From Sphingobium lignivorans (lineage in GTDB: Bacteria; Pseudomonadota; Alphaproteobacteria; Sphingomonadales; Sphingomonadaceae), in contig NZ_JACHKA010000001.1 in assembly GCF_014203955.1 (NCBI RefSeq), positions 868,001 to 932,000 of the forward strand: a stretch of DNA of 64,000 bases. Reading direction: 5' to 3'. Position numbers and translations under genes: made by a program. Positions 1-64,000 of the stretch are shown piece after piece. Every line of letters starts with the position of its first letter. Position 1 is the stretch's first letter. Under the pieces are notes generated by a model. That model was not told where the DNA came from and did no database searches. It saw only the letters and a list, made by a program, of their open reading frames with translations.

Positions 1-653
1 TCGGCCAGTTCCTTCAGTTCGGCATAAGCACCGGACCAGTGAATGCCTTGTCCCGCATAGAGCACAGGGCGCTTCGCTGCGCACAGCAGGCTCGCGGCGC
101 GGGCAATGCTCTCGCCGTCCGGCGCGAAGCGGCTGCGCAGTACCGGCTGATAAGCGACCTGCGCGCCATCCTGTTCGAGGACATCGAAAGGCAGTTCCAC
201 CAGTGCCGGGCCGCCGCGTCCGTTGCGCAGGGCCGTGAAGGCGCGGCGCATCACCGCATTGACGTGCGAGGGAAAATTCAGCGGCTCGGCCGACTTGGTG
301 ATCTGCGCCATGTTGCGCACGCTGTTGAAGTTGCGCCCGACATGCGCCGTGGCCGTGGGATATCCGCCGGGCAGGACGAGGATGGGTACCGATTCGCCAT
401 AGGCCTGCGCCACGCCGGCATAGGCCACTTCCGCGCCCGGCCCGTGCTGGCAGCAGAAGACGCCGATCTTCTCGCCCCGCGTCAGGCGCGAATAGGCGTC
501 GGCCATGTGGAGGCCAATGCGCTCCTGCCGGGGAATGATGGTACGGATATTCGCCTGCGCCGCCGCTTCGAGAAGGGCATTGCGCGGATAGCCGAACAGG
601 ACGTCCACGCCTTCCAGCTTGAGGATCTCGACGATGGCATCGCAGGTCTTCAT
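1..653 (-). CDS. Thiamine-diphosphate-requiring enzyme, acetolactate-synthase-like (partial)
   Basis: About 217 N-terminal residues are visible and the gene runs off the left edge. The protein starts MKTCDAIVEILKLEGVDVLF and continues with GYPRNALLEAAA, the N-terminal pyrimidine-binding fold of the acetolactate synthase/benzoylformate decarboxylase superfamily. A Glu in RQERIGLHMADAYSR sits where the cofactor-activating Glu is expected, and CQHGPG follows. The central domain begins near residue 190 (RPVLYAGQG). The substrate cannot be told without the C-terminal half. The ATG at 653 is chosen because it starts the family's conserved first helix. A MarR regulator lies just upstream on the same strand, so the two may be co-transcribed. 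Confidence 0.85.
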   Translation of the reverse strand, partial: MKTCDAIVEILKLEGVDVLFGYPRNALLEAAAQANIRTIIPRQERIGLHMADAYSRLTRGEKIGVFCCQHGPGAEVAYAGVAQAYGESVPILVLPGGYPTATAHVGRNFNSVRNMAQITKSAEPLNFPSHVNAVMRRAFTALRNGRGGPALVELPFDVLEQDGAQVAYQPVLRSRFAPDGESIARAASLLCAAKRPVLYAGQGIHWSGAYAELKELA

Positions 654-816
654 TCATACTCTCCCGGGCCGGCATTCGGCAGGACCGGCCTCTTATGGGC
701 CGGAAACGCCAGCAACAGCCTGTCCTAGGGTCAAGCCGCGCGCGGCGCTAGAGGCGAGTGGACATGCTCAACCCGGATGCCGCGCAGTGAAAGTGACGGT
801 GCGCCCTCTCCTAGGG

Positions 817-1347
817 CTAATCGTCGGCCGGCAGGGCGAGCCCGCCCTCGATCCGTTCGAGCAGGACGGAGAGGAAGCCGACGCTGGCGCGGACATCGTC
901 CAGCGGGATGTCCGCCAGCAACTGGCTGCGCAGCTTGCTGGTCAGGTTCAGCATGTCTGCCAGCGCGTCGAATCCGGCCGGCGTGAGCTTCATGTGCTTG
1001 TTGCGCCGGTCGGTGGGATCGGGGAGGCGCTCCACCAGACCGTCCGCCTCCAGCATGTCGAGCGTGCGCGTGAGCGTGGGCCCCTCGATGCCGATCCGCT
1101 TGGCGATCTGGATCTGCGTGGCGCGCGGCGGCGCATAGGCGATGGCGGCCATCGCCTCCATGCGCGAGGCGCTGTGGCCCAGCGCCCGCAGTTGCTCGTC
1201 GATCAGGGAGCGCCAGCGCCGGCCGGCCAGCACGATCGACATCGTGAGGCCAAGCTCGGGCGGCGGATAGTCTTCCCGGGCGGGAAGCGTCGATCCGAAC
1301 GGATTGCCTGCATCATTCACTGCTTCGGCTGTCGCGCCGTCCGCCAC
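817..1347 (-). CDS. MarR family transcriptional regulator
   Basis: This 176-residue protein has the winged-helix organisation of MarR repressors. It has an N-terminal helix region, a helix-turn-helix near residues 75-100 (TQIQIAKRIGIEGPTLTRTL), and a wing ending in LPDPTDRRNKHMKLTPAG, which is the family's diagnostic DRR/K-LT segment. Such proteins usually bind a palindrome near their own promoter and respond to a phenolic or hydrophobic ligand. The gene points toward the thiamine-diphosphate enzyme 163 bp downstream and is divergent from glgP. The target and ligand are unknown. Given the nearby lig genes an aromatic ligand is possible, but that is inference. Confidence 0.9.
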   Translation of the reverse strand: MADGATAEAVNDAGNPFGSTLPAREDYPPPELGLTMSIVLAGRRWRSLIDEQLRALGHSASRMEAMAAIAYAPPRATQIQIAKRIGIEGPTLTRTLDMLEADGLVERLPDPTDRRNKHMKLTPAGFDALADMLNLTSKLRSQLLADIPLDDVRASVGFLSVLLERIEGGLALPADD

Positions 1348-1415
1348 GTCCCGATCCTTTCATGAGAAGCCGGACGGTCGGCCTTGATTTTGTCCGGATC
1401 GATGACGTTAGTTCC

Positions 1416-1432
1416 TGAATGATTTCAATTCA
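1416..1432. promoter_or_regulatory. Candidate MarR operator palindrome
   Basis: TGAAT-N7-ATTCA is a perfect 5-bp inverted repeat in the divergent region between the MarR gene (start 1347) and glgP (start about 1609). Its length is typical of MarR-type operators. It is short, so it could be chance, and no second copy was found nearby. Confidence 0.25.
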
Positions 1433-1608
1433 ACTGTCCTTCGCGTCGCCCTGGCGCGCGATGCCACATGCGTCCGCCCTCACCCCGCCGCGACGATGGC
1501 ATACGCTCCGCGATTTCCTGAAACGAGCAGTGGCGGAGGACGCGATGCCTTGATATCCCTCGCGCGTGCCGCACTGCGGCATGCACAATGGGGAAGGGAA
1601 AGCACCGC

Positions 1609-4029
1609 ATGGCAACCATCGAATCCGCGACCGAAAAAGGCCTCCAGGCGCGGATCGTCGATGCGCTGGTCCATCGGATCGGGAAGGATGCGCAGGCGGC
1701 GCTGCCCCATGACTGGCTCGCCGCCACTATCTATGCCTTGCGGGACGACATCATCGAGCGATGGATGATCTCGTCCAAGGCGGCGCATGCTGCAGGTGCG
1801 AAAAGAGTCTATTATCTCAGCCTCGAGTTCCTCATCGGACGCCTGCTGCGCGACGCGCTGAGCAATCTGGGCGTCTCGGAGGAAGTGCGGGCGGCGCTGG
1901 CCGAGCATGGCGTCGACCTTGACGAGATCGAGGAGATCGAGCCCGATGCGGCATTGGGCAATGGCGGCCTGGGCCGGCTTGCCGCCTGCTTCATGGAAAG
2001 CCTCGCCACGCTCGATATCCCCGCTTATGGCTACGGCATCCGCTATGTGAACGGCATGTTCCGCCAGCGCATCGATGATGGCTGGCAGGTGGAGCTGCCC
2101 GAGAACTGGCTCGCCCATGGCAATCCGTGGGAATTCGAGCGGCGGGAAAGCGCCTATCGCATCGGTTTCGGCGGCGAAGTGATCGGCGACATTGATGGCA
2201 GGATCGAGTGGCGGCCCGCCGAGCAGGTGATCGCCACGGCGGTCGATACTCCCATCGTCGGCTGGCGCGGCAAGCGGGTCAATACGCTGCGCCTGTGGAA
2301 CGCCTTCCCGGTCGATCCCATCCGGCTGGATGCGTTCAATGCCGGCGACCATGCCGGGGCGCTGGCCGAGCAGGTGCGCGCGGAGAGCCTGGTGCGCGTG
2401 CTCTATCCTGCGGACTCGACAGCGGCCGGCCAGGAGCTGCGCCTGCGGCAGGAGTATTTCTTCTCCGCCGCGTCGATCCAGGACATCCTCCGGCGGCACA
2501 TGCAATATCATGGCGACATCCGGACCCTGCCGGACAAGGTCGCCATCCAGCTCAATGACACGCACCCGGCGGTCTCGGTCGCCGAGCTGATGCGCTTGCT
2601 GATGGATGACCATGGGCTCGAATTGCCCGACGCCTGGACGATCACGCGCAAGACATTCGGTTATACCAACCACACGCTCCTGCCGGAGGCGCTGGAGAGC
2701 TGGCCCCTGCCGTTGTTCGAGCGGATGCTGCCGCGCCACATGCAGATCATCTACGCCATCAATGCGATGGTGCTGAGGGAAGCGAGGCTCAGCAAGAAGC
2801 TGGACGAAAGCGCCATTTCGGCCATCTCGCTCATTGATGAAGGCGGCGAACGGCGCGTGCGGATGGCCAATCTCGCCTTTGCCGGCGCGCACAGCGTGAA
2901 CGGCGTGGCGGCCCTGCACACCGAACTGATGAAGCAGACCGTCTTCGCGGATTTCCACCGGCTCTATCCCGAGCGGATCAACAACAAGACCAATGGCGTG
3001 ACGCCCCGGCGCTGGCTGCTGGAATGCAATCCCGGGCTGACGGACCTCATCCGCGAGGCAATTGGCGATCGCTTCATGGACGATGCCGAGGAGCTCGTGG
3101 ATCTCGCGGCATTCGCCACGGACGGCGCCTTTGCCGAGCGCGTCGGGGCCATCAAGCGCGCTAACAAGGAAGCGCTGGCCAATCATCTGCGCGTGCACAT
3201 GGGAATCCGCCTCGATCCCGCCGCGATGTTCGACGTGCAGATCAAGCGCATCCATGAATATAAGCGCCAGTTGCTCAATCTGATCGAGACCGTGGCGCTC
3301 TACGACCAGATTCGCAGCCATCCCGAGCGTGACTGGATGCCGCGCGTGAAGATCTTCGGCGGCAAGGCGGCGCCGAGCTATCACAACGCCAAGCTCATCA
3401 TCAAACTGGCCAATGACATCGCGCGCCGGGTGAACAGCGATCCGTCTGTCGGCGGCCTGCTCAAGGTCGTGTTCGTGCCGAACTACAATGTCAGTCTCGC
3501 CGAGAAGATCATCCCGGCCGCCGATCTCTCCGAGCAGATTTCCACTGCGGGCATGGAGGCATCGGGCACCGGCAACATGAAGTTCGCGCTCAATGGCGCT
3601 CTCACCATCGGCACGCTGGACGGCGCCAATATCGAGATCAAGGACCGGGTCGGCGACGACAATATCGTGATCTTCGGCCTCACGGCGGACGAAGTGGCCG
3701 AGAAGCGTGCCAATGGCTACAATCCCCGGGAGGTCATCGAGGGGTCGCGCGAGCTGCAGCAGGCCGTCTCGGCAATCGCGTCAGGCGTCTTCTCCCCCGA
3801 CGATCCTGGGCGCTATGCCGATCTCATCGGCGGTCTCTACGATCATGACTGGTTCATGGTCGCGGCGGATTTCGAGAGCTACAGCCACGCCCAGCGGGCT
3901 GTGGACCAGCGCTGGAGCGATCCTTCGCAATGGCAGGCATCAGCGATCAGGAACATTGCGAACGTTGGATGGTTTTCATCTGACCGCACCATCGCTGAAT
4001 ATGCGAAAGACATCTGGGGAGTATTGTGA
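1609..4029 (+). CDS. glgP: Glycogen phosphorylase
   Basis: GlgP releases glucose-1-phosphate from the non-reducing ends of glycogen using pyridoxal phosphate. The 806-residue protein is full length for bacterial GT35 enzymes. It carries the N-terminal signature YYLSLEFLIGR, the motif LGNGGLGRLAACF, and the cofactor site EASGTGNMKFALNGALT, with the Schiff-base Lys at about residue 658. The ATG at 1609 is preferred over the in-frame ATG at 1588 because a purine-rich ribosome site (GGGAAGGGAAAG) lies just before it. It is the first gene of a glycogen operon, and its stop overlaps the glgB start by 4 bp. The divergent upstream region of about 260 bp probably holds the operon promoter. Confidence 0.97.
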   Translation: MATIESATEKGLQARIVDALVHRIGKDAQAALPHDWLAATIYALRDDIIERWMISSKAAHAAGAKRVYYLSLEFLIGRLLRDALSNLGVSEEVRAALAEHGVDLDEIEEIEPDAALGNGGLGRLAACFMESLATLDIPAYGYGIRYVNGMFRQRIDDGWQVELPENWLAHGNPWEFERRESAYRIGFGGEVIGDIDGRIEWRPAEQVIATAVDTPIVGWRGKRVNTLRLWNAFPVDPIRLDAFNAGDHAGALAEQVRAESLVRVLYPADSTAAGQELRLRQEYFFSAASIQDILRRHMQYHGDIRTLPDKVAIQLNDTHPAVSVAELMRLLMDDHGLELPDAWTITRKTFGYTNHTLLPEALESWPLPLFERMLPRHMQIIYAINAMVLREARLSKKLDESAISAISLIDEGGERRVRMANLAFAGAHSVNGVAALHTELMKQTVFADFHRLYPERINNKTNGVTPRRWLLECNPGLTDLIREAIGDRFMDDAEELVDLAAFATDGAFAERVGAIKRANKEALANHLRVHMGIRLDPAAMFDVQIKRIHEYKRQLLNLIETVALYDQIRSHPERDWMPRVKIFGGKAAPSYHNAKLIIKLANDIARRVNSDPSVGGLLKVVFVPNYNVSLAEKIIPAADLSEQISTAGMEASGTGNMKFALNGALTIGTLDGANIEIKDRVGDDNIVIFGLTADEVAEKRANGYNPREVIEGSRELQQAVSAIASGVFSPDDPGRYADLIGGLYDHDWFMVAADFESYSHAQRAVDQRWSDPSQWQASAIRNIANVGWFSSDRTIAEYAKDIWGVL

Positions 4030-6179
4030 AGCCGCCCACAGCGGCCATTGAAGCCCTGCTGGCAGGCACGCACGCTGATCCCTTCTCGCTTCTGGGTGTC
4101 CATGAGGGCCCCGGGGGCGCGCATGCGAGGGTCATCGTGCCGGGTGCCGAGAGCGTAGAGGCGCATGATCTCAGCGGTAACTCGCTGGGCCTGCTCGGCT
4201 GCGCCGACCAGCGCGGCCTCTTCGAGGGACCCATAGCCGGTGGTCGCCAGCCCATTCGCTATTGCGCGCGCGCCGGCGCAGCGGAGTGGTGGCTGAGCGA
4301 TCCCTACAGCTTCGGCCCGGTGCTGGGACCGGTCGATGACCTGCTCATGGCGGAAGGCACGCATTTTCGCCTGTTTGACAAGCTGGGCGCGCACCTCATC
4401 AGCCACGAGGGCGCGGAAGGCGTGCATTTCGCCGTCTGGGCGCCCAATGCCCAGCGCGTCGCTCTGGTCGGGGATTTCAATGACTGGGATGGCCGGCGGC
4501 ACGTCATGCGTCGCCGTGCCGACATCGGCGTGTGGGAAATCTTCATCCCGGATATCGGCGCCTGGCATGCCTATAAATATCTCATCATCGGTCCCGATGG
4601 CACCGCACAGCCCCTCAAGGCCGATCCCTACGCCTTCGCGTCCGAGCTGCGCCCGAAAACGGCATCGCTGACCTACGAGACCGGCACGCATGAGTGGGGC
4701 GACGCGGCGCACCGGGCCCATTGGGCCTCCGTCGATCCCCGCCGCACCCCGATCAGCATCTACGAGGTTCATCCCGGCTCCTGGCAGCGGGACGAGAATG
4801 ACTGGTTCCTGCCATGGGACGAGCTTGCGGCCCGGCTCATTCCCTATGTAGTGGAGATGGGCTTCACGCACATCGAGTTCCTGCCGATTTCCGAGCATCC
4901 TTATGATCCCAGCTGGGGCTACCAGACCACGGGTCTCTATGCGCCCACGGCGCGGTTCGGCGATCCCGACGGTTTTGCGCGCTTCGTGGACGGGGCGCAT
5001 CGGGCCGGCGTGGGCGTTCTTCTCGACTGGGTGCCCGCGCATTTCCCGACAGATGCGCACGGGCTGGGCCGGTTCGACGGGACCGCGCTCTACGAGCATG
5101 AGGATCCGCGCCTGGGCTTCCATCCCGACTGGAACACGGCCATCTACAATTTCGGGCGGCGCGAAGTCTCCAGCTTCCTCGTCAACAACGCGCTGTTCTG
5201 GGCCGAGCGCTACCATGTCGACGGGCTGCGCGTGGATGCCGTCGCGTCCATGCTCTACCGGGATTACAGCCGGCCCGCCGACCAGTGGATTCCCAATCCG
5301 GAGGGGGGGCGCGAGAACTGGGAAGCGGTGGCGTTCCTCCAGGCCATGAACAAGGCCGTCTACGGGACGCATTCCGGCATCGTGACGATCGCCGAGGAAT
5401 CGACCGCATGGCCAGGCGTCACGCATCCCGTTCATGACAACGGGCTGGGGTTCGGTTTCAAATGGAACATGGGCTTCATGCATGACACGCTCAGCTATCT
5501 GGCGCGTGACCCGGCGCACCGGCGCTATCATCATGACGAGATCACATTCGGTCTGATGTACGCCTATAGCGAGAATTATGTGCTGCCGCTCAGCCATGAT
5601 GAAGTGGTGCATGGCAAGGGCTCGCTGCTCACCAAGATGGCGGGCGACGACTGGCAGAAATTCGCAAATCTCAGGGCCTTCTACGCGCTGATGTGGGGAT
5701 ATCCCGGCAAGAAGCTGCTGTTCATGGGGCAGGAGTTCGCGCAGCGGCGGGAATGGAGCGAAGGGCGTTCGCTCGACTGGGACCTGCTGGATGCGCCCGC
5801 CCATGAAGGTGTCCGCACGCTCGTGCGCGATCTCAATCACTTGTACCGCGATCTTCCCGCCCTGCATGAGCGGGATTGCGAGGCGGACGGGTTCGAGTGG
5901 CTGATCGCCGACGACCGGGACAATTCGGTTTTCGCCTGGCTCCGCAAGGCGCCGGGCGCTCCGCCGGTGGCGATCATCGCCAATCTGACACCTCAGGTCC
6001 GGGACAATTACGAAGTGCCGCTGCCGCTGGACGGCGTCTGGCGCGAAATGCTTAACAGTGATGCAACCATCTATGGCGGAAAGGGTATCGGCAACATGGG
6101 CAAGGTGACGGCCGAACATGGCCGGGCCGTCATGACCCTGCCGCCGCTGGGAACGATCATGCTGCTTGGTGAGGGATGA
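4026..6179 (+). CDS. glgB: 1,4-alpha-glucan branching enzyme
   Basis: GlgB cuts alpha-1,4 chains and re-attaches them as alpha-1,6 branches. The 717 residues contain an N-terminal domain, a CBM48 domain (AVWAPNAQRVALVGDFNDWD) and a GH13 barrel. The predicted nucleophile is Asp404 in VDGLRVDAVASMLY. The predicted acid/base is Glu457 in IAEESTAWPG, matching the E. coli spacing (405 and 458). LSHDEVVHGK supplies the transition-state His-Asp. The start is a GTG inside the glgP stop (GTGA), which implies translational coupling. A 39-bp gap follows before glgC. Confidence 0.97.
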   Translation: MKPPTAAIEALLAGTHADPFSLLGVHEGPGGAHARVIVPGAESVEAHDLSGNSLGLLGCADQRGLFEGPIAGGRQPIRYCARAGAAEWWLSDPYSFGPVLGPVDDLLMAEGTHFRLFDKLGAHLISHEGAEGVHFAVWAPNAQRVALVGDFNDWDGRRHVMRRRADIGVWEIFIPDIGAWHAYKYLIIGPDGTAQPLKADPYAFASELRPKTASLTYETGTHEWGDAAHRAHWASVDPRRTPISIYEVHPGSWQRDENDWFLPWDELAARLIPYVVEMGFTHIEFLPISEHPYDPSWGYQTTGLYAPTARFGDPDGFARFVDGAHRAGVGVLLDWVPAHFPTDAHGLGRFDGTALYEHEDPRLGFHPDWNTAIYNFGRREVSSFLVNNALFWAERYHVDGLRVDAVASMLYRDYSRPADQWIPNPEGGRENWEAVAFLQAMNKAVYGTHSGIVTIAEESTAWPGVTHPVHDNGLGFGFKWNMGFMHDTLSYLARDPAHRRYHHDEITFGLMYAYSENYVLPLSHDEVVHGKGSLLTKMAGDDWQKFANLRAFYALMWGYPGKKLLFMGQEFAQRREWSEGRSLDWDLLDAPAHEGVRTLVRDLNHLYRDLPALHERDCEADGFEWLIADDRDNSVFAWLRKAPGAPPVAIIANLTPQVRDNYEVPLPLDGVWREMLNSDATIYGGKGIGNMGKVTAEHGRAVMTLPPLGTIMLLGEG

Positions 6180-6218
6180 CGGAATCGGACGCCGTCAGCA
6201 GGGAAAGGAACGGTACGC

Positions 6219-7484
6219 GTGTCAAGTCGGGAGAGATGGGGACAACCTCTGGCGCGTGACGCCATGGCTTATGTACTGGCCGGCGGCAGGGGCAGCCGCC
6301 TCATGGAATTGACGGACAATCGCGCCAAGCCCGCGGTCTATTTCGGCGGCATGTCGCGCATCATCGATTTCGCGCTGTCCAACGCGCTCAACAGCGGCAT
6401 CCGGCGCATCGGCGTGGCAACGCAGTACAAGGCGCATTCGCTCATCCGCCACATGCAGCGCGCCTGGAACTTCATGCGTCCCGAGCGCAACGAGAGCTTC
6501 GACATCCTGCCCGCCTCGCAGCGCATCGACGAGTTTCACTGGTATGAAGGCACGGCGGATGCGGTGTTCCAGAACATCGACATCATCGCGAGCCACGCCC
6601 CGCAATATATCGTCATCCTCGCGGGCGATCACATCTACAAGATGGATTATGAGCTCATGCTCCAGCAGCATGTGCAGGAAGGCGCGGACGTCACGGTCGG
6701 ATGCATTGAGGTGCCCCGCATGCAGGCCACGGCCTTCGGCGTGATGCATGTCGATGAGAACGGGCAAATCACCAGCTTCCTGGAGAAGCCCAAGGACCCG
6801 CCGGCCATGCCGGGCAAGCCGGACGTCGCGCTGGCGTCCATGGGCATTTATGTGTTCACGACCGAGTTCCTGTTCGAGCAGCTCCGCCGAGACGCGGACG
6901 ATCCGGAAAGCAGGCGCGATTTCGGCGGGGACATCATCCCCTATATCGTGAAGCACGGAAAGGCGGTCGCGCACCTCTTCTCGTCCAGCGCCATCCGCGC
7001 GGGCGCGCAGATCGAGGAATATTGGCGCGATGTCGGCACGCTCGATGCCTATTGGGAAGCCAATATCGATCTCACGGACGTGGTGCCCAAGCTCAACATG
7101 TATGATCGCGAGTGGCCGATCTGGACGGACCAGATCATCGCCGCTCCGGCCAAGTTCGTGCATGATGAGGAGGGGCGGCGCGGCATGGCCGTTTCCTCGC
7201 TCATCTCGCAGGATTGCATTGTCTCGGGCGCCAGCGCCTGGCGCAGCCTGTTGTTCACCGGCGTGAAGATGGGCAGCTTCTCCGATGTGCAGGAAGGAGT
7301 CATCCTGCCTTATTGCAACATCGGCCGGGGCGCGCGGCTCAAGCGTGTCATTGTCGACAGTGGCGTGCGCATTCCCGAAGGGCTGGTGGTCGGGGAGGAT
7401 CCCGTCGCGGACGCGCAGCGCTTCCGGCGCACGGACAGCGGGATCTGCCTCATCACCAAATCGATGATCGACAGATTGGACTAG
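6219..7484 (+). CDS. glgC: Glucose-1-phosphate adenylyltransferase (ADP-glucose pyrophosphorylase)
   Basis: GlgC makes ADP-glucose from ATP and glucose-1-phosphate, the committed and allosterically controlled step of bacterial glycogen synthesis. The 421-residue protein has the nucleotide-binding loop [13 protein letters not shown], the conserved KPAVYFGG and [15 protein letters not shown] blocks, the catalytic region [12 protein letters not shown], and a C-terminal left-handed beta-helix ([14 protein letters not shown]). The start is a GTG at 6219 preceded by a good ribosome site, GGGAAAGGA, at 6201-6209. The gene lies in the glycogen operon between glgB and glgA. Confidence 0.97.
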
Positions 7485-7685
7485 CGGCATTGGCGGGCCG
7501 GTTGCCGGATCGTCCTGCGGCCGGCGTCCCGCCCCGACGCTCCTCAAACGGATCTCTCTGGTCTACGGCCAGTTACGCAGCTTAAAACAGAAGCATGAGA
7601 TGCACGTCTTTGATCCAGTTGCAAGTGAACCAGCCATGTCGATGAGTGCCATGCTGACCGTGCATGCGCGACCGGGAAGCTGCCG

Positions 7686-12573
<4,888 letters not shown>

Positions 12574-12701
12574 GTGGAAACCCGCGCTAAGCAGATGGCG
12601 CGGGCATCGTTGGCCGGCACTCGGCATGAGGTCACTCATGACAGGCCGGTCAGCCGGTTGGCTGGCGCGTCATCGGCCGTAGAAATCAGGAGAGGGTCGG
12701 A
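12574..12701 (+). promoter_or_regulatory. glgX-ligD intergenic region, probable ligD promoter
   Basis: This 128-bp gap separates the glycogen operon from ligD. It contains the perfect inverted repeat ATGAG-GTCA-CTCAT at 12626-12639, which could be an operator or a small hairpin, and a strong ribosome site AGGAGAGGG at 12689-12697 before the ligD ATG. I could not identify a confident -35/-10 pair by eye. Confidence 0.35.
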
Positions 12702-13619
12702 ATGAAGGATTTCCAGGATCAGGTCGCGTTCATCACGGGCGGCGCGTCGGGCGCCGGCTTCGGCCAGGCCAAAGTGTTCGGTCAGGCAGGCGCGAAGATC
12801 GTGGTGGCGGACGTGCGGGCCGAAGCGGTTAAGAAGGCCGTCGCCGAGCTGCAAGCGCTCGGGATCACGGCGCATGGCATCGTGCTCGATATCATGGACC
12901 GCGAGGCCTATGCCCGGGCGGCGGACGAAGTGGAAGCCGTGTTCGGCCAGGCGCCGACGCTTCTCTCGAACACCGCGGGCGTGAACAGCTTCGGGCCGAT
13001 CGAGAAGACCACTTATGATGATTTCGACTGGATCATCGGCGTCAACCTGAACGGCGTCATCAACGGCATGGTGACCTTCGTGCCGCGCATGATCGCGAGC
13101 GGCCGGCCGGGGCACATCGTCACCGTCTCGTCACTCGGCGGCTTCATGGGCAGCGCGCTCGCCGGACCCTATTCGGCAGCCAAGGCGGCGAGCATCAACC
13201 TGATGGAAGGCTATCGCCAGGGGCTGGAGAAATACGGCATCGGCGTCTCCGTCTGCACGCCGGCCAACATCAAGTCGAACATCGCGGAAGCCTCGCGCCT
13301 GCGTCCCGCGAAATACGGCACCAGCGGCTATGTGGAGAACGAGGAATCGATTGCCTCGCTGCACTCGATTCACCAGCACGGGCTCGAGCCGGAGAAGCTG
13401 GCGGAAGCGATCAAGAAGGGCGTCGAGGACAATGCCCTCTACATCATTCCCTATCCCGAAGTGCGCGAAGGACTGGAGAAGCATTTCCAGGCCATCATCG
13501 ATTCGGTCGCGCCGATGGAAAGCGATCCGGAAGGCGCCCGCCAGCGGGTCGAGGCGCTGATGGCCTGGGGACGGGACCGCACGCGCGTCTTCGCCGAGGG
13601 CGACAAGAAAGGCGCCTGA
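12702..13619 (+). CDS. ligD: NAD-dependent Calpha-dehydrogenase of lignin beta-aryl ether catabolism
   Basis: LigD oxidises the Calpha alcohol of guaiacylglycerol-beta-guaiacyl ether type dimers to a ketone, the step that permits ether cleavage. The 305-residue sequence is a classical short-chain dehydrogenase with the NAD-binding TGGASGAGFG near residues 12-21. The catalytic triad is Ser144, Tyr157 and Lys161 (YSAAK). The usual NNAG motif is replaced by SNTAG. I recognise the whole sequence as LigD of Sphingobium SYK-6, and the order ligD-ligF-ligE-ligG supports this. Paralogues such as LigL and LigN act on other stereoisomers. The start is supported by AGGAGAGGG five bases upstream. Confidence 0.95.
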   Translation: MKDFQDQVAFITGGASGAGFGQAKVFGQAGAKIVVADVRAEAVKKAVAELQALGITAHGIVLDIMDREAYARAADEVEAVFGQAPTLLSNTAGVNSFGPIEKTTYDDFDWIIGVNLNGVINGMVTFVPRMIASGRPGHIVTVSSLGGFMGSALAGPYSAAKAASINLMEGYRQGLEKYGIGVSVCTPANIKSNIAEASRLRPAKYGTSGYVENEESIASLHSIHQHGLEPEKLAEAIKKGVEDNALYIIPYPEVREGLEKHFQAIIDSVAPMESDPEGARQRVEALMAWGRDRTRVFAEGDKKGA

Positions 13620-13628
13620 CGAAATACA

Positions 13629-13656
13629 GGGGCGTGGCGGCTTAACCGCCGCGCCC
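13629..13656 (+). terminator. Hairpin between ligD and ligF (attenuator or processing site)
   Basis: GGGC-GTG-GCGGC-TTAACC-GCCGC-GCCC folds into a GC-rich stem with a 3-nt bulge. It begins 10 bp after the ligD stop and is followed by only three Ts. It is therefore more likely a partial terminator or mRNA-stabilising hairpin than a full terminator. Confidence 0.4.
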
Positions 13657-13698
13657 GTTTCGCTCATGACGAGATGACAAGAGATCTGGGAGACAGGA

Positions 13699-14472
13699 AT
13701 GACGTTGAAACTCTACAGCTTCGGTCCCGGGGCGAACTCGCTCAAGCCGCTCGCGACGCTTTACGAGAAGGGCCTCGAATTCGAGCAGGTCTTCGTGGAT
13801 CCGAGCAAGTTCGAGCAGCATTCGGACTGGTTCAAGAAGATCAATCCGCGCGGTCAGGTGCCGGCGCTCTGGCATGAAGGCAAGGTCGTCACCGAATCGA
13901 CGGTGATCTGCGAATATCTGGAGGACGTGTTCCCCGAGGCGGGCAATTCGCTGCGCCCGGCCGATCCCTTCAAGCGCGCCGAGATGCGGGTGTGGACCAA
14001 GTGGGTCGATGAATATTTCTGCTGGTGCGTCTCGACCATCGGCTGGGCCTTCGGCATCAAGGCGATCGCGCAGAAGATGAGCGACGAGGAGTTCGAGGAG
14101 CACATCAACAAGAATGTGCCGATCCCCGAGCAGCAGCTCAAATGGCGCCGCGCGCGCAACGGCTTCCCGCAGGAGATGCTGGACGAGGAATTCCGCAAGG
14201 TCGGCGTCTCGGTGGCGCGGCTGGAAGAGACGCTCTCGAAGCAGGACTATCTGGTCGACACCGGTTACAGCCTCGCGGACATCTGCAATTTCGCCATCGC
14301 CAATGGCCTCCAGCGTCCCGGCGGCTTCTTCGGCGACTATGTGAACCAGGAAAAGACGCCCGGCCTGTGCGCCTGGCTCGACCGGATCAATGCGCGTCCG
14401 GCGATCAAGGAAATGTTCGAGAAATCGAAGCGCGAGGACCTGCTCAAGCGGCAGAACGAGAAAGTCGCCTAA
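13699..14472 (+). CDS. ligF: Glutathione S-transferase beta-etherase LigF
   Basis: LigF cleaves the beta-aryl ether of the LigD ketone with glutathione, releasing guaiacol and leaving a glutathione conjugate. The 257 residues form a thioredoxin-like N-terminal domain (KLYSFGPGANSLKP, with the GSH-site Pro-Ser features QVPAL and TESTVICEYL) and an all-helical C-terminal domain from about residue 95. I recognise it as LigF of SYK-6. LigF acts on the beta(S) enantiomer. The ATG is 79 bp after ligD, with GGGAGACAGG just upstream. The relaxed spacing contrasts with the tightly overlapped glg operon. Confidence 0.95.
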   Translation: MTLKLYSFGPGANSLKPLATLYEKGLEFEQVFVDPSKFEQHSDWFKKINPRGQVPALWHEGKVVTESTVICEYLEDVFPEAGNSLRPADPFKRAEMRVWTKWVDEYFCWCVSTIGWAFGIKAIAQKMSDEEFEEHINKNVPIPEQQLKWRRARNGFPQEMLDEEFRKVGVSVARLEETLSKQDYLVDTGYSLADICNFAIANGLQRPGGFFGDYVNQEKTPGLCAWLDRINARPAIKEMFEKSKREDLLKRQNEKVA

Positions 14473-14496
14473 ACAGGAAAGCGCGTCCCGGCGCGC

Positions 14497-14536
14497 GCCG
14501 GACAAGGCCAGCCATTTGACGTTCGCCTTGTCCGGC
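14497..14536 (+). terminator. Strong hairpin between ligF and ligE
   Basis: A perfect 12-bp inverted repeat (GCCGGACAAGGC / GCCTTGTCCGGC) with a 16-nt loop lies 25 bp after the ligF stop. No T-tract follows, so I favour an RNA-stability, processing or attenuation element within the operon over complete termination. Confidence 0.5.
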
Positions 14537-14585
14537 AGCGCCGTTCGCGCGGCTCGGGCGCGCTGAATGATGGAGAGGATTGCCG

Positions 14586-15431
14586 ATGGCCAGGAACAAC
14601 ACCATCACTCTGTATGACCTGCAGCTCGAATCCGGCTGTACGATCAGTCCCTATGTCTGGCGCACCAAATATGCGCTCAAGCACAAGGGCTTCGACATCG
14701 ACATCGTGCCCGGCGGCTTCACCGGCATTCTCGAGCGGACCGGCGGCCGGTCCGAGCGCGTGCCGGTCATCGTGGACGACGGCGAGTGGGTGCTCGACAG
14801 CTGGGTGATCGCGGAATATCTCGACGAGAAATATCCTGATCGCCCCATGCTGTTCGAGGGGCCGGCCCAGAAGAACCTCATGAAGTTCCTGGACAACTGG
14901 CTGTGGTCCACGGCGGTGGGCCCGTGGTTCCGCTGCTACATCCTCGATTATCACGATCTCTCGCTGCCGCAGGACCGCGATTATGTGCGCTGGAGCCGCG
15001 AGCAGTGGTTCCTGGGCGGGCAGCGCCTGGAAGACGTGCAGGCCGGCCGCGAGGAGCGCCTGCCGCTCGTGCCGCCGACGCTCGAGCCCTTCCGCCGCAT
15101 TCTCGCGGAAACCAAGTGGCTCGGCGGCGACCAGCCGAACTTCGCGGACTATTCGGCGCTGGCGGTGTTCCTCTGGACCGCGTCCGTTGCCCGCACGCCG
15201 CCGCTCACCGAGGATGATCCGCTGCGGGACTGGCTGGACCGGGGCTTCGACCTGTTTGACGGCCTCGGCCGCCATCCCGGCATGAACCCGCTGTTCGGGC
15301 TCAAGCTGCGGGAAGGCGATCCCGAGCCCTTCGTCCGGCAGACCGGTCCTGCCGGCGCTGGCGGACAGGCTCTCAACAAGGGGCCGCAGACCACGAAGAT
15401 GCCGCCGCGCGTCGCCGAGAAAGCGGACTGA
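14586..15431 (+). CDS. ligE: Glutathione S-transferase beta-etherase LigE
   Basis: LigE cleaves the beta-aryl ether of the beta(R) enantiomer, complementing LigF. The 281 residues begin with MARNNTITLYDLQLESGCTI, followed by the N-terminal GSH-binding domain (SERVPVIVDDG and a DSWVIAEYLDE segment) and a helical C-terminal domain with an unusual Gly/Pro-rich tail. I recognise it as LigE of SYK-6. The ATG at 14586 is chosen over a TTG at 14580 because TGGAGAGGA at 14571-14579 gives ideal spacing. The stop is followed by a hairpin and then ligG. Confidence 0.95.
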   Translation: MARNNTITLYDLQLESGCTISPYVWRTKYALKHKGFDIDIVPGGFTGILERTGGRSERVPVIVDDGEWVLDSWVIAEYLDEKYPDRPMLFEGPAQKNLMKFLDNWLWSTAVGPWFRCYILDYHDLSLPQDRDYVRWSREQWFLGGQRLEDVQAGREERLPLVPPTLEPFRRILAETKWLGGDQPNFADYSALAVFLWTASVARTPPLTEDDPLRDWLDRGFDLFDGLGRHPGMNPLFGLKLREGDPEPFVRQTGPAGAGGQALNKGPQTTKMPPRVAEKAD

Positions 15432-15440
15432 CGGAAGGGG

Positions 15441-15459
15441 AGGCGGGGGCGCCGCCTCT
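15441..15459 (+). terminator. Hairpin between ligE and ligG
   Basis: GAGGCGG-GGGCG-CCGCCTC is a perfect 7-bp stem with a 5-nt loop, 9 bp after the ligE stop. An overlapping alternative pairing (GGAGGCG with CGCCTCC further right) is possible. No T-run follows. It matches the pattern of one hairpin in each lig gap. Confidence 0.4.
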
Positions 15460-15508
15460 CGCCTCCGGGAAGCCTGAAGACAGCGGACACGAGGACACAG
15501 GAGCAAGC

Positions 15509-16306
15509 ATGGCCGAACCACAGGAACTGACGATCTATCATATCCCCGGCTGCCCCTTCTCCGAGCGGGTGGAAATCATGCTTGAGCTCAAGGGCCTGCG
15601 CATGAAGGATGTCGAGATCGACATTTCCAAGCCGCGCCCGGACTGGCTGCTTGCCAAGACCGGGGGCACGACTGCGCTTCCGCTTCTCGACGTCGAGAAT
15701 GGCGAGAGCCTCAAGGAAAGCATGGTCATCCTGCGCTATCTGGAGCAGCGCTATCCCGACCCGGCGGTGGCGCATCCCGATCCCTTCTGTCACGCGGTGG
15801 AAGGCATGCTGGCGGAACTGTCCGGCCCCTTCTCCGGCGCGGGCTACCGGATGATCCTCAACCGGGACATCGGCAAGCGGGAGGAGATGCGCGCTGCCGT
15901 CGATGCCGAGTTCGGCAAGGTGGACGCGTTCCTCAAACGCTATGCGACCGGCAGCGACTTTCTGTTCGACGATCGCTTCGGCTGGGCGGAAGTGGCGTTC
16001 ACGCCGATGTTCAAGCGCCTGTGGTTCCTGGACTATTATGAGGATTATGAAGTGCCGGCACGCTTCGACCGGGTGCTGCGCTGGCGCGCGGCGTGCACGG
16101 CGCATCCGGCCGCGCAATATCGCTCGAAGGAAGAGCTGCTGAAGCTCTATTATGACTACACGCAAGGCGGCGGGAATGGCCGCATTCCCGAGGGGCGCAG
16201 CATCTCCAGCTTCTCGCCGGATTTCGACTGGCGCGCGCGCCCGATGCCGCCCCGCGACAAATGGGGGCACGCGGCGACCGACGCGGAACTGGGTCTCACC
16301 CGCTGA
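15509..16306 (+). CDS. ligG: Glutathione lyase of beta-aryl ether catabolism
   Basis: LigG removes glutathione from the alpha-glutathionyl ketone left by LigF, giving the beta-hydroxyketone and glutathione disulfide. The 265-residue protein is an omega-class-like glutathione transferase with a catalytic Cys at residue 15 in IPGCPFSERVEIM, where LigE and LigF have no Cys. A Glu-Ser pair (GESLKESMVILRYLE) binds glutathione. I recognise it as LigG of SYK-6. A clear ribosome site, ACAGGAGC, precedes the ATG. It is the last lig gene and is followed by a GC-rich hairpin. Confidence 0.95.
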   Translation: MAEPQELTIYHIPGCPFSERVEIMLELKGLRMKDVEIDISKPRPDWLLAKTGGTTALPLLDVENGESLKESMVILRYLEQRYPDPAVAHPDPFCHAVEGMLAELSGPFSGAGYRMILNRDIGKREEMRAAVDAEFGKVDAFLKRYATGSDFLFDDRFGWAEVAFTPMFKRLWFLDYYEDYEVPARFDRVLRWRAACTAHPAAQYRSKEELLKLYYDYTQGGGNGRIPEGRSISSFSPDFDWRARPMPPRDKWGHAATDAELGLTR

Positions 16307-16318
16307 CGCCCGGGGGCG

Positions 16319-16345
16319 GGGCTGCCTCGCTTCGTGACGCAGCCC
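16319..16345 (+). terminator. Candidate terminator after ligG
   Basis: GGGCTGC and GCAGCCC form a perfect 7-bp inverted repeat with a 13-nt loop, starting 13 bp after the ligG stop. Only two Ts follow, so intrinsic termination would be weak. Confidence 0.4.
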
Positions 16346-16431
16346 TTCCGCAGCTGGAGCGCAACGCAGGCCGGCCTTGCGGGGCGATCTGCTGGCCAGC
16401 CACGTCCCGTTAAGGGAGTCCATGGCATGGA

Positions 16432-16487
16432 AGCTGCTTCGGGCTATCGCGGCCTAGCGAGGGCTAGGTAAAGCAGCTACATAGCCC
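16432..16487 (+). other. Nested inverted repeats, possible structured leader RNA
   Basis: Three repeat pairs are interleaved: AGCTGCTT (16432) with AAGCAGCT (16471), CCTAGC (16453) with GCTAGG (16463), and GGGCTAT (16441) with ATAGCCC (16481). The first and third pairs cannot form together, giving two alternative folds. The element lies about 75 bp before the DUF2141 gene and may be its 5' leader or part of the ligG 3' end. Confidence 0.35.
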
Positions 16488-16562
16488 ACCATCCGGCGCT
16501 GACGGGGCAACAGGCTGTTTCCCAGGCGCCATCCTTTTCCTCAACCGGGAGATGACCAGTTG

Positions 16563-17087
16563 ATGTCGATGAGTTTGTTGCTGGCTGCCGCGGCTGCCGC
16601 CGGATCGGCCAATTACATCCCGTCCTCACCGGACCTGGGGATTGAAGAAGGACGCTGCCGCCCGAACGAGAGTGGTCCCTCCTTCCTCATCACCCTGGCA
16701 GGTCTCAAGGATCGCAAGGGCCGCGTGAAGGTCGAGCTCTATCCCAACAATGACGATGATTTCCTGCAGGACGACAATATCCTCGTGATGGCGGGCAAGG
16801 CCTTCCGCCGGGTCGAGATGCCTGTGCCGCAGACCGGCCCGGTCGTGCTCTGCATCCGCGCGCCTGCAGCGGGAAATTACACGCTCAGCCTGCTTCATGA
16901 TCGCGACGCCAATCGCAAGTTCGGGCTGTCCGTCGATGGCATCGGCTTCCCCGGCGATCCCAAGCTCGGCTGGTCCAAGCCCAAGGCCCGCAGCGCGGCG
17001 GCGGCGGTCGGCAATGGCCCGACGCGCATCACCGTGACGATGCAGTATCGCAAGGGCCTGTTCAGCTTCGGCCCGCTCAACAAGTAA
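16563..17087 (+). CDS. DUF2141 family exported protein
   Basis: This 174-residue protein has a short N-terminal hydrophobic signal (MSMSLLLAAAAAAGSA). Its core matches DUF2141: GPSFLITLAGLKDRKGRVKVELY, then CIRAPAAGNYTLSLLHDRDANRKF and GIGFPGDPKLGW. DUF2141 proteins are small secreted beta-sandwich proteins of unknown function, often near surface-polysaccharide genes. Here a glycosylation locus lies downstream in convergent orientation. A TTG one codon upstream is an alternative start. I cannot assign a reaction. Confidence 0.8.
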   Translation: MSMSLLLAAAAAAGSANYIPSSPDLGIEEGRCRPNESGPSFLITLAGLKDRKGRVKVELYPNNDDDFLQDDNILVMAGKAFRRVEMPVPQTGPVVLCIRAPAAGNYTLSLLHDRDANRKFGLSVDGIGFPGDPKLGWSKPKARSAAAAVGNGPTRITVTMQYRKGLFSFGPLNK

Positions 17088-17136
17088 CGGGTCGCTTGCC
17101 TCAGGCGCGATGCCGGCCTTCGGCCTCGTCGCGCTC

Positions 17137-18330
17137 TCAGCCGACGGGCGGGCGGGAGCGGTCAACCACCGGATTGGCCACCAGCTTTTCGTAATAAGCG
17201 AAGAGGTCCGCGAAATGCTCGTCGATCGTGCGCACGTTGCGGGCATGCTCCAGCGCGCGGGCACGCACCGCCTCGCGCGGGGCGGCGATGAAGTCCAGAA
17301 TGGCCTTTGCGGCTGATCGCGGATCTGCCGACGCGTAGAGCCAGCCGTCCGCCAGACGGGCATGGTCCGCCGCACCGCCCCGGTCCGGCATGATGAGCGG
17401 CAGGCCGGCCGCGCGCGCTTCGCCGCCGACCGTGCAGAAGACTTCCGCCTCGCAGCCGTGGATCAGCGCGTCGCAGCTCGCAAAGAGTCGCGCGACTTCG
17501 TGCCGGTCCGAGATCGGCGAGATGAGATGCACGTGCGGATTCTCCGCAGCAGCGGCCACCACGCGGGCCTGATCGCGCCCGTCGCCGGCGATGATGAGGC
17601 CCACCGGCGCGTGAACGCCGGCGGCCGTGACGGCTTCGATCACCATCGGCCAGCGCTTTTCCGGCCCGTGCCGCCCCGCCCCGAGCAGCAGGGTCGCGGA
17701 CGGATCGAGCGCGCATCGGGCGAGCAGGCGGGCGCGCAGGCCCTCGTCGCGATAAGCGGGGGAGAAGATGCCCGGCTGCACGCCCATGGGATTGGTGATG
17801 ACCCGCGTCATGCCGCCCGCGAGCAGCCGGTTGGTCTGGTCCTCGCCCGTGGTGATCGCGCCGTCGAAGAGCTGGTCCATGCGCTGGAGATGCCGCCAGA
17901 ACATGCCGAAGGCGCGGTCGATGACCGGGCGGGAAGCGATGGGGTCGAACCAGCGATAGGCATAAGCGGACATGGGGTCCGCGTGCATGATGAGCGCCCG
18001 TGGCGCCTTGCCGGGCCATTCGCCCACGAAGCGCGCACTGCGCCAAGGCGAGGATGCTTCCACGATGTCCGGCGCGAGCTGGTCCAGCGTGGCGTGGAGC
18101 GTCTCCACATCCCGGAAATAATGATAGCGCCGGTCGAGCGGAAACTGCGGATCCTTGAGATAGACGATCCGCGCGCCCGGCCCCCGGTCCTCGACGCGAT
18201 AGCCAGGCCCCGGCGCAATGACGATGATCTCGTGCCCGGCCGCCGGGCCGGCGAGCAGCTTTCGCTCGATATAGGTTTTTACGCCACCGCCGAAGGGCGT
18301 GTAGAAGGCTGCGACATCGACAATCCGCAT
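17137..18330 (-). CDS. GT4-type glycosyltransferase
   Basis: The 397-residue protein has the GT-B fold of group-1 glycosyltransferases. The N-terminal glycine-rich loop AAFYTPFGGGVKTYIERK is a typical acceptor-domain signature. The C-terminal donor domain has LLLGAGRHGPEKRWPMVIEA and the weak EX7E region AEVFCTVGGEARAAGLPLIMP. It would transfer a sugar from a nucleotide donor to a lipid or glycan on the cytoplasmic face. It is the last gene of a four-gene minus-strand set (deacetylase-like, GT4, membrane protein, GT4), which suggests assembly of one surface glycan or glycolipid. Donor and acceptor are unknown. Confidence 0.85.
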   Translation of the reverse strand: MRIVDVAAFYTPFGGGVKTYIERKLLAGPAAGHEIIVIAPGPGYRVEDRGPGARIVYLKDPQFPLDRRYHYFRDVETLHATLDQLAPDIVEASSPWRSARFVGEWPGKAPRALIMHADPMSAYAYRWFDPIASRPVIDRAFGMFWRHLQRMDQLFDGAITTGEDQTNRLLAGGMTRVITNPMGVQPGIFSPAYRDEGLRARLLARCALDPSATLLLGAGRHGPEKRWPMVIEAVTAAGVHAPVGLIIAGDGRDQARVVAAAAENPHVHLISPISDRHEVARLFASCDALIHGCEAEVFCTVGGEARAAGLPLIMPDRGGAADHARLADGWLYASADPRSAAKAILDFIAAPREAVRARALEHARNVRTIDEHFADLFAYYEKLVANPVVDRSRPPVG

Positions 18331-18384
18331 GGCGTCAGTCGGGCAGGCCGGTGCCGGCGGCGCCCGTGGACGGGAGCGCGCGCA

Positions 18385-19320
18385 TCAGTCTGCCTTGCCG
18401 CGCCTGGGGGGCAACGTGACGAGATCGCCGATCGCAAGGGCGGCGCCGACCAGAAGATGCGTGAGCAGCATGAGCGTCGCCATCAACGCCATGAGGATCT
18501 GGATCTCCTTGTCGTTGCCGACGACGAGCACCGCGAAGGCGGCGAAGATCACATCCTTGTTGCTGATGAGCGGCAGGCGCCCAAGCAGCATCTTGGCGGT
18601 CGCCAGCACCAGCCACCAGCCGAGCGCCACCTGTGGCAGCGCGATGCTCCAGAGCACCGCCATGAGCACGTTGGAGACAATGAGCCGCACCGCATGGAGC
18701 GCGGAAATGCCCCATAGCTGCCCCTTGCTCAGGCTGAAGATATGCTTGCTGAACAGAGCAACGATCAGGGAGATGAGCGTGATGACGCCGACCGAAGCGG
18801 CGAGCGCGGTGCTCGTCAGCCCCAGGTTGAATGTCCGGGCGAAGGGATAGACCATCGCCATCATCACCAGCGTCACGATGTTGGAGACGAAGGCCGAGAG
18901 AATGGCCACGTCCTTCACCGCGCCGAAGGGCGAAGTGGTCATCTTCACCTTCTTGCGCGCCCAGCTGTAGAAATAGGCCTCGCCCAGATAATCGACGAGA
19001 AGCTGGTTGCTCACATTCTTGCGGGCCAGCGCGACCATCCCCTCGAGAGGAATGCCCCATAGCCAGCGAAAGATGATGAAATCGAAGACGATGCCCGTCA
19101 TGTAATATATGACGAACACGCCCCAGAAGAGGGGGCTCTTGGGCACCACCGCGATCAGTTGCTGGAAATCGAAGGTCCGGAAATGCCAGGCCACGATCGC
19201 CAATATGGCGATGGACAGCGCGGGCGTGATCCAGACCCACCAGGAATGCTGGCGCACCGGCAACGGTAGTGGGTCATTGGGAGCGGCGCTGTCGAGAGTC
19301 GCCGAAATCTGCCTCGTCAA
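18385..19320 (-). CDS. Polytopic membrane protein, possibly flippase/LPG-synthase-TM-like
   Basis: This 311-residue protein has about eight hydrophobic segments (for example WVWITPALSIAILAIVAW and WGVFVIYYMTGIVFDFIIF) and a basic C-terminal tail. The pattern of paired helices with a loop VSNQLLVDYLGEAYFYSWARKK resembles the LPG_synthase_TM/AglD-like family. I cannot confirm membership by eye. Flanking glycosyltransferases on the same strand suggest a role in making or moving a glycolipid or polysaccharide. No catalytic residue is evident. Confidence 0.65.
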   Translation of the reverse strand: MTRQISATLDSAAPNDPLPLPVRQHSWWVWITPALSIAILAIVAWHFRTFDFQQLIAVVPKSPLFWGVFVIYYMTGIVFDFIIFRWLWGIPLEGMVALARKNVSNQLLVDYLGEAYFYSWARKKVKMTTSPFGAVKDVAILSAFVSNIVTLVMMAMVYPFARTFNLGLTSTALAASVGVITLISLIVALFSKHIFSLSKGQLWGISALHAVRLIVSNVLMAVLWSIALPQVALGWWLVLATAKMLLGRLPLISNKDVIFAAFAVLVVGNDKEIQILMALMATLMLLTHLLVGAALAIGDLVTLPPRRGKAD

Positions 19321-19388
19321 GATCGGTACTCAGACATGGCCTTTATACATGGCGGGCCGATAGCAATAATATTCGGCGCCTCAAAGGA

Positions 19389-20513
19389 CTATTTCCGCGC
19401 CACCTTGCGGAACAGGCCGATCCACTGATCGATCGTCGCTTCTAGGGTGAAACGCGCGGCGCGCGCGCGCATGGCCGGGACATCGACCGGATCGTTCCCG
19501 ATGGCGTCCATCGCGGCCGCCAATGCCGTAGCGTCACGGACCGGCACCAGCCGCCCCGCGCCTTCGATCATCGAAGGGATGGTTACCGCGCAATCGGTGG
19601 CGACGATCGGCAGGCCCGCCGCCAGTGCTTCCACCAGCACGGCCGGAAGGCCCTCGAAATCGGACGAAAGGATGAAGGCATCGGCACGGGCGAACCACGG
19701 GTCGACGGGGTGGCAATGCCCCGGCAGATCCAGTTGCCCGGCAATGCCGAGATCCTGCGCCTGCCGTGTCAGGGGCTCGCGCAGCGGTCCCTCGCCCACG
19801 ATGGTCAGTCGGTCTTCGGGCCGGGCGATCCGGGCGAAGGCCTCCAGCAGCAGCGCGAAGTTCTTCTGGGGGGAAAGGCGACCGACTGCGAGGAAATGCC
19901 GGCCGGCATGGTCGCGGGGCGTGGCGTCGCGCAAGGTGGCAAGCCGCTCTGCCGTGGCACGAGCGAGCGCGCCATTGTTGATGACGGTCACGGCCTGCGG
20001 CGAGACGCCCATTTCCTCGATGATCTCGTCCCGCAGCGGCGGCGCCATTGCCACGATGGCAGCGTAGATGCGGCCATGCAGGCGCAGCAGCGCGCGGTGG
20101 AGCCGGTGATGCAGCCCGCTCCAGTGGGGCGGGCGCAGGCTGTTGCTGGTGCGCAGCACGATGGGCGGGCAGTCCCGGCCGAGACGCAGCTTCGTTACCG
20201 CGGCGACGGCCATCAATCCGTTGCTGGCGAAGAACAGCACGTCCGGCCGCTCCTGCCGGATGATGGCGGGCAGGCGCAGCATCATCCACAAGCTCTCGGT
20301 CTCGATGCGCGCCAGCCGGCCCTTCTTCGGGATGATATAGGGAACGTCCGGCGCTTCTTCCTCCAGCCGGCCCTCGCGGCGACCGAGCGCGATGCGCGCG
20401 TCGACTCCCGCGTCCCGCCAGCCTTTGGTGAAGCGCAGCACGTCCCGCTCCACGCCGCCCGGTTCCAGACTGTGCAGCGCGCTCAGCACGCGCAGCGGCC
20501 GGGATTGCGTCAT
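19389..20513 (-). CDS. GT4-type glycosyltransferase
   Basis: The 374-residue protein starts MTQSRPLRVLSALHSLEPGG, the typical Gly-rich N-terminal loop of GT4 enzymes. The donor domain contains FLAVGRLSPQKNFALLLEAFARI and the nucleotide-sugar motif SSDFEGLPAVLVEALAAGLPIVATD (EX7E). The ATG at 20513 overlaps the upstream deacetylase stop (ATGA), fixing both boundaries and implying translational coupling. A much longer in-frame reading upstream exists but covers the deacetylase gene and is rejected. The likely role is transfer of a sugar in glycan or glycolipid assembly. Confidence 0.88.
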   Translation of the reverse strand: MTQSRPLRVLSALHSLEPGGVERDVLRFTKGWRDAGVDARIALGRREGRLEEEAPDVPYIIPKKGRLARIETESLWMMLRLPAIIRQERPDVLFFASNGLMAVAAVTKLRLGRDCPPIVLRTSNSLRPPHWSGLHHRLHRALLRLHGRIYAAIVAMAPPLRDEIIEEMGVSPQAVTVINNGALARATAERLATLRDATPRDHAGRHFLAVGRLSPQKNFALLLEAFARIARPEDRLTIVGEGPLREPLTRQAQDLGIAGQLDLPGHCHPVDPWFARADAFILSSDFEGLPAVLVEALAAGLPIVATDCAVTIPSMIEGAGRLVPVRDATALAAAMDAIGNDPVDVPAMRARAARFTLEATIDQWIGLFRKVARK

Positions 20514-21238
20514 CCGCCGTGGAGGTCCGCGTAGCGTGACGGCCGGTGCGTGCGCACGAACTTGGCGTAAGTGGCATCGATGCTGTCGAGCAGGGCCGGA
20601 ACGGTCGTGTCCGGCGGATGGACCGCGATGCGCGCGTTCTGCAGCGCCCAGGGCGCCGCGCGGGCCGCCGCGGCCACCATCAGCGAACTGGCGACACGGC
20701 CTCGGGTGCGGCTGGCCCATGTGATGACCGGCCCCTTCGCGACCACGCGTCCGGTCGTCGGCTCCCACACCTTGAGATGATCCTCGGCAAGCGGAAAGCC
20801 GCCGTCGCGCAGCGCATCGAGGCTGCCGGGCGAATAAAGCCATGCCGGCGCCACGAAGCCGGTGAGCGGCCGCCCCAGCGCATCCTCGACGACCGCGCGG
20901 CCGCGCTCCAGCCGGCGCAGCGCTTCCGTGCGGGAAAGCTGGGCGAATTCGCCCGCGCCGGCGGTCATGTGCTTCTGCATGAAGCCCTTCACGCGCGCAT
21001 CGTCGCGATGGCACCAGCCATGCAGGAACATCTCGACCCCGGCGTCGGCCCAGCCACGCAGCTTGCCGGCGAAAGCGGCATTGCCCGCGAGCGGCGCCTT
21101 GTCCTCGAAATCCGGCACCACCAGCATGGCGAGGCGAGGGCCGCCCAGCAGGCCGCTCAGCCGGTCGAACAACGCATCGACCTCGCTTTCGAAATGCGGT
21201 GTCACATCATGGATGGAAGCGAAAAGGCGCGGCGACAT
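20510..21238 (-). CDS. DUF2334 polysaccharide deacetylase-like protein
   Basis: The 242-residue protein opens with MSPRLFASIHDVTPHFESEV and has the metal-site-like segments VPDFEDKAPL and MFLHGWCHRD, then a C-terminal HPPDT motif. These are hallmarks of the DUF2334 branch of the NodB-like deacetylase superfamily. It may remove acyl groups from a glycan precursor. The start at 21238 is preferred because the conserved domain begins immediately. It is the first gene of the glycosylation set and overlaps the next gene by 4 bp. Confidence 0.8.
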   Translation of the reverse strand: MSPRLFASIHDVTPHFESEVDALFDRLSGLLGGPRLAMLVVPDFEDKAPLAGNAAFAGKLRGWADAGVEMFLHGWCHRDDARVKGFMQKHMTAGAGEFAQLSRTEALRRLERGRAVVEDALGRPLTGFVAPAWLYSPGSLDALRDGGFPLAEDHLKVWEPTTGRVVAKGPVITWASRTRGRVASSLMVAAAARAAPWALQNARIAVHPPDTTVPALLDSIDATYAKFVRTHRPSRYADLHGG

Positions 21239-21520
21239 GCGCGCGCCGTTACACGCTTTCCGGCGCCGCGTCACGCCCCCGCGCTGCGAAGGGGAGAGCA
21301 GGCGGGCGATTCCCTCGGGGCCCACGCAGCGCGGCCGCTTGACTCGCGCTGACGGCAGGCGCAAGGGCGATTCCATGATCGTTCGTGCTGCCCCATCCAG
21401 CGTTTATTGGCTTCGTCACACATAGACGCGGCCCGTTCGATCATGTGAGTGAAACTGGTGCCGCCGCTGGAGCGGCATCGCAGCACAAGAACCAGTGGCG
21501 GACCTTGCGAGGAGGCTACT

Positions 21521-21997
21521 GTGTTGCAATCCGACGATATACGAGAAGGGCGGGGCCGCGTGCGGCCCATGGACCGGCATGATCTGGCCGTGGTGGCAGA
21601 CATGATCGTCCGGCTGGCGCGCCATCATGGCGATGATCCGGCGATCGATGCGGCCCGGCTGGAGGTCGATCTGTTTGGCGAGGCCCGCTGGCTGCACGGT
21701 CTCGTTGTCGAGCGTTTCGGCTATGTCGTGGGCTATGCGCTGCTGGTGCCGCGCTATCGTGCGCAGCTCACCTTGCGCGGGCTCGATCTTCACCATCTCT
21801 TCGTGCTGGAAGGATCGCGCGGCCTTGGTCTGGGCCGGCTGCTGGTGGCCGGCGCGCAGGCCGCGGCGCGGGAGGCCGGCTGCGCATTCCTCACCGTGGG
21901 CGCGCGTGCGGAGAATGGCCGGGCACAGGATTTCTATCGCTCGCTCGGTTTTCAGCCCCATCTGGCGGCAGGTCAGGGCTTCGCGATGACCCTGTGA
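21521..21997 (+). CDS. GNAT family N-acetyltransferase
   Basis: This 158-residue protein has the GNAT fold: an N-terminal RPMDRHDLAVVADMIVRLAR helix region, the acetyl-CoA loop SRGLGLGRLLVAGAQ (Q/RxxGxG/A type), and a C-terminal NGRAQDFYRSLGF segment seen in family members acting on free amines. The start is a GTG at 21521 with a perfect GGAGG at 21511-21515. Upstream in-frame codons lack a ribosome site. It is divergent from the deacetylase-like gene. The substrate is unknown. Confidence 0.85.
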   Translation: MLQSDDIREGRGRVRPMDRHDLAVVADMIVRLARHHGDDPAIDAARLEVDLFGEARWLHGLVVERFGYVVGYALLVPRYRAQLTLRGLDLHHLFVLEGSRGLGLGRLLVAGAQAAAREAGCAFLTVGARAENGRAQDFYRSLGFQPHLAAGQGFAMTL

Positions 21998-22034
21998 GGG
22001 CGCTCTTTTGGACGGGGGGATTGCCTCCCCGCCC

Positions 22035-23438
22035 TCAGAAGGCGCGCGTAATGCCGAGGTCGATGGTGGTGCGGCGATAATCGTAGATGCCGACGGTCGA
22101 GATGTTGCGCTCGTAGGCGAGTCGCACCACCGGCGAGAAGCCCGCCACCTCAATCTGGCGGAACGTCGCGCCGGCCGCGCCGCGCAGGAACCATTCCTTG
22201 CGCCGGTCCGTGAAGGGGAAGAGCCGCGCATCGGATTCGAGGCGCCGGGCCGTGACATGGCCGAAGACCGTCATGCGGCCCATGTCGCGCCAGCCGAGCA
22301 GCGTCACGCCGCCCGCTGCGGTCGAGAAGCCGGGGTCGCGGGCGGTCTGGCGGGTGCCGCTCAGCGTCACGCCGATGCCGGTGCGGGGAGAGAGCGCGCG
22401 CTCGATCCCCGCGCTCAGGTTGAACAGGTCGCCATCCTGCATCTCGTTGAACAGATAATGCGTCCGGCCATAGGAGAAGCCGACCTCGCTCTGTGCGCGG
22501 CGGCCGACGCGCTGGGTCCAGCGCAGGTCCGCCGTGGCGGTGCGCGCATAGGCCCTGCCACCATAAGTGCGCCACGTGGCGCCGAAGGAGGGCATGAGGC
22601 GCGTGCCGCCCGCCTGCCATTCGAAGCCGAGCAGGGCGCTGCCGGAAAGATCGTTGAACTGGCTCTTGCCATAGAAGGTCCCGTCGCCGGAGAGGCGCGG
22701 CACCAGCGTCAGGCGCGGGGTCAGGCCAAGGCGCGCGAAGACCTGGCCAGTCAGGTGCAGGCCTATGCCGGACTGCTGGCGCGCGTCGTCGGAAAGGTTG
22801 AGGGGCGCGATCACGGTGTCCAGCTCTCGGGCATCGGTAGCCCGGTTGACGTTGCTGTCCGGCGCCATGGCCAGCTCGAAATTGCCGCCGAAGCGCCGGT
22901 TCGAGCGCAGGGCGGTCGCGAAGCGGTCTACAACCTGCGCCACGTCCGGCGGCAGGCCGCTGGCCTGCGCCTGGCGAAGCTGCTGGCGCGCCCGGCCTTC
23001 CTCGCCCATCGCGGCAAGCACGCGGGCAAGCTCCAGCCGGACACGGGCGGCCTTGGGGCGCTCGTCCAGCAGGGCGCGGAATGTGAGGGCTGCGTCGGCA
23101 TGACGGCCCTGATCGGCCTGCATCATGCCCAGCCGAAAACGCGCCTCGGCCCGCACTTCGCCATCCGGGTCCCGCGCAAGCGCGGCATAGATAGCTTCGG
23201 CATCAGCAAGGCGGCCGGCAACACGTGCCTGATCGGCGATGTCGAAAAGCTGCGCCGCGCTCAGTCCGCTGAGCGCCGCGCCGTCCTGCGTTACGCGCGG
23301 TGTCGGCGCCGGCGTGCTGGCCCCGGCGCGATCCGGGGCAGCTTCGCTCTCTGCCTGAGCGTGGGCGGGGCCGGCGGCGCTGGCAAGCGCGATGACGGCA
23401 CTCATCATGCCCAGCCCCGCAGCGACGCGGCGCCTCAT
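22035..23438 (-). CDS. Slam-type (DUF560) outer membrane protein, putative surface-lipoprotein translocator
   Basis: The 467-residue protein has a signal peptide ending AHA at about residue 27, a periplasmic TPR-like helical domain (about residues 48-150, SAAQLFDIADQARVAGRLAD and following), then a beta-barrel of about 14 strands. The barrel contains MAPDSNVNRAT and ends in LGITRAF, the DUF560/Slam signature with a terminal Phe for BAM insertion. In Neisseria, Slam moves TbpB-like lipoproteins to the cell surface (type XI secretion). The gene starts 28 bp after a TbpB-like lipoprotein on the same strand, a classic Slam-substrate arrangement. Confidence 0.85.
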   Translation of the reverse strand: MRRRVAAGLGMMSAVIALASAAGPAHAQAESEAAPDRAGASTPAPTPRVTQDGAALSGLSAAQLFDIADQARVAGRLADAEAIYAALARDPDGEVRAEARFRLGMMQADQGRHADAALTFRALLDERPKAARVRLELARVLAAMGEEGRARQQLRQAQASGLPPDVAQVVDRFATALRSNRRFGGNFELAMAPDSNVNRATDARELDTVIAPLNLSDDARQQSGIGLHLTGQVFARLGLTPRLTLVPRLSGDGTFYGKSQFNDLSGSALLGFEWQAGGTRLMPSFGATWRTYGGRAYARTATADLRWTQRVGRRAQSEVGFSYGRTHYLFNEMQDGDLFNLSAGIERALSPRTGIGVTLSGTRQTARDPGFSTAAGGVTLLGWRDMGRMTVFGHVTARRLESDARLFPFTDRRKEWFLRGAAGATFRQIEVAGFSPVVRLAYERNISTVGIYDYRRTTIDLGITRAF

Positions 23439-23466
23439 GATCGCTGGCCCCGAATCCCGATCCCGG

Positions 23467-25407
23467 TCAATTCCCCGTCCGCGTCCCGACGATCACGCCG
23501 CTGAGATAAGCGGCATTGGAGCTGCCCGCGCCGCCACTGTCGGTATTTTCCGTCTGCATGCCGAAGCTGCCGGCGACCTCGGTCGCGCGCGGTCCGTAAA
23601 GCGCGCCTTCGAAGAAGCCGAGATAGGCATTGTTGTTGTTCACGATGTCCGCGGTGAGCCCCGCGTCGAGGTCGATCGCGCCGCGGGCGAAAGCGAAGGT
23701 GCCGAAATCGCGGGTCGCGCCGTCGCTCAGGCTCGTGCCGATCGGATTGAGCGAGCCGGTGAAGGTGCCCCCGGCGAAGTCCATGCTGAAGTTGCTCGTG
23801 CCACTGAGCGCATAGACCGGGCCGCCCCGGAAACGCGCGGCCGTACCCTGGATGATGCCGGCGAATTCGCCGGTCCCGCTCGGGATCTGGAAGCCGTTGG
23901 TGCGGATGCCCCAGGTGAACCAGCGGTCGATCCGGTCGCTTGCCGATGCCTGCGCGCGTTCCCAGCGGCCGAAGCTCGCATAGCTGAGCTGGATGGCCGG
24001 ATTGCCCGCGCCCGGCTGGTTGAGCGTCAGCCGGTAGGTCAGGCCGTCGCTGCCGGTGAAGCTGTAGACCGCGAGCCGTGCATCCGTCTCGGCCGCGACC
24101 AGCTGCGCGGGGCTGAAATCCATGTCGATCCCGCGTGCCGTGTCGAGGTAGCGATAGGTGGCCGTATCGGCGTCATAGCCTAGATAGGCATCGGAGCGCA
24201 GGAGTTCGGCGTTATCGGCGCTACGGCCCCCGCCCAGATCGGTGAAGCTCAGCTCGCTGAAGCGGTGCGCAAAGCCTTGGTCGAAGACGAGAGGCGTCAG
24301 TGTCCAGTTGACCGGCTCGATCGTGCCGTCCTGCCGCCCCAGCATATAGCCTGCCGCGACTTGTCCATCGGCGCTGGTGAGATGCCAGGCCGCGCCGACT
24401 TCCTCCGCCTCGGGGCCGTAGAAACGTCCGGCCCATCCGCCCGTGAAGCGGGTGCCGTCGTCCATGAAGAAATCGCCGGAGAAATTGTTCGCCGTGCTGG
24501 AGAGGCTGGCCTCGCCGAAATAGACGCCGATCCCCTTTATCAGCCCGGTGCCGACGTCGATGCTGGTCAACACGCCGCTGCTGGCCAGCGATCCGCTCAG
24601 AAAGTCGACCTGCAGCGTGCCGCTGCCGGCCATGGCGTAGGGCGCTTCCATGGCGCGGGCCCCGACAAGGCTCACGGCATAGACGCCCGTGCCCGTCCGG
24701 GCGAGCGACGTGTCGGGCGTCTCGATGCCGTAGGTGAAGGGATCGTATGAGAAGTCCAGCTGATCGCCGGAAACGGTCGCGCGTTCCCAGGCGCCGCCGC
24801 CGACATAGCGATAGGTCAGCGCGCCGGACGTGCCGGGCCGCGTCAGGGTCAGCGCTTCGCTCGTCGTGCCGAGCTTCTCGAAGCTGATGAAATCAGGCGA
24901 GCCGGATTCGACCAGGTCGGCTGGCGCGAAGGTTGCGCTCCGGCCGGCCGTGCTAATCGTGTAGCTCCGGCTCCCGGCATCATAGGCAATGGTAAGCGCG
25001 CCGGAAGCGGCCTGGCCATTCTCCACCGGCCGTCCATCCCCGAAGAACCGCGCCGAGGCATTGGCCCCGTCGTTCGTGAAGGATTCGCTTTGCAGCGGCC
25101 CGATCAGATCATGATTGACCCCGGGTGTGGGCGGGGGCGTGGGTGTGGGAGTCGGCGTTGGTGAGGGAGTCGGGGTAGGTGTCGGTGTTGGGGTAGGCGT
25201 CGGAGTCGGCGTCGGCGTCGGCGTAGGGGACGGCGTTGGGCTGGGCGTAGGAGACGGCGTCGGGCTTGGCGAAGGAGTCGGGCTGGGCGTCGGCGTGGGT
25301 GCCGGAGGGGGCGCGGGCGTCGAGCTGACGCCACCGCCTCCACCACCACCGCACGAAGCCAGCAACGAAACAAGCAATGGCAGGGCCCATTTTGCTTGGC
25401 GGGACAT
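23467..25407 (-). CDS. TbpB-like surface lipoprotein, predicted Slam substrate
   Basis: The 646-residue protein starts with a lipoprotein signal whose lipobox Cys is residue 19 (SLLASC), followed by seven Gly. A Pro-Thr-Ser repeat linker of about 70 residues follows, then two repeated halves. Each half ends in a transferrin-binding-protein-type barrel signature ([17 protein letters not shown] and [17 protein letters not shown]). This is the architecture of TbpB/HpuA-like surface lipoproteins that capture ligands at the cell surface. The ATG at 25407 is chosen because the signal peptide begins there. It is the first gene of the Slam pair. The ligand is unknown; iron or haem proteins are known for relatives. 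Confidence 0.85.
25126..25326 (-). repeat. Imperfect hexanucleotide repeat encoding a Pro-Thr/Ser linker
   Basis: About 200 bp of degenerate 6-bp units (GGNGTN on the plus strand) encode alternating PT/PS dipeptides in the lipoprotein, between the Gly run and the first folded domain. Unit changes would alter linker length without shifting the frame. Confidence 0.85.
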
Positions 25408-25683
25408 GGTTAAGATCTCCGGACAGCCTTGCGTGTCTTTCAACGCAGAAGTAGCCAGGACGTTGCTCACAACATAGTTAACGAAAAGTAACCATTGAAA
25501 GCGCCGGAGACTTGATGCGCCGCTTTTTGCGGCGAGCGGTTGCGGAACAGTGCAGGGGCGGGCCAGTCCATGGCTGAAAGAGCGGCGGAATCCGGCGAGG
25601 CGCATGTCCCAAAACAGCGCGTTCTCGCGTTAACCATCTTTGGCTCTTCCTGGGCTGTTAACGCTTTGGTAACCCTTTTTCTT
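25408..25683. other. AT-richer intergenic region upstream of the surface lipoprotein
   Basis: This 276-bp gap is noticeably richer in A+T than its neighbours, with several GTTAAC-like segments (for example near 25477 and 25657). It probably holds the promoter for the lipoprotein-Slam pair on the minus strand. I see no confident -35/-10 elements and no convincing gene. Confidence 0.3.
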
Positions 25684-25878
25684 ATGAAACGGCCTCTCGT
25701 CCTGACGCATGAGCAAGCGCGGCATCCCTTCCGGCAGTCGCTGCCGCGGCATGTCTTCGCGCCCCTCGTGGAAACGGCGCAGCCGGCGCCGCCAGCCCGG
25801 TCTGATGATGAGGATTGGAAGCTCTTCGTGCTGAGCTTCGCGGCGTTTTTCACGGTGGCTTACACGTTCATCGCCTGA
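25684..25878 (+). CDS. Small hypothetical protein with C-terminal membrane segment
   Basis: A 64-residue reading frame starts MKRPLVLTHEQ and ends with a hydrophobic segment WKLFVLSFAAFFTVAYTFIA after a Pro-rich stretch. It could be a small tail-anchored inner-membrane protein. No clear ribosome site is seen, and a longer in-frame start at 25570 exists. I do not recognise a family. The frame sits between the lipoprotein promoter region and the convergent MFS gene, and it may not be expressed. Confidence 0.4.
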   Translation: MKRPLVLTHEQARHPFRQSLPRHVFAPLVETAQPAPPARSDDEDWKLFVLSFAAFFTVAYTFIA

Positions 25879-25932
25879 CCGCTGCGCATTCGCCGACGGG
25901 CCCAAGCCAGCCGGGGCGGCCGTCGCACGTCT

Positions 25933-27261
25933 TCAGCCGGCGCGTCTGCCCCGCGCGGGGAGGCTGCCGGCCTCGCGATCGCAGGCCCGCTGGAGGCGCA
26001 TGGCCATGAAGGCGGAGACGAAGCACATGCCGCAGACGATCAGCAGCGCATGGCGGCTCGAGAGGCCCGCGCCCGTCGCACCTATGATGACCAGCGCGCC
26101 GAACACCATCGCCCCGGAATTGACGACATTGTTGGCCGCGACCGTGCGCGCGGTCTGGTCCTTGCTCACCGTGGTGGTGAGGAAAGCGTAGAGCGGCACG
26201 ACGAACATGCCGCCGAACACCGCGATGCCGAACAGGGCGAGGAGGATGCGCCAGCTGTGCGGCGCGGCCAGAAAGTCCGGCACGGAGTAGAGAACACCGT
26301 CCGGCGCCGGCATCCAGCCGGCCGAGGCGAACTGGAAGAACCAGACGAACGCCGCCATGATCACGACCGATATGGGCGCATAGCGTGCCGAGACATGGCC
26401 CTGCAGCAGCCGGTTGATGGCGACTGATCCCACCGCGACGCCGATGGAGAAGATCGCGAGGAACATGCTCGCCACTTCCTTGGTGGCGGTGAAATCATTC
26501 TTCACCATCGGGGGGAAGATGATGATGAGCACCGTGGCGATCATCCAGAAGAAGCTGATCGACATGATCGCGAGGAACAGCCGGCGGATGTGCATCGTGG
26601 CGGAGATGAGGCGCCAGGAGGCGCGGAACGGGTTGAAGTCCAGCACGACCGGCGGGCCGAGCCTTGGCGCGGGCGGCACCATGCGCCCGGAGAGATAGCC
26701 GATGATCGCCACGCCGAGCACCACGCCCGCCGCCGCCACCGGGCTGATCCATCCGGCAACGATGGTGCCCGCGAGGATCGCGACATAGGTGCCGGCCTCC
26801 ACCAGCCCGGTGCCTCCCAGCACATGCTCCTGCTCGAGATGCTGGGGCAGCACGGCATATTTGATCGGGCCGAAGAAGGTGGAGTGGATGCCCATGGCGA
26901 ACACCGCGCCGAGCATGAGCGCCACGCCGACCATGGGATAGGCGCCCGAGACCAGCAGGCCCGTCGCGCCCACCAGCATGATGAAGATTTCCGCCAGCTT
27001 CACCATGCGGATGATCCGGGCCTTGTCCATATTGTCGGCAAGCTGGCCGGAAAGGGCGGAGAGCAGGAAGAAGGGCAGGATGAACAGCCCGGTCGCGAGC
27101 GCGTTGAAGTTCGATTCCTGCTGCGGGTCGCCAAAGACTTCGTACGTGGCGAAGAGAATCATCGCCGTCTTGAACAGATTGTCGTTGAAGGCCCCGAGAA
27201 ACTGAGTGACGAAAAGGGGAAGGAATTTCCGGTGGGCGAGCAGCCGCAGGGATGCCTGCAT
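25933..27261 (-). CDS. MFS transporter, LplT-like (lysophospholipid transporter family)
   Basis: The 442-residue protein has about 12 membrane helices. Its N terminus KFLPLFVTQFLGAFNDNLFK is the signature of the LplT-type MFS branch, which flips lysophospholipids or acts with acyl-ACP synthetase/acyltransferase proteins. Helices continue through GAVFAMGIHSTFFGPIKYAVLPQHL. No acyltransferase domain is fused. It is divergent from pgsA, another phospholipid gene, which fits a membrane-lipid role. Transport substrate is inferred from family only. Confidence 0.82.
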   Translation of the reverse strand: MQASLRLLAHRKFLPLFVTQFLGAFNDNLFKTAMILFATYEVFGDPQQESNFNALATGLFILPFFLLSALSGQLADNMDKARIIRMVKLAEIFIMLVGATGLLVSGAYPMVGVALMLGAVFAMGIHSTFFGPIKYAVLPQHLEQEHVLGGTGLVEAGTYVAILAGTIVAGWISPVAAAGVVLGVAIIGYLSGRMVPPAPRLGPPVVLDFNPFRASWRLISATMHIRRLFLAIMSISFFWMIATVLIIIFPPMVKNDFTATKEVASMFLAIFSIGVAVGSVAINRLLQGHVSARYAPISVVIMAAFVWFFQFASAGWMPAPDGVLYSVPDFLAAPHSWRILLALFGIAVFGGMFVVPLYAFLTTTVSKDQTARTVAANNVVNSGAMVFGALVIIGATGAGLSSRHALLIVCGMCFVSAFMAMRLQRACDREAGSLPARGRRAG

Positions 27262-27408
27262 GGGTGCGAAAACTCTTGTGGCCTGGCGGTGTGCGTGCCG
27301 TCCCGGGGCTTCTAGCGACGAAATGGGACAGTGAAAAGACGGACATTGCGCTGCGATGGCGAGCCCCTTGTCTGCCCGCGCCGGCTGTGGCAGGCCAGCG
27401 GGGCCGTG

Positions 27409-27972
27409 ATGTTGTTGCCGAACCTCCTGACCCTGTCCCGCATCCTTGCGGTGCCGCTGCTTGTGGCGCTGCTGTGGCCGGCCGACTCAGGTCATGCCTG
27501 GCGCCTGGGCTATCTGGCGGCGTTCGCGCTATATTGCCTCATGGGCATCACGGACTATTTCGACGGCTATCTGGCGCGTGCGCAGGGCACTGTCTCGCGC
27601 CTCGGCGTGTTCCTGGATCCGATCGCGGACAAGATCATGATCGGCGCGGTGATCCTCATCCTCTGCGCGGCGCGGGACATACAGGGCGTGCACATCGTGG
27701 CCGCCCTGGTCATCCTGCTGCGCGAGATTGCCGTCTCGGGCCTGCGCGAGTTTCTGGCGGGCCTGCGCATTTCCGTGCCGGTTTCCCGGCTCGCCAAGTG
27801 GAAGACGACATTCCAGCTCGTGTCGCTCGGCGCGCTCATCCTGGCCGGGGGGCTGCCGGAATTCGCGTTCGTGAAGACGACCGGCCTGCTCACGCTCTGG
27901 GCAGCGGCGCTGCTCACGCTCGTGACCGGGTGGGACTATCTGCGAGCCGGCCTCAAGCACATGAACGCCTGA
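27409..27972 (+). CDS. pgsA: CDP-diacylglycerol--glycerol-3-phosphate 3-phosphatidyltransferase
   Basis: PgsA makes phosphatidylglycerol-phosphate in the inner membrane. The 187-residue protein has four to six membrane helices and the complete CDP-alcohol phosphotransferase motif, Asp49-x2-Asp52-Gly53-x2-Ala56-Arg57-x8-Gly66-x3-Asp70-x3-Asp74 (from TDYFDGYLAR to DPIADK). The start MLLPNLLTLSRI is typical of PgsA. A GTG one codon upstream and a longer in-frame extension are less likely. moaD follows 3 bp after its stop, so they may share a transcript. Confidence 0.93.
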   Translation: MLLPNLLTLSRILAVPLLVALLWPADSGHAWRLGYLAAFALYCLMGITDYFDGYLARAQGTVSRLGVFLDPIADKIMIGAVILILCAARDIQGVHIVAALVILLREIAVSGLREFLAGLRISVPVSRLAKWKTTFQLVSLGALILAGGLPEFAFVKTTGLLTLWAAALLTLVTGWDYLRAGLKHMNA

Positions 27973-27975
27973 GCC

Positions 27976-28236
27976 ATGGCGGCGCTCAGGATCCTCTATT
28001 TCGCCTGGGTGCGCGAGCGGATCGGGCTCGACGAGCAGGAAATCGCGCCGCCCGCGCCGGACGTCACGGTCGCTGCGCTGCTGGACCGGCTGGCGGCGGA
28101 GAGTGCTGGGCATGCCGCTGCCTTCGCCGAGCGGGGCCGCCTGCGCGCGGCACTGGATCAGCGCTTCGTTCCGCTCGATACGCCGATCGGCGAGGCGCAG
28201 GAGCTCGCCATCTTCCCGCCGGTCACCGGGGGCTGA
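27976..28236 (+). CDS. moaD: Molybdopterin synthase sulfur-carrier subunit
   Basis: MoaD is the ubiquitin-like sulfur carrier of molybdopterin synthase. The 86-residue protein has the beta-grasp pattern (LRILYFAWVRERIGLDEQEI and EAQELAIFPPVTGG) and ends in the essential Gly-Gly that is thiocarboxylated. It sits directly before moaE with a 1-bp gap, as expected for the two subunits of one enzyme. Confidence 0.95.
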   Translation: MAALRILYFAWVRERIGLDEQEIAPPAPDVTVAALLDRLAAESAGHAAAFAERGRLRAALDQRFVPLDTPIGEAQELAIFPPVTGG

Positions 28237-28237
28237 C

Positions 28238-28693
28238 ATGACGCCGCGACTCCAGGTGCGCGTCACGACCGAGGACTTCGAGCCGGCCGTGGAGCTGAGC
28301 CAGCTTGAGGCGCTGCCTGGCGGGGCAGTGGCGAGCTTCACGGGCCTCGTGCGCGACGATGGCGGGCTGGAGGCCCTGCATCTCGAGCAATATCCCGGCA
28401 TGACCCAGCGGCAGCTTGAGGCGGTCGTCGCGCAGGCAGCCGATCGCTGGCCGCTGCTTGGCATCACGGTGATCCATCGCCACGGCACCCTGCCAGTGGG
28501 TGCGCGGATCGTCTTCGTGGGCACGTCCTCGTCCCACCGCGTGGCGGCGCTCGAATCCTGCGCCTTCCTCATCGACTGGCTGAAAGTCTCGGCGCCTTTC
28601 TGGAAGCGCGCCATCCGCGCGGATGGCACGGGCGAGTGGGTGGAAGCGCATCACGCCGACGATGCGCGTGCGGCAGCCTGGCGCCCGGACTGA
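28238..28693 (+). CDS. moaE: Molybdopterin synthase catalytic subunit
   Basis: MoaE transfers sulfur from MoaD to cyclic pyranopterin phosphate. The 151-residue protein has GAVASFTGLVRDD, LHLEQYPGM, VIHRHGTLPVG and the catalytic Lys region LKVSAPFWKRAIRADGTGEWVEA. The ATG at 28238 lies 1 bp after the moaD stop. The other molybdopterin genes are not in this window. Confidence 0.95.
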   Translation: MTPRLQVRVTTEDFEPAVELSQLEALPGGAVASFTGLVRDDGGLEALHLEQYPGMTQRQLEAVVAQAADRWPLLGITVIHRHGTLPVGARIVFVGTSSSHRVAALESCAFLIDWLKVSAPFWKRAIRADGTGEWVEAHHADDARAAAWRPD

Positions 28694-28701
28694 GCTGTGC
28701 G

Positions 28702-29010
28702 TCAGTGCGCTGCCGTCACCAGCAGCGCGACCAGGAACGCCACCGTGCAGGCAACGGCTGTCTCGTAGCGGGCGTGCCGGTTCCATTCCCAGACTTTCAG
28801 GCCGACCAGCACCGGCATGTTCCGCCGCTTCCCCTCATCGGACGCTTCGATCCACTGATATTCCCGCTGCGTGACTTCCCGGACGATGCAGACGGCGCAG
28901 GCGGCAAAGCAGCCAAGCCACAGCGCGGCGGCATCGGGGATTCCCACGACCTTGCCCAACAGCCAGGCGGCGAACTGAACGAACAGGACGAGAGGGATGT
29001 GGGCGACCAT
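28702..29010 (-). CDS. Small integral membrane protein, hypothetical
   Basis: A 102-residue protein with hydrophobic segments at the N terminus (HIPLVLFVQFAAWLLGKVV), in the middle (AAALWLGCFAACAVCIV) and at the C terminus (ETAVACTVAFLVALLV), separated by a charged loop. I do not recognise the family. The ATG at 29010 is chosen because the first helix begins immediately; the longer frame upstream overlaps oxyR. It lies downstream of oxyR on the same strand and converges with moaE. Confidence 0.6.
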   Translation of the reverse strand: MVAHIPLVLFVQFAAWLLGKVVGIPDAAALWLGCFAACAVCIVREVTQREYQWIEASDEGKRRNMPVLVGLKVWEWNRHARYETAVACTVAFLVALLVTAAH

Positions 29011-29101
29011 GGTCGGGAAACGCAGTGAGCCCCGGTCGGTTTCCGGCTGTTTTCGAGCAGGGGCGTTCGGGCGTTTCTGAGCCGCTGGCGCCCGCCGCCG
29101 C

Positions 29102-30028
29102 TCAGGCCGCCAGCGCCTCCCGCTGCTGGAGAGCGGCATTGCGCAGGATGCCGGCCATCAAGCGGAAATCCGTCTCCCGGGGGGAATTGCGACGCCAGAT
29201 CAGCGCGATGTCCCGGTGAGCTTCGGGGGACCGGATCGGCCGCGCGACGATGTCCGTGTTGGCGAGAATGCCGCCCCTGATGGCCATTTCGGGCAGAAGG
29301 GTGAGGCCCAGCCCATTGTCGACCATCTGCACGAGCGTGTGCAGCGATGTCCCGGTGATCGTCGCTTCGCTGCGCAGCTCGGCGCGATTGCAGGCGGCGA
29401 GCGCATGCTCCTTGAGGCAGTGCCCATCCTCGAGCAGCAGCAGCCTTGTCCCGTCGATCATGTCCGGCGCGACCTGGGCGGGCGGGTCGCGGGGATCGTC
29501 CTTGGGGAAGGCGACATAGAGCGGGTCCTCGAACAGAATTTCGGTCTCGACATCGCCGCACGGAAAGGGAAGCGCGAGCAGCACGCAATCGGCATGGCCA
29601 TGACGCAGCGAATCGAGCGCTGCGTGGCTGGTTTCCTCGCGCAGATAGAGCTGGAGCGCCGGCCGTTCCGCCCGCAGCCGGGGCAGCAGGCTCGGCAGCA
29701 GGAAAGGCGCGATGGTCGGGATCACGCTCATCCGCAGTTCGCCCGCGAGCGGCGAGCCCGATGCCTGGGCGATCGCCGCCAGCTCTTCCGCTTCGCGAAG
29801 CACGCGATGCGCTTTTTCCACAATCCGGTCGCCCAGCGCCGTGAAGCGAACGATGCGGCGCGTGCGCTCCACCAGCGTGACGCCGATCAGCGTCTCCAGT
29901 TCGCGGATGCCCGCGGACAATGTCGATTGCGTCACGAAGCAGGCATCGGCGGCACGGCCGAAATGACCCTGCTCCTTCAGCGCCACAAGATATTGCAGCT
30001 GCTTCAGGGTGGGCATGTAGGTCGACAT
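29102..30028 (-). CDS. oxyR: OxyR hydrogen-peroxide-responsive LysR regulator
   Basis: The 308-residue LysR-type protein has an N-terminal helix-turn-helix (HFGRAADACFVTQSTLSAGI) and a substrate-like domain. It carries the redox pair Cys204 and Cys213 in EDGHCLKEHALAAC, the 9-residue spacing of E. coli Cys199/Cys208, which separates OxyR from generic LysR proteins. On peroxide it forms a disulfide and activates peroxide-defence genes. No catalase or peroxidase gene is adjacent. Upstream on the same strand, 40 bp away, is a TSUP-family permease gene. Confidence 0.9.
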   Translation of the reverse strand: MSTYMPTLKQLQYLVALKEQGHFGRAADACFVTQSTLSAGIRELETLIGVTLVERTRRIVRFTALGDRIVEKAHRVLREAEELAAIAQASGSPLAGELRMSVIPTIAPFLLPSLLPRLRAERPALQLYLREETSHAALDSLRHGHADCVLLALPFPCGDVETEILFEDPLYVAFPKDDPRDPPAQVAPDMIDGTRLLLLEDGHCLKEHALAACNRAELRSEATITGTSLHTLVQMVDNGLGLTLLPEMAIRGGILANTDIVARPIRSPEAHRDIALIWRRNSPRETDFRLMAGILRNAALQQREALAA

Positions 30029-30068
30029 TGATCGTTCCTCTCGATGGCTTGGAGAGGAATTAAGTGAC

Positions 30069-30851
30069 TTAGCCGATCAATTCAAGCGACCGAAGAATGC
30101 CATAGCCTGTGGTGAGCGTGAGCACGGCGCCGACCATGATGAGGAGCGGCCGCGCGGGGACGTGGCGCGCGATCCAGGCGCCCAGCGGTGCCGCGATCAC
30201 GCCGCCCACCAGCAGGCCGATCGTCGCGGTCGTGAAGGTTTCCCAGCCCAGATGCAGCAGGAACGTGAAGCTGATCGACAGCGTGAGGAAGAATTCCACC
30301 GTGTTGACCGTGCCGATCGTGTGGCGCGGGCTCGATCCCTGAATGAGCAGGTTGGACGTGACCACAGGACCCCAGCCACCGCCACCCGATGCGTCCAGAA
30401 AGCCCCCAACCAGACCGAGCGGCGTCACAAAACGTGCGTCGTCGAACCGCTGGGGCGGGTAGCGCAGGCCGCGCCAGAGCAGCCACAGGCCGATGAAGGC
30501 GAGATAGGCGAGCACATAGGGGCGGATCAGCTCGCCATCGATGTTGGAGAGGAAGGAAGCGCCCGCGACGCCGCCCAGCACGCCGGGCACAAGAAGCTTC
30601 CAGAAGAGCTTCCAGTCCACATTCCGGTGTATCACATGGCTGATGGCCGAGACCGCCGTCGTGCAGGTCTCGGCGGCATGTACGCTTGCCGACGCGGCCC
30701 GGGGAGGAACGCCAAGCGCGAGAAGCAGGCTGCTCGAGATCACCCCATAGGCCATGCCCAGTGCGCCATCGATGATCTGCGCGCCGAATCCCACGAGAAT
30801 GAAGGGCAATAACAACTGCAGGAATTCCAGCCAGGCATCGGGCACATGCAT
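30069..30851 (-). CDS. TSUP family (TauE/SafE) sulfite/sulfonate exporter-like permease
   Basis: The 260-residue protein has seven to eight hydrophobic segments and the TSUP repeats GFGAQIIDGALGMAYGVISSS and GGFLDASGGGGWGPVVTSNL, each ending in a glycine-rich motif typical of TauE/SafE. The family moves sulfur oxyanions or organosulfur acids across the inner membrane. The ATG at 30851 follows a purine run; a TTG at 30863 is an alternative start. It is divergent from cysE (cysteine synthesis), a mild hint of a sulfur role. It could share a transcript with oxyR downstream. Confidence 0.85.
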   Translation of the reverse strand: MHVPDAWLEFLQLLLPFILVGFGAQIIDGALGMAYGVISSSLLLALGVPPRAASASVHAAETCTTAVSAISHVIHRNVDWKLFWKLLVPGVLGGVAGASFLSNIDGELIRPYVLAYLAFIGLWLLWRGLRYPPQRFDDARFVTPLGLVGGFLDASGGGGWGPVVTSNLLIQGSSPRHTIGTVNTVEFFLTLSISFTFLLHLGWETFTTATIGLLVGGVIAAPLGAWIARHVPARPLLIMVGAVLTLTTGYGILRSLELIG

Positions 30852-30979
30852 TCCTTTTCTCAATCAATTTCATGGAGAATTACGGGCACTTGTCGTGAGT
30901 GTCAATCCGGGGCGCGGGCTGGAAATTCGCTCCCGCGGGGACTAGATAGTGGTTCTTGTCATCTACAGGGGCGCTTGCC

Positions 30980-31678
30980 ATGGGACTGCTGTCCTATCTC
31001 GATTCCGTGAAGGCGCGCGATCCTGCGCCGCGGTCCCGCATGGAAGTACTGATCTACCCGGGCGTCTGGGCGCTGGGCTTCCATCGGATCGCTCATCGGC
31101 TGTTTCGCTGGCGCCTTTTCTTCCTGGCTCGCCTCGTCAATCATTTCTCGCGTTTCCTCACCGCGATCGACATCCACCCGGGCGCCAAGATCGGCCGCCA
31201 CTTCTTCATCGACCACGGCTTCACAGTGATCGGCGAGACGGCGGTCATCGGCAATGACGTGACGATCTATCAATGCGTCACGCTCGGTGGGACGGACCCT
31301 TCCAACGGCGTGGCCGGCAAGCGGCATCCCACGATCGAGGACGGCGCCATTCTGGGCTCGGGCTCGCAGGTGCTGGGGCCGATCACCGTCGGCAAGCGGG
31401 CGCGCGTCGGCGCCAATGCGGTGGTGACGAAGGATGTGCCGCCCGGTGCGGTCATGATCGGCATTCCCGCGCGGGCCACGCTGGTCGACGCGAAGGAGTA
31501 TCAGAAATCCTTCGTGCCTTATGGCACGCCCTGCAGCGAGATGTTCGATCCCGCCACGCAGAAGCTGGAAGCGCTTCAATGCGAGGTGGAAGGGCTGCGG
31601 CAACGGCTGGCCGAATTGCTGGCCGAACGCGATGCCGCCCGTGAAGTGCCCGAAAGCCAGTCGCGTACGTCGGCTTGA
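30980..31678 (+). CDS. cysE: Serine O-acetyltransferase
   Basis: CysE makes O-acetylserine, the first committed step of cysteine biosynthesis. The 232-residue protein has a short helical N-terminal region and a left-handed beta-helix of hexapeptide repeats (IDIHPGAKIGRHFFIDHGFTV, GNDVTIYQCVTLGGT, RHPTIEDGAILGSGSQVLG). The active-site His are in RHFFIDHG and KRHPTIEDG. It is of the short EpsC-like type. The ATG at 30980 begins the conserved N terminus. Its stop shares one base with the DUF2794 start. Confidence 0.92.
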   Translation: MGLLSYLDSVKARDPAPRSRMEVLIYPGVWALGFHRIAHRLFRWRLFFLARLVNHFSRFLTAIDIHPGAKIGRHFFIDHGFTVIGETAVIGNDVTIYQCVTLGGTDPSNGVAGKRHPTIEDGAILGSGSQVLGPITVGKRARVGANAVVTKDVPPGAVMIGIPARATLVDAKEYQKSFVPYGTPCSEMFDPATQKLEALQCEVEGLRQRLAELLAERDAAREVPESQSRTSA

Positions 31679-32025
31679 TGAGCAACATCACACCGTTTCC
31701 GCGCAAGCAGGCGGGCGGACCGGCCCAGACCGGTTTTGATCGCATAGAATTGTCCCGCATCATGGATCTCTATGGCCGTATGGTCTCGGCGGGCCATTGG
31801 CGGGATTATGCCATAGACCTGACGCGCGACGTGGCGATTTTCTCGGCCTTCAGGCGGACTGCGGAACGGCCCGAGTTCCGCATCGAGAAGCGGCCGGCCC
31901 TGCGCCATCGCCAGGGCATGTGGGCGCTCATCGGGGAGGCGGGCGCGGTGTTGCGTCGCGGGCATGATCTTGCGGGCGTGCTGGCCCCGGTCGAGCGTCG
32001 GCTCGTGAAGCTGGTGGAAGATTAG
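31678..32025 (+). CDS. DUF2794 family protein
   Basis: This 115-residue protein matches DUF2794, a conserved alphaproteobacterial family of unknown function: ITPFPR, FDRIELSRIMDLYGRMVSAGHWRDYAIDL, FSAFRR, and a C-terminal GAVLRRGHDLAGVLAPVERRL. The ATG overlaps the cysE stop by one base (TGATG), so it is translationally coupled. No catalytic motif is visible. Confidence 0.85.
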   Translation: MSNITPFPRKQAGGPAQTGFDRIELSRIMDLYGRMVSAGHWRDYAIDLTRDVAIFSAFRRTAERPEFRIEKRPALRHRQGMWALIGEAGAVLRRGHDLAGVLAPVERRLVKLVED

Positions 32026-32112
32026 GGCCGCTTTGGCGCGGGAGGGGCCCGTGTCGCTTCCTTCTGCCTCTCTTCCCGACTTTCTCCCCAATGACTTCCT
32101 GACGTCGTAAAT

Positions 32113-32130
32113 CTGTAACAAAACTGTCAT
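32113..32130 (+). promoter_or_regulatory. Pho box upstream of the porin gene
   Basis: CTGTAACAAAACTGTCAT is two 7-bp half-sites (CTGTAAC, CTGTCAT) with a 4-bp spacer, a near-consensus PhoB site 45 bp before the porin start. This predicts induction by phosphate starvation. Confidence 0.8.
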
Positions 32131-32174
32131 AGCCGCCGCGAACCTCGTTACGCCGAAGCAGGATACCCGGATAC

Positions 32175-33581
32175 GTGCGACCCCAGATGGCTGTGCTCCT
32201 TGCCGCAAGCATGCTTTCCGTCCCGGCCACGCCAGCCATGGCGCAGGACGATGCGGCTGTGGCCGCCATGCGGGACGAGATTGCCCGGCTGCGCGCGCAG
32301 GTCGCCGCTCTGGAAGAGAGGCTGGACCTGATGGCCGCCGAGGGGAGCAAGACCGGCTCCACGCCCCCGTCCGCGCCGCTCTCCGCTTCCCTGACGACAT
32401 CGCAGCCGGCGCCGGAGCGCGTCGCGAGCGCCTCGGGCAGCGCACAGCCCCCGGCCCTCGCCGTGCCGGCCGCCTCTCCACCCGCGCCGGCGCCGGCTTC
32501 GGGCTTCACGCTCAAGCCGCGCGGTCGCCTGCAGTTCGATGGCAATATCGTGTCCCGTCCGGCTGGCATGACGGAGCCTACGCTTGGCTGGTCCACCGAT
32601 GTGCGCCGGGCATTTCTTGGCGTCGAGGGCAATTTCGGCGGTGGCCTCGGCTATCGTTTCGAGATGGACTTCGCGAGCGGTGACCCGTTGTTCACCGATC
32701 TCTGGCTGACCTACAAGAAAGGTTCCTGGACCGTCACGCTCGGCCACGACCGAATGACCACGCTCGAAGACCTGACGAGCGACCTTCAGACGAGCTTTCT
32801 CGAACGGTCCGGCTTCATCCAGGCGTTCGGCTTCGAGCGCCGACTGGGCCTTTCCGCTGCTTACAAGGACAGCGACGTCGTCCTGAGCGCGGGCATCTAT
32901 TCGGATGATCTGGAGACGCTGGGCTCCGGCGTTGCGGACAACAGCTATTCGTTGGATACGCGCTGGGTCTACATGCCGAAATTGGGGAAGGTTCAGTTGC
33001 ACCTCGGCGGCTCCCTCCATCATCGTGAGCTGAACGACCTGGCGGACAGCCTGCGCTACCGGGCGCGGCCCGGCGCGCGCACGACGAGCGCCCGGTTCGT
33101 CGATACCGGCTCCTTCAGCGCCTCGGCGGAAACCGGCTACGGGATCGAGTTCGCGGCATTGCGCGGGCCTTTCCACGTCGCGGCGGAAAGCTACTGGCAG
33201 AATGTCGACCGCCCGAATCTGGCGGACCCCACCTTCTTCGGCATCTATGGCGAGATCGGCTATGTCTTTGCCGGGGGCGAGGCGCGGGGATATCGGGCGG
33301 GCTCTTTCTCGTCGATCAAGCCGACGAAGGGGATCGACAAGGGGGGCGCCGGCGCCTGGCAAGTGAATCTTCGCTATGACTGGCTCGACCTGAACGACGC
33401 CGGGGTGCGGGGCGGGGAGCAGGCGATAGCGGGCCTCTCACTGATCTGGGTGCCGCTCGAGCATGTGAAGTTCATGGCCAATTATCTGCATGTCGATGTC
33501 CGCGACACGCCAATCCTGTCGGACGGTCGCGATGACTATGATGCCGATGTCTTCGGGTTGCGCGCGCAATATGACTTCTGA
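32175..33581 (+). CDS. Phosphate-selective porin O/P family outer membrane protein
   Basis: The 468-residue protein has a signal peptide (to AMA near residue 22), a coiled-coil segment (AAMRDEIARLRAQVAALEERL), a Pro/Ala-rich linker, and an outer-membrane barrel. The barrel starts TLKPRGRLQFDGNIV and ends VFGLRAQYDF with a terminal Phe. This is the OprP/OprO family that passes phosphate or polyphosphate. A Pho box 45 bp upstream and a convergent phoB gene place it in the phosphate regulon. The start is GTG at 32175; an ATG at 32187 is possible. Confidence 0.88.
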   Translation: MRPQMAVLLAASMLSVPATPAMAQDDAAVAAMRDEIARLRAQVAALEERLDLMAAEGSKTGSTPPSAPLSASLTTSQPAPERVASASGSAQPPALAVPAASPPAPAPASGFTLKPRGRLQFDGNIVSRPAGMTEPTLGWSTDVRRAFLGVEGNFGGGLGYRFEMDFASGDPLFTDLWLTYKKGSWTVTLGHDRMTTLEDLTSDLQTSFLERSGFIQAFGFERRLGLSAAYKDSDVVLSAGIYSDDLETLGSGVADNSYSLDTRWVYMPKLGKVQLHLGGSLHHRELNDLADSLRYRARPGARTTSARFVDTGSFSASAETGYGIEFAALRGPFHVAAESYWQNVDRPNLADPTFFGIYGEIGYVFAGGEARGYRAGSFSSIKPTKGIDKGGAGAWQVNLRYDWLDLNDAGVRGGEQAIAGLSLIWVPLEHVKFMANYLHVDVRDTPILSDGRDDYDADVFGLRAQYDF

Positions 33582-33626
33582 GCCCGCGCCGGGGGAAGTC
33601 GCTCCGGCGCGGCCCTGACGGGCTGG

Positions 33627-34322
33627 TCAGACGGCGTCGGCGTCCAGGGAATAGCCTGCGGATCGAACGGTCCGGATGATGTCCGGCCGTCCGTTCGCGT
33701 TGATCGCCTTGCGCAAGCGGCGGATGTGGACGTCGACGGTGCGCAGTTCGATCTCGCTGTCCTGCCCCCAGACGCTGTCCAGCAGCCGCTCGCGGGAGAA
33801 GACCCAGCCGGGATGCTCGAGCAGGTGACGCAGAAGCCGGAACTCCGTCGGGCCGAGCGGCACGAGTTCGCCGCCGCGCCGGACCTTGTGCGCGACCGTG
33901 TCCATTTCGAGATCGCCGAAGGTGAGGACTTCGCCCGCCAGCGCTGGCCGCACGCGGCGGAGCACGGCATTGACCCGCGCGATCAGCTCGCGGGGCGAGA
34001 AGGGCTTGGTCACATAATCGTCGGCGCCGGTTTCGAGGCCGCGAACCCGGTCCTCCTCTTCGCCGCGCGCGGTCAGCATGATGATGGGCACGTTCGCCGT
34101 CTCGGGCATGCGGCGCAATCTCCGGCAAACCTCGATTCCCGAGAGATTCTCGACCATCCAGTCGAGCAGGACGATGTCCGGTGTCCGTTCCTGAGCCAGG
34201 ATCAGCGCTTCTTCGCCGTCGGGCGTCTGCGCGACGTCGAAGTCCTCCCGCTGGAAATGCCAGGTCAGGAGTTCGGCCAGCGCGGCATCATCCTCGACCA
34301 GAAGCATTTTCGCCCGCGCCAT
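33627..34322 (-). CDS. phoB: Phosphate regulon response regulator
   Basis: PhoB is the DNA-binding partner of PhoR. The 231-residue protein has a receiver domain with acidic residues at 10-12 (VEDD), phospho-acceptor Asp54 (IVLLDWM) and the Lys of VTKPFSPREL, followed by an OmpR-type winged helix (GPTEFRLLRHLLEHPGWVFSRERLL). It is the last gene of the phoR-pstSCAB-phoU-phoB set and begins 3 bp after phoU. It likely binds the Pho boxes at 32113-32130 and 39652-39684. Confidence 0.95.
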   Translation of the reverse strand: MARAKMLLVEDDAALAELLTWHFQREDFDVAQTPDGEEALILAQERTPDIVLLDWMVENLSGIEVCRRLRRMPETANVPIIMLTARGEEEDRVRGLETGADDYVTKPFSPRELIARVNAVLRRVRPALAGEVLTFGDLEMDTVAHKVRRGGELVPLGPTEFRLLRHLLEHPGWVFSRERLLDSVWGQDSEIELRTVDVHIRRLRKAINANGRPDIIRTVRSAGYSLDADAV

Positions 34323-34325
34323 GGT

Positions 34326-35024
34326 TCAGCGCTCCGTCAGAGGATCGATAACGACGGATTTTTCGCGCTCCGGCGGCTTTTCCCCGGTCGCGACATAATG
34401 CACCATCTCGGCGATGTTCGTCGCATGGTCGCCGATGCGCTCCAGATTCTTGGCGATGAAAAGCACATGCGCGCTTTCCGAGATCATCTTCTGATTTTCC
34501 ATCATGAAGGTGACCATGGTGCGGAAGATGGAGTTGTAGAAATCGTCCACCGCCCGGTCGCGGTCGATCACCGCCAGGGCGAGATTGGCGTCGCGCGCGG
34601 CGAAGGCATCGAGTGCCGACTTGACCATCTCGCGCGCGATCTGGGCCATGGAGGGCAGCAGGGAGAGCGGTTCGAGGCGGCTCGACGCCGTGACCGTCTC
34701 GACACGCTTGGCGATGTTCTTCGCATAATCCGCCATGCGCTCGACGATGCCGGAGATCTTGAGCACCGCGATGATTTCCCGCAGGTCGTCTGCCAGCGGC
34801 GCCCGCAAGGCGATGGTCTGGACGACCAGCCTTTCGATCTGCGCGTCCAGCTCGTCGATGCGCGCATCGCCGGCCACCACGCTCTTGGCCAGTGCGATGT
34901 CGCGGGTCGTCAGCGCCCGCATCGCATTGTCGATCGCGTCTTCGGTCAGACCACCCATTTCCGCGATCAGTGCGCGCAGGGCATTGATGTCGTCGTCGAA
35001 GGCCTTGACTGTATGTTCCGTCAT
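34326..35024 (-). CDS. phoU: Phosphate transport system accessory protein
   Basis: PhoU represses PhoR when phosphate is plentiful and acts with PstB. The 232-residue, all-helical protein has two PhoU repeats with the conserved metal-binding acidic clusters (DDDINALRALIAEMG, and LERIGDHATNIAEM near the C terminus). It follows pstB and precedes phoB on one strand, the standard order. Confidence 0.95.
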   Translation of the reverse strand: MTEHTVKAFDDDINALRALIAEMGGLTEDAIDNAMRALTTRDIALAKSVVAGDARIDELDAQIERLVVQTIALRAPLADDLREIIAVLKISGIVERMADYAKNIAKRVETVTASSRLEPLSLLPSMAQIAREMVKSALDAFAARDANLALAVIDRDRAVDDFYNSIFRTMVTFMMENQKMISESAHVLFIAKNLERIGDHATNIAEMVHYVATGEKPPEREKSVVIDPLTER

Positions 35025-35054
35025 GACTTCGTTCCCGTCCGTAAAAGTGCCGGA

Positions 35055-35834
35055 TCAGCCATAGCGACCGGTGATGTAGTCCTTCGTGCGTTCTTCGCGC
35101 GGATTGGTGAATATCTCGGTAGTCGGCCCCTGTTCGACAAGGCGGCCGAGATGAAAGAAGGCGGTCCGCTGCGAGACGCGCGCGGCCTGCTGCATGTTGT
35201 GCGTGACGATCACGATGGCGTAGTTCCCGCGCAGGTCGAGGATGAGTTCCTCGATCTTGGCGGTGGCGATCGGGTCGAGGGCCGAGCAGGGCTCGTCCAT
35301 CAGGATGACTTCCGGCTCCACCGCGATGGCGCGGCCGATGCACAGGCGCTGCTGCTGGCCGCCGGAAAGGGCAGTGCCGCTGTCGTGCAGCCGGTCCTTC
35401 ACCTCTTCCCACAGCCCCGCCCGTCGCAGGGATTTCTCCACGATCTGGTCGAGCTCGGCCTTGCCGGACGCCAGGCCGTGGATGCGGGGGCCATAAGCGA
35501 TGTTCTCGTAGATGGATTTCGGGAACGGGTTCGGCTTCTGGAACACCATGCCCACGCGGGCGCGCAGCTGCACCACGTCCATGCCGGATGCGTAGATATC
35601 ATCGCCGTCCAGCGTGATCGTGCCGGTCACGCGTGCGCTTGGCACCGTGTCGTTCATGCGGTTGAGCGTCCGCAGGAATGTCGACTTGCCGCAGCCGGAC
35701 GGGCCGATGAAGGCCGTCACATTGTCAAGATCGACGTCGATCGAGACGTCCTGGATCGCCTGCTTCTCGCCATAGAAGACATTGACGTTCCGCGCCGACA
35801 TCTTGGTGGGGGTGGTGGTCTCGGAGTCAGCCAT
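35055..35834 (-). CDS. pstB: Phosphate ABC transporter ATP-binding protein
   Basis: PstB powers high-affinity phosphate import. The 259-residue protein has a Walker [10 protein letters not shown], the family-specific loop [15 protein letters not shown], the ABC signature [16 protein letters not shown], Walker [14 protein letters not shown], and the switch His in VTHNMQQA. It follows pstA by 9 bp and precedes phoU. Confidence 0.97.
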
Positions 35835-35843
35835 GGGTGTGGG

Positions 35844-37112
35844 TCACCATTTCTTCTCGAACTTGTTGCGCAGGTAGATGGCGATGCTGTTCATCGTCAG
35901 CAGGAAGACCAGCAGCACGATGATGGCCGCCGATGTCTTTTCGATAAAGCCCCGGCCGACCTCGTCCGACCAGAGGAAGATCTGGACAGGCAGCACGGTC
36001 GCCGGATCGGTGAAGCCGCCGGGCGGAGACGCGACGAAGGCGCGCATGCCGATCATCAGCAGCGGTGCGGTCTCGCCAAGCGCCCGGGCCATGCCGATGA
36101 TCGTGCCGGTGAGGATGCCCGGCAGCGCCAGCGGCAGCACATGGTGGAACACCACCTGCACCGGCGATGCGCCGATGCCCAGCGCGGCATCGCGGATGGA
36201 AGGCGGGACGGCCTTGATCGCGTTGCGCCCGGCAATGACGATGATCGGCATGGTCATCAGCGCGAGCGTCATGCCGCCGACCAGCGGCGCGGAGCGCGGC
36301 AGATGCATGGTGTTGAGGAAGATGGACAAGCCCAGCAAACCGAAGATGATCGAAGGCACGGCCGCGAGATTGTTGATCGACACTTCGATCAGGTCGGTCC
36401 AGCGATTGCGCGGCGCATATTCTTCCAGATAGAGCGCCGCGAAGACGCCGATGGGGAAGCTCAGCAGGAGCGTGATGCCCATGGTGAGCAGCGATCCCTT
36501 CAACGCGCCCCAGATGCCCACGGTGGTGGGGTCCGTGCCGTCGCTGCCCAGCAGGAAGCGATAATTGAGCGCGGTGGAGATCAGTCCGGCTTCATCCAGC
36601 CGGTCCGCGATGGCTTCGTCGGCCGCGCTGCCCTTGCCCTTCACGGCAAGGTCGATGCCTTCCGAGGCGGGAACGGAGATGACGACCTTGCGATCGAGGA
36701 TCGCGGGATCCGCGAGGATCGCGTCGCGCACCGCCACCACGGCACCCGAGGAAACGAACCGTTCGCCCCCCTCTCCGAACGCTGTCTGTGCTGCCTGATC
36801 GACGACCGACGGCAGGTTGGCATTGGCAAGCACCTGAGCCGGATTGGTCTTCAGCGCCGCAGGATCGAGCAGGATCGGCGAGCGCGGAAAGTCGACGGTG
36901 AGGGCGATCTCCGCGCGCGTGAAGCCCTTCACGCCATTGGCCATCATCGTGACGAGCAGGAACACGAGGAAGCCCGCGGACAGCAGCACGGAGAACAGCC
37001 CCAGCAGCTTGAAGCGTCGCTCGGCGGCATAACGGCGCGCGATGCGGCGGCGCATCTCGTTGCCGCGCCAGTCCGTCGGCGCGCGCGGGGTGGAAAGAGT
37101 CGCGGCGGTCAC
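35844..37112 (-). CDS. pstA: Phosphate ABC transporter permease
   Basis: PstA is one of two inner-membrane permeases of the Pst system. The 422-residue protein is longer than E. coli PstA (about 296) because of an N-terminal extension typical of alphaproteobacteria (DUF3333-like, about residues 25-170). A BPD_transp_1 domain follows with the EAA-type loop (IRDAALGIGASPVQVVFHHVLPLALPG). The start overlaps the pstC stop by 4 bp. Confidence 0.94.
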   Translation of the reverse strand: MTAATLSTPRAPTDWRGNEMRRRIARRYAAERRFKLLGLFSVLLSAGFLVFLLVTMMANGVKGFTRAEIALTVDFPRSPILLDPAALKTNPAQVLANANLPSVVDQAAQTAFGEGGERFVSSGAVVAVRDAILADPAILDRKVVISVPASEGIDLAVKGKGSAADEAIADRLDEAGLISTALNYRFLLGSDGTDPTTVGIWGALKGSLLTMGITLLLSFPIGVFAALYLEEYAPRNRWTDLIEVSINNLAAVPSIIFGLLGLSIFLNTMHLPRSAPLVGGMTLALMTMPIIVIAGRNAIKAVPPSIRDAALGIGASPVQVVFHHVLPLALPGILTGTIIGMARALGETAPLLMIGMRAFVASPPGGFTDPATVLPVQIFLWSDEVGRGFIEKTSAAIIVLLVFLLTMNSIAIYLRNKFEKKW

Positions 37113-38491
37113 TCGTAAGCCTCCCGATACTTCTTCACGACGCGCAGCGCGACGATGTTGAGCAGCAGCGTGACGATGAACAGCACGAGGCCGAGCGCGA
37201 ATGCCGCCAGCGTCTTGGCACTGTCGAATTCCTGGTCGCCCGTGAGGAGCTGGACCATCTGCGTCGTCACCGTGGTCACGCTGGCGAACGGATTGAGCGT
37301 GAGATTGGCGGCAAGGCCTGCTGCCATCACCACGATCATCGTCTCGCCGATGGCGCGGCTCACGGCCAGCAACACGCCGCCGACGACACCGGGCAGGGCT
37401 GCGGGAATGAGCACCTTGCGGATCGTCTCGCTGGTCGTCGCGCCCATGGCAAGACTGCCATCCCGCATCGATTGGGGGACGGCGGCAATGCTGTCATCCG
37501 CCATCGAGGAGACGAAGGGGATGATCATGACGCCCATGACGAGACCGGCCGCCAGCGCGCTTTCCGATGATGCGCCGGGGATGCCGATGGTGGCGGCGAG
37601 GTTGCGCAGCGCCGGTGCGACGGTGAGTGCCGCGAAATAGCCGTAGACGACCGTGGGGACGCCGGCGAGCACTTCCAGCATCGGCTTCATCCACTTGCGC
37701 ACCTCGGGCCGGGCATATTGCGTGAGATAGATGGCGCTCATGAGCCCGAGCGGGATGGCGACGATCATGGCGATGATCGCGCCGATGAAGATCGTGCCCC
37801 AGAACAGCGGGACCGCGCCGAAGGCGTCGTCATTCCCGTAGCCCATCGCTGCCGACTGCGGGCTCCATTTGAGACCGAAGAGGAAATCCAGCGGATTGAC
37901 CATCGAGAAGAAGCGCATCGATTCGAAGATCAGCGAGGCGACGATCCCGGCCGTGGTGATGATCGCGATGAGGGAGGCCAGCAGCAGCGTCCACATGACC
38001 ACCCGCTCCACGCGGTTGCGGGCCGTGAAGGAGGGGCCGACGCGCGAAAAGGCAAAGGCGCCGCCCGCGAAGGCGAGGATCGCGGCGAGCAGCGCACCTG
38101 CTGCGGAATAGCGCGCCGTCGCGTCCCGGAAAGGCTCGACCAGCGTCATCGACTGCGGATTGAACGCAGCGGCCTGCGCGCCGCGCGCGATCGCATTCGC
38201 TTCGCCGAGAATGACGTTGCGGGAGAAGTCATCGGCCGGGAGCGACTGGGCGGCCGGCGAGGAGAGCACGGAGTCGAACACCAGCCTCGGCATCACATTG
38301 GCCCACACCATCAGGAAGGCGAGGGCGGGCAGCGCCGTCCACAGCGCGACATACCAGCCATATTGGCTAGGCCGGCTGTTTGTCGCCAGACGCCCGACCT
38401 CTGCCTGGAAACGCGTTGCGCGAGCGCGCGCGAAGATCCAGCCAGTGGCCGCAAGCGCGATTATGATGATGACGATCATGGCGCCACTCAT
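37109..38491 (-). CDS. pstC: Phosphate ABC transporter permease
   Basis: PstC pairs with PstA. The 460-residue protein has an extended N-terminal periplasmic/membrane region and a C-terminal permease domain with PQSMRDGSLAMGATTSETIRKVLIPAALPG (the EAA loop) and VVYGYFAALTVAP. The extension is usual in alphaproteobacteria. It starts 61 bp after pstS and overlaps pstA by 4 bp. Confidence 0.94.
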   Translation of the reverse strand: MSGAMIVIIIIALAATGWIFARARATRFQAEVGRLATNSRPSQYGWYVALWTALPALAFLMVWANVMPRLVFDSVLSSPAAQSLPADDFSRNVILGEANAIARGAQAAAFNPQSMTLVEPFRDATARYSAAGALLAAILAFAGGAFAFSRVGPSFTARNRVERVVMWTLLLASLIAIITTAGIVASLIFESMRFFSMVNPLDFLFGLKWSPQSAAMGYGNDDAFGAVPLFWGTIFIGAIIAMIVAIPLGLMSAIYLTQYARPEVRKWMKPMLEVLAGVPTVVYGYFAALTVAPALRNLAATIGIPGASSESALAAGLVMGVMIIPFVSSMADDSIAAVPQSMRDGSLAMGATTSETIRKVLIPAALPGVVGGVLLAVSRAIGETMIVVMAAGLAANLTLNPFASVTTVTTQMVQLLTGDQEFDSAKTLAAFALGLVLFIVTLLLNIVALRVVKKYREAYE

Positions 38492-38552
38492 CGGTCAATG
38501 CCCCCCGTGCTTTTGCATGCCCCGGAAAAACGCCTTGCTGAACCGCCTGCGC

Positions 38553-39590
38553 TCACTTGAGATCGTCGCCAGTCATGACGGTCAGGTTGGTGACGACATC
38601 GGCATTGGCCTGCCGGACGTTTTCCTGCGCGGCCACCATGCCGCGCCGGGTCAGCGGACCGCCCGGGTTCCAGTTCCGGGAGAAGGCTTCCACATAGGCC
38701 TTCAGGCCGGGGACCGCAGCGATGTGCGCCTTCTTGACGTAGATGTAGAGCGGCCGGGCGCCCGGATAGGCGCCTGACGCGACGGCATCATAAGTGGCCT
38801 CGACGCCGTCGAGGGGGATGTCATTCAGCTTGTCCCGGTTCGCATCGAGATAGGAGAAGCCGAACACGCCTACGGCGTCGGGATTGGCTGCCAGCTTCTG
38901 GACAATGAGATTGTCGTTCTCCCCCGCGTCCACATAAGCGCCATCTTCCCGGATCTGGGTGCACAGCTGCTTGTGCCGGGCCTCGTCGCTGTCCTTCAGC
39001 GCCTTCATGGCGGGATCGCTGTCACACCCGACGGTCAGCACCAGTTCGGCAAGCGAATCGCGCGTGCCGGACGTGGACGGCGGGCCGAAGACCGAGATCG
39101 CCACCGAGGGAAGCGAAGGATCGACATCCTTCCAGGTCTTCGCCTTGTTGGGCCCCTTGCCATAAGGATTGGCCGCAAGCGCTTCATAAACCAGCTTGGG
39201 CGTGAGGCTGTAGCCCGGGCCCTTGTTCGATTCGGCGAAAGCGATGCCGTCGACGCCGATCTGGACTTCGATGATCTCTTTCACGCCATTGGCCTGGCAC
39301 TGATCGAACTCGCTCTTCTTCATGCGGCGCGATGCATTCTCGATGTCGGGATACTGGCTGCCGACGCCCGCGCAGAACAGCTTCATCCCCGCGCCCGTGC
39401 CGGTCGATTCGATGATCGGCGCCTTCATGCCGGGGTTGGTCTGGGTGAACAGGCCGACCGCTTCCTGAGCGAAGGGATAGACGGTCGACGAGCCGACAGC
39501 GCGGATCTGATCGCGCGCGGCGCCCGAGCCGGGCTGGCCCTGGCAACCGGCAAGCACCAACAGGGAGGCCGTTAGAATGGCGTAACGCAT
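38553..39590 (-). CDS. pstS: Phosphate-binding protein of the Pst ABC transporter
   Basis: PstS captures phosphate in the periplasm. The 345-residue protein has a lipoprotein-type signal (LLVLAGC, Cys16), then the phosphate-contacting motifs AVGSSTVYPFAQ, ESTGTGAGMKLFCAG and PSTSGTRDS. The ATG at 39590 has a strong ribosome site, AGGAGA, at 39597-39602. The upstream region contains a triple 11-bp Pho repeat. It is the first pst gene after phoR. Confidence 0.95.
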   Translation of the reverse strand: MRYAILTASLLVLAGCQGQPGSGAARDQIRAVGSSTVYPFAQEAVGLFTQTNPGMKAPIIESTGTGAGMKLFCAGVGSQYPDIENASRRMKKSEFDQCQANGVKEIIEVQIGVDGIAFAESNKGPGYSLTPKLVYEALAANPYGKGPNKAKTWKDVDPSLPSVAISVFGPPSTSGTRDSLAELVLTVGCDSDPAMKALKDSDEARHKQLCTQIREDGAYVDAGENDNLIVQKLAANPDAVGVFGFSYLDANRDKLNDIPLDGVEATYDAVASGAYPGARPLYIYVKKAHIAAVPGLKAYVEAFSRNWNPGGPLTRRGMVAAQENVRQANADVVTNLTVMTGDDLK

Positions 39591-39651
39591 GAAATTCTCC
39601 TGAGGCGATCTTGCGCGAGTTCCGGACACGCCTTGGACCGGGTTCGTCGCG

Positions 39652-39684
39652 CCTTTGTGACGATTTTATTGCGCTTTTGTGACA
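39652..39684 (-). promoter_or_regulatory. Pho box of three 11-bp repeats upstream of pstS
   Basis: Reading on the minus strand, TGTCACAAAAG, CGCAATAAAAT and CGTCACAAAGG are three contiguous 11-bp units in the phase of PhoB half-sites (7 bp plus 4 A/T-rich bp). The outer two are strong. The element overlaps the last codons of phoR and lies about 60 bp before the pstS start, so pstS-phoB probably has its own PhoB-dependent promoter. Confidence 0.65.
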
Positions 39685-40961
39685 TCTGCGACGGGTGCAT
39701 TCAAAGTTTCGCTGTCGGTCCTCACCGGATGGTCGCCGGGGGGCGCGGCAAATCGCGGTAATTCGACCCGAACCGTCGTGCCGATCCCGACCGTGCTTTC
39801 GAGGTTCAAAACCCCTCCATGCCGTTGAACGATATGCTTCACGATGGCGAGGCCCAGACCCGTTCCTCCCATCGCGCGGCTGCGACTCGAGTCGACACGG
39901 TAGAACCGCTCGGTGAGCCGGGGAAGATGCTCGGGCAGAATGCCATCCCCCTGATCGCTCACGCGCAATTCCACCATGTCCCGCTCGATCGGCTGGACGC
40001 TGACAGTGATCGGCGTGCCGGGGCTGCCATATTTGGCGGCGTTGCTGATGAGATTGTGAAGGAGCTGGCTGAGCTGCGCGCGATCCCCCCTGACAAGCGG
40101 CAGGGCCGGGTCGACGTCGATCACGACGTCCTGCCCGCGCTTGTTCTGACCCTGGCGGAAGACGGCCGCCACTTCCTCGACCAGCGATTGCAGCGCCACG
40201 GGCTGATCGGGCAATCGATATTTGTCGGCCTCGATGCGGGAGAGGGACATCAGGTCGTCGACCAGCCGCTGCATCCGCCGCGCTTCGCCGTCCATGATGG
40301 TGAGGAACCGCTCGCGCGTGGCCTGATCTGCCCCGGCAACCGGGTCGCGGAGCGTTTCGATGAAGCCGAGGATGCCGGCGAGCGGCGTGCGCAGCTCATG
40401 GCTGGCATTCGCCACGAAGTCGACGCGCATGCGCTCGGTGGCCTGCCGCCCGCTCTGGTCGAACAGCATCACCAGCAGGCGCTGTCCCGTGATCGGCTGG
40501 ATGTCGAGTTCCCAGCTCTGCTCGGCGGCGCCGAGGCCCACGATCTCGATCCGCGCCGGTCCCGTCGTGGCCCGGGCGCCCGCCAGCAGGTCGATCGCCG
40601 CCGGATGGCGCAGCGCGAGTCGAACGTCCTGGCCCAGGATATGGCGGCCCAGCAGCGCGAGCCCGGCTTCATTGCAGCGCTCGATGCGTCCAGCGTGCAC
40701 GATGAGCGAGGGATGGGGCAATGCGCGCAACAGGGCGTCGATGTCGTCCAGCTCGGTCCCGCCCTTGGATGCCGCGGGCATGCGGACAGCCGTCGAGACC
40801 GTCCGGCGCTCGACGGCGTCGAACAACATGGCGACCCCGAACAGACCGCCGACGGCGCAAACCAGTGTCGCTTCCCAGCTGTTGGTGATCAGAAAGACGA
40901 GAATGGCTGCCGCAGTCCCGGAAAGGCACAGGGTCCAGATCGATCGGTCGATACGGCTCAT
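39666..40961 (-). CDS. phoR: Phosphate regulon sensor histidine kinase
   Basis: PhoR phosphorylates PhoB under phosphate limitation. The 431-residue protein has two N-terminal membrane helices (about residues 10-45), a PAS-like region (IDALLRALPHPSLIVHAGRI), a HisKA domain with the phospho-acceptor His188 in ANASHELRTPL, and an HATPase_c domain (NLISNAAKYGSPGT, DQGDGILPEHLPRL, GGTGLGLAIVKHI). The start at 40961 precedes the first helix. It leads the pst genes and is divergent from the Tat-signal protein gene. Confidence 0.93.
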   Translation of the reverse strand: MSRIDRSIWTLCLSGTAAAILVFLITNSWEATLVCAVGGLFGVAMLFDAVERRTVSTAVRMPAASKGGTELDDIDALLRALPHPSLIVHAGRIERCNEAGLALLGRHILGQDVRLALRHPAAIDLLAGARATTGPARIEIVGLGAAEQSWELDIQPITGQRLLVMLFDQSGRQATERMRVDFVANASHELRTPLAGILGFIETLRDPVAGADQATRERFLTIMDGEARRMQRLVDDLMSLSRIEADKYRLPDQPVALQSLVEEVAAVFRQGQNKRGQDVVIDVDPALPLVRGDRAQLSQLLHNLISNAAKYGSPGTPITVSVQPIERDMVELRVSDQGDGILPEHLPRLTERFYRVDSSRSRAMGGTGLGLAIVKHIVQRHGGVLNLESTVGIGTTVRVELPRFAAPPGDHPVRTDSETLNAPVADVTKAQ

Positions 40962-41049
40962 GGCCGCAGCCCCTAGATTATTTTGCCAAAGACTGCGATG
41001 CCCAATAAAAGGCACGACCAGTGGCGAGTGGGGGCATGAGGGCGAAAGC

Positions 41050-41478
41050 ATGAGCGAGAGCAACCGGCCGGAGTCCCCGGTTCAGCCCGCGCAGGTGGCG
41101 GGCGACGGCGAGGCCGGGGCCACGTCGAGGCGGCAATTGCTGCGCCTGGGCGCCGCGGCGGGGACCGTCGTGCTGACCATACAGCCGGGCATTGCCCAGG
41201 CCGCGACCTCGGTGCTCACCTGCACCATTCCCGTGCCGGACCCGGCAAGAGCGGGGCAGGCGATCGCGCCGGACGGGACCACCGTCCCGCGCGGCACCTC
41301 CGGTGCCTTTCCCGGCGGGCGTTCCTTCACGGGAGAAGATGTGCGGTCGGGTCTTCGCGGCGGCAATCTGCCCGGAACCGGTTATGAGGAAGGCCAGGCC
41401 TATCTCAATTACATCCGTCGTCTGCGCCATGGCCGGAGCGGCTTCACCTGCTATGCGTCGCTGATGGCCGCCCGCTAG
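41050..41478 (+). CDS. Small Tat-signal protein at head of HPr-rel-A locus
   Basis: This 142-residue protein has a twin-arginine signal (SRRQLLRLGAAAGTVVLTIQ, cleavage near AQA at about residue 52). The mature domain of about 90 residues is Gly/Arg-rich with two Cys (VLTCTIP and GFTCYAS). I do not recognise a named family. The ATG at 41050 follows GGCGAAAGC. It precedes, on the same strand, a PqqD-like protein, an HprK-related kinase and a nucleotidyltransferase, so it is a candidate target of that system. This is inference from position only. Its stop codon lies inside the left arm of the palindrome at 41475-41622. Confidence 0.7.
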   Translation: MSESNRPESPVQPAQVAGDGEAGATSRRQLLRLGAAAGTVVLTIQPGIAQAATSVLTCTIPVPDPARAGQAIAPDGTTVPRGTSGAFPGGRSFTGEDVRSGLRGGNLPGTGYEEGQAYLNYIRRLRHGRSGFTCYASLMAAR

Positions 41479-41622
41479 GGCGGATCGCCATTCAGATGAT
41501 GGCGTGGCGAAAATGGTGGTTTTTCGGGACCCGGCGCGCAGCGTACTCAAGGTACGTGAGCACCGGAAGACCGGAAAACCGCCATTTGCAGGCCGCCAGC
41601 GCTGAATGTCGATCCGCCCTAG
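41475..41622. repeat. 148-bp palindromic (MITE/REP-like) element
   Basis: The outer arms (41475-41495 and 41602-41622) are 21 bp, inverted, and match at 20 of 21 positions. Inner segments are also complementary (GGTGGTTTT against AAAACCGCC, and GTAC near both sides of the centre), so the whole element can fold into one long imperfect hairpin. It carries no open frame. It resembles non-autonomous palindromic repeats of sphingomonad genomes, but no second copy is in this window. Confidence 0.7.
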
Positions 41623-41645
41623 GCCGGGCAGAGAGGATGGTGGGG

Positions 41646-41936
41646 ATGATCTACCGGGCGGAGCCGCCGGGCCAGATCCTGCTCGAAAGCCTTGGGCCTA
41701 TCGACGCTCTTTTCCACAAGCGCTCGGGCGCCACGCATCTGGTGGCGGCGCCGGTCCCGCAGATCCTCGCCGCGCTTGCGGAAGGCCCGGCGGATATCGA
41801 TGTCTTGCTGGCGCGGCTGGCCACCCGGTTCGATCTGGAGGGGGAGGCGGTTGCCGTGCGGGCTGCCTTGCAGGCGCGCCTTGCGGAGCTCGCGGCACTC
41901 GGCCTGGTCCATGGCGACCGGCCGGCGGCGGGCTGA
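41646..41936 (+). CDS. PqqD-like protein of the HPr-rel-A system
   Basis: The 96-residue protein has the winged-helix RRE-like pattern of PqqD (RSGATHLVAAPVPQILAALAEGPADIDVLLARLATRFDLEG), which binds leader peptides in several peptide-modification systems. An HprK-related kinase follows 8 bp downstream and a nucleotidyltransferase after that, matching the HPr-rel-A gene set named in protein-family databases. The ATG at 41646 has GAGAGG nine bases upstream; ATG 41637 is an alternative. The true partner peptide is unknown. Confidence 0.8.
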   Translation: MIYRAEPPGQILLESLGPIDALFHKRSGATHLVAAPVPQILAALAEGPADIDVLLARLATRFDLEGEAVAVRAALQARLAELAALGLVHGDRPAAG

Positions 41937-41944
41937 CGGCGGCA

Positions 41945-42814
41945 GTGCGCCACGAGATCGCTCTTGGCATCGGTCCGGTCGTTTTTCGGGTCGGCTCGGC
42001 CTGGCCTGAGCCGGTCCGGCAACTCGCGGCGCTATATGCCGCTTATCCGCCGGTCGATCCTGCCCGGCGCGTGCCCGATTTCACCGTGCGGCTGCAGCCG
42101 ACCCGTCCCTGGCGACGGCTGATCCGGCCTTCCGTCTTCGTGGCCGGCGATCACTGGCTGCCCGACGCTGCCCCGATGGCGCTGGCGCATGGCCTGCTGG
42201 CGGCCGAGATGGGCATGAATCTGCAGATGGCGCTGGGATGGCGGCGGCATGTCCTCCTCCATGCGTCCTGCGTGGAGAAAGAGGGGCGCGCCATCGTCAT
42301 CACCGGCGAGTCCGGCAGCGGCAAGTCCACGCTCGCGGCGCTGCTGGGGGAGCGCGGCTGGCGCCTGATGGGCGACGAGTTCGCCTTGCTCGATCCCGCG
42401 AGCGGCGCCGTGTTCGGCTTCCCGCGCCTCATCAGCCTGAAGAACGAAGCCATCGACGTCGCCACCGCCGGCATCGATCCGCGGCGGCTCGGGCCGCGCC
42501 TTGAGGGAACGGCGAAAGGCACGATCCGCCATCTCGTGCCGGCGGCTGACGCGATCGCGCGCATGGCCGAGCCTGCCGAGCCCGCGCTGCTCCTCATGCC
42601 GCGCTTCGGATTCGCGGCTGCGCAGAGGCCGGTGGAGTCCGGCGAGGCCTTCATGCGGCTGACCGAAGCCTCGACCAATTATGTCGCGCTCGGCGAAGCG
42701 GGCTTCAGGGCGCTGACCCGCTTCGTGCGCCATGTGCCTGCCGTTGCGCTCGATTATCTGGACAGCGCGACGGCGCTCGACCAGGTGGATGCCCTGTGGA
42801 GCGGGCTCGCATGA
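41945..42814 (+). CDS. HprK-related kinase A
   Basis: The 289-residue protein resembles HPr kinase/phosphorylase in its C-terminal half. It has HASCVEKEGRAIVITGESG with a Walker A GESGSGKST at about residues 121-129, then an acidic strand GDEFALLDP. The N-terminal half is different from HprK. It probably phosphorylates a protein or peptide rather than HPr. The likely start is a GTG at 41945. It is flanked by the PqqD-like gene and overlaps the nucleotidyltransferase start by 4 bp, suggesting tight co-expression. Confidence 0.85.
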   Translation: MRHEIALGIGPVVFRVGSAWPEPVRQLAALYAAYPPVDPARRVPDFTVRLQPTRPWRRLIRPSVFVAGDHWLPDAAPMALAHGLLAAEMGMNLQMALGWRRHVLLHASCVEKEGRAIVITGESGSGKSTLAALLGERGWRLMGDEFALLDPASGAVFGFPRLISLKNEAIDVATAGIDPRRLGPRLEGTAKGTIRHLVPAADAIARMAEPAEPALLLMPRFGFAAAQRPVESGEAFMRLTEASTNYVALGEAGFRALTRFVRHVPAVALDYLDSATALDQVDALWSGLA

Positions 42815-43854
42815 GGGCGGCGTGGCTGCTTGTCGCCGTGCTGCGCGATCCGGCGCTGGCGGAGCGTTTGGAGGCTCGTGACTGGACGGCGCTGCTCACC
42901 GCAGCCCGGGCGGAGCGCCTGATCGGCACGCTGGCCGGGAAGCTGGATGGCCTCCCTGTGCCCGAGGACGTCGCCGCCATTCTCGCCGATGCGCGCGCGG
43001 ATGCACTGCGCGACCGGCAGCAGGCCTTGTGGGAAATCGATCGCGCCATGGCCGCGCTCGCGCCGCTCGAATGCCCGGTCGTGCTGCTGAAGGGCAGCGC
43101 GTTCGTGGCGGCGGGCCTGCTTGCGGGGCAGGGCCGAGCGATCGGCGATCTCGACATTCTCGTGCCGCGCGACCGGCTGGATGCGGTCGAGGCGGCGCTG
43201 CTGGCGGCCGGCTGGGAATGGGTGAAGCCGGACCCCTATGATGATGCTTATTATCGGCGATGGATGCATGAGTTGCCGCCGCTCATCCATGTCGAGCGGG
43301 ACAGGATGATCGACGTTCACCACACGATCCTGCCCCTCACTGCCCGGCGGCGGCCGGACGCGGCGGGGCTCATCGCGCAGGCGGTGGACCTGCCCCGCTC
43401 AGGCGACGGAATTTCGCCCGTGCGCGTGCTGCGGGTGGAGGAAATGCTGTGCCATGCCGCCGCGCACCTGCTCGCCGACGGGGACCTGACCGGCGGGCTG
43501 AGAAACCTCTGGGATATCCATTGCCTCATCATGGAGCATCGCGAGGCGCCGGGCTTCTGGGAAGCGCTGGCCGCCCGTGCCGCGCATCATGATCTGACCG
43601 GTCCCGTGCGGCGCGCGGCGCGTCTTTCCGCGCGCATCTTCGGGACCGACATAACCCGGTCATGGCGCCAGAGCCGCTTCACGGACAGCCTGTTCGCTGC
43701 CCGGCTCACCTGCCGGACGGGATGGGGCACCGAGAGCCGCCCCCTCCTGCGACAGGGCTTCTACATCCGCTCGCACCTGCTGCGCATGCCGCCGCTCATG
43801 CTCGCCCGGCACCTCTGGACGAAGTGGCGCAAGGGATATCGCCCGGCCGGCTGA
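42811..43854 (+). CDS. Nucleotidyltransferase family protein of the HPr-rel-A locus
   Basis: The 347-residue protein has the nucleotidyltransferase core VVLLKGSAFVAAGLLAG with IGDLDILVPR (GS and DxD motifs near residues 95 and 113-115). Helical regions include HELPPLIHVERDRMIDVHHTI. Relatives occur in lasso-peptide and other modification clusters. It overlaps the kinase by 4 bp. It may add a nucleotidyl group to the same target as the kinase, which is inference from context. Confidence 0.82.
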   Translation: MRAAWLLVAVLRDPALAERLEARDWTALLTAARAERLIGTLAGKLDGLPVPEDVAAILADARADALRDRQQALWEIDRAMAALAPLECPVVLLKGSAFVAAGLLAGQGRAIGDLDILVPRDRLDAVEAALLAAGWEWVKPDPYDDAYYRRWMHELPPLIHVERDRMIDVHHTILPLTARRRPDAAGLIAQAVDLPRSGDGISPVRVLRVEEMLCHAAAHLLADGDLTGGLRNLWDIHCLIMEHREAPGFWEALAARAAHHDLTGPVRRAARLSARIFGTDITRSWRQSRFTDSLFAARLTCRTGWGTESRPLLRQGFYIRSHLLRMPPLMLARHLWTKWRKGYRPAG

Positions 43855-43879
43855 GTGCGGCTCTGCATGGCCGCCCGCG

Positions 43880-44551
43880 TCAGGCCCAGCGCTCGAGGAG
43901 CGGCACGAGCTCATCATAATGATCGATGCCGGCATCGGCGCCGAGTTCCTCGGCCGTGCAGGCGACGAAGCCGAAGCTGACTGCGATGGAGGGAATGCCC
44001 GCCGCGCGCGCGGCGATGGTGTCATTGTCCGTATCGCCCAGGAAGATCGCGCGTCCGCCGCCTGCGCGCGTCACCATCTCGTCGACCAGATCGGGCAGGG
44101 GCTTGAGGCGATTCGGCCCCAGCGTGTCTCCGCCGACGATCGCGGCGAAGCGCGTCGCAAGGCCCAGCGTCTCCAGCAGCGGGCGAGCGAGATACTCGCG
44201 CTTGTTGGTGCAGACCGCCAGCCGCACGCCCCGGGCCTCAAGCACGTCCATCGCCGCGATCAGCCCGGGATAGGGCCGGGTGTGGACGGCGATATTGGCG
44301 GCATAATGATCCAGCATGATCGGCTGGAGCGCGTCGAGCAGCGCTTCGTCCGTGACGCCGGCCACGGCGAGTGCCCGCTCCAGCATGCGCCGCGCGCCCC
44401 GCCCGATGAAGGGACGGATCGTCTCGACCGGGAACGGGCCATGGCCAAGCGTGCCGAGCGCGTGATTGACGGCGGCGGTCAGGTCGGCGCTCGTATCGAG
44501 CAGCGTGCCATCCAGGTCGAAGCCGACGATATCGAAGGGAATTTTGGTCAT
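43880..44551 (-). CDS. gph: Phosphoglycolate phosphatase (HAD family)
   Basis: The 223-residue HAD hydrolase has motif I (GFDLDGTLLDTSADL), motif II (VCTNK), the motif III Lys (NRLKPLPD) and motif IV (FLGDTDNDTIAARAAG). The pattern and length match Gph, which detoxifies 2-phosphoglycolate. Other HAD substrates cannot be excluded. The ATG at 44551 follows GGGGAG; the in-frame ATG at 44563 is an alternative. It converges with the nucleotidyltransferase gene and is divergent from glmU. Confidence 0.8.
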   Translation of the reverse strand: MTKIPFDIVGFDLDGTLLDTSADLTAAVNHALGTLGHGPFPVETIRPFIGRGARRMLERALAVAGVTDEALLDALQPIMLDHYAANIAVHTRPYPGLIAAMDVLEARGVRLAVCTNKREYLARPLLETLGLATRFAAIVGGDTLGPNRLKPLPDLVDEMVTRAGGGRAIFLGDTDNDTIAARAAGIPSIAVSFGFVACTAEELGADAGIDHYDELVPLLERWA

Positions 44552-44872
44552 CGGGCTCCCCATGCCCGTTGTGCGGTGGCGCGATCAAGCCAAACATGGC
44601 AAGGGCGCGGGGCGACAAGGCGCCGGTGTCCGGTGGCTTCGTGCAGAGCGGCCGGGGTCCGGCGCGTGCGGAGCGGCGTCTCCGCTGCGCGGCGCAGGCG
44701 AGACGCTCTTCATGGCCACCGGGGCAGGGGCGCCTTTTGCCCGGGAGAAGCGGGCGCGGGAAGGCGGACCCGCGTCCCGACCGACGCGAAGACGCTCCGG
44801 TCCCCGTCCGTCGTCATTTGGTCCGGACATGCGGGGCTGTGCCTCCATTCCGGTCAGGGAGGATTGTGAATC
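44552..44872. other. Intergenic region between gph and glmU
   Basis: This 321-bp divergent gap must hold promoters for both genes. I see no convincing gene. Near 44856-44863 is the glmU ribosome site AGGGAGGA. The rest is GC-rich with no clear repeat. Confidence 0.35.
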
Positions 44873-46250
44873 GTGTCCACGTCGCCTCATGCGCCGCTTG
44901 CCGTGATCATTCTTGCCGCCGGGCAGGGAACCCGCATGAAGTCGCGCGTCCACAAGGTTCTGCATCCCGTGGCGGGGCGGCCGATGCTGCTGCATCTGCT
45001 GGCCAGTGCCGGCGAACTGGCCCCCGCGCGGCAAGTCGTCGTGGTGGGTGCCGGCCGGGAGCAGGTGGAGCGCGCGGTCGCGGGCAAGGGCGTCGACATG
45101 GCCGTGCAGGCGCAGCAGCTCGGCACGGGCCATGCCGTGGCGCAGGCGAAGGAGGCTCTGGCCGGCTTCGAGGGCGATGTCCTCATTCTCTATGGGGACG
45201 TGCCGCTCGTGCGCGCGGAAACGATGCAGGCGATGGTCCGCCGCCTGCACGGGGCGGATGATCCGGCCCTGCGTGGTGCTCGGCTTCCGGCCCGCCGACG
45301 CGGCGGCTTATGGTCGCATCATCGCGGACGCGGACGGGCGCATCGCGCGCATGGTCGAATTCAAGGATGCCGATGAGGCGGAGCGCGCTGTCGATCTGTG
45401 CAACAGCGGCCTCATGGCCGTGCGCTCGGCCGATCTCTTCGCCCTGCTGGAGCGGGTGGGCAATGACAATGCGGCGGGCGAATATTATCTGCCGGACATC
45501 GTGATGCTGGCTGCCTCCGACGGCCGCGCGAGCGCGGTGATCGAGACGGACGCGCACGAGGTTGCCGGCGTCAACAGCCGCGCGGAACTGGCGGCGGTGG
45601 AAGCGATCTGGCAGGACCGCCGGCGCGCGGACGCGATGCGCGAGGGCGTGACGCTGGTGGCGCCCGCGACCGTGTTCTTCGCGCATGATACGCAGATCGC
45701 GGCGGACGTGACGATCGAGCCAAACGTGGTCTTCGGCCCCGGCGTGCGGATCGAGGAAGGCGCGGTGATCCATGCCTTCTGTCATCTGGAAGGCGCGCGC
45801 GTGGGGCCGGGCGTCTCGGTCGGCCCCTATGCGCGGCTGCGGCCCGGCGCGGTGCTCGAGGAGAAGGCCCGCGTCGGCAATTTCGTCGAGATCAAGAATG
45901 CCACGCTCGGCAAGGGGGCCAAGGCGAATCACCTTTCCTATGTCGGCGATGCGACGGTCGGCGAGGATGTGAACATCGGCGCGGGCACCATCACCTGCAA
46001 TTATGATGGCTATTTCAAGCACCAGACGATCATCGGCGACCGGGCCTTCATCGGTTCGAACAGCGCTCTGATCGCGCCGGTGAAGATCGGGCGTGACGCA
46101 ATCGTCGCGGCGGGCAGCGCCGTCTCGCGGGACGTGGCGGACGGGGAATTGCGGCTGGTCCGGGCGGAGCAGCTCGTCAAGCCGGGCTGGGCGGACCGCT
46201 TCCACGACGCCATGCGCAAGAAGAAGGCGGCCGACAAGAAGGCGGATTAA
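44873..46250 (+). pseudogene. glmU: Bifunctional GlmU, frameshifted (N-acetylglucosamine-1-phosphate uridyltransferase / glucosamine-1-phosphate acetyltransferase)
   Basis: GlmU makes UDP-GlcNAc for peptidoglycan and lipopolysaccharide. The reading frame from GTG 44873 encodes the pyrophosphorylase start (VIILAAGQGTRMKSRVHKVL, QAQQLGTGHAVAQAK, ILYGDVPLV). The frame then shifts by one base near 45265-45273, where PAL should continue as VVLGFRPADAAAYGRI. The downstream frame encodes the rest, including the left-handed beta-helix acetyltransferase (VGNFVEIKNATLGKGAKANHL, AGTITCNYDG) to a stop at 46250. One extra base would explain it. GlmU is normally essential, so a sequencing or assembly error is the first suspicion. 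Confidence 0.85.
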
Positions 46251-46585
46251 GCGCCGCGGACGAATGCGGGGGCAGCGCGCCATCGGGCGCCCGGCGCCTG
46301 TTCGCGTCCAGCGCCCGCTATCCCTGCGCCCAAATGATGGTGCAGTGCGACAAAATGGGGCGATTTCCTTGCCCGATGACGAAATTATGCAATCGTTTCT
46401 TCGCCAGCCATGCCAGACCAGCCTTCGCGACGGGCTTTGGTCCGGGCGCGGAATCGCTCGTCCGGATGAGTGTGGGGCTCCTTGGACAGCGTTTCACCGC
46501 GTTTCCCGAGCTGGCGCGCTGGCTCGACATCACGTCTCCGTGGGAGGTGCGCGAGAGCGCATGCGAGGCGTTCATGTGGGAAGGG
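46251..46585. other. Intergenic region between glmU and the AI-2E permease
   Basis: About 335 bp separate the glmU stop from the bidirectional hairpin. The segment 46334-46400 is richer in A+T than its surroundings. Short open frames exist on both strands but have no recognisable family, so I annotate no gene. Confidence 0.3.
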
Positions 46586-46613
46586 GAGAGGGCGGCGCCT
46601 GCGCCGCCCTCTC
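46586..46613. terminator. Strong bidirectional hairpin terminator
   Basis: A perfect 13-bp inverted repeat (GAGAGGGCGGCGC with its complement) closed by a 2-nt loop lies 41 bp after the AI-2E gene stop (minus strand). Flanking T-runs are weak on both strands. Confidence 0.55.
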
Positions 46614-46654
46614 TTCAGCCGGTCGACCGGTCGCCAGACGGCCCCGTCATATCC

Positions 46655-47686
46655 TCAGCGCTCCACTTTCGCGTCGCTGCTCATCAGCAGCGCGACAGGA
46701 CGAAGCGTCGGCACCACGCGGCACAGATCGACAAGGAGCGCGGTGAGCGGAGTCGCCAGGAGCGTGCCTGCCGCGCCCCAGGCCCATGTCCAGACGAGCA
46801 GCGAGACGAGCACCACCAGCGAGGAGAGGGCCATCTGCTTCCCCATCACGCGCGGATCGACATAATTGCCCATGATCTGCTCGATCACCAGCAGGCCCGC
46901 ACCAATGACCAGCGCCGTGCCGACATCGCGCGTTATCGCGACATAAGCGGCGGGCAGCGCCCCGGCGATGATCGATCCGATCGTCGGAATGAAATTCAGC
47001 AGCAGCGCGAGCAGGCCCCAGGTGAGGAGTAGATCGACCCCGAAAAAGGAGAGCCATAGCGCATAGAGAGCGCCGGTGACCGCGCCCAGCAGCAGGCGAA
47101 CCAGCAGGAAGCGCCGGAGTTGGGCGCCGGCCTGTTCGATGGCCCCAAGCCAGGCCCCGTCTCCCCCGATTGCTTCCATCTTCTGCCGCCAGACCGGGCC
47201 CTCCAGCAGCATCAGCAGCACGAGGAAGAGGATGAGCACGAGCCCGCTCACGATGGTGGCGGTGGTCCCCAGCAGGCCTTGCGTGATGGCGAACGCCGGT
47301 TCCATCAGGCGCGCCGCAAGTCCCTGCAATTGCTGGGGTTCCATGATGGAGGCGCCGAGCAGAATGTCGCCGCCGCTCTGCGCCAGCTGCTTGGTCCGCT
47401 CGGCGACGGCGGGCGCCATCGAGACAATCTGGCCACCGGCGATGGAAAGGCCCGCACCCAGCGCGACGATGAGCGCGAGGACCAGGCCGGTCGCGGCAAG
47501 CGGCCCGAGCCAGCCCAGGGAGGGCGGCACGGCGCGGCTGATGCGCCTTGCGAGCGGTGCGACCGCCAGTGCGGCGAGCAACGCCGCGACGACCGGCACC
47601 GCGACCATCGCGGTGGCGCGCAATGTCCACGCGACGACCAGCACGGCGATGAGCGCGAGCAGGGCGTTGCGGGTCGGCAGGGCCAT
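46655..47686 (-). CDS. AI-2E transporter family (PerM-like) membrane protein
   Basis: The 343-residue protein starts MALPTRNALLALIAVLVV and has about seven to eight helices with the family's conserved LNFIPTIGSIIAGALPA, IEQIMGNYVDPRVMGKQM and GTLLATPLTALL. The AI-2E family includes TqsA and PerM-type channels, so the substrate is uncertain. The ATG at 47686 is chosen because the first membrane helix begins directly; an open frame continues upstream but has no such features. It is divergent from the epimerase fusion gene. Confidence 0.85.
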   Translation of the reverse strand: MALPTRNALLALIAVLVVAWTLRATAMVAVPVVAALLAALAVAPLARRISRAVPPSLGWLGPLAATGLVLALIVALGAGLSIAGGQIVSMAPAVAERTKQLAQSGGDILLGASIMEPQQLQGLAARLMEPAFAITQGLLGTTATIVSGLVLILFLVLLMLLEGPVWRQKMEAIGGDGAWLGAIEQAGAQLRRFLLVRLLLGAVTGALYALWLSFFGVDLLLTWGLLALLLNFIPTIGSIIAGALPAAYVAITRDVGTALVIGAGLLVIEQIMGNYVDPRVMGKQMALSSLVVLVSLLVWTWAWGAAGTLLATPLTALLVDLCRVVPTLRPVALLMSSDAKVER

Positions 47687-47818
47687 CAGGATGCGCCTTC
47701 TTGCTGGCGATGAGGAAGGACCGGCGCTGTGCGGCCGGAGCGGCGTCTTTCGAACGACTCCCGGAACGGAATGCCGGGGCGCGCGGCAAGTTCCCTCGCG
47801 CCCAGGGGCGAATGACGG

Positions 47819-47843
47819 GGAACGATCCTGTCCCGGGCCCGTA
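47819..47843 (+). promoter_or_regulatory. Weak EcfG-like promoter before the epimerase fusion
   Basis: GGAAC is followed after 16 bp by CGTA, one base off the alphaproteobacterial EcfG consensus (GGAAC-N16/17-CGTT). It lies about 60 bp before the gene start. Confidence 0.25.
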
Positions 47844-47902
47844 ATGAACCGGAAAGGCCGGTCCTGCGGGATTTCGGGATCATGAAGGGAGGCGCCAGCA
47901 GC

Positions 47903-50368
47903 ATGGCAGGGAAGCCCATTGTCCTCATCACGGGCGCCGCCGGCAATGTCGGCCGCTCGCTCGCCACCGCGCTGCGGGAGCGCTACCGGATCGTCGGGTT
48001 CGATGTGAAGAGCGGCGACACCGATTATCCCGTGCTCGAAGTCGACCTGACCGACAAGGCAAGTGTCGAGGACGTGCTGCGCCGGGTGCGGGAGGAGCAT
48101 GGCGAGCGGATCGCCAGCGTCGTGCATCTCGCGGCTTATTTCGACTTCACTGGCGAGGATGCGCCGCAATATCGCGCCGTCAACGTGGAGGGCAGCCGCA
48201 ACCTCGTGGAAGCGCTCCGGGATTTCGAGGTGGAGCAGTTCCTCTATTCGGGCACGATGCTGGTCCATGAGGCCACTCGTCCGGGCGAGCGCATCGACGA
48301 GTCCCGGCCCATTGCGCCCGGCTGGGCCTATCCCCGGTCCAAGGCGGAAGCGGAAGCCGCCATCAGTGCCGCGCGCGGCGACATGCCGGTGGTCTTTCTC
48401 CATCTCGCCGGCCTGTATGACGAGCGCAGCTCGGTCCCGACGTTCGCCAATCAGATCGCCCGCATCTACGAGCGGGATTTCCAGAGCCATCTTTATTCCG
48501 GCGATACCGATGCCGGGCAGGCAATGGTGCATCGCGAGGACATGATCGACGCCTTCGTGCGGACGATCGACCGGCGCGACCGCTTGCCCGGGGAGACCGT
48601 CATCCTGGTCGGCGAGCCGGATGCGATCGGCTATGCGGACTTGCAGGATCGGCTGGGCTGCCTGATCCATGGTGAGGAGGAATGGGCGACGCTGCGCGTT
48701 CCGGCGCCGGTCGCCGCCGCGGGGGCATGGGCGCAGGACAAGGCGGAGCCGCTCGTGCCCGATGCGCTGGATGGCGGCGAGAAGCCCTTCATCCAGCCCT
48801 TCATGACGCGCATGGCCAGCGATCATTATGCGCTGGACATCAGCCGGGCCCGCGATCTGCTGGGATGGGAACCGCGCCACCGGCTTGCCGACAAGCTCCC
48901 CGCCATCGTCGCCGCGCTGAAGGAAGATCCGGCCGGTTGGTATGAAGCGAACCGCGTTCCGCCGCCCGCCTTCGTTGCCGAAGCACAGGATGTCGGCCTG
49001 CATGCCGAGACGCTGCGGGCCGATCATGAGACCTGGCTGCGCACGGTCCATGGCGAATGGCGCTGGGCGCATTTCGTTAACATGGCGCTGGGCTGCTGGA
49101 TCCTCGTGCAGCCCGTGATCGTGCAGGTGAGGGAGCCGGCGCTGTTCTGTTCCGAGATCGTGCTGGGCGCCGCGCTCATGCTGTTCTCGGGTCTTTCCCT
49201 CTCCTGGCGCATGGGCTGGGCGCGATGGGCAAGTGCGGCCGTGGCGGCGGGCATCATGGCAGTGCCCTTTATGTTCTGGACGAGCAATCCGGCGGCGTTT
49301 CTGTCCGACACACTGGTCGGCGCCTTCGCCTTCGGCCTCGCAGTGGGGACACGGCCGGAGCCCGGCCCTTCCATGGTCGCCGCGATGACCGGACCGGACG
49401 TGCCGCCGGGCTGGAGCTACAATCCCTCGACCTGGACGCAGCGCGTGCCGATCATCGTCCTTGCGCTCGTCGGCCTGCTGGTGGCGCGCTACCTCACCGC
49501 TTACCAGCTCGGGCAGATCGACAGCGTGTGGGAGCCGTTCTTCCCCGGCCTGCCCGACGACCCCGCGAAGAACGGGACAGAGGCGGTCATCACGTCGCAT
49601 GTCTCGGAGGCATTCCCCATCCCCGATGCGGCGCTGGGCGGCTACACCTACGCGCTGGAGATCGTGACCGGCATCGTCGGCTCGCGTGCGCGCTGGCGCA
49701 CCATGCCATGGCTGGTCTTCCTGTTCGGGCTGATGATCGCGCCGCTCGGCGTGGTCTCCATCCTGTTCGTCATCATCCAGCCCGTGGTCATCGGCACATG
49801 GGCGACGCTCACGCTCGTCGGCGCGGCCGCGATGCTCATCCAGATACCCTATTCGCTCGACGAGCTGCTCGCGACGCTGCAATTCGTGCGGCGCCGCGCG
49901 AAGGCGGGGCGGCCCTGGCTGCGCGTGTTCCTGTTCGGCGACACCGATGAGGGGCCGCGCCCGACGCGTGAGGATGAGTTCGACCGGGGCGCCGGGGAAA
50001 TCGTTCGCGACATGTGGGCGGGCGGGGTCAATCTGCCCTGGAATCTCGCGCTGGCGGGCGTCCTTGCGGCCTCCTTGCTGTTCACGCGACTGACCTTCGG
50101 CGCGCAGGGCGCGATGGCCCATGCCGATCACATCATCGGCTTCCTCGCGCTCACCGTCATTTCGCTCGCCGCGGCCGAAATGGCGCGCGCCTTGCGCTAC
50201 CTGCTCATTCCGCTCGGTGGCGCGCTGGCCGCCGCGCCGTTCCTGCTCGGGGCGGATGGAGCACACACCGCCGCAAGCGTTGTCATCGGCATTGCGCTGG
50301 CCTTGCTGAGCCTGCGCCGTGGACCGGTGCATGAGCATTATGGGCGGTGGGATCGGCTGATCGTCTGA
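47903..50368 (+). CDS. NAD-dependent epimerase fused to SPW-repeat and VKOR-like membrane domains
   Basis: The 821-residue protein is a fusion. Residues about 5-330 are an extended-SDR epimerase (VLITGAAGNVGRSLATAL, a YxxxK in WAYPRSKAEAEAA). Residues about 385-480 have SPW-repeat-like helices (HFVNMALGCWILVQPVIV). The rest is a VKOR-like polytopic domain (AVITSHVSEAFPIPDAALGGYTYALE). The CxxC pair expected in a working VKOR is absent. The start is ATG 47903 with GGGAGG upstream; ATG 47882 is an alternative. The natural substrate is unknown. Confidence 0.8.
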   Translation: MAGKPIVLITGAAGNVGRSLATALRERYRIVGFDVKSGDTDYPVLEVDLTDKASVEDVLRRVREEHGERIASVVHLAAYFDFTGEDAPQYRAVNVEGSRNLVEALRDFEVEQFLYSGTMLVHEATRPGERIDESRPIAPGWAYPRSKAEAEAAISAARGDMPVVFLHLAGLYDERSSVPTFANQIARIYERDFQSHLYSGDTDAGQAMVHREDMIDAFVRTIDRRDRLPGETVILVGEPDAIGYADLQDRLGCLIHGEEEWATLRVPAPVAAAGAWAQDKAEPLVPDALDGGEKPFIQPFMTRMASDHYALDISRARDLLGWEPRHRLADKLPAIVAALKEDPAGWYEANRVPPPAFVAEAQDVGLHAETLRADHETWLRTVHGEWRWAHFVNMALGCWILVQPVIVQVREPALFCSEIVLGAALMLFSGLSLSWRMGWARWASAAVAAGIMAVPFMFWTSNPAAFLSDTLVGAFAFGLAVGTRPEPGPSMVAAMTGPDVPPGWSYNPSTWTQRVPIIVLALVGLLVARYLTAYQLGQIDSVWEPFFPGLPDDPAKNGTEAVITSHVSEAFPIPDAALGGYTYALEIVTGIVGSRARWRTMPWLVFLFGLMIAPLGVVSILFVIIQPVVIGTWATLTLVGAAAMLIQIPYSLDELLATLQFVRRRAKAGRPWLRVFLFGDTDEGPRPTREDEFDRGAGEIVRDMWAGGVNLPWNLALAGVLAASLLFTRLTFGAQGAMAHADHIIGFLALTVISLAAAEMARALRYLLIPLGGALAAAPFLLGADGAHTAASVVIGIALALLSLRRGPVHEHYGRWDRLIV

Positions 50369-50399
50369 GCCGGGGGGAGGGGCCGGCCCCCCCGCGCCT

Positions 50400-50687
50400 T
50401 CACTGGGAGAGCAGGGCGGGGAGGGCCTGCCAGAGGATGGCGACGCCGCCAAGCAGCAGCCCCCCGAGCGTGGATTGCCGGCGCCAGCGCTCGTGACCAT
50501 CGACCGGCGCCGCTCGCCACAGCTTGAGGAAGATCGCGGCGGCGATGCCAAGCGCTGCGAGCGTGAGCAGGGCGACTGCGATGCGCGGGGCGAGCCCTTC
50601 GCCCCAGAATTCGCCGATGCCGTAGAGAAGGAAGAAATGCCCGGCCCACAGGACGAGCCCGGAAAGCAGGATCAGCCAGCCGCGCAT
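50400..50687 (-). CDS. Small membrane protein at the end of the oxidase cluster
   Basis: A 95-residue protein with three hydrophobic segments (WLILLSGLVLWAGHFFLLYGI, IAVALLTLAALGIAAAIFL and GGLLLGGVAILWQALPALL). It follows the oxidase I/III gene by 1 bp on the same strand, so it may be an accessory or small subunit. No family is recognised. The central loop is charged (WRAAPVDGHERWRRQ). Confidence 0.65.
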   Translation of the reverse strand: MRGWLILLSGLVLWAGHFFLLYGIGEFWGEGLAPRIAVALLTLAALGIAAAIFLKLWRAAPVDGHERWRRQSTLGGLLLGGVAILWQALPALLSQ

Positions 50688-50688
50688 C

Positions 50689-53217
50689 TCAGCCCGCCCC
50701 GATCAGGCGGCTGAATACCGAGCCGACGAGGCCTTCCGCCGCCGCGAAGCCAATGAACAGCGCGCAGACGTCGACCGTGGTGTTGGCCGGCACGCTGACG
50801 AGCCCGCGCAGGACGCGTGCGGCGCAATATCCGGCCATGAGCCCGCCGACCGCGAACGTGCAGCCCTGCAGGAGCTGGATGGCATAGACGATCGCGGCCT
50901 GCCCGCTCATCTGGGGATGAAGGCCCGTGGCCATCCACTGGCCATTGTCCAGCGCCAGCGCGAGAGCGCCGCACGCCACGGCACCCACCAGAGCGCCGCT
51001 GGCCCAGCCGGCGCCGATCCGGAGCAGACGGCGCGTCGCCACCGCGAGCGCGAGCGCGGCGCCGTGCAGGGCGAGCGTCGGCAGGCCGGCCAGGAGCGAC
51101 GGCGGCGCGCTCCAGAAGTCCGGCTGATTGGAGCGCAGATAAGCGAGGCCGAACAGGGCCATGGCGAACATCATGCCGAGCACGACAAGCAGCGTGACCG
51201 TCGCCCACCATCCGAGGGAGGAGGGACCCGTCACATAAGTCGGCACCTGGATGCCCGCGCCGATGTCGACGCGCTCCATCGGAAGGCGGCGGTCCGTGTC
51301 CCACAGCCAGCGCAGCATGGCCATGACCGCGAGGATCGCGCTCGCGAAGCCGAACGCATAGGCCTGCACGGTGAGGGACAAGAAGAAACCGGCCGTGAAC
51401 ACCGCTGCGGCGAGCGGCCAGGCCGATGGCGTCGGCATGACCTGGAGATATTGCGGTTCCGCGCGCAGCGGGCTGGTGACCATCGTTTCGCGCAGGCCGG
51501 TCGCCGAGCCGGGCAGGAAATAGCGGCCCTGCGCCACGTCGTCCGCCAGCGCGGGATCGTTCCAGAGCGGCTCCCGGCTATGGACGATCGGGATCGACCG
51601 GGCCGAATAGAGTTTCGTCGGCAGCCATTCGAGCGTCCCCGCGCCATGGACGTTCCCCGCATTGCCGCCGCTCGGCGACAGCCGGAAATTGCGCAGCAGA
51701 TCGATCACGAACAGCAGGACTCCTACCGCGAACATGAAGGCGCCGATGGTGGAAATGAGATTGGGCAGGTCCCAGCCATGCTCGGGCAGATAGGTATAGA
51801 CGCGCCGCGGCATGCCCATGAACCCGGTGAGGTGCATCGGCATGAAGGCGATGTTCATGCCCAGGAACATCAGCCCGAACACCCATCTGGCGAGCCGCTC
51901 CGAGAGGGCGCGGCGGCTTATCATGGGCACCCAGTGGTAGAAGGCGGCGAACAGCGGGAACACCATCCCGCCGATCAGCACATAATGGAAATGGGCGACG
52001 ATGAAGTAGGTGTCGTGCACTTGCCAGTCGAACGGAACGAGCGCGACCATGACGCCGGTGAGCCCGCCGGTGACGAAGATGATGATGCTGCCGAGCACGA
52101 ACAGGCCGGGGCCGTTGTAGCGCGGCCGGCCCGTGGCGAGCGTGGCGATCCAGGAGAAGACCTGAATGCCGGCCGGCACGCTCACCGCCATGGACGCGGC
52201 GGAGAAGAAGCCCGTCGTCATCGGCGGCATGCCGGTCGTGAACATGTGGTGCGCCCAGACGCCGAAGCTGATGAAGCCGGTCGCCAGCATGGCCAGCACG
52301 ATGAGCCGGTAACCCACGAGCTCGGTGCGCGCCACCACCGGCACGATCATGCTCATCATGCCCGCCGCGGGCAGGAAGATGATGTAGACTTCCGGATGTC
52401 CGAAGAACCAGAAGAGATGCTGCCAGAGCAACGGGTCGCCCCCGCGCGCGGATTCGAAGAAGGGCCAGTTGAACGCGCGTTCGATCTCCAGCAGCAGGGT
52501 GGCGAGAATGACGCTCGGAAAAGCGATGATGATCATCACCGCGAAGACCAGCATCGCCCAGGCGAAGATCGGCATCTTGTCCAGCGTCATGCCCGGCGCG
52601 CGCGTGCGCAGCACGCCCACGATGATCTCGATGGCGCCGGCAATGGCGCTGATCTCGATGAAGCCGATGCCGAGCAGCCAGAAATCGGTGTTGATGCCGG
52701 GCGAAAAGGCCTTGGAGGTGAGCGGCGGGTACATGAACCAGCCGCCGTCCGGCGCCAAGCCCACGAAGAGCGAGGCGAAGAAGCACAGGCCGCCCACCGC
52801 ATAGGCCCAGAAGGCATAAGCGGAGAGGCGAGGGAAAGGCAGGTCGCGCGCGGCCAGCATCTGTGGAAGCAGCAGCACGGCTGCTGCTTCCACGGCGGGC
52901 ACCGCGAAAAGGAACATCATCACCGTGCCATGCATGGTGAAGACCTGATTGTAGGTGTCCTGCGGCAGCACGTCGAGCAGCGGCGCCGCTAGCTGGACCC
53001 GCATCAGCAGGCCGAGAATTCCCGCCAGCAGGAAAAACAGGAACGCGATGCCGACATAATAGACGCCGACATAGTTGTTGTTGACGACGGTGAGATATTC
53101 GAGCCCCCGGGGCTTGCACCAGATGCGGCGCAGCGTCTCTTCCTCTTCCGGGGGACGCGGCTCCTGCGTGGGAAAACGCGCGTACAGCGTGGGATCGAAA
53201 CCGGTCTCGGAGGTCAC
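50689..53217 (-). CDS. ctaD: Cytochrome c oxidase subunit I fused to subunit III
   Basis: This 842-residue protein is the catalytic core of a haem-copper oxidase. The first 560 residues are subunit I with the haem a ligand region TMHGTVMMFLF, the CuB/Tyr segment FGHPEVYI, VWAHHMFTTGM and the paired His FHYVLIGG. The last 260 or so are subunit III-like helices. The I+III fusion is known in caa3 and related oxidases. It overlaps the ctaC stop by 4 bp. The cluster also has ctaG, a monohaem cytochrome and a b561-type gene. Confidence 0.95.
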   Translation of the reverse strand: MTSETGFDPTLYARFPTQEPRPPEEEETLRRIWCKPRGLEYLTVVNNNYVGVYYVGIAFLFFLLAGILGLLMRVQLAAPLLDVLPQDTYNQVFTMHGTVMMFLFAVPAVEAAAVLLLPQMLAARDLPFPRLSAYAFWAYAVGGLCFFASLFVGLAPDGGWFMYPPLTSKAFSPGINTDFWLLGIGFIEISAIAGAIEIIVGVLRTRAPGMTLDKMPIFAWAMLVFAVMIIIAFPSVILATLLLEIERAFNWPFFESARGGDPLLWQHLFWFFGHPEVYIIFLPAAGMMSMIVPVVARTELVGYRLIVLAMLATGFISFGVWAHHMFTTGMPPMTTGFFSAASMAVSVPAGIQVFSWIATLATGRPRYNGPGLFVLGSIIIFVTGGLTGVMVALVPFDWQVHDTYFIVAHFHYVLIGGMVFPLFAAFYHWVPMISRRALSERLARWVFGLMFLGMNIAFMPMHLTGFMGMPRRVYTYLPEHGWDLPNLISTIGAFMFAVGVLLFVIDLLRNFRLSPSGGNAGNVHGAGTLEWLPTKLYSARSIPIVHSREPLWNDPALADDVAQGRYFLPGSATGLRETMVTSPLRAEPQYLQVMPTPSAWPLAAAVFTAGFFLSLTVQAYAFGFASAILAVMAMLRWLWDTDRRLPMERVDIGAGIQVPTYVTGPSSLGWWATVTLLVVLGMMFAMALFGLAYLRSNQPDFWSAPPSLLAGLPTLALHGAALALAVATRRLLRIGAGWASGALVGAVACGALALALDNGQWMATGLHPQMSGQAAIVYAIQLLQGCTFAVGGLMAGYCAARVLRGLVSVPANTTVDVCALFIGFAAAEGLVGSVFSRLIGAG

Positions 53218-54185
53218 TGGCGCGTCGCCAGATAGTCGCCGAGCGCGCGCAGCTCCTCGCCCGAGAACTGATGATAGGCCGGCATGCGGTTCGCTGGCTT
53301 GATCGCCTGGCTGTCCGCGATCCAGCCATTCAGCGTGCCCGGATTATTGGGCAGGATGCCCGCGCCCAGCGTGCGACGCGTGCCGACATGCGTGAGATCG
53401 GGCCCGGCGAGGCCGTTCGCTTCCGTGCCCCGGATCGTGTGGCAGGCCGCGCAGCCGCTGGAGAGGAACAGGGCGGCGCCACGCGCGGCGGTGCTGCCCG
53501 GTGCGGGGGCGGGGGCCGGGCGGCGGCTGGCCTGCCAGCGCGCGAAATCGTCCGGCGCATGCGCGATGACGACAAAGCCCATGAGAGCATGAGGGCCGCC
53601 GCAATATTCGGCACATTGCCCCCAGTAGACACCCGGCTTGTCGGCCTGGATCAGCAGGCGGTTGGTGCGGCCCGGGATCATGTCCATCTTCCCGCTGAGG
53701 CGCGGCACCCAGAAGCTGTGGATCACGTCCGCCGCGTCCAGCTCCAGCAGCACCGGCTCCCCGACGGGGATGTGCAGTTCGTTGGCGTCACGCAGGGTTT
53801 CGCGGCCGCTCTGGTCGAGATAATGCACGCGCCACCACCACATCTCGCCGATCACCCGCACGCGCATTTCCTGCCCGGTCACGCGATGCGCGGAAAGGTG
53901 GCTGGTCAGCGAGAGCCCCCAGACCAGCAGGCCGGTCAGCACGACAACGGGGAAGGCAAAGCCGCCGATCCAGATCGCTTTCTCGCCGCCCAGTTTCGCC
54001 TTGAGCGACGGCGTGCCGAACAGCGCGATCCAGAGCGCGGCGAGCACGATGCCGAGGATCGCGAAGCCGCCGGCGAGCAGCACCCACGCAAGCGTCGTCA
54101 CCGGCTCCGAAAACGGACCGGCCGCGTCGAGAACGGGTGGCAGCCAGCCGCTACCCGTCGCGGGGACTGGCGCCTCAGCGCGCAC
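53214..54185 (-). CDS. ctaC: Cytochrome c oxidase subunit II with fused cytochrome c domain
   Basis: Subunit II receives electrons through the CuA centre. The 323-residue protein has two N-terminal membrane helices and a cupredoxin domain whose CuA ligands are His156 (HSFW), Cys191, Glu193, Cys195, His199 and Met202 (CAEYCGGPHALM). A C-terminal cytochrome c domain has CAACH at 245-249, as in caa3 oxidases. It overlaps the downstream oxidase gene by 4 bp and the upstream cytochrome gene by 11 bp. Confidence 0.96.
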   Translation of the reverse strand: MRAEAPVPATGSGWLPPVLDAAGPFSEPVTTLAWVLLAGGFAILGIVLAALWIALFGTPSLKAKLGGEKAIWIGGFAFPVVVLTGLLVWGLSLTSHLSAHRVTGQEMRVRVIGEMWWWRVHYLDQSGRETLRDANELHIPVGEPVLLELDAADVIHSFWVPRLSGKMDMIPGRTNRLLIQADKPGVYWGQCAEYCGGPHALMGFVVIAHAPDDFARWQASRRPAPAPAPGSTAARGAALFLSSGCAACHTIRGTEANGLAGPDLTHVGTRRTLGAGILPNNPGTLNGWIADSQAIKPANRMPAYHQFSGEELRALGDYLATRQ

Positions 54186-54564
54186 GGAAGCTTTGCAGCC
54201 AGGCCGCGATGTCGCGCGCTTCCTCGTCCTTCATCGGGATGGCGGGCATGGCGGTGCCGGGCGCGATTGACGGCGCATCGCGAACGAACCGGGCAAGCTG
54301 CTCGGGTCGATTGGGCACGCGGCCCGCGATCAGCGCACGGTCGCCATAGCCGTGAAGATCCGGCCCGACGCGCCCCTGCGGCCAGCCGATGCCCGGCATC
54401 GTATGGCAGGCGCCGCAGCCCAGCCGCGCGGCAGCGTCCTGTCCGCGTGCGATTGCCTGGGCGTCCGCCTCACGCGGCCGCAACTCGGCCGGCTTGCAGG
54501 CGCCAAGTGCAGTGGTCGTCAGTCCGATTGCCGCCATCAAGACGATTCCCCTTGGGCGGAGCAT
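54175..54564 (-). CDS. Monohaem c-type cytochrome (lipoprotein-like)
   Basis: The 129-residue protein has an N-terminal lipoprotein-like signal (LTTTALGAC) and one haem-binding site, CGACH, in LGCGACHTMPGIGWPQGRVGPDLHGYG. The distal Met is probably in PAIPMKDEEARDIAAWL. It probably donates electrons to the adjacent oxidase. The ATG at 54564 is preferred; 54588 is also possible. Its 3' end overlaps ctaC by 11 bp. Confidence 0.85.
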   Translation of the reverse strand: MLRPRGIVLMAAIGLTTTALGACKPAELRPREADAQAIARGQDAAARLGCGACHTMPGIGWPQGRVGPDLHGYGDRALIAGRVPNRPEQLARFVRDAPSIAPGTAMPAIPMKDEEARDIAAWLQSFRAR

Positions 54565-54627
54565 GATTGTCCCCGAGTCTGCGTTCATGACTGGAACCGC
54601 TCTGCGGCCCGATCCGTTCCCGGCAAT

Positions 54628-55371
54628 GTGCAGCTTCGTTTCATCCTTGCCCTGCTTCCGCTCGCCGGTTGCGACCTGCCGCCTCGGGACAATCGCTTCC
54701 GTGCCACGGGGGAAGTGATCGCGTTCAGCGGCGCGGACGGCGGCGCGCCGGCTGCCTGCTTCTCCTGTCATGGCGTCGATGGCGAAGGCGATGGCGGGGC
54801 GACGCCGCGCCTCGCCGGTCTCGATGCGGGCTATCTGCATCGCCAGCTGGACGACTATGCGTCCGGGCGGCGCGACCATGCGCCCATGCGCGCCATAGCG
54901 CAGCATCTCGACGCGGATGATCGGGAGAAAGTCGCCGCTTATTATGCGGGACTGGCACCCACATGGGCGCCTTCTGCCGCCACGGCCTCCGCGACCGATC
55001 CGCATGCTGCGCGATTATACAGCGAAGGCGACCCCGCGCGGGGTCTGCAGGCCTGCGCGCAGTGCCATGGCGAAAGCGGCGAAGGTGGCGGGCCGGGCAA
55101 TCCGCCGCTCGCGGGCCAGCCAGCCGACTATATGGCGCGGCAATTATGGGCCTGGAGGACCGGAAAGCGCCTCAATGATCCGCTCGGCGAGATGCTGGCG
55201 GTCAGCCGCCGGCTTTCTCCGGAGGAGGTGGCGGCGGTTGCAGCCCATGCCGCGGCACTTCCAGGGGCGCATCTTCCGGAAGCTCCGGCAGCATCCCGCG
55301 CAGCACGTCGTGTCGATTCCAGAAATGATGCTTCAGGGCCGCGCCCACATGCAGCGGGATCATCACGATAA
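54628..55371 (+). CDS. Dihaem c-type cytochrome (c4-like), convergent with b561
   Basis: The 247-residue protein starts at a GTG (MQLRFILALLPLAGC) with a lipobox Cys at residue 15. It has two cytochrome c domains with CFSCH and CAQCH, in the c4-type pattern (GDGGATPRLAGLDAGYLHRQL and GGGPGNPPLAGQPADYMARQL). Its 3' end overlaps the convergent b561 gene by about 170 bp, which is unusual. The last 45 residues after AAALPGAHLPEA are low complexity, so the real stop may not be functionally important. It lies between oxidase genes of opposite orientation. Confidence 0.75.
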   Translation: MQLRFILALLPLAGCDLPPRDNRFRATGEVIAFSGADGGAPAACFSCHGVDGEGDGGATPRLAGLDAGYLHRQLDDYASGRRDHAPMRAIAQHLDADDREKVAAYYAGLAPTWAPSAATASATDPHAARLYSEGDPARGLQACAQCHGESGEGGGPGNPPLAGQPADYMARQLWAWRTGKRLNDPLGEMLAVSRRLSPEEVAAVAAHAAALPGAHLPEAPAASRAARRVDSRNDASGPRPHAAGSSR

Positions 55372-55870
55372 GCAGCAGGATCAGGATGGCATGGATGCTC
55401 TCCCCCCAGTGCAGGGCCAGCCACTGGACGGGCACCGGCGTCGCGGCGAAGGGCATGAGGGGCCAGGGGATGACGCCTGCGAGGCGGAGCGGCGGGCCGC
55501 CGTCGATCGCTGACCACATTGCCCAGCCGCTCAGCGGCAGGCCGAAGAAGCAGATGTAGAAGAGGACATGCGTCACGTAAGCGGCGCGGGTCTGCCATCC
55601 GAGATCATTGGCGTCGTTGATGGGCGCCGGAACGATGAACCGCCAGAGCAGGCGCAGCAGCGCGAGCATGAGCATCAGCAGGCCGATCTCGGCATGGACC
55701 TCGAAGGCGCGCAGCTTGTCGCCCCCCGCCGGCAGCCGGCTCATGTACCAGCCCCAGCCGAGCTGGAAGAGGATGAGCGCGGCCATGGTCCAGTGGAAGA
55801 CCTGCCCAATCGGGGAGTAGCGCCGTTCCGCCGTGTGACGGGCCGCCCAGGCCCGGATCGCCTCGATCAT
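55202..55870 (-). CDS. Cytochrome b561 family protein
   Basis: The 222-residue protein has four to five membrane helices with conserved haem-b His candidates (QVFHWTMAAL, FEVHAEIGLL, VIPLHVGAAL-type MIPLHVGAALKHHFW). It matches the cytochrome b561/YodB family, which moves electrons across or within the membrane. It is downstream of ctaG by 13 bp on the same strand. The C-terminal PPPPPPEKAGG tail overlaps the convergent cytochrome c gene. Confidence 0.88.
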   Translation of the reverse strand: MIEAIRAWAARHTAERRYSPIGQVFHWTMAALILFQLGWGWYMSRLPAGGDKLRAFEVHAEIGLLMLMLALLRLLWRFIVPAPINDANDLGWQTRAAYVTHVLFYICFFGLPLSGWAMWSAIDGGPPLRLAGVIPWPLMPFAATPVPVQWLALHWGESIHAILILLLIVMIPLHVGAALKHHFWNRHDVLRGMLPELPEDAPLEVPRHGLQPPPPPPEKAGG

Positions 55871-55883
55871 GCCCGCGCCTCGA

Positions 55884-56597
55884 TCATGCCGGCAGGGCTC
55901 GCGCGGGCGTGAGCATCCGCCAGCCGCGCAGCAGCGCGGCGCCGAGATAAAGCGCGGAGGCCGGCGCCCACATGATGAGGCCGCCCACCTGCTGGTCCTC
56001 CAGCGGCGTGAGGCCCCAGGGCTGCGTGCTCAGCCAGTGCGGCGCGTACATGGGTTGCGTGGCGAAGGTGATGAGCGCGCCGAGCAGGCCCATCTGCACC
56101 ATCATGATGAGCAGCAGGCCGATGGCCGAGCTGTCCGCCGTGCCTCGCAGCGCTGCCCAGAAGCCGAGGGCGCTGCCGAGCAGGCTGGCCTGCATCAGCC
56201 AGTAGGCGGCATCGCTGGAGAGCGCGAAGGCATAAGGCCCCGGCGCATGCCATATCCAGAACAGCAGCGCGTGCGCGCCTGCCCAGTAAGCCGCGCCGCC
56301 CGGCGAGCGCAGCCCCAGACCCCGGACGAGCAACGGCGCCGCCACCGCCGTCAGCAGGACATGATGGACCACGCGCACCCCGAACAGCGCGGAAGACAGC
56401 GCGCAGAGCGGCGATAGGAAGAGCAGCGCAAGGCAGGCAAGGCCGAGGCTCGCGGATGTCCGGTCCGCCCCACGCCGCCAGGCCCAGAGGCCCGCCAGCA
56501 GCAGCGCGGCGATCACGAGCGGATCGAAATTCCAGCGCGTCAGCCAGTCGGACGGCAGTGGCGCCACGCCGCAATAAGGTATCCAGGTGCGATCCAT
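55884..56597 (-). CDS. Cytochrome c oxidase assembly protein, caa3-type CtaG
   Basis: The 237-residue protein has about seven hydrophobic segments and the caa3_CtaG pattern, including VRVVHHVLLTAVAAPLLVRGLG, LFWIWHAPGPYAFALSSDAAYWLMQ and MYAPHWLSTQPWGLTPLEDQQVGGL. The family is needed for copper insertion into CuB. The ATG at 56597 has AAGGAA upstream. It heads the minus-strand oxidase cluster. The intergenic region holds an EcfG-like palindrome shared with the divergent operon. Confidence 0.87.
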   Translation of the reverse strand: MDRTWIPYCGVAPLPSDWLTRWNFDPLVIAALLLAGLWAWRRGADRTSASLGLACLALLFLSPLCALSSALFGVRVVHHVLLTAVAAPLLVRGLGLRSPGGAAYWAGAHALLFWIWHAPGPYAFALSSDAAYWLMQASLLGSALGFWAALRGTADSSAIGLLLIMMVQMGLLGALITFATQPMYAPHWLSTQPWGLTPLEDQQVGGLIMWAPASALYLGAALLRGWRMLTPARALPA

Positions 56598-56620
56598 CAG
56601 TCGGTTCCTTCCCCACTTCG

Positions 56621-56647
56621 GGAACCTTGGCAGGAGCGTGCGGTTCC
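56621..56647. promoter_or_regulatory. Palindromic EcfG-type promoter for both divergent operons
   Basis: GGAAC-N17-GTTCC reads the same on both strands. Each strand therefore carries GGAAC at -35 and GTT at -10 with 17-bp spacing, close to the alphaproteobacterial EcfG consensus. On the plus strand it faces the DUF2231 operon (start 56761). On the minus strand it faces ctaG (start 56597) with a short leader. Confidence 0.55.
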
Positions 56648-56661
56648 CAAGGAAGGCTTGT

Positions 56662-56689
56662 GGAGAGGATTTCCCGGAGAGGAATTCCC
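56662..56689. repeat. Two tandem 14-bp repeats in the divergent promoter region
   Basis: GGAGAGGATTTCCC is followed directly by GGAGAGGAATTCCC, with one mismatch. They lie between the EcfG palindrome and the DUF2231 start and could be regulator sites. Confidence 0.5.
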
Positions 56690-56760
56690 GGAATGATGTC
56701 TCTGCCGGCCGAGAATGATCGCGCCGCGTCCCGGCAGTCCGCAACCGGAGGAATGCACCC

Positions 56761-57201
56761 ATGACCGCTTTGCACCCCAGAAGGGAGACGGTGCTTCATC
56801 CCATTCACGCCATTCTGCTGAGCTTTCCCGTCGCCATGTTTTCCGGCGCGCTTGTCTCGGACCTTGCCTATTTGAAGACGGCGGAGATCCAGTGGTCCAA
56901 TTTTTCCGCGTGGCTGATCACGGGGGCGATGCTCGGCGGCACGGGCGCGCTGGTCTGGGCCGCGCTGTCCTTTGTCCTCGGCAAGCGGACGGCGCCGGGA
57001 CGCCCGCGCGCGCTTGGCTATCTGCTGATCCTCGCGGCCATGTGGATACTCGGCCTCATCAATGCCTTCCAGCACAGCCGTGACGGCTGGAGCTCGGTGG
57101 GCGGCGCGGGTCTGGCGCTCTCCATCCTCTCCACGCTGCTGGCCCTGCTCGCGGCATGGATCGGTTTTTCCGGCATCCGCCGCAAGGAGGTGGTGGCATG
57201 A
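56761..57201 (+). CDS. DUF2231 family membrane protein
   Basis: The 146-residue protein has four membrane helices and the DUF2231 pattern ETVLHPIHAILLSFPVAMFSGALVSDLAY with conserved His, then INAFQHSRDGWSSVG. DUF2231 proteins are often near redox or stress genes. A strong ribosome site, GGAGGA, precedes the ATG. Its stop overlaps the next start by 4 bp. It leads a plus-strand operon under the EcfG-like palindrome. Confidence 0.85.
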   Translation: MTALHPRRETVLHPIHAILLSFPVAMFSGALVSDLAYLKTAEIQWSNFSAWLITGAMLGGTGALVWAALSFVLGKRTAPGRPRALGYLLILAAMWILGLINAFQHSRDGWSSVGGAGLALSILSTLLALLAAWIGFSGIRRKEVVA

Positions 57202-58538
57202 TCGGCCTCATGAAGATGCGTGCGCTGCGCCGCCAGTCGGTCTCGCGCCCGGCCGTGGCCGGCCTGGCGCTCAGCCTGGCGCTGGCGGGATGTTCCGACG
57301 GTCCGCTGCCGCCGGAGCAGATCGGGTCCCGCCCGCATCTGCCCGAGCCTGCGGAGACGCTGGTCCCGCCCATGAAGATCGCCTCGCCGACGGGCTGGGA
57401 CGGCGCGAAGCCTCGTGCCCCGGCAGGCTTCACCGTTACCGCTGTCGCGACCGATCTCAAGGTGCCGCGCCAGATGCTCGTGCTGCCCAATGGCGACCTG
57501 TTGGTGGCGGAGGGCCGGGGTGGCGGCGCACCGGTGATGCGGCCCAAGGATCTCATCGCCGGCGTCATCAAGAGTCGCGGCAAGAGCGGCACCGAAGGCG
57601 GTGACCGCATCACCCTGTTGCGGGATGAGGATGGCGACGGCCGGGCCGAGTTTCGCACCACCTTCATTTCCGGGCTGAACGCGCCTTATGGCCTCGCGCT
57701 GGTGGATGGCAGCCTTTACGTCGCCAATCAGGATGCCCTGCTGCGCTTCCCTTATCAGGACGGCCAGACGCGGATCACCACGCCCGGCACGCAAGTCACC
57801 AAACTGCCCTCGCGGCTCAATCACCACTGGACCAAGGCGCTGGTCCCCAGTGCCGATGGCACGAAGCTTTATGTGGGGATCGGCTCCAACAGTAATGTCG
57901 GCGAGCGGGGCATGGCGGTGGAAGAGGAGCGCGCCGTCATCTGGGAAATCGACCGCGAGACCGGCGCCCGCCGGACCTATGTGACCGGCATCCGCAATCC
58001 CACCGCGCTGGCCATCGAGCCGCGCACCCGTGCTCTCTGGGCCGTGGTGAACGAGCGGGACGAGATCGGGGCCAATCTGGTGCCGGATTATCTCACCGCC
58101 GTGCGCCCGGGCGCATTCTATGGCTGGCCCTACAGCTACTGGGGCCGGCACATCGATCCACGCGTGCGCCCGCAGAGGCCGGAGCTGGTCGCCAGCGCGG
58201 TCACGCCGGATTATTCGCTGGGCTCCCATGTCGCGCCGCTGGGCCTTGCCTTCGTGCGCGGCCCGGGTTTCGCCGGCAGCTACGGCGAGGGCGCGTTCGT
58301 GGGCCAGCATGGCAGCTGGAACCGCCGGACCCTCGTCGGCTACAATGTCGTGTGGGTGCCGTTCTCCAATGGCCGGCCCGCCGGTCCGCCGCGTCCCTTT
58401 CTGACCGGCTTCATCGATGAGGATGGCAAGGCGCGGGGCCGGCCGGTCGGCGTCACTTATGATCCCGCGCGCCGGGCGCTGTTCGTCGCGGACGATCTCT
58501 CGAACACCATCTGGCGCGTCGCGCCGGCCACCCGATGA
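57198..58538 (+). CDS. Sorbosone/glucose dehydrogenase-like lipoprotein (PQQ-type beta-propeller)
   Basis: The 446-residue protein has a lipoprotein signal (LSLALAGCSDG) and a six-blade beta-propeller of the sorbosone/soluble aldose dehydrogenase type. Blade motifs include VPRQMLVLPNGDLLVAEGR, LNAPYGLALVDGSLYVANQD, RNPTALAIEPRT, and the conserved GQHGSWNR. Such proteins oxidise sugars or aldehydes with PQQ, outside the cytoplasm. Substrate and PQQ dependence are inferred. It overlaps the DUF2231 stop by 4 bp. Confidence 0.85.
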   Translation: MIGLMKMRALRRQSVSRPAVAGLALSLALAGCSDGPLPPEQIGSRPHLPEPAETLVPPMKIASPTGWDGAKPRAPAGFTVTAVATDLKVPRQMLVLPNGDLLVAEGRGGGAPVMRPKDLIAGVIKSRGKSGTEGGDRITLLRDEDGDGRAEFRTTFISGLNAPYGLALVDGSLYVANQDALLRFPYQDGQTRITTPGTQVTKLPSRLNHHWTKALVPSADGTKLYVGIGSNSNVGERGMAVEEERAVIWEIDRETGARRTYVTGIRNPTALAIEPRTRALWAVVNERDEIGANLVPDYLTAVRPGAFYGWPYSYWGRHIDPRVRPQRPELVASAVTPDYSLGSHVAPLGLAFVRGPGFAGSYGEGAFVGQHGSWNRRTLVGYNVVWVPFSNGRPAGPPRPFLTGFIDEDGKARGRPVGVTYDPARRALFVADDLSNTIWRVAPATR

Positions 58539-59407
58539 AGCGCGCCCTGCTGGTCCATAATGACAATGCAGGCACTGATCCGGTGCCACGCCATGTCATC
58601 GAGGCGTATCTGCGCCGCGCGGGCTACGAGAGCCGATATTGCTCGCATCTGGATGAGGAGCTCGAGGCCGCTCTCGAGGGTCCGTTCGATCTGATCGTCG
58701 CTGCGGGCGGCGATGGCACCGTGGCCGATGTGGTCTCGGCGCTGAAGGATCAGGATGTGCCGATCGGCATCCTGCCCCTCGGCGGCGCCAACAACATCGC
58801 CGGCGCGCTCGGCGTCGACGGAGACTGGCGCACGATCCCCGAGCGCTGGTCGGCCGAGCGCTGGACGCTGCTCGACCGCTGCGAGGCGGATGGCCCATGG
58901 GGCCGCCGCCGGTTCGTGGAGGCCGTCGGCACGGGCGTGCTTACGGACGCCGTGGACGATGCGGAGGAAGCCCCCAGAACGGCCGCCGAGAAACGGGAGA
59001 ACGGCCGTGCGGCCTTCCGCGCCGCGCTGTGCCGGGCCGAGCCGTTCGATTGCGCGATCGAAACGCCCGATAGGCGCTGGCAGGGCCAATGCCTGATGGT
59101 GGAGATGCTGAACATTCCCTTTGTCGGGTCCACGCTGGCACTCGCGCCGGGCGCGCTCGCGGGCGACGGGTTGTTCGACATCGTGGTCGTGCAGCCGCAC
59201 CAGCGCGACCTGCTGCACGAATGGGCGCTCGATCCGGACTCGGCCCCCTGCCCGTTGCCGGTGTGGCGCGCCACCCGAGCCCGGCTGACCGTGCATGACC
59301 GGCCCTTCCGCCTCGATGATCGCTCACCCGATGCGACACTGTCCGGCAGCGTGGAGGTCCGCTTGCGCCGCCCGGTGAAGATCCTCCAGCCATGGGAGCC
59401 GACATGA
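58535..59407 (+). CDS. Diacylglycerol/lipid kinase family protein
   Basis: The 290-residue protein has the DAG-kinase catalytic fold, with VHNDNAG, the nucleotide-binding GGDGT (AAGGDGTVADVVSAL), PLGGANNIAGALG and the C-terminal APGALAGDGLFDIVVV. The N and GGDGT motifs are intact. It would phosphorylate a diacylglycerol, sphingoid or related lipid. Its stop and start overlap neighbours by 4 bp each, so it is coupled to the sorbosone and IMPase genes. The real lipid substrate is unknown. Confidence 0.87.
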   Translation: MKRALLVHNDNAGTDPVPRHVIEAYLRRAGYESRYCSHLDEELEAALEGPFDLIVAAGGDGTVADVVSALKDQDVPIGILPLGGANNIAGALGVDGDWRTIPERWSAERWTLLDRCEADGPWGRRRFVEAVGTGVLTDAVDDAEEAPRTAAEKRENGRAAFRAALCRAEPFDCAIETPDRRWQGQCLMVEMLNIPFVGSTLALAPGALAGDGLFDIVVVQPHQRDLLHEWALDPDSAPCPLPVWRATRARLTVHDRPFRLDDRSPDATLSGSVEVRLRRPVKILQPWEPT

Positions 59408-60258
59408 TGACTCGCGACAAGGACGAGAGCGCCCCGCTCGACGATGCCCTCCTGACCGACATCGAGGCGCTTGCCGTCGAGCTTGCCCAGCTGGGCGGCA
59501 CCGAAATCCGCGCCGCGCTCGGCGGCATGCTGCGCGTGCGCTATAAGAGCAGCGAGGAGGATAGCGCGCATTTCCGCGATCCGGTGTCGGAAGTGGATGC
59601 CCATGTCGAAACCGTCATCCGCGAGCGGCTGGCGGTGCATTTCCCCGATCATGACATCATCGGGGAGGAAATGGATCATCGGCCGGGCCGTGGCCATGAT
59701 TTCCTCTGGGCGGTCGACCCGATCGACGGCACCACCAATTTCATTAACGGCTTTCCGTTGTTTGCCTCTTCGGTGGGCGTCCTTTTCCGGGGACGGCCCA
59801 TTGCCGGCGCGGTCTGGTGCAGCACCAGCCACGCCCTTGAGGCTGGCGTCTATCATGCTGCGGTCAACGGACCGCTGCGGTTCAACGGCGCGACGCTGGA
59901 CAGTCAGGTCAACCCGGCCGTGCGGCGCCGCCTGCGGGGCGTCCCCAGCGCGCCGTCCCGTCCGGCGCCGGACTGGGACAGCCGCAAGACGGGATCGGCC
60001 GCTATCGAATGCGCTTTCGTCGCGGCCGGACTGCTCGAAATGGCATGGTTCGAAAGGCCCAATATCTGGGATGTCGCCGCCGGCGCCGCCCTTGGCATCG
60101 CGGCCGGCAAGACCATGCTGGAGAAGCAGGGAGGCGACGACTGGCAGCCCTTCGACGGTTTCCAGTCAGTCGATCGGGAGCCCGGGCTCTGGGCCGCCCC
60201 GATGGCCATCGGAAGCCCGGAGGCGGTGGAGCGGTTCCTGCGCGAACCCGCCGGCTGA
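59404..60258 (+). CDS. Inositol monophosphatase family protein
   Basis: The 284-residue protein has the metal-binding motifs of the FIG superfamily: GEEMDHRPGRGHDFLWAVDP, DPIDGTTNFINGFP and the C-terminal WDVAAGAALGIAAG. It would dephosphorylate inositol-1-phosphate, a related sugar phosphate or PAP. The loop after residue 140 is typical. The start is ATG 59404 inside the lipid-kinase stop (or 59407). It is the last gene of the plus-strand operon and converges with the protease gene. Confidence 0.9.
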   Translation: MMTRDKDESAPLDDALLTDIEALAVELAQLGGTEIRAALGGMLRVRYKSSEEDSAHFRDPVSEVDAHVETVIRERLAVHFPDHDIIGEEMDHRPGRGHDFLWAVDPIDGTTNFINGFPLFASSVGVLFRGRPIAGAVWCSTSHALEAGVYHAAVNGPLRFNGATLDSQVNPAVRRRLRGVPSAPSRPAPDWDSRKTGSAAIECAFVAAGLLEMAWFERPNIWDVAAGAALGIAAGKTMLEKQGGDDWQPFDGFQSVDREPGLWAAPMAIGSPEAVERFLREPAG

Positions 60259-60292
60259 AACGGGCGGAATGGCCCGGCTCCGGGGGCAGGTG

Positions 60293-60943
60293 TCAGAACG
60301 GCGCATGTTCTGCCGAGCCGGGCTCTCCAGCGGCGGTCGCCCGTGGCGGCACCAGAATGAGCGTTCGCCCCTCCACGCGCCATGAGGCCAGCTTGGAGAG
60401 GAAATTCATGCCCAGCACGTCCATCGGGCCCAGAGCGGGCGAGATCACGACCTTGAGGCCCTGGGCCTGAATGCCGCCGAGCTGGAGCCGCTCGACCGTC
60501 CCAGTGCGCGCTTCCACCGCACCGTTTGCCGTCCGCAGGATCACGGGCACCATGCTGGCGTCGCGCTGGACCGAAGCCAGATCGGCGGTCTGCGCCGAAA
60601 GGGCGGTAATGGTGGCGCCGCTGTCGATGAGCATGCGGCGCTTCACGCCGTTGATCCGCACGTCGGCCCAGAAATGACCATCCCGCGCCATCGGGATATG
60701 GACTTCCTCGCCCTCTATCCGCTGCCCGTCGATCCCCATGCGATCGGTGAGGCGCGCGAGGTTGGGATCGAAGGGTGCATGCTGGAACAGCAGGAACAGG
60801 CAGAAAACCAGGATCGCGAAGGAGAGGAGCGCGCGCAATATCCGCCCCACATAGGGGATGTTGAAAAGGATGATGAGCAGCAGCGCCGCGCCCGCCGCAT
60901 AAAGCGCGAGCTGCTGCCACTCGGGGTTGGTTGTTATGGGCAT
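60293..60943 (-). CDS. Retropepsin-like aspartic protease (membrane-anchored)
   Basis: The 216-residue protein has two N-terminal helices (LALYAAGAALLLIILFNIPYV, ALLSFAILVFCLFLLF) and a single retropepsin domain. The domain has the active site MLIDSGATITALS (D-S-G), the flap-like GHFWADVRINGVK and LGMNFLSKL. It fits the TIGR02281-type alphaproteobacterial aspartyl protease family. The ATG at 60943 has AGGAGCT upstream. It would form a dimer in the periplasm. Its substrate is unknown. Confidence 0.85.
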   Translation of the reverse strand: MPITTNPEWQQLALYAAGAALLLIILFNIPYVGRILRALLSFAILVFCLFLLFQHAPFDPNLARLTDRMGIDGQRIEGEEVHIPMARDGHFWADVRINGVKRRMLIDSGATITALSAQTADLASVQRDASMVPVILRTANGAVEARTGTVERLQLGGIQAQGLKVVISPALGPMDVLGMNFLSKLASWRVEGRTLILVPPRATAAGEPGSAEHAPF

Positions 60944-61098
60944 GGCGTTCAGCTCCTGCCGACCGGCCGCGGGTCGAGCCGCGGCCCATTCGCGCAGCCG
61001 GGCAGGGGGCGAGGCGAACCGCTGCCCGAGCGGGCATCCAATCCGCCGCCGGTGCGTTCGCAAGAGAGGCCCATGACGATCATGAAAGGAGAGCAATC

Positions 61099-61362
61099 AT
61101 GGCTGATCTGAGTCAGGTGCGTGAGCATATGGACATCATCGGGGCGGACGGCGTGCACATCGGCACCGTCGACAAGGTCGAGGGCGACCGGATCAAGATG
61201 ACGAAGGCGGACAGCGGCTCGCATGGAAGCCACCATCATTATCTGTCGGGCGGACTGGTCGCCGAGATCGAGGGCGATCAGGTCCGTCTGTCGGCGACGG
61301 GTGCTGCGGCACTGCTGTTCGAGGAAGAAAAGGACGGCGAAGCGATCGCTGATCGAAACTGA
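61099..61362 (+). CDS. DUF2171 family protein
   Basis: The 87-residue protein matches DUF2171, a PRC-barrel-like family: VREHMDIIGADGVHIGTVDKVEGDRIKMTKADSG, with HHHYLSGGLVAEIEGDQVRLS. Members are often induced under general stress in alphaproteobacteria. A strong ribosome site, AAAGGAGAG, precedes the ATG. No clear EcfG site was found just upstream. Confidence 0.87.
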   Translation: MADLSQVREHMDIIGADGVHIGTVDKVEGDRIKMTKADSGSHGSHHHYLSGGLVAEIEGDQVRLSATGAAALLFEEEKDGEAIADRN

Positions 61363-61406
61363 CGGGGTGCAGGTCGCAGCCGGTGAGGAGCGGGAGGCGC
61401 TGGCCC

Positions 61407-61769
61407 TCACGCCCCCTCGCCGGCGACGGCCTGCTGGCGCATCTTCATGCGCGCGATCACCACCACGCCGATGAGCGTGACCACCGGATTGCGGATCGCG
61501 AACCGGATCGCGCCATCCACGAGACGCGGCGTGGCAGCGGCCAGCGCCATCTTCGCGAGCGTGCTGGGCTGCTCGCTTCGCAGCGAACGCATCACCGGCT
61601 CGGCGAGCGCGATCCCCGCCTCACCCGTGGTGAGGCATGCCTGTCCCACCGAGCGGGCGACGGCGCGGGCCTTAGGCGCGACGGCGCCCTTCGCGGGTGT
61701 CGAAAGCGCCTTGCCCGCCGGAGCCTTGCCCGCCGAAGTTGCAGTGTGTGAAGCTGTGGAAGCCGCCAT
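61407..61769 (-). CDS. Small Ala/Lys-rich protein with C-terminal membrane segment
   Basis: The 120-residue protein has an Ala/Lys/Pro-rich N-terminal half (ATSAGKAPAGKALSTPAKG) and one C-terminal hydrophobic segment (NPVVTLIGVVVIARM). I do not recognise a family. The ATG at 61769 has GAAGGAGA upstream. A strong EcfG-type promoter (61807-61831) faces it, which suggests a stress-response gene. Confidence 0.65.
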   Translation of the reverse strand: MAASTASHTATSAGKAPAGKALSTPAKGAVAPKARAVARSVGQACLTTGEAGIALAEPVMRSLRSEQPSTLAKMALAAATPRLVDGAIRFAIRNPVVTLIGVVVIARMKMRQQAVAGEGA

Positions 61770-61806
61770 GTCGGATCTCCTTCGCGCGTGAACCTTTTGT
61801 CATGCC

Positions 61807-61831
61807 AACGCCCGGAAACCCGGCCTGTTCC
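61807..61831 (-). promoter_or_regulatory. EcfG-type promoter upstream of the small membrane protein
   Basis: On the minus strand, GGAAC-N16-CGTT matches the general stress sigma factor EcfG consensus exactly. It lies about 40-60 bp upstream of the start at 61769. Confidence 0.6.
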
Positions 61832-61857
61832 CGTGGCCTGTCCCCATGTTCTGCCGT

Positions 61858-62946
61858 TCAGGATACGCGGCTGGCGCGATGCGCGGCCTCCCGCCGGCGC
61901 TTCTTCTCCATGAGCAGCCGGCTCGCCCGGTCGAGCGCGACACTGTCCGCCATCACCGCGCCCCGCTGGCCCATCGGGCGGTCCGGGCCGACGGTCGAAT
62001 CGACCATCGTCTGCCGTTCCATCTCGCTGTTCACTTCCGCGCCGATCAGCACCGCGAAAGCGGACACGAACAGCCACATGAGAAAGATGACGACCGCCGC
62101 GAGCGAGCCATAAGTGGCGTTGTAGTTCGTGATGTTGGCGACATAGAAGCCGAAGCCCAGCGTGATCGCCAGCCAGAGCACCGTAGAGAGGACCGAGCCC
62201 ACGGAGAGCCACCGCCATTTGGCGGCGCGCCGGTCCGGCGCGTAGCGAAAGAACACCGCGAAGGTCAGGCTGATGAGCGCGCCCGCGAACAGCCAGGTCA
62301 GCCCCTGGATGAGCAGGGCGGCCGCGCTTCCGATATAAGGCGCGAGGAAATTGCGCGCATATGTGAACAGTGAGATCGCCACCGTGCCGATGATGGCGAC
62401 CATGACCATGCCGAGCGTGATGGCAGCGGCGAGGCCGGTTGTGCGGATGAAGTTGCGCGTCTCATATTCCTCGTAGATCACGTTGAGCGCGGTGATCATC
62501 GCGGTGGCCGCGCGCATCGCGCCGTAGAGCGAAAAGAAGAGCGCGATGAAGAGGCCGAGGCCTTGCGCCGTCTTGCTGCTGGTGACGATGGCCAGCAGCT
62601 GCTCCTTCAGGATGGTCAGCACCTCGGGCGGCACGATGCCTTCGAGCAGCGTGACGTTGGCGGCGACGCTCTGCGGATCGCCGATCAGGCCGTACAGGAG
62701 GACGATGGACGCGATGAGCGGCACGAAGGCGAGAAAAGCGTAGAAAGCCACGCCCGCGGCCAAGAGGCTGAGATTGTGGAAGCCGATCATCACGTAGATG
62801 CGCTTGACGATCGACCACCAGGCGGCGCGCGGAAGCTGCAGCGGGGATTCTCCCCGTGCGCCGGGCAGCGTATCGGCCAGCATCTCCGCTTCCTGACGGG
62901 AAATCGGCTGGCCGTCCTCCGTGACTGGTCCCTCGCTCGGCGTCAT
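61858..62946 (-). CDS. YihY/BrkB family membrane protein
   Basis: The 362-residue protein has about six membrane helices and the YihY/BrkB pattern: GFHNLSLLAAGVAFYAFLAFVPLIASIVLLYGL, LTALNVIYEE-like ALNVIYEEYETRNFIR, and NATYGSLAAVVIFLMWLFVSAFAVLIGAEVN. The function is not established. The ATG at 62946 overlaps the upstream lipoprotein stop by 4 bp. The C terminus is basic (MEKKRRREAAHR). Confidence 0.9.
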   Translation of the reverse strand: MTPSEGPVTEDGQPISRQEAEMLADTLPGARGESPLQLPRAAWWSIVKRIYVMIGFHNLSLLAAGVAFYAFLAFVPLIASIVLLYGLIGDPQSVAANVTLLEGIVPPEVLTILKEQLLAIVTSSKTAQGLGLFIALFFSLYGAMRAATAMITALNVIYEEYETRNFIRTTGLAAAITLGMVMVAIIGTVAISLFTYARNFLAPYIGSAAALLIQGLTWLFAGALISLTFAVFFRYAPDRRAAKWRWLSVGSVLSTVLWLAITLGFGFYVANITNYNATYGSLAAVVIFLMWLFVSAFAVLIGAEVNSEMERQTMVDSTVGPDRPMGQRGAVMADSVALDRASRLLMEKKRRREAAHRASRVS

Positions 62947-63164
62947 GGCTGGGCCTGATTGACCATGGTGTCGGGCGCGTTCGGATCGGTGCGGAGCCGG
63001 CCGGCCTGCGCGGAGGCATTCATTTGCCGGCTCAACTCCTCCTGGATGTTGCTCGCGGTCGTATCGATCGACTGCGCCTGCTCGTTGTAGCGCTCGTCGA
63101 AGCTCTGGTCGCTGCCGCAGGCCACGAGCAGCATCGGGCAGCAAAGGACAAGGAAACGGCGCAT
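62943..63164 (-). CDS. Small lipoprotein
   Basis: A 73-residue protein with a lipoprotein signal (MRRFLVLCCPMLLVACGSDQ; lipobox Cys at about residue 16), then a polar tail. It lies between tamB and the YihY/BrkB gene. Its start shares a base with the tamB stop, and its stop overlaps the YihY start by 4 bp. No family is recognised. Confidence 0.75.
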   Translation of the reverse strand: MRRFLVLCCPMLLVACGSDQSFDERYNEQAQSIDTTASNIQEELSRQMNASAQAGRLRTDPNAPDTMVNQAQP

Positions 63165-64000
63165 CAATAATCCTTCCGATAGCGCAGGTTCACGCTCGAT
63201 CCGCCGAAGCTGCCCATCGAGCTGAGCACCGAAAGGGCGCGGGACAGGCTGACTTCGAGCTGGGTGGCGGTGTATCCCCGCGCGTCCGTCACGATCTCCA
63301 CATAGATGTCGTTGCTGATATATTGCCCCACCGCGAGGGAAGTTCCCCGGCCGGTCTCCTCGTCCGCGCCGAGGATGCGCAGCCGGTCGATGCCGCTGGC
63401 GGATTGCAGCACGCCGAGCGGATTGAGCCCGCCGCCGCTGCCGCGCAGGCTGTTGAGCGAGGCGGCGAGCTGGACCGCCTGGATCGTGCTCAGTTCCCCG
63501 ACCGAATTGCCGAACAGGATGCGGGCCATCAGCTCGTCCTGGGGGAGGCTTGGCGTCGAGCTGAACGCGATCTGGGGGTCGCCGGCCGAACCGGTGATGG
63601 TGATGTTGATCGTCACGTCCTCGACATCGCCGCTGGCCACGATGCGCAGTTCCGGATTGGTCATTTCGTCGCCGCTGAAGGTGAGACGGCCTTCCTGAAG
63701 CTCGAACGAGCGGCCGGCAAAGCCGAGCGTGCCGCGCACGAGCCGCACGTCCCCGGTGATCCGCGGGGCGCCGCTGGTGCCGCCGACGTGGATATCCGCG
63801 CTCCATTCGGATTCAAGGCCCATGCCGCTCACATAGATGCGGTTGTCCGCCCGGAGCCGTACGTCCAGCCGCCAGTCGGACGGGATGCTCTCCATCGGCT
63901 CGGGCGCGCCGCTGATCCGCTCGCGTCCGAGCGCCGGCTTGCGGCGCACGCCGGTGAGCGTGGGCACCTGCGCCGAACCCTGGCGGACGATGCGATAGCG
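63164..64000 (-). CDS. tamB: Translocation and assembly module subunit TamB, C-terminal part (partial)
   Basis: About 278 residues are visible, and the gene runs off the right edge. They form the C-terminal DUF490 domain of TamB, with repeated beta-strands (VRLVRGTLGFAGRSFELQEGRL), SSTPSLPQDELMARILFG, and the terminal RALSVLSSMGSFGGSSVNLRYRKDY. TamB is an inner-membrane-anchored periplasmic bridge that helps insert proteins or phospholipids into the outer membrane, with TamA. TamA would be expected just upstream beyond the window. The stop shares a base with the small lipoprotein start. Confidence 0.9.
   Translation of the reverse strand, partial: RYRIVRQGSAQVPTLTGVRRKPALGRERISGAPEPMESIPSDWRLDVRLRADNRIYVSGMGLESEWSADIHVGGTSGAPRITGDVRLVRGTLGFAGRSFELQEGRLTFSGDEMTNPELRIVASGDVEDVTINITITGSAGDPQIAFSSTPSLPQDELMARILFGNSVGELSTIQAVQLAASLNSLRGSGGGLNPLGVLQSASGIDRLRILGADEETGRGTSLAVGQYISNDIYVEIVTDARGYTATQLEVSLSRALSVLSSMGSFGGSSVNLRYRKDY

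Follow-up and report, generated by a model that had tools for sequence, protein, structure and literature searches.

The window, a 64,000-nucleotide stretch of the Sphingobium lignivorans genome, contains four genes that all lie on the + strand and, as read from its open reading frames (ORFs), span positions 41050 to 43854. The ORFs and family models confirm the composition given in the initial annotation, namely four co-oriented genes for a twin-arginine (Tat)-signal protein with two Cys, a PqqD-like protein, an HprK-related kinase and a nucleotidyltransferase. The features of the locus are as follows.

39669–40961, − strand: phoR histidine kinase, a divergent conserved neighbour outside the operon
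41050–41478, + strand: Tat-signal protein, the proposed substrate (142 aa; homologues in 76 of 80 kinase loci)
41446–41463, + strand: C-terminal motif T133-C134-Y135-A136-S137-L138, with Ser137 as the proposed acceptor
41475–41622, no strand assigned: dispersed palindromic repeat with 21-nt arms, between the Tat and PqqD genes
41637–41936, + strand: PqqD-like RRE protein (TIGR04353; 99 aa), a proposed substrate-presenting chaperone
41945–42814, + strand: HprK-related kinase A (TIGR04352), with a GTG start and the Walker A motif GESGSGKS
42811–43854, + strand: PF14907 nucleotidyltransferase (347 aa; K94-G95, D113-x-D115, D168)

The PqqD-like protein (67.6 bits, cut-off 35), the kinase (223.2 bits, cut-off 200) and the nucleotidyltransferase (171.2 bits, cut-off 31.2) all pass the cut-offs of their family models. 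The kinase and the PqqD-like protein are already named by NCBIfam as the 'HPr-rel-A system' (TIGR04352 HprK_rel_A and TIGR04353 PqqD_rel_X), with no substrate given. NCBIfam names these parts only; added here are a Tat partner with a C-terminal motif and the pairing with a nucleotidyltransferase. The terms TIGR04352, TIGR04353, 'HprK-related kinase A', 'HPr-rel-A system' and NTP_transf_5 were not found in the open-licence, non-preprint PMC papers searched, and neither was a Tat-exported, phylum-wide version of a kinase–RRE–nucleotidyltransferase system.

The Walker A motif of the kinase and the 4-bp overlap (ATGA) between the kinase and nucleotidyltransferase ORFs are as initially annotated. 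The structure model of the kinase (pLDDT 91) matches PEPCK along its full length (Z 16.5 over 277 residues), with HprK chains ranked under PEPCK (Foldseek E 3.5e-5, below rank 34). The catalytic domain is predicted from this model to have the HprK/PEPCK fold, and the fold, the Walker A motif, a His and an Asp are common to this kinase, HprK/P and PEPCK. However, the kinase falls far below the HprK equivalog cut-off (TIGR00679, 27.2 bits against 240) and its genomic partner differs from that of HprK/P. The active-site residues are intact: H108, K129, D146 and E147 are each conserved in 60 of 60 sequences, comprising the window kinase and 59 others (numbered on P0003, which starts two codons 5′ of the GTG). 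The nucleotidyltransferase shows the PF14907 residues (G-[S/A], DxD, D), and K94, G95, R109, D113, D115 and D168 were conserved in 45 of 45 sequences, the remaining loci being too short or having no nucleotidyltransferase ORF there.

Kinases of this type have been described in peptide tailoring, and the comparison that follows draws on the available parts of two reports. PadeK and ThcoK phosphorylate the C-terminal Ser of lasso peptides such as paeninodin, and in pseudomycoidin the nucleotidyltransferase homologue PsmN adds a hexose to the phospho-Ser (PMC9266682). In linear polyphosphorylated peptides (LPP), reported from Bacillota in 2026, LppK phosphorylates one Ser, located at the start of the core and not near the C-terminus; LppB (RRE) and LppN (NTP transferase) are encoded in the same cluster, which sits among polysaccharide genes, and the variants S3T and S3Y were left unmodified (PMC13381572). 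The initial annotation held the chemistry to be undescribed. This is not borne out as worded, since both the (poly)phosphorylation of peptide Ser by HprK-like kinases that work alongside an RRE and a gene for an NTP transferase (paeninodin, LPP; PMC9266682, PMC13381572) and the hexosylation of phospho-Ser in pseudomycoidin (PMC9266682) are published. The kinase–RRE–nucleotidyltransferase logic is already published; the novelty lies in the Tat-exported partner, in the Ser motif near its C-terminus and in a co-occurrence that is close to perfect.

So far as the available parts of these reports go, the window locus resembles LPP in combining an HprK-like kinase, a discrete RRE and an NTP transferase without a macrolactam cyclase, near polysaccharide genes. 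LPP differs in its archaeal-type signal peptidase, MsbA-like exporter, YxxPxV leader motif and Ser at the core start, whereas the window system has an RR signal, a Ser near the C-terminus and no such peptidase or exporter between its genes. Neither an archaeal-type signal peptidase I nor an MsbA-like exporter was found in the operon or among the conserved ORF clusters examined in 81 loci. Phosphorylated lasso peptides (paeninodin with PadeK/ThcoK, SyanK of Sphingobium yanoikuyae, pseudomycoidin with PsmK/PsmN) likewise involve an HprK-like kinase. The lasso kinases, as described in the available text, carry His-Lys-Asp-Asp and act on the C-terminal Ser, with a nucleotidyltransferase homologue elaborating the phospho-Ser; the window-type kinases differ in having the second Asp replaced by Glu in all 60 sequences. 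At the locus level, neither a macrolactam synthetase (C) nor a leader peptidase (B2) was present: the only ORFs lying between the four genes or conserved next to them were those of phoR/pst and, in 22 of the loci, one for a GT4 glycosyltransferase. This agrees with the earlier view that the locus is not a standard lasso cluster, and the proposed substrate, at ~90 residues once cleaved, is a further difference from these systems.

To relate the Tat gene to the other three, the best 80 of 295 kinase relatives were compared. The PqqD gene and an adjacent nucleotidyltransferase gene were present in all 80 loci, and the Tat gene lay beside the PqqD–kinase–nucleotidyltransferase genes in 76 of them (no more than 500 bp from PqqD in 54 and farther off in 22), so that the co-occurrence suggested initially, including conservation next to the kinase, is upheld across sphingomonads. 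The four loci with no local Tat gene were L075 (at a contig end), L085, L098 and L099. Their genomes, together with G274 and G328, carry a Tat homologue elsewhere, at the end of another contig in the case of L075 and matched at E 1e-7 only in G328, and all six of these Tat genes lie divergent to a phoR homologue. The Tat gene of G328 is followed by the PqqD gene, with the kinase and nucleotidyltransferase genes located elsewhere. This indicates that the genes co-occur even when unlinked. Among 149 Sphingomonadaceae genomes of at least 95 % completeness, 48 had the kinase and 47 had the Tat protein, every one of the 47 being a kinase genome (Fisher P=3e-38, a value overstated because the genomes are related). 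The sole exception was G794, a kinase genome with no Tat match at 1e-5, and five of the 47 Tat matches were weaker than 1e-10 (G328, G719, G848, G784 and G840).

In 71 of 76 loci a divergent phoR homologue lay no more than 1.2 kb from the start of the Tat gene, and pst genes clustered in 69 of 81. In the window, the true start of phoR is likely the ATG at 40961 rather than 41063; the longer ORF starting at 41063 would run into the Tat gene. The arrangement with phoR, which also holds for six of six loci with an unlinked Tat gene, would suit an HPr-like phosphotransfer or a carbon/phosphate regulatory switch in which the kinase regulates phosphate signalling with phoR. We regard this as very improbable. 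A search for the Pho box CTGTCA-N5-CTGTCA upstream of the Tat gene in 77 loci performed no better than shuffles, and Pho regulation was rejected on this basis despite phoR being the conserved divergent neighbour. Moreover, the HprK match of this kinase (24.9 bits) is surpassed by one of 62 bits at another site in the genome (G000:C1:1624130-1624357), for which reason a regulatory HprK role was also rejected, and the surroundings in several other lineages are of the XrtA type and not Pho.

The Tat-signal protein has an RR signal at residues 26–51, comprising R27-R28, a hydrophobic stretch and AQA at 49–51, followed by a mature part with Cys58 and Cys134. It scores below the cut-offs of TIGR01409 (16.4 bits, 16.7 needed) and PF10518 (15.1 bits, 22.7 needed), and each of these library models matched only 2 of 53 partners at E 0.1. 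All 53 partners have RR-x-hydrophobic and 42 have AxA, although these counts are not independent because the partners were partly selected for RR. Since the library models seldom match, Tat export of the partners rests on the RR, the hydrophobic stretch and AxA, and for the window protein it is a prediction. An alignment of 36 sphingomonad Tat proteins showed the C-terminal motif in every sequence, with G131, F132, T133, C134 and S137 invariant. Mean pairwise identity in this set was 0.16 for the n-region, 0.66 for the RR-h-c part, 0.61 for the mature part, 0.82 for the last 16 residues and 0.93 for residues 131–138. Thus, the RR-h-c part equals the mature part in conservation, unlike in PstS (signal 0.40, mature 0.65; 27 sequences of a single control protein, a thin comparison), as would be expected if a partner reads the signal. 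The signal of the Tat protein looks to be under constraint. The predicted structure of the protein (pLDDT 61) gave no Foldseek match in the PDB at E 10 or better and nothing useful among viral models, and by sequence no PDB match was better than E 0.07; the lack of a structural match says nothing about whether the fold is novel.

Beyond the sphingomonads, 61 of the 398 Pseudomonadota genomes carry a kinase scoring above the cut-off, so that genes named HPr-rel-A but with no known substrate are widespread. The DNA around the kinase was examined in 60 genomes besides the window, and removal of two with the kinase at a contig end (G233 and G249) left 58 testable loci. An adjacent RR-signal ORF was found in 52 of these, upstream on the same strand in 51 and on the opposite strand in one (G197), while no partner was found near the kinase in G082, G129, G141 and G185. 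Five partners (G396, G197, G301, G377 and G075) were chosen by eye as the regular expression had missed them or taken another ORF, and its picks in G082 and G274 were discarded as wrong. The lax Tat expression also matches 228 of 2,219 control ORFs and is no evidence alone; the C-terminal motif is. The pattern [ST]-C-[hydrophobic]-x-S-[hydrophobic] occurred within 45 residues of the C-terminus in 40 of 52 partners, compared with 5 of 2,219 control ORFs from the same loci, a descriptive contrast because the motif was framed after inspecting these very proteins. Its commonest forms were SCWTSF, TCFASL and SCWGSF, with 1–16 residues C-terminal of the motif Ser, and the mature parts of the partners vary widely across the phylum. 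In the wider set, the nucleotidyltransferase scored at least 175 bits in 38 of 40 loci and the PqqD protein at least 17 bits in 32 of 40, the latter with a profile built from sphingomonads.

The motif was absent from 12 of the 52 partners. Eleven of these share another mature domain (a gammaproteobacterial-type set), which by eye has C-x-I-S-G and S-P-G-x-W stretches, for example, and no such Ser; the twelfth, G162, reads AAYTSI, having lost the Cys and kept the Ser. The existence of this second class means that one acceptor rule does not fit all partners. It is one of the points in favour of an alternative in which the Tat protein is modified first at the motif Cys or Thr or at an internal residue, the C-terminal Ser being retained to aid folding or to place a disulfide. 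All 36 sphingomonad sequences keep Cys134 and Thr133 just as they keep Ser137, and in 43 of 53 partners the Cys count is even (2, 4, 6 or 8), as is typical of secreted disulfide proteins. This alternative is nevertheless judged unlikely, because the HprK-like kinases whose peptide target is established in the available parts of the reports act on Ser, S3T and S3Y staying unmodified in LPP (PMC9266682, PMC13381572), and because G162 loses the Cys yet keeps the Ser.

Shared substrate, the candidate role initially put forward for the Tat protein, is now its best-supported role, though still a predicted one. By analogy with the kinase–RRE–nucleotidyltransferase systems of lasso peptides and LPP, the operon is somewhat more probably than otherwise a protein-modification module dedicated to this Tat-exported protein. 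The steps we infer are that the PqqD-like protein would, in the cytoplasm, bind the precursor at the conserved signal/leader region, the HprK-like kinase would phosphorylate Ser137 in T-C-Y-A-S-L, near the C-terminus, and the nucleotidyltransferase would place a nucleotidyl or sugar-phosphate group on the Ser137 phosphate. The finished protein would then leave by the Tat pathway with cleavage of its signal after AQA, and its two Cys may form a disulfide. The Tat pathway carries proteins finished in the cytoplasm, and such a route would therefore suit modification before export. Ser137 is a predicted acceptor. The motif Ser resembles the C-terminal Ser acceptor of the lasso-peptide kinases, and its retention in G162 without the Cys counts for the Ser-acceptor reading, while the position of the LppK target at the start of the core, in the available part of that report, counts against the C-terminal analogy. 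Detection of PqqD in only 32 of the 40 wider loci, the 12 motif-less partners, the four partnerless loci and G794 also count against this proposal. With a concrete candidate substrate, an acceptor residue and a co-occurrence pattern, the function of HPr-rel-A becomes testable.

The fit to PEPCK, a small-molecule enzyme, counts against a protein substrate and is consistent with the kinase and nucleotidyltransferase acting on a sugar or small metabolite for a surface polysaccharide, with the Tat protein as a periplasmic accessory. In 22 of 80 loci an ORF cluster fills the gap that separates the Tat gene from the PqqD gene, and the member examined is a GT4 glycosyltransferase. In addition, among 14 loci from other Pseudomonadota lineages, the XrtA/PEP-CTERM exopolysaccharide families TIGR03108, TIGR02916, TIGR02915 and TIGR03087 each matched 5 of 120 neighbour ORFs. 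A metabolite substrate would, however, account neither for the PqqD-like protein nor for a Tat protein that co-occurs almost perfectly, nor for the C-terminal motif in otherwise dissimilar proteins, and we consider it improbable. The same surroundings allow a more specific form of Tat-protein modification, which we hold to be rather doubtful: the PqqD-like chaperone would read the Tat signal and delay export until the Ser gains a phosphodiester-linked group, after which a glycosyltransferase (the GT4 enzyme in Sphingobium, enzymes of the XrtA locus elsewhere) would build or attach a surface glycan. This would make the Tat protein a modified surface protein, polysaccharide-linked or polysaccharide-priming, and RiPP-like logic would extend to proteins across the phylum. 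If the modification of the Tat protein is correct, peptide-tailoring kinase chemistry also serves Tat-exported proteins and is tied to surface polysaccharide.

The initial annotation did not mention the Ser motif conserved near the C-terminus, the palindromic repeat, the fact that the system recurs beyond sphingomonads, the phoR/pst link here or the XrtA exopolysaccharide link elsewhere. Six neighbour ORFs in the other-lineage loci matched Glyco_trans_1_4. Among the 80 best kinase relatives compared above, the closest named one is Sphingobium sp. SYK-6, with a kinase 97 % identical to that of the window; its locus (L031) lacks the palindromic repeat and has an empty site in its place.

A dispersed palindromic repeat lies between the genes for the Tat-signal protein and the PqqD-like protein.

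41475-41622, dispersed palindromic repeat with 21-nt arms, immediately 3' of the Tat stop codon

When the genome was searched with this repeat, approximately 17 genomic places aligned with it over at least 120 bases. Comparison with the corresponding locus of Sphingobium sp. SYK-6 revealed an empty site at this position, and the insert in the window is flanked on either end by CTAG, which suggests a 4-bp target duplication at insertion. The insertion looks recent, because the spacing between the Tat and kinase genes in another genome of the same species (G835) is 145 bases less than in the window.

Upstream of the Tat gene, a short element was detected approximately 40 nt 5' of the start in 40 of 77 loci, against a shuffle mean of 0.4 for the set. 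It was not found in the window or SYK-6.

Loci L034-L109, upstream of the Tat gene, TTTAC-N(6-8)-AAG element

A second class of RR-signal partner, with a different mature domain and without the C-terminal SC(W)xS motif, is encoded beside the same kinase.

Loci L174, L176, L177, L182, L184, L187-L190, L193 and L222, second-class RR-signal partners

Another RR-signal partner (L229:6094-6339) is very short, with 82 aa ending in ASCLDSFNGL, and comprises little beyond signal and motif. Four genomes (G003, G010, G011 and G023) contained additional, weaker kinase matches with ORF lengths of 385-403 aa; our guess is that these are possibly lasso-type kinases such as SyanK, the HprK-like lasso-peptide kinase of Sphingobium yanoikuyae.
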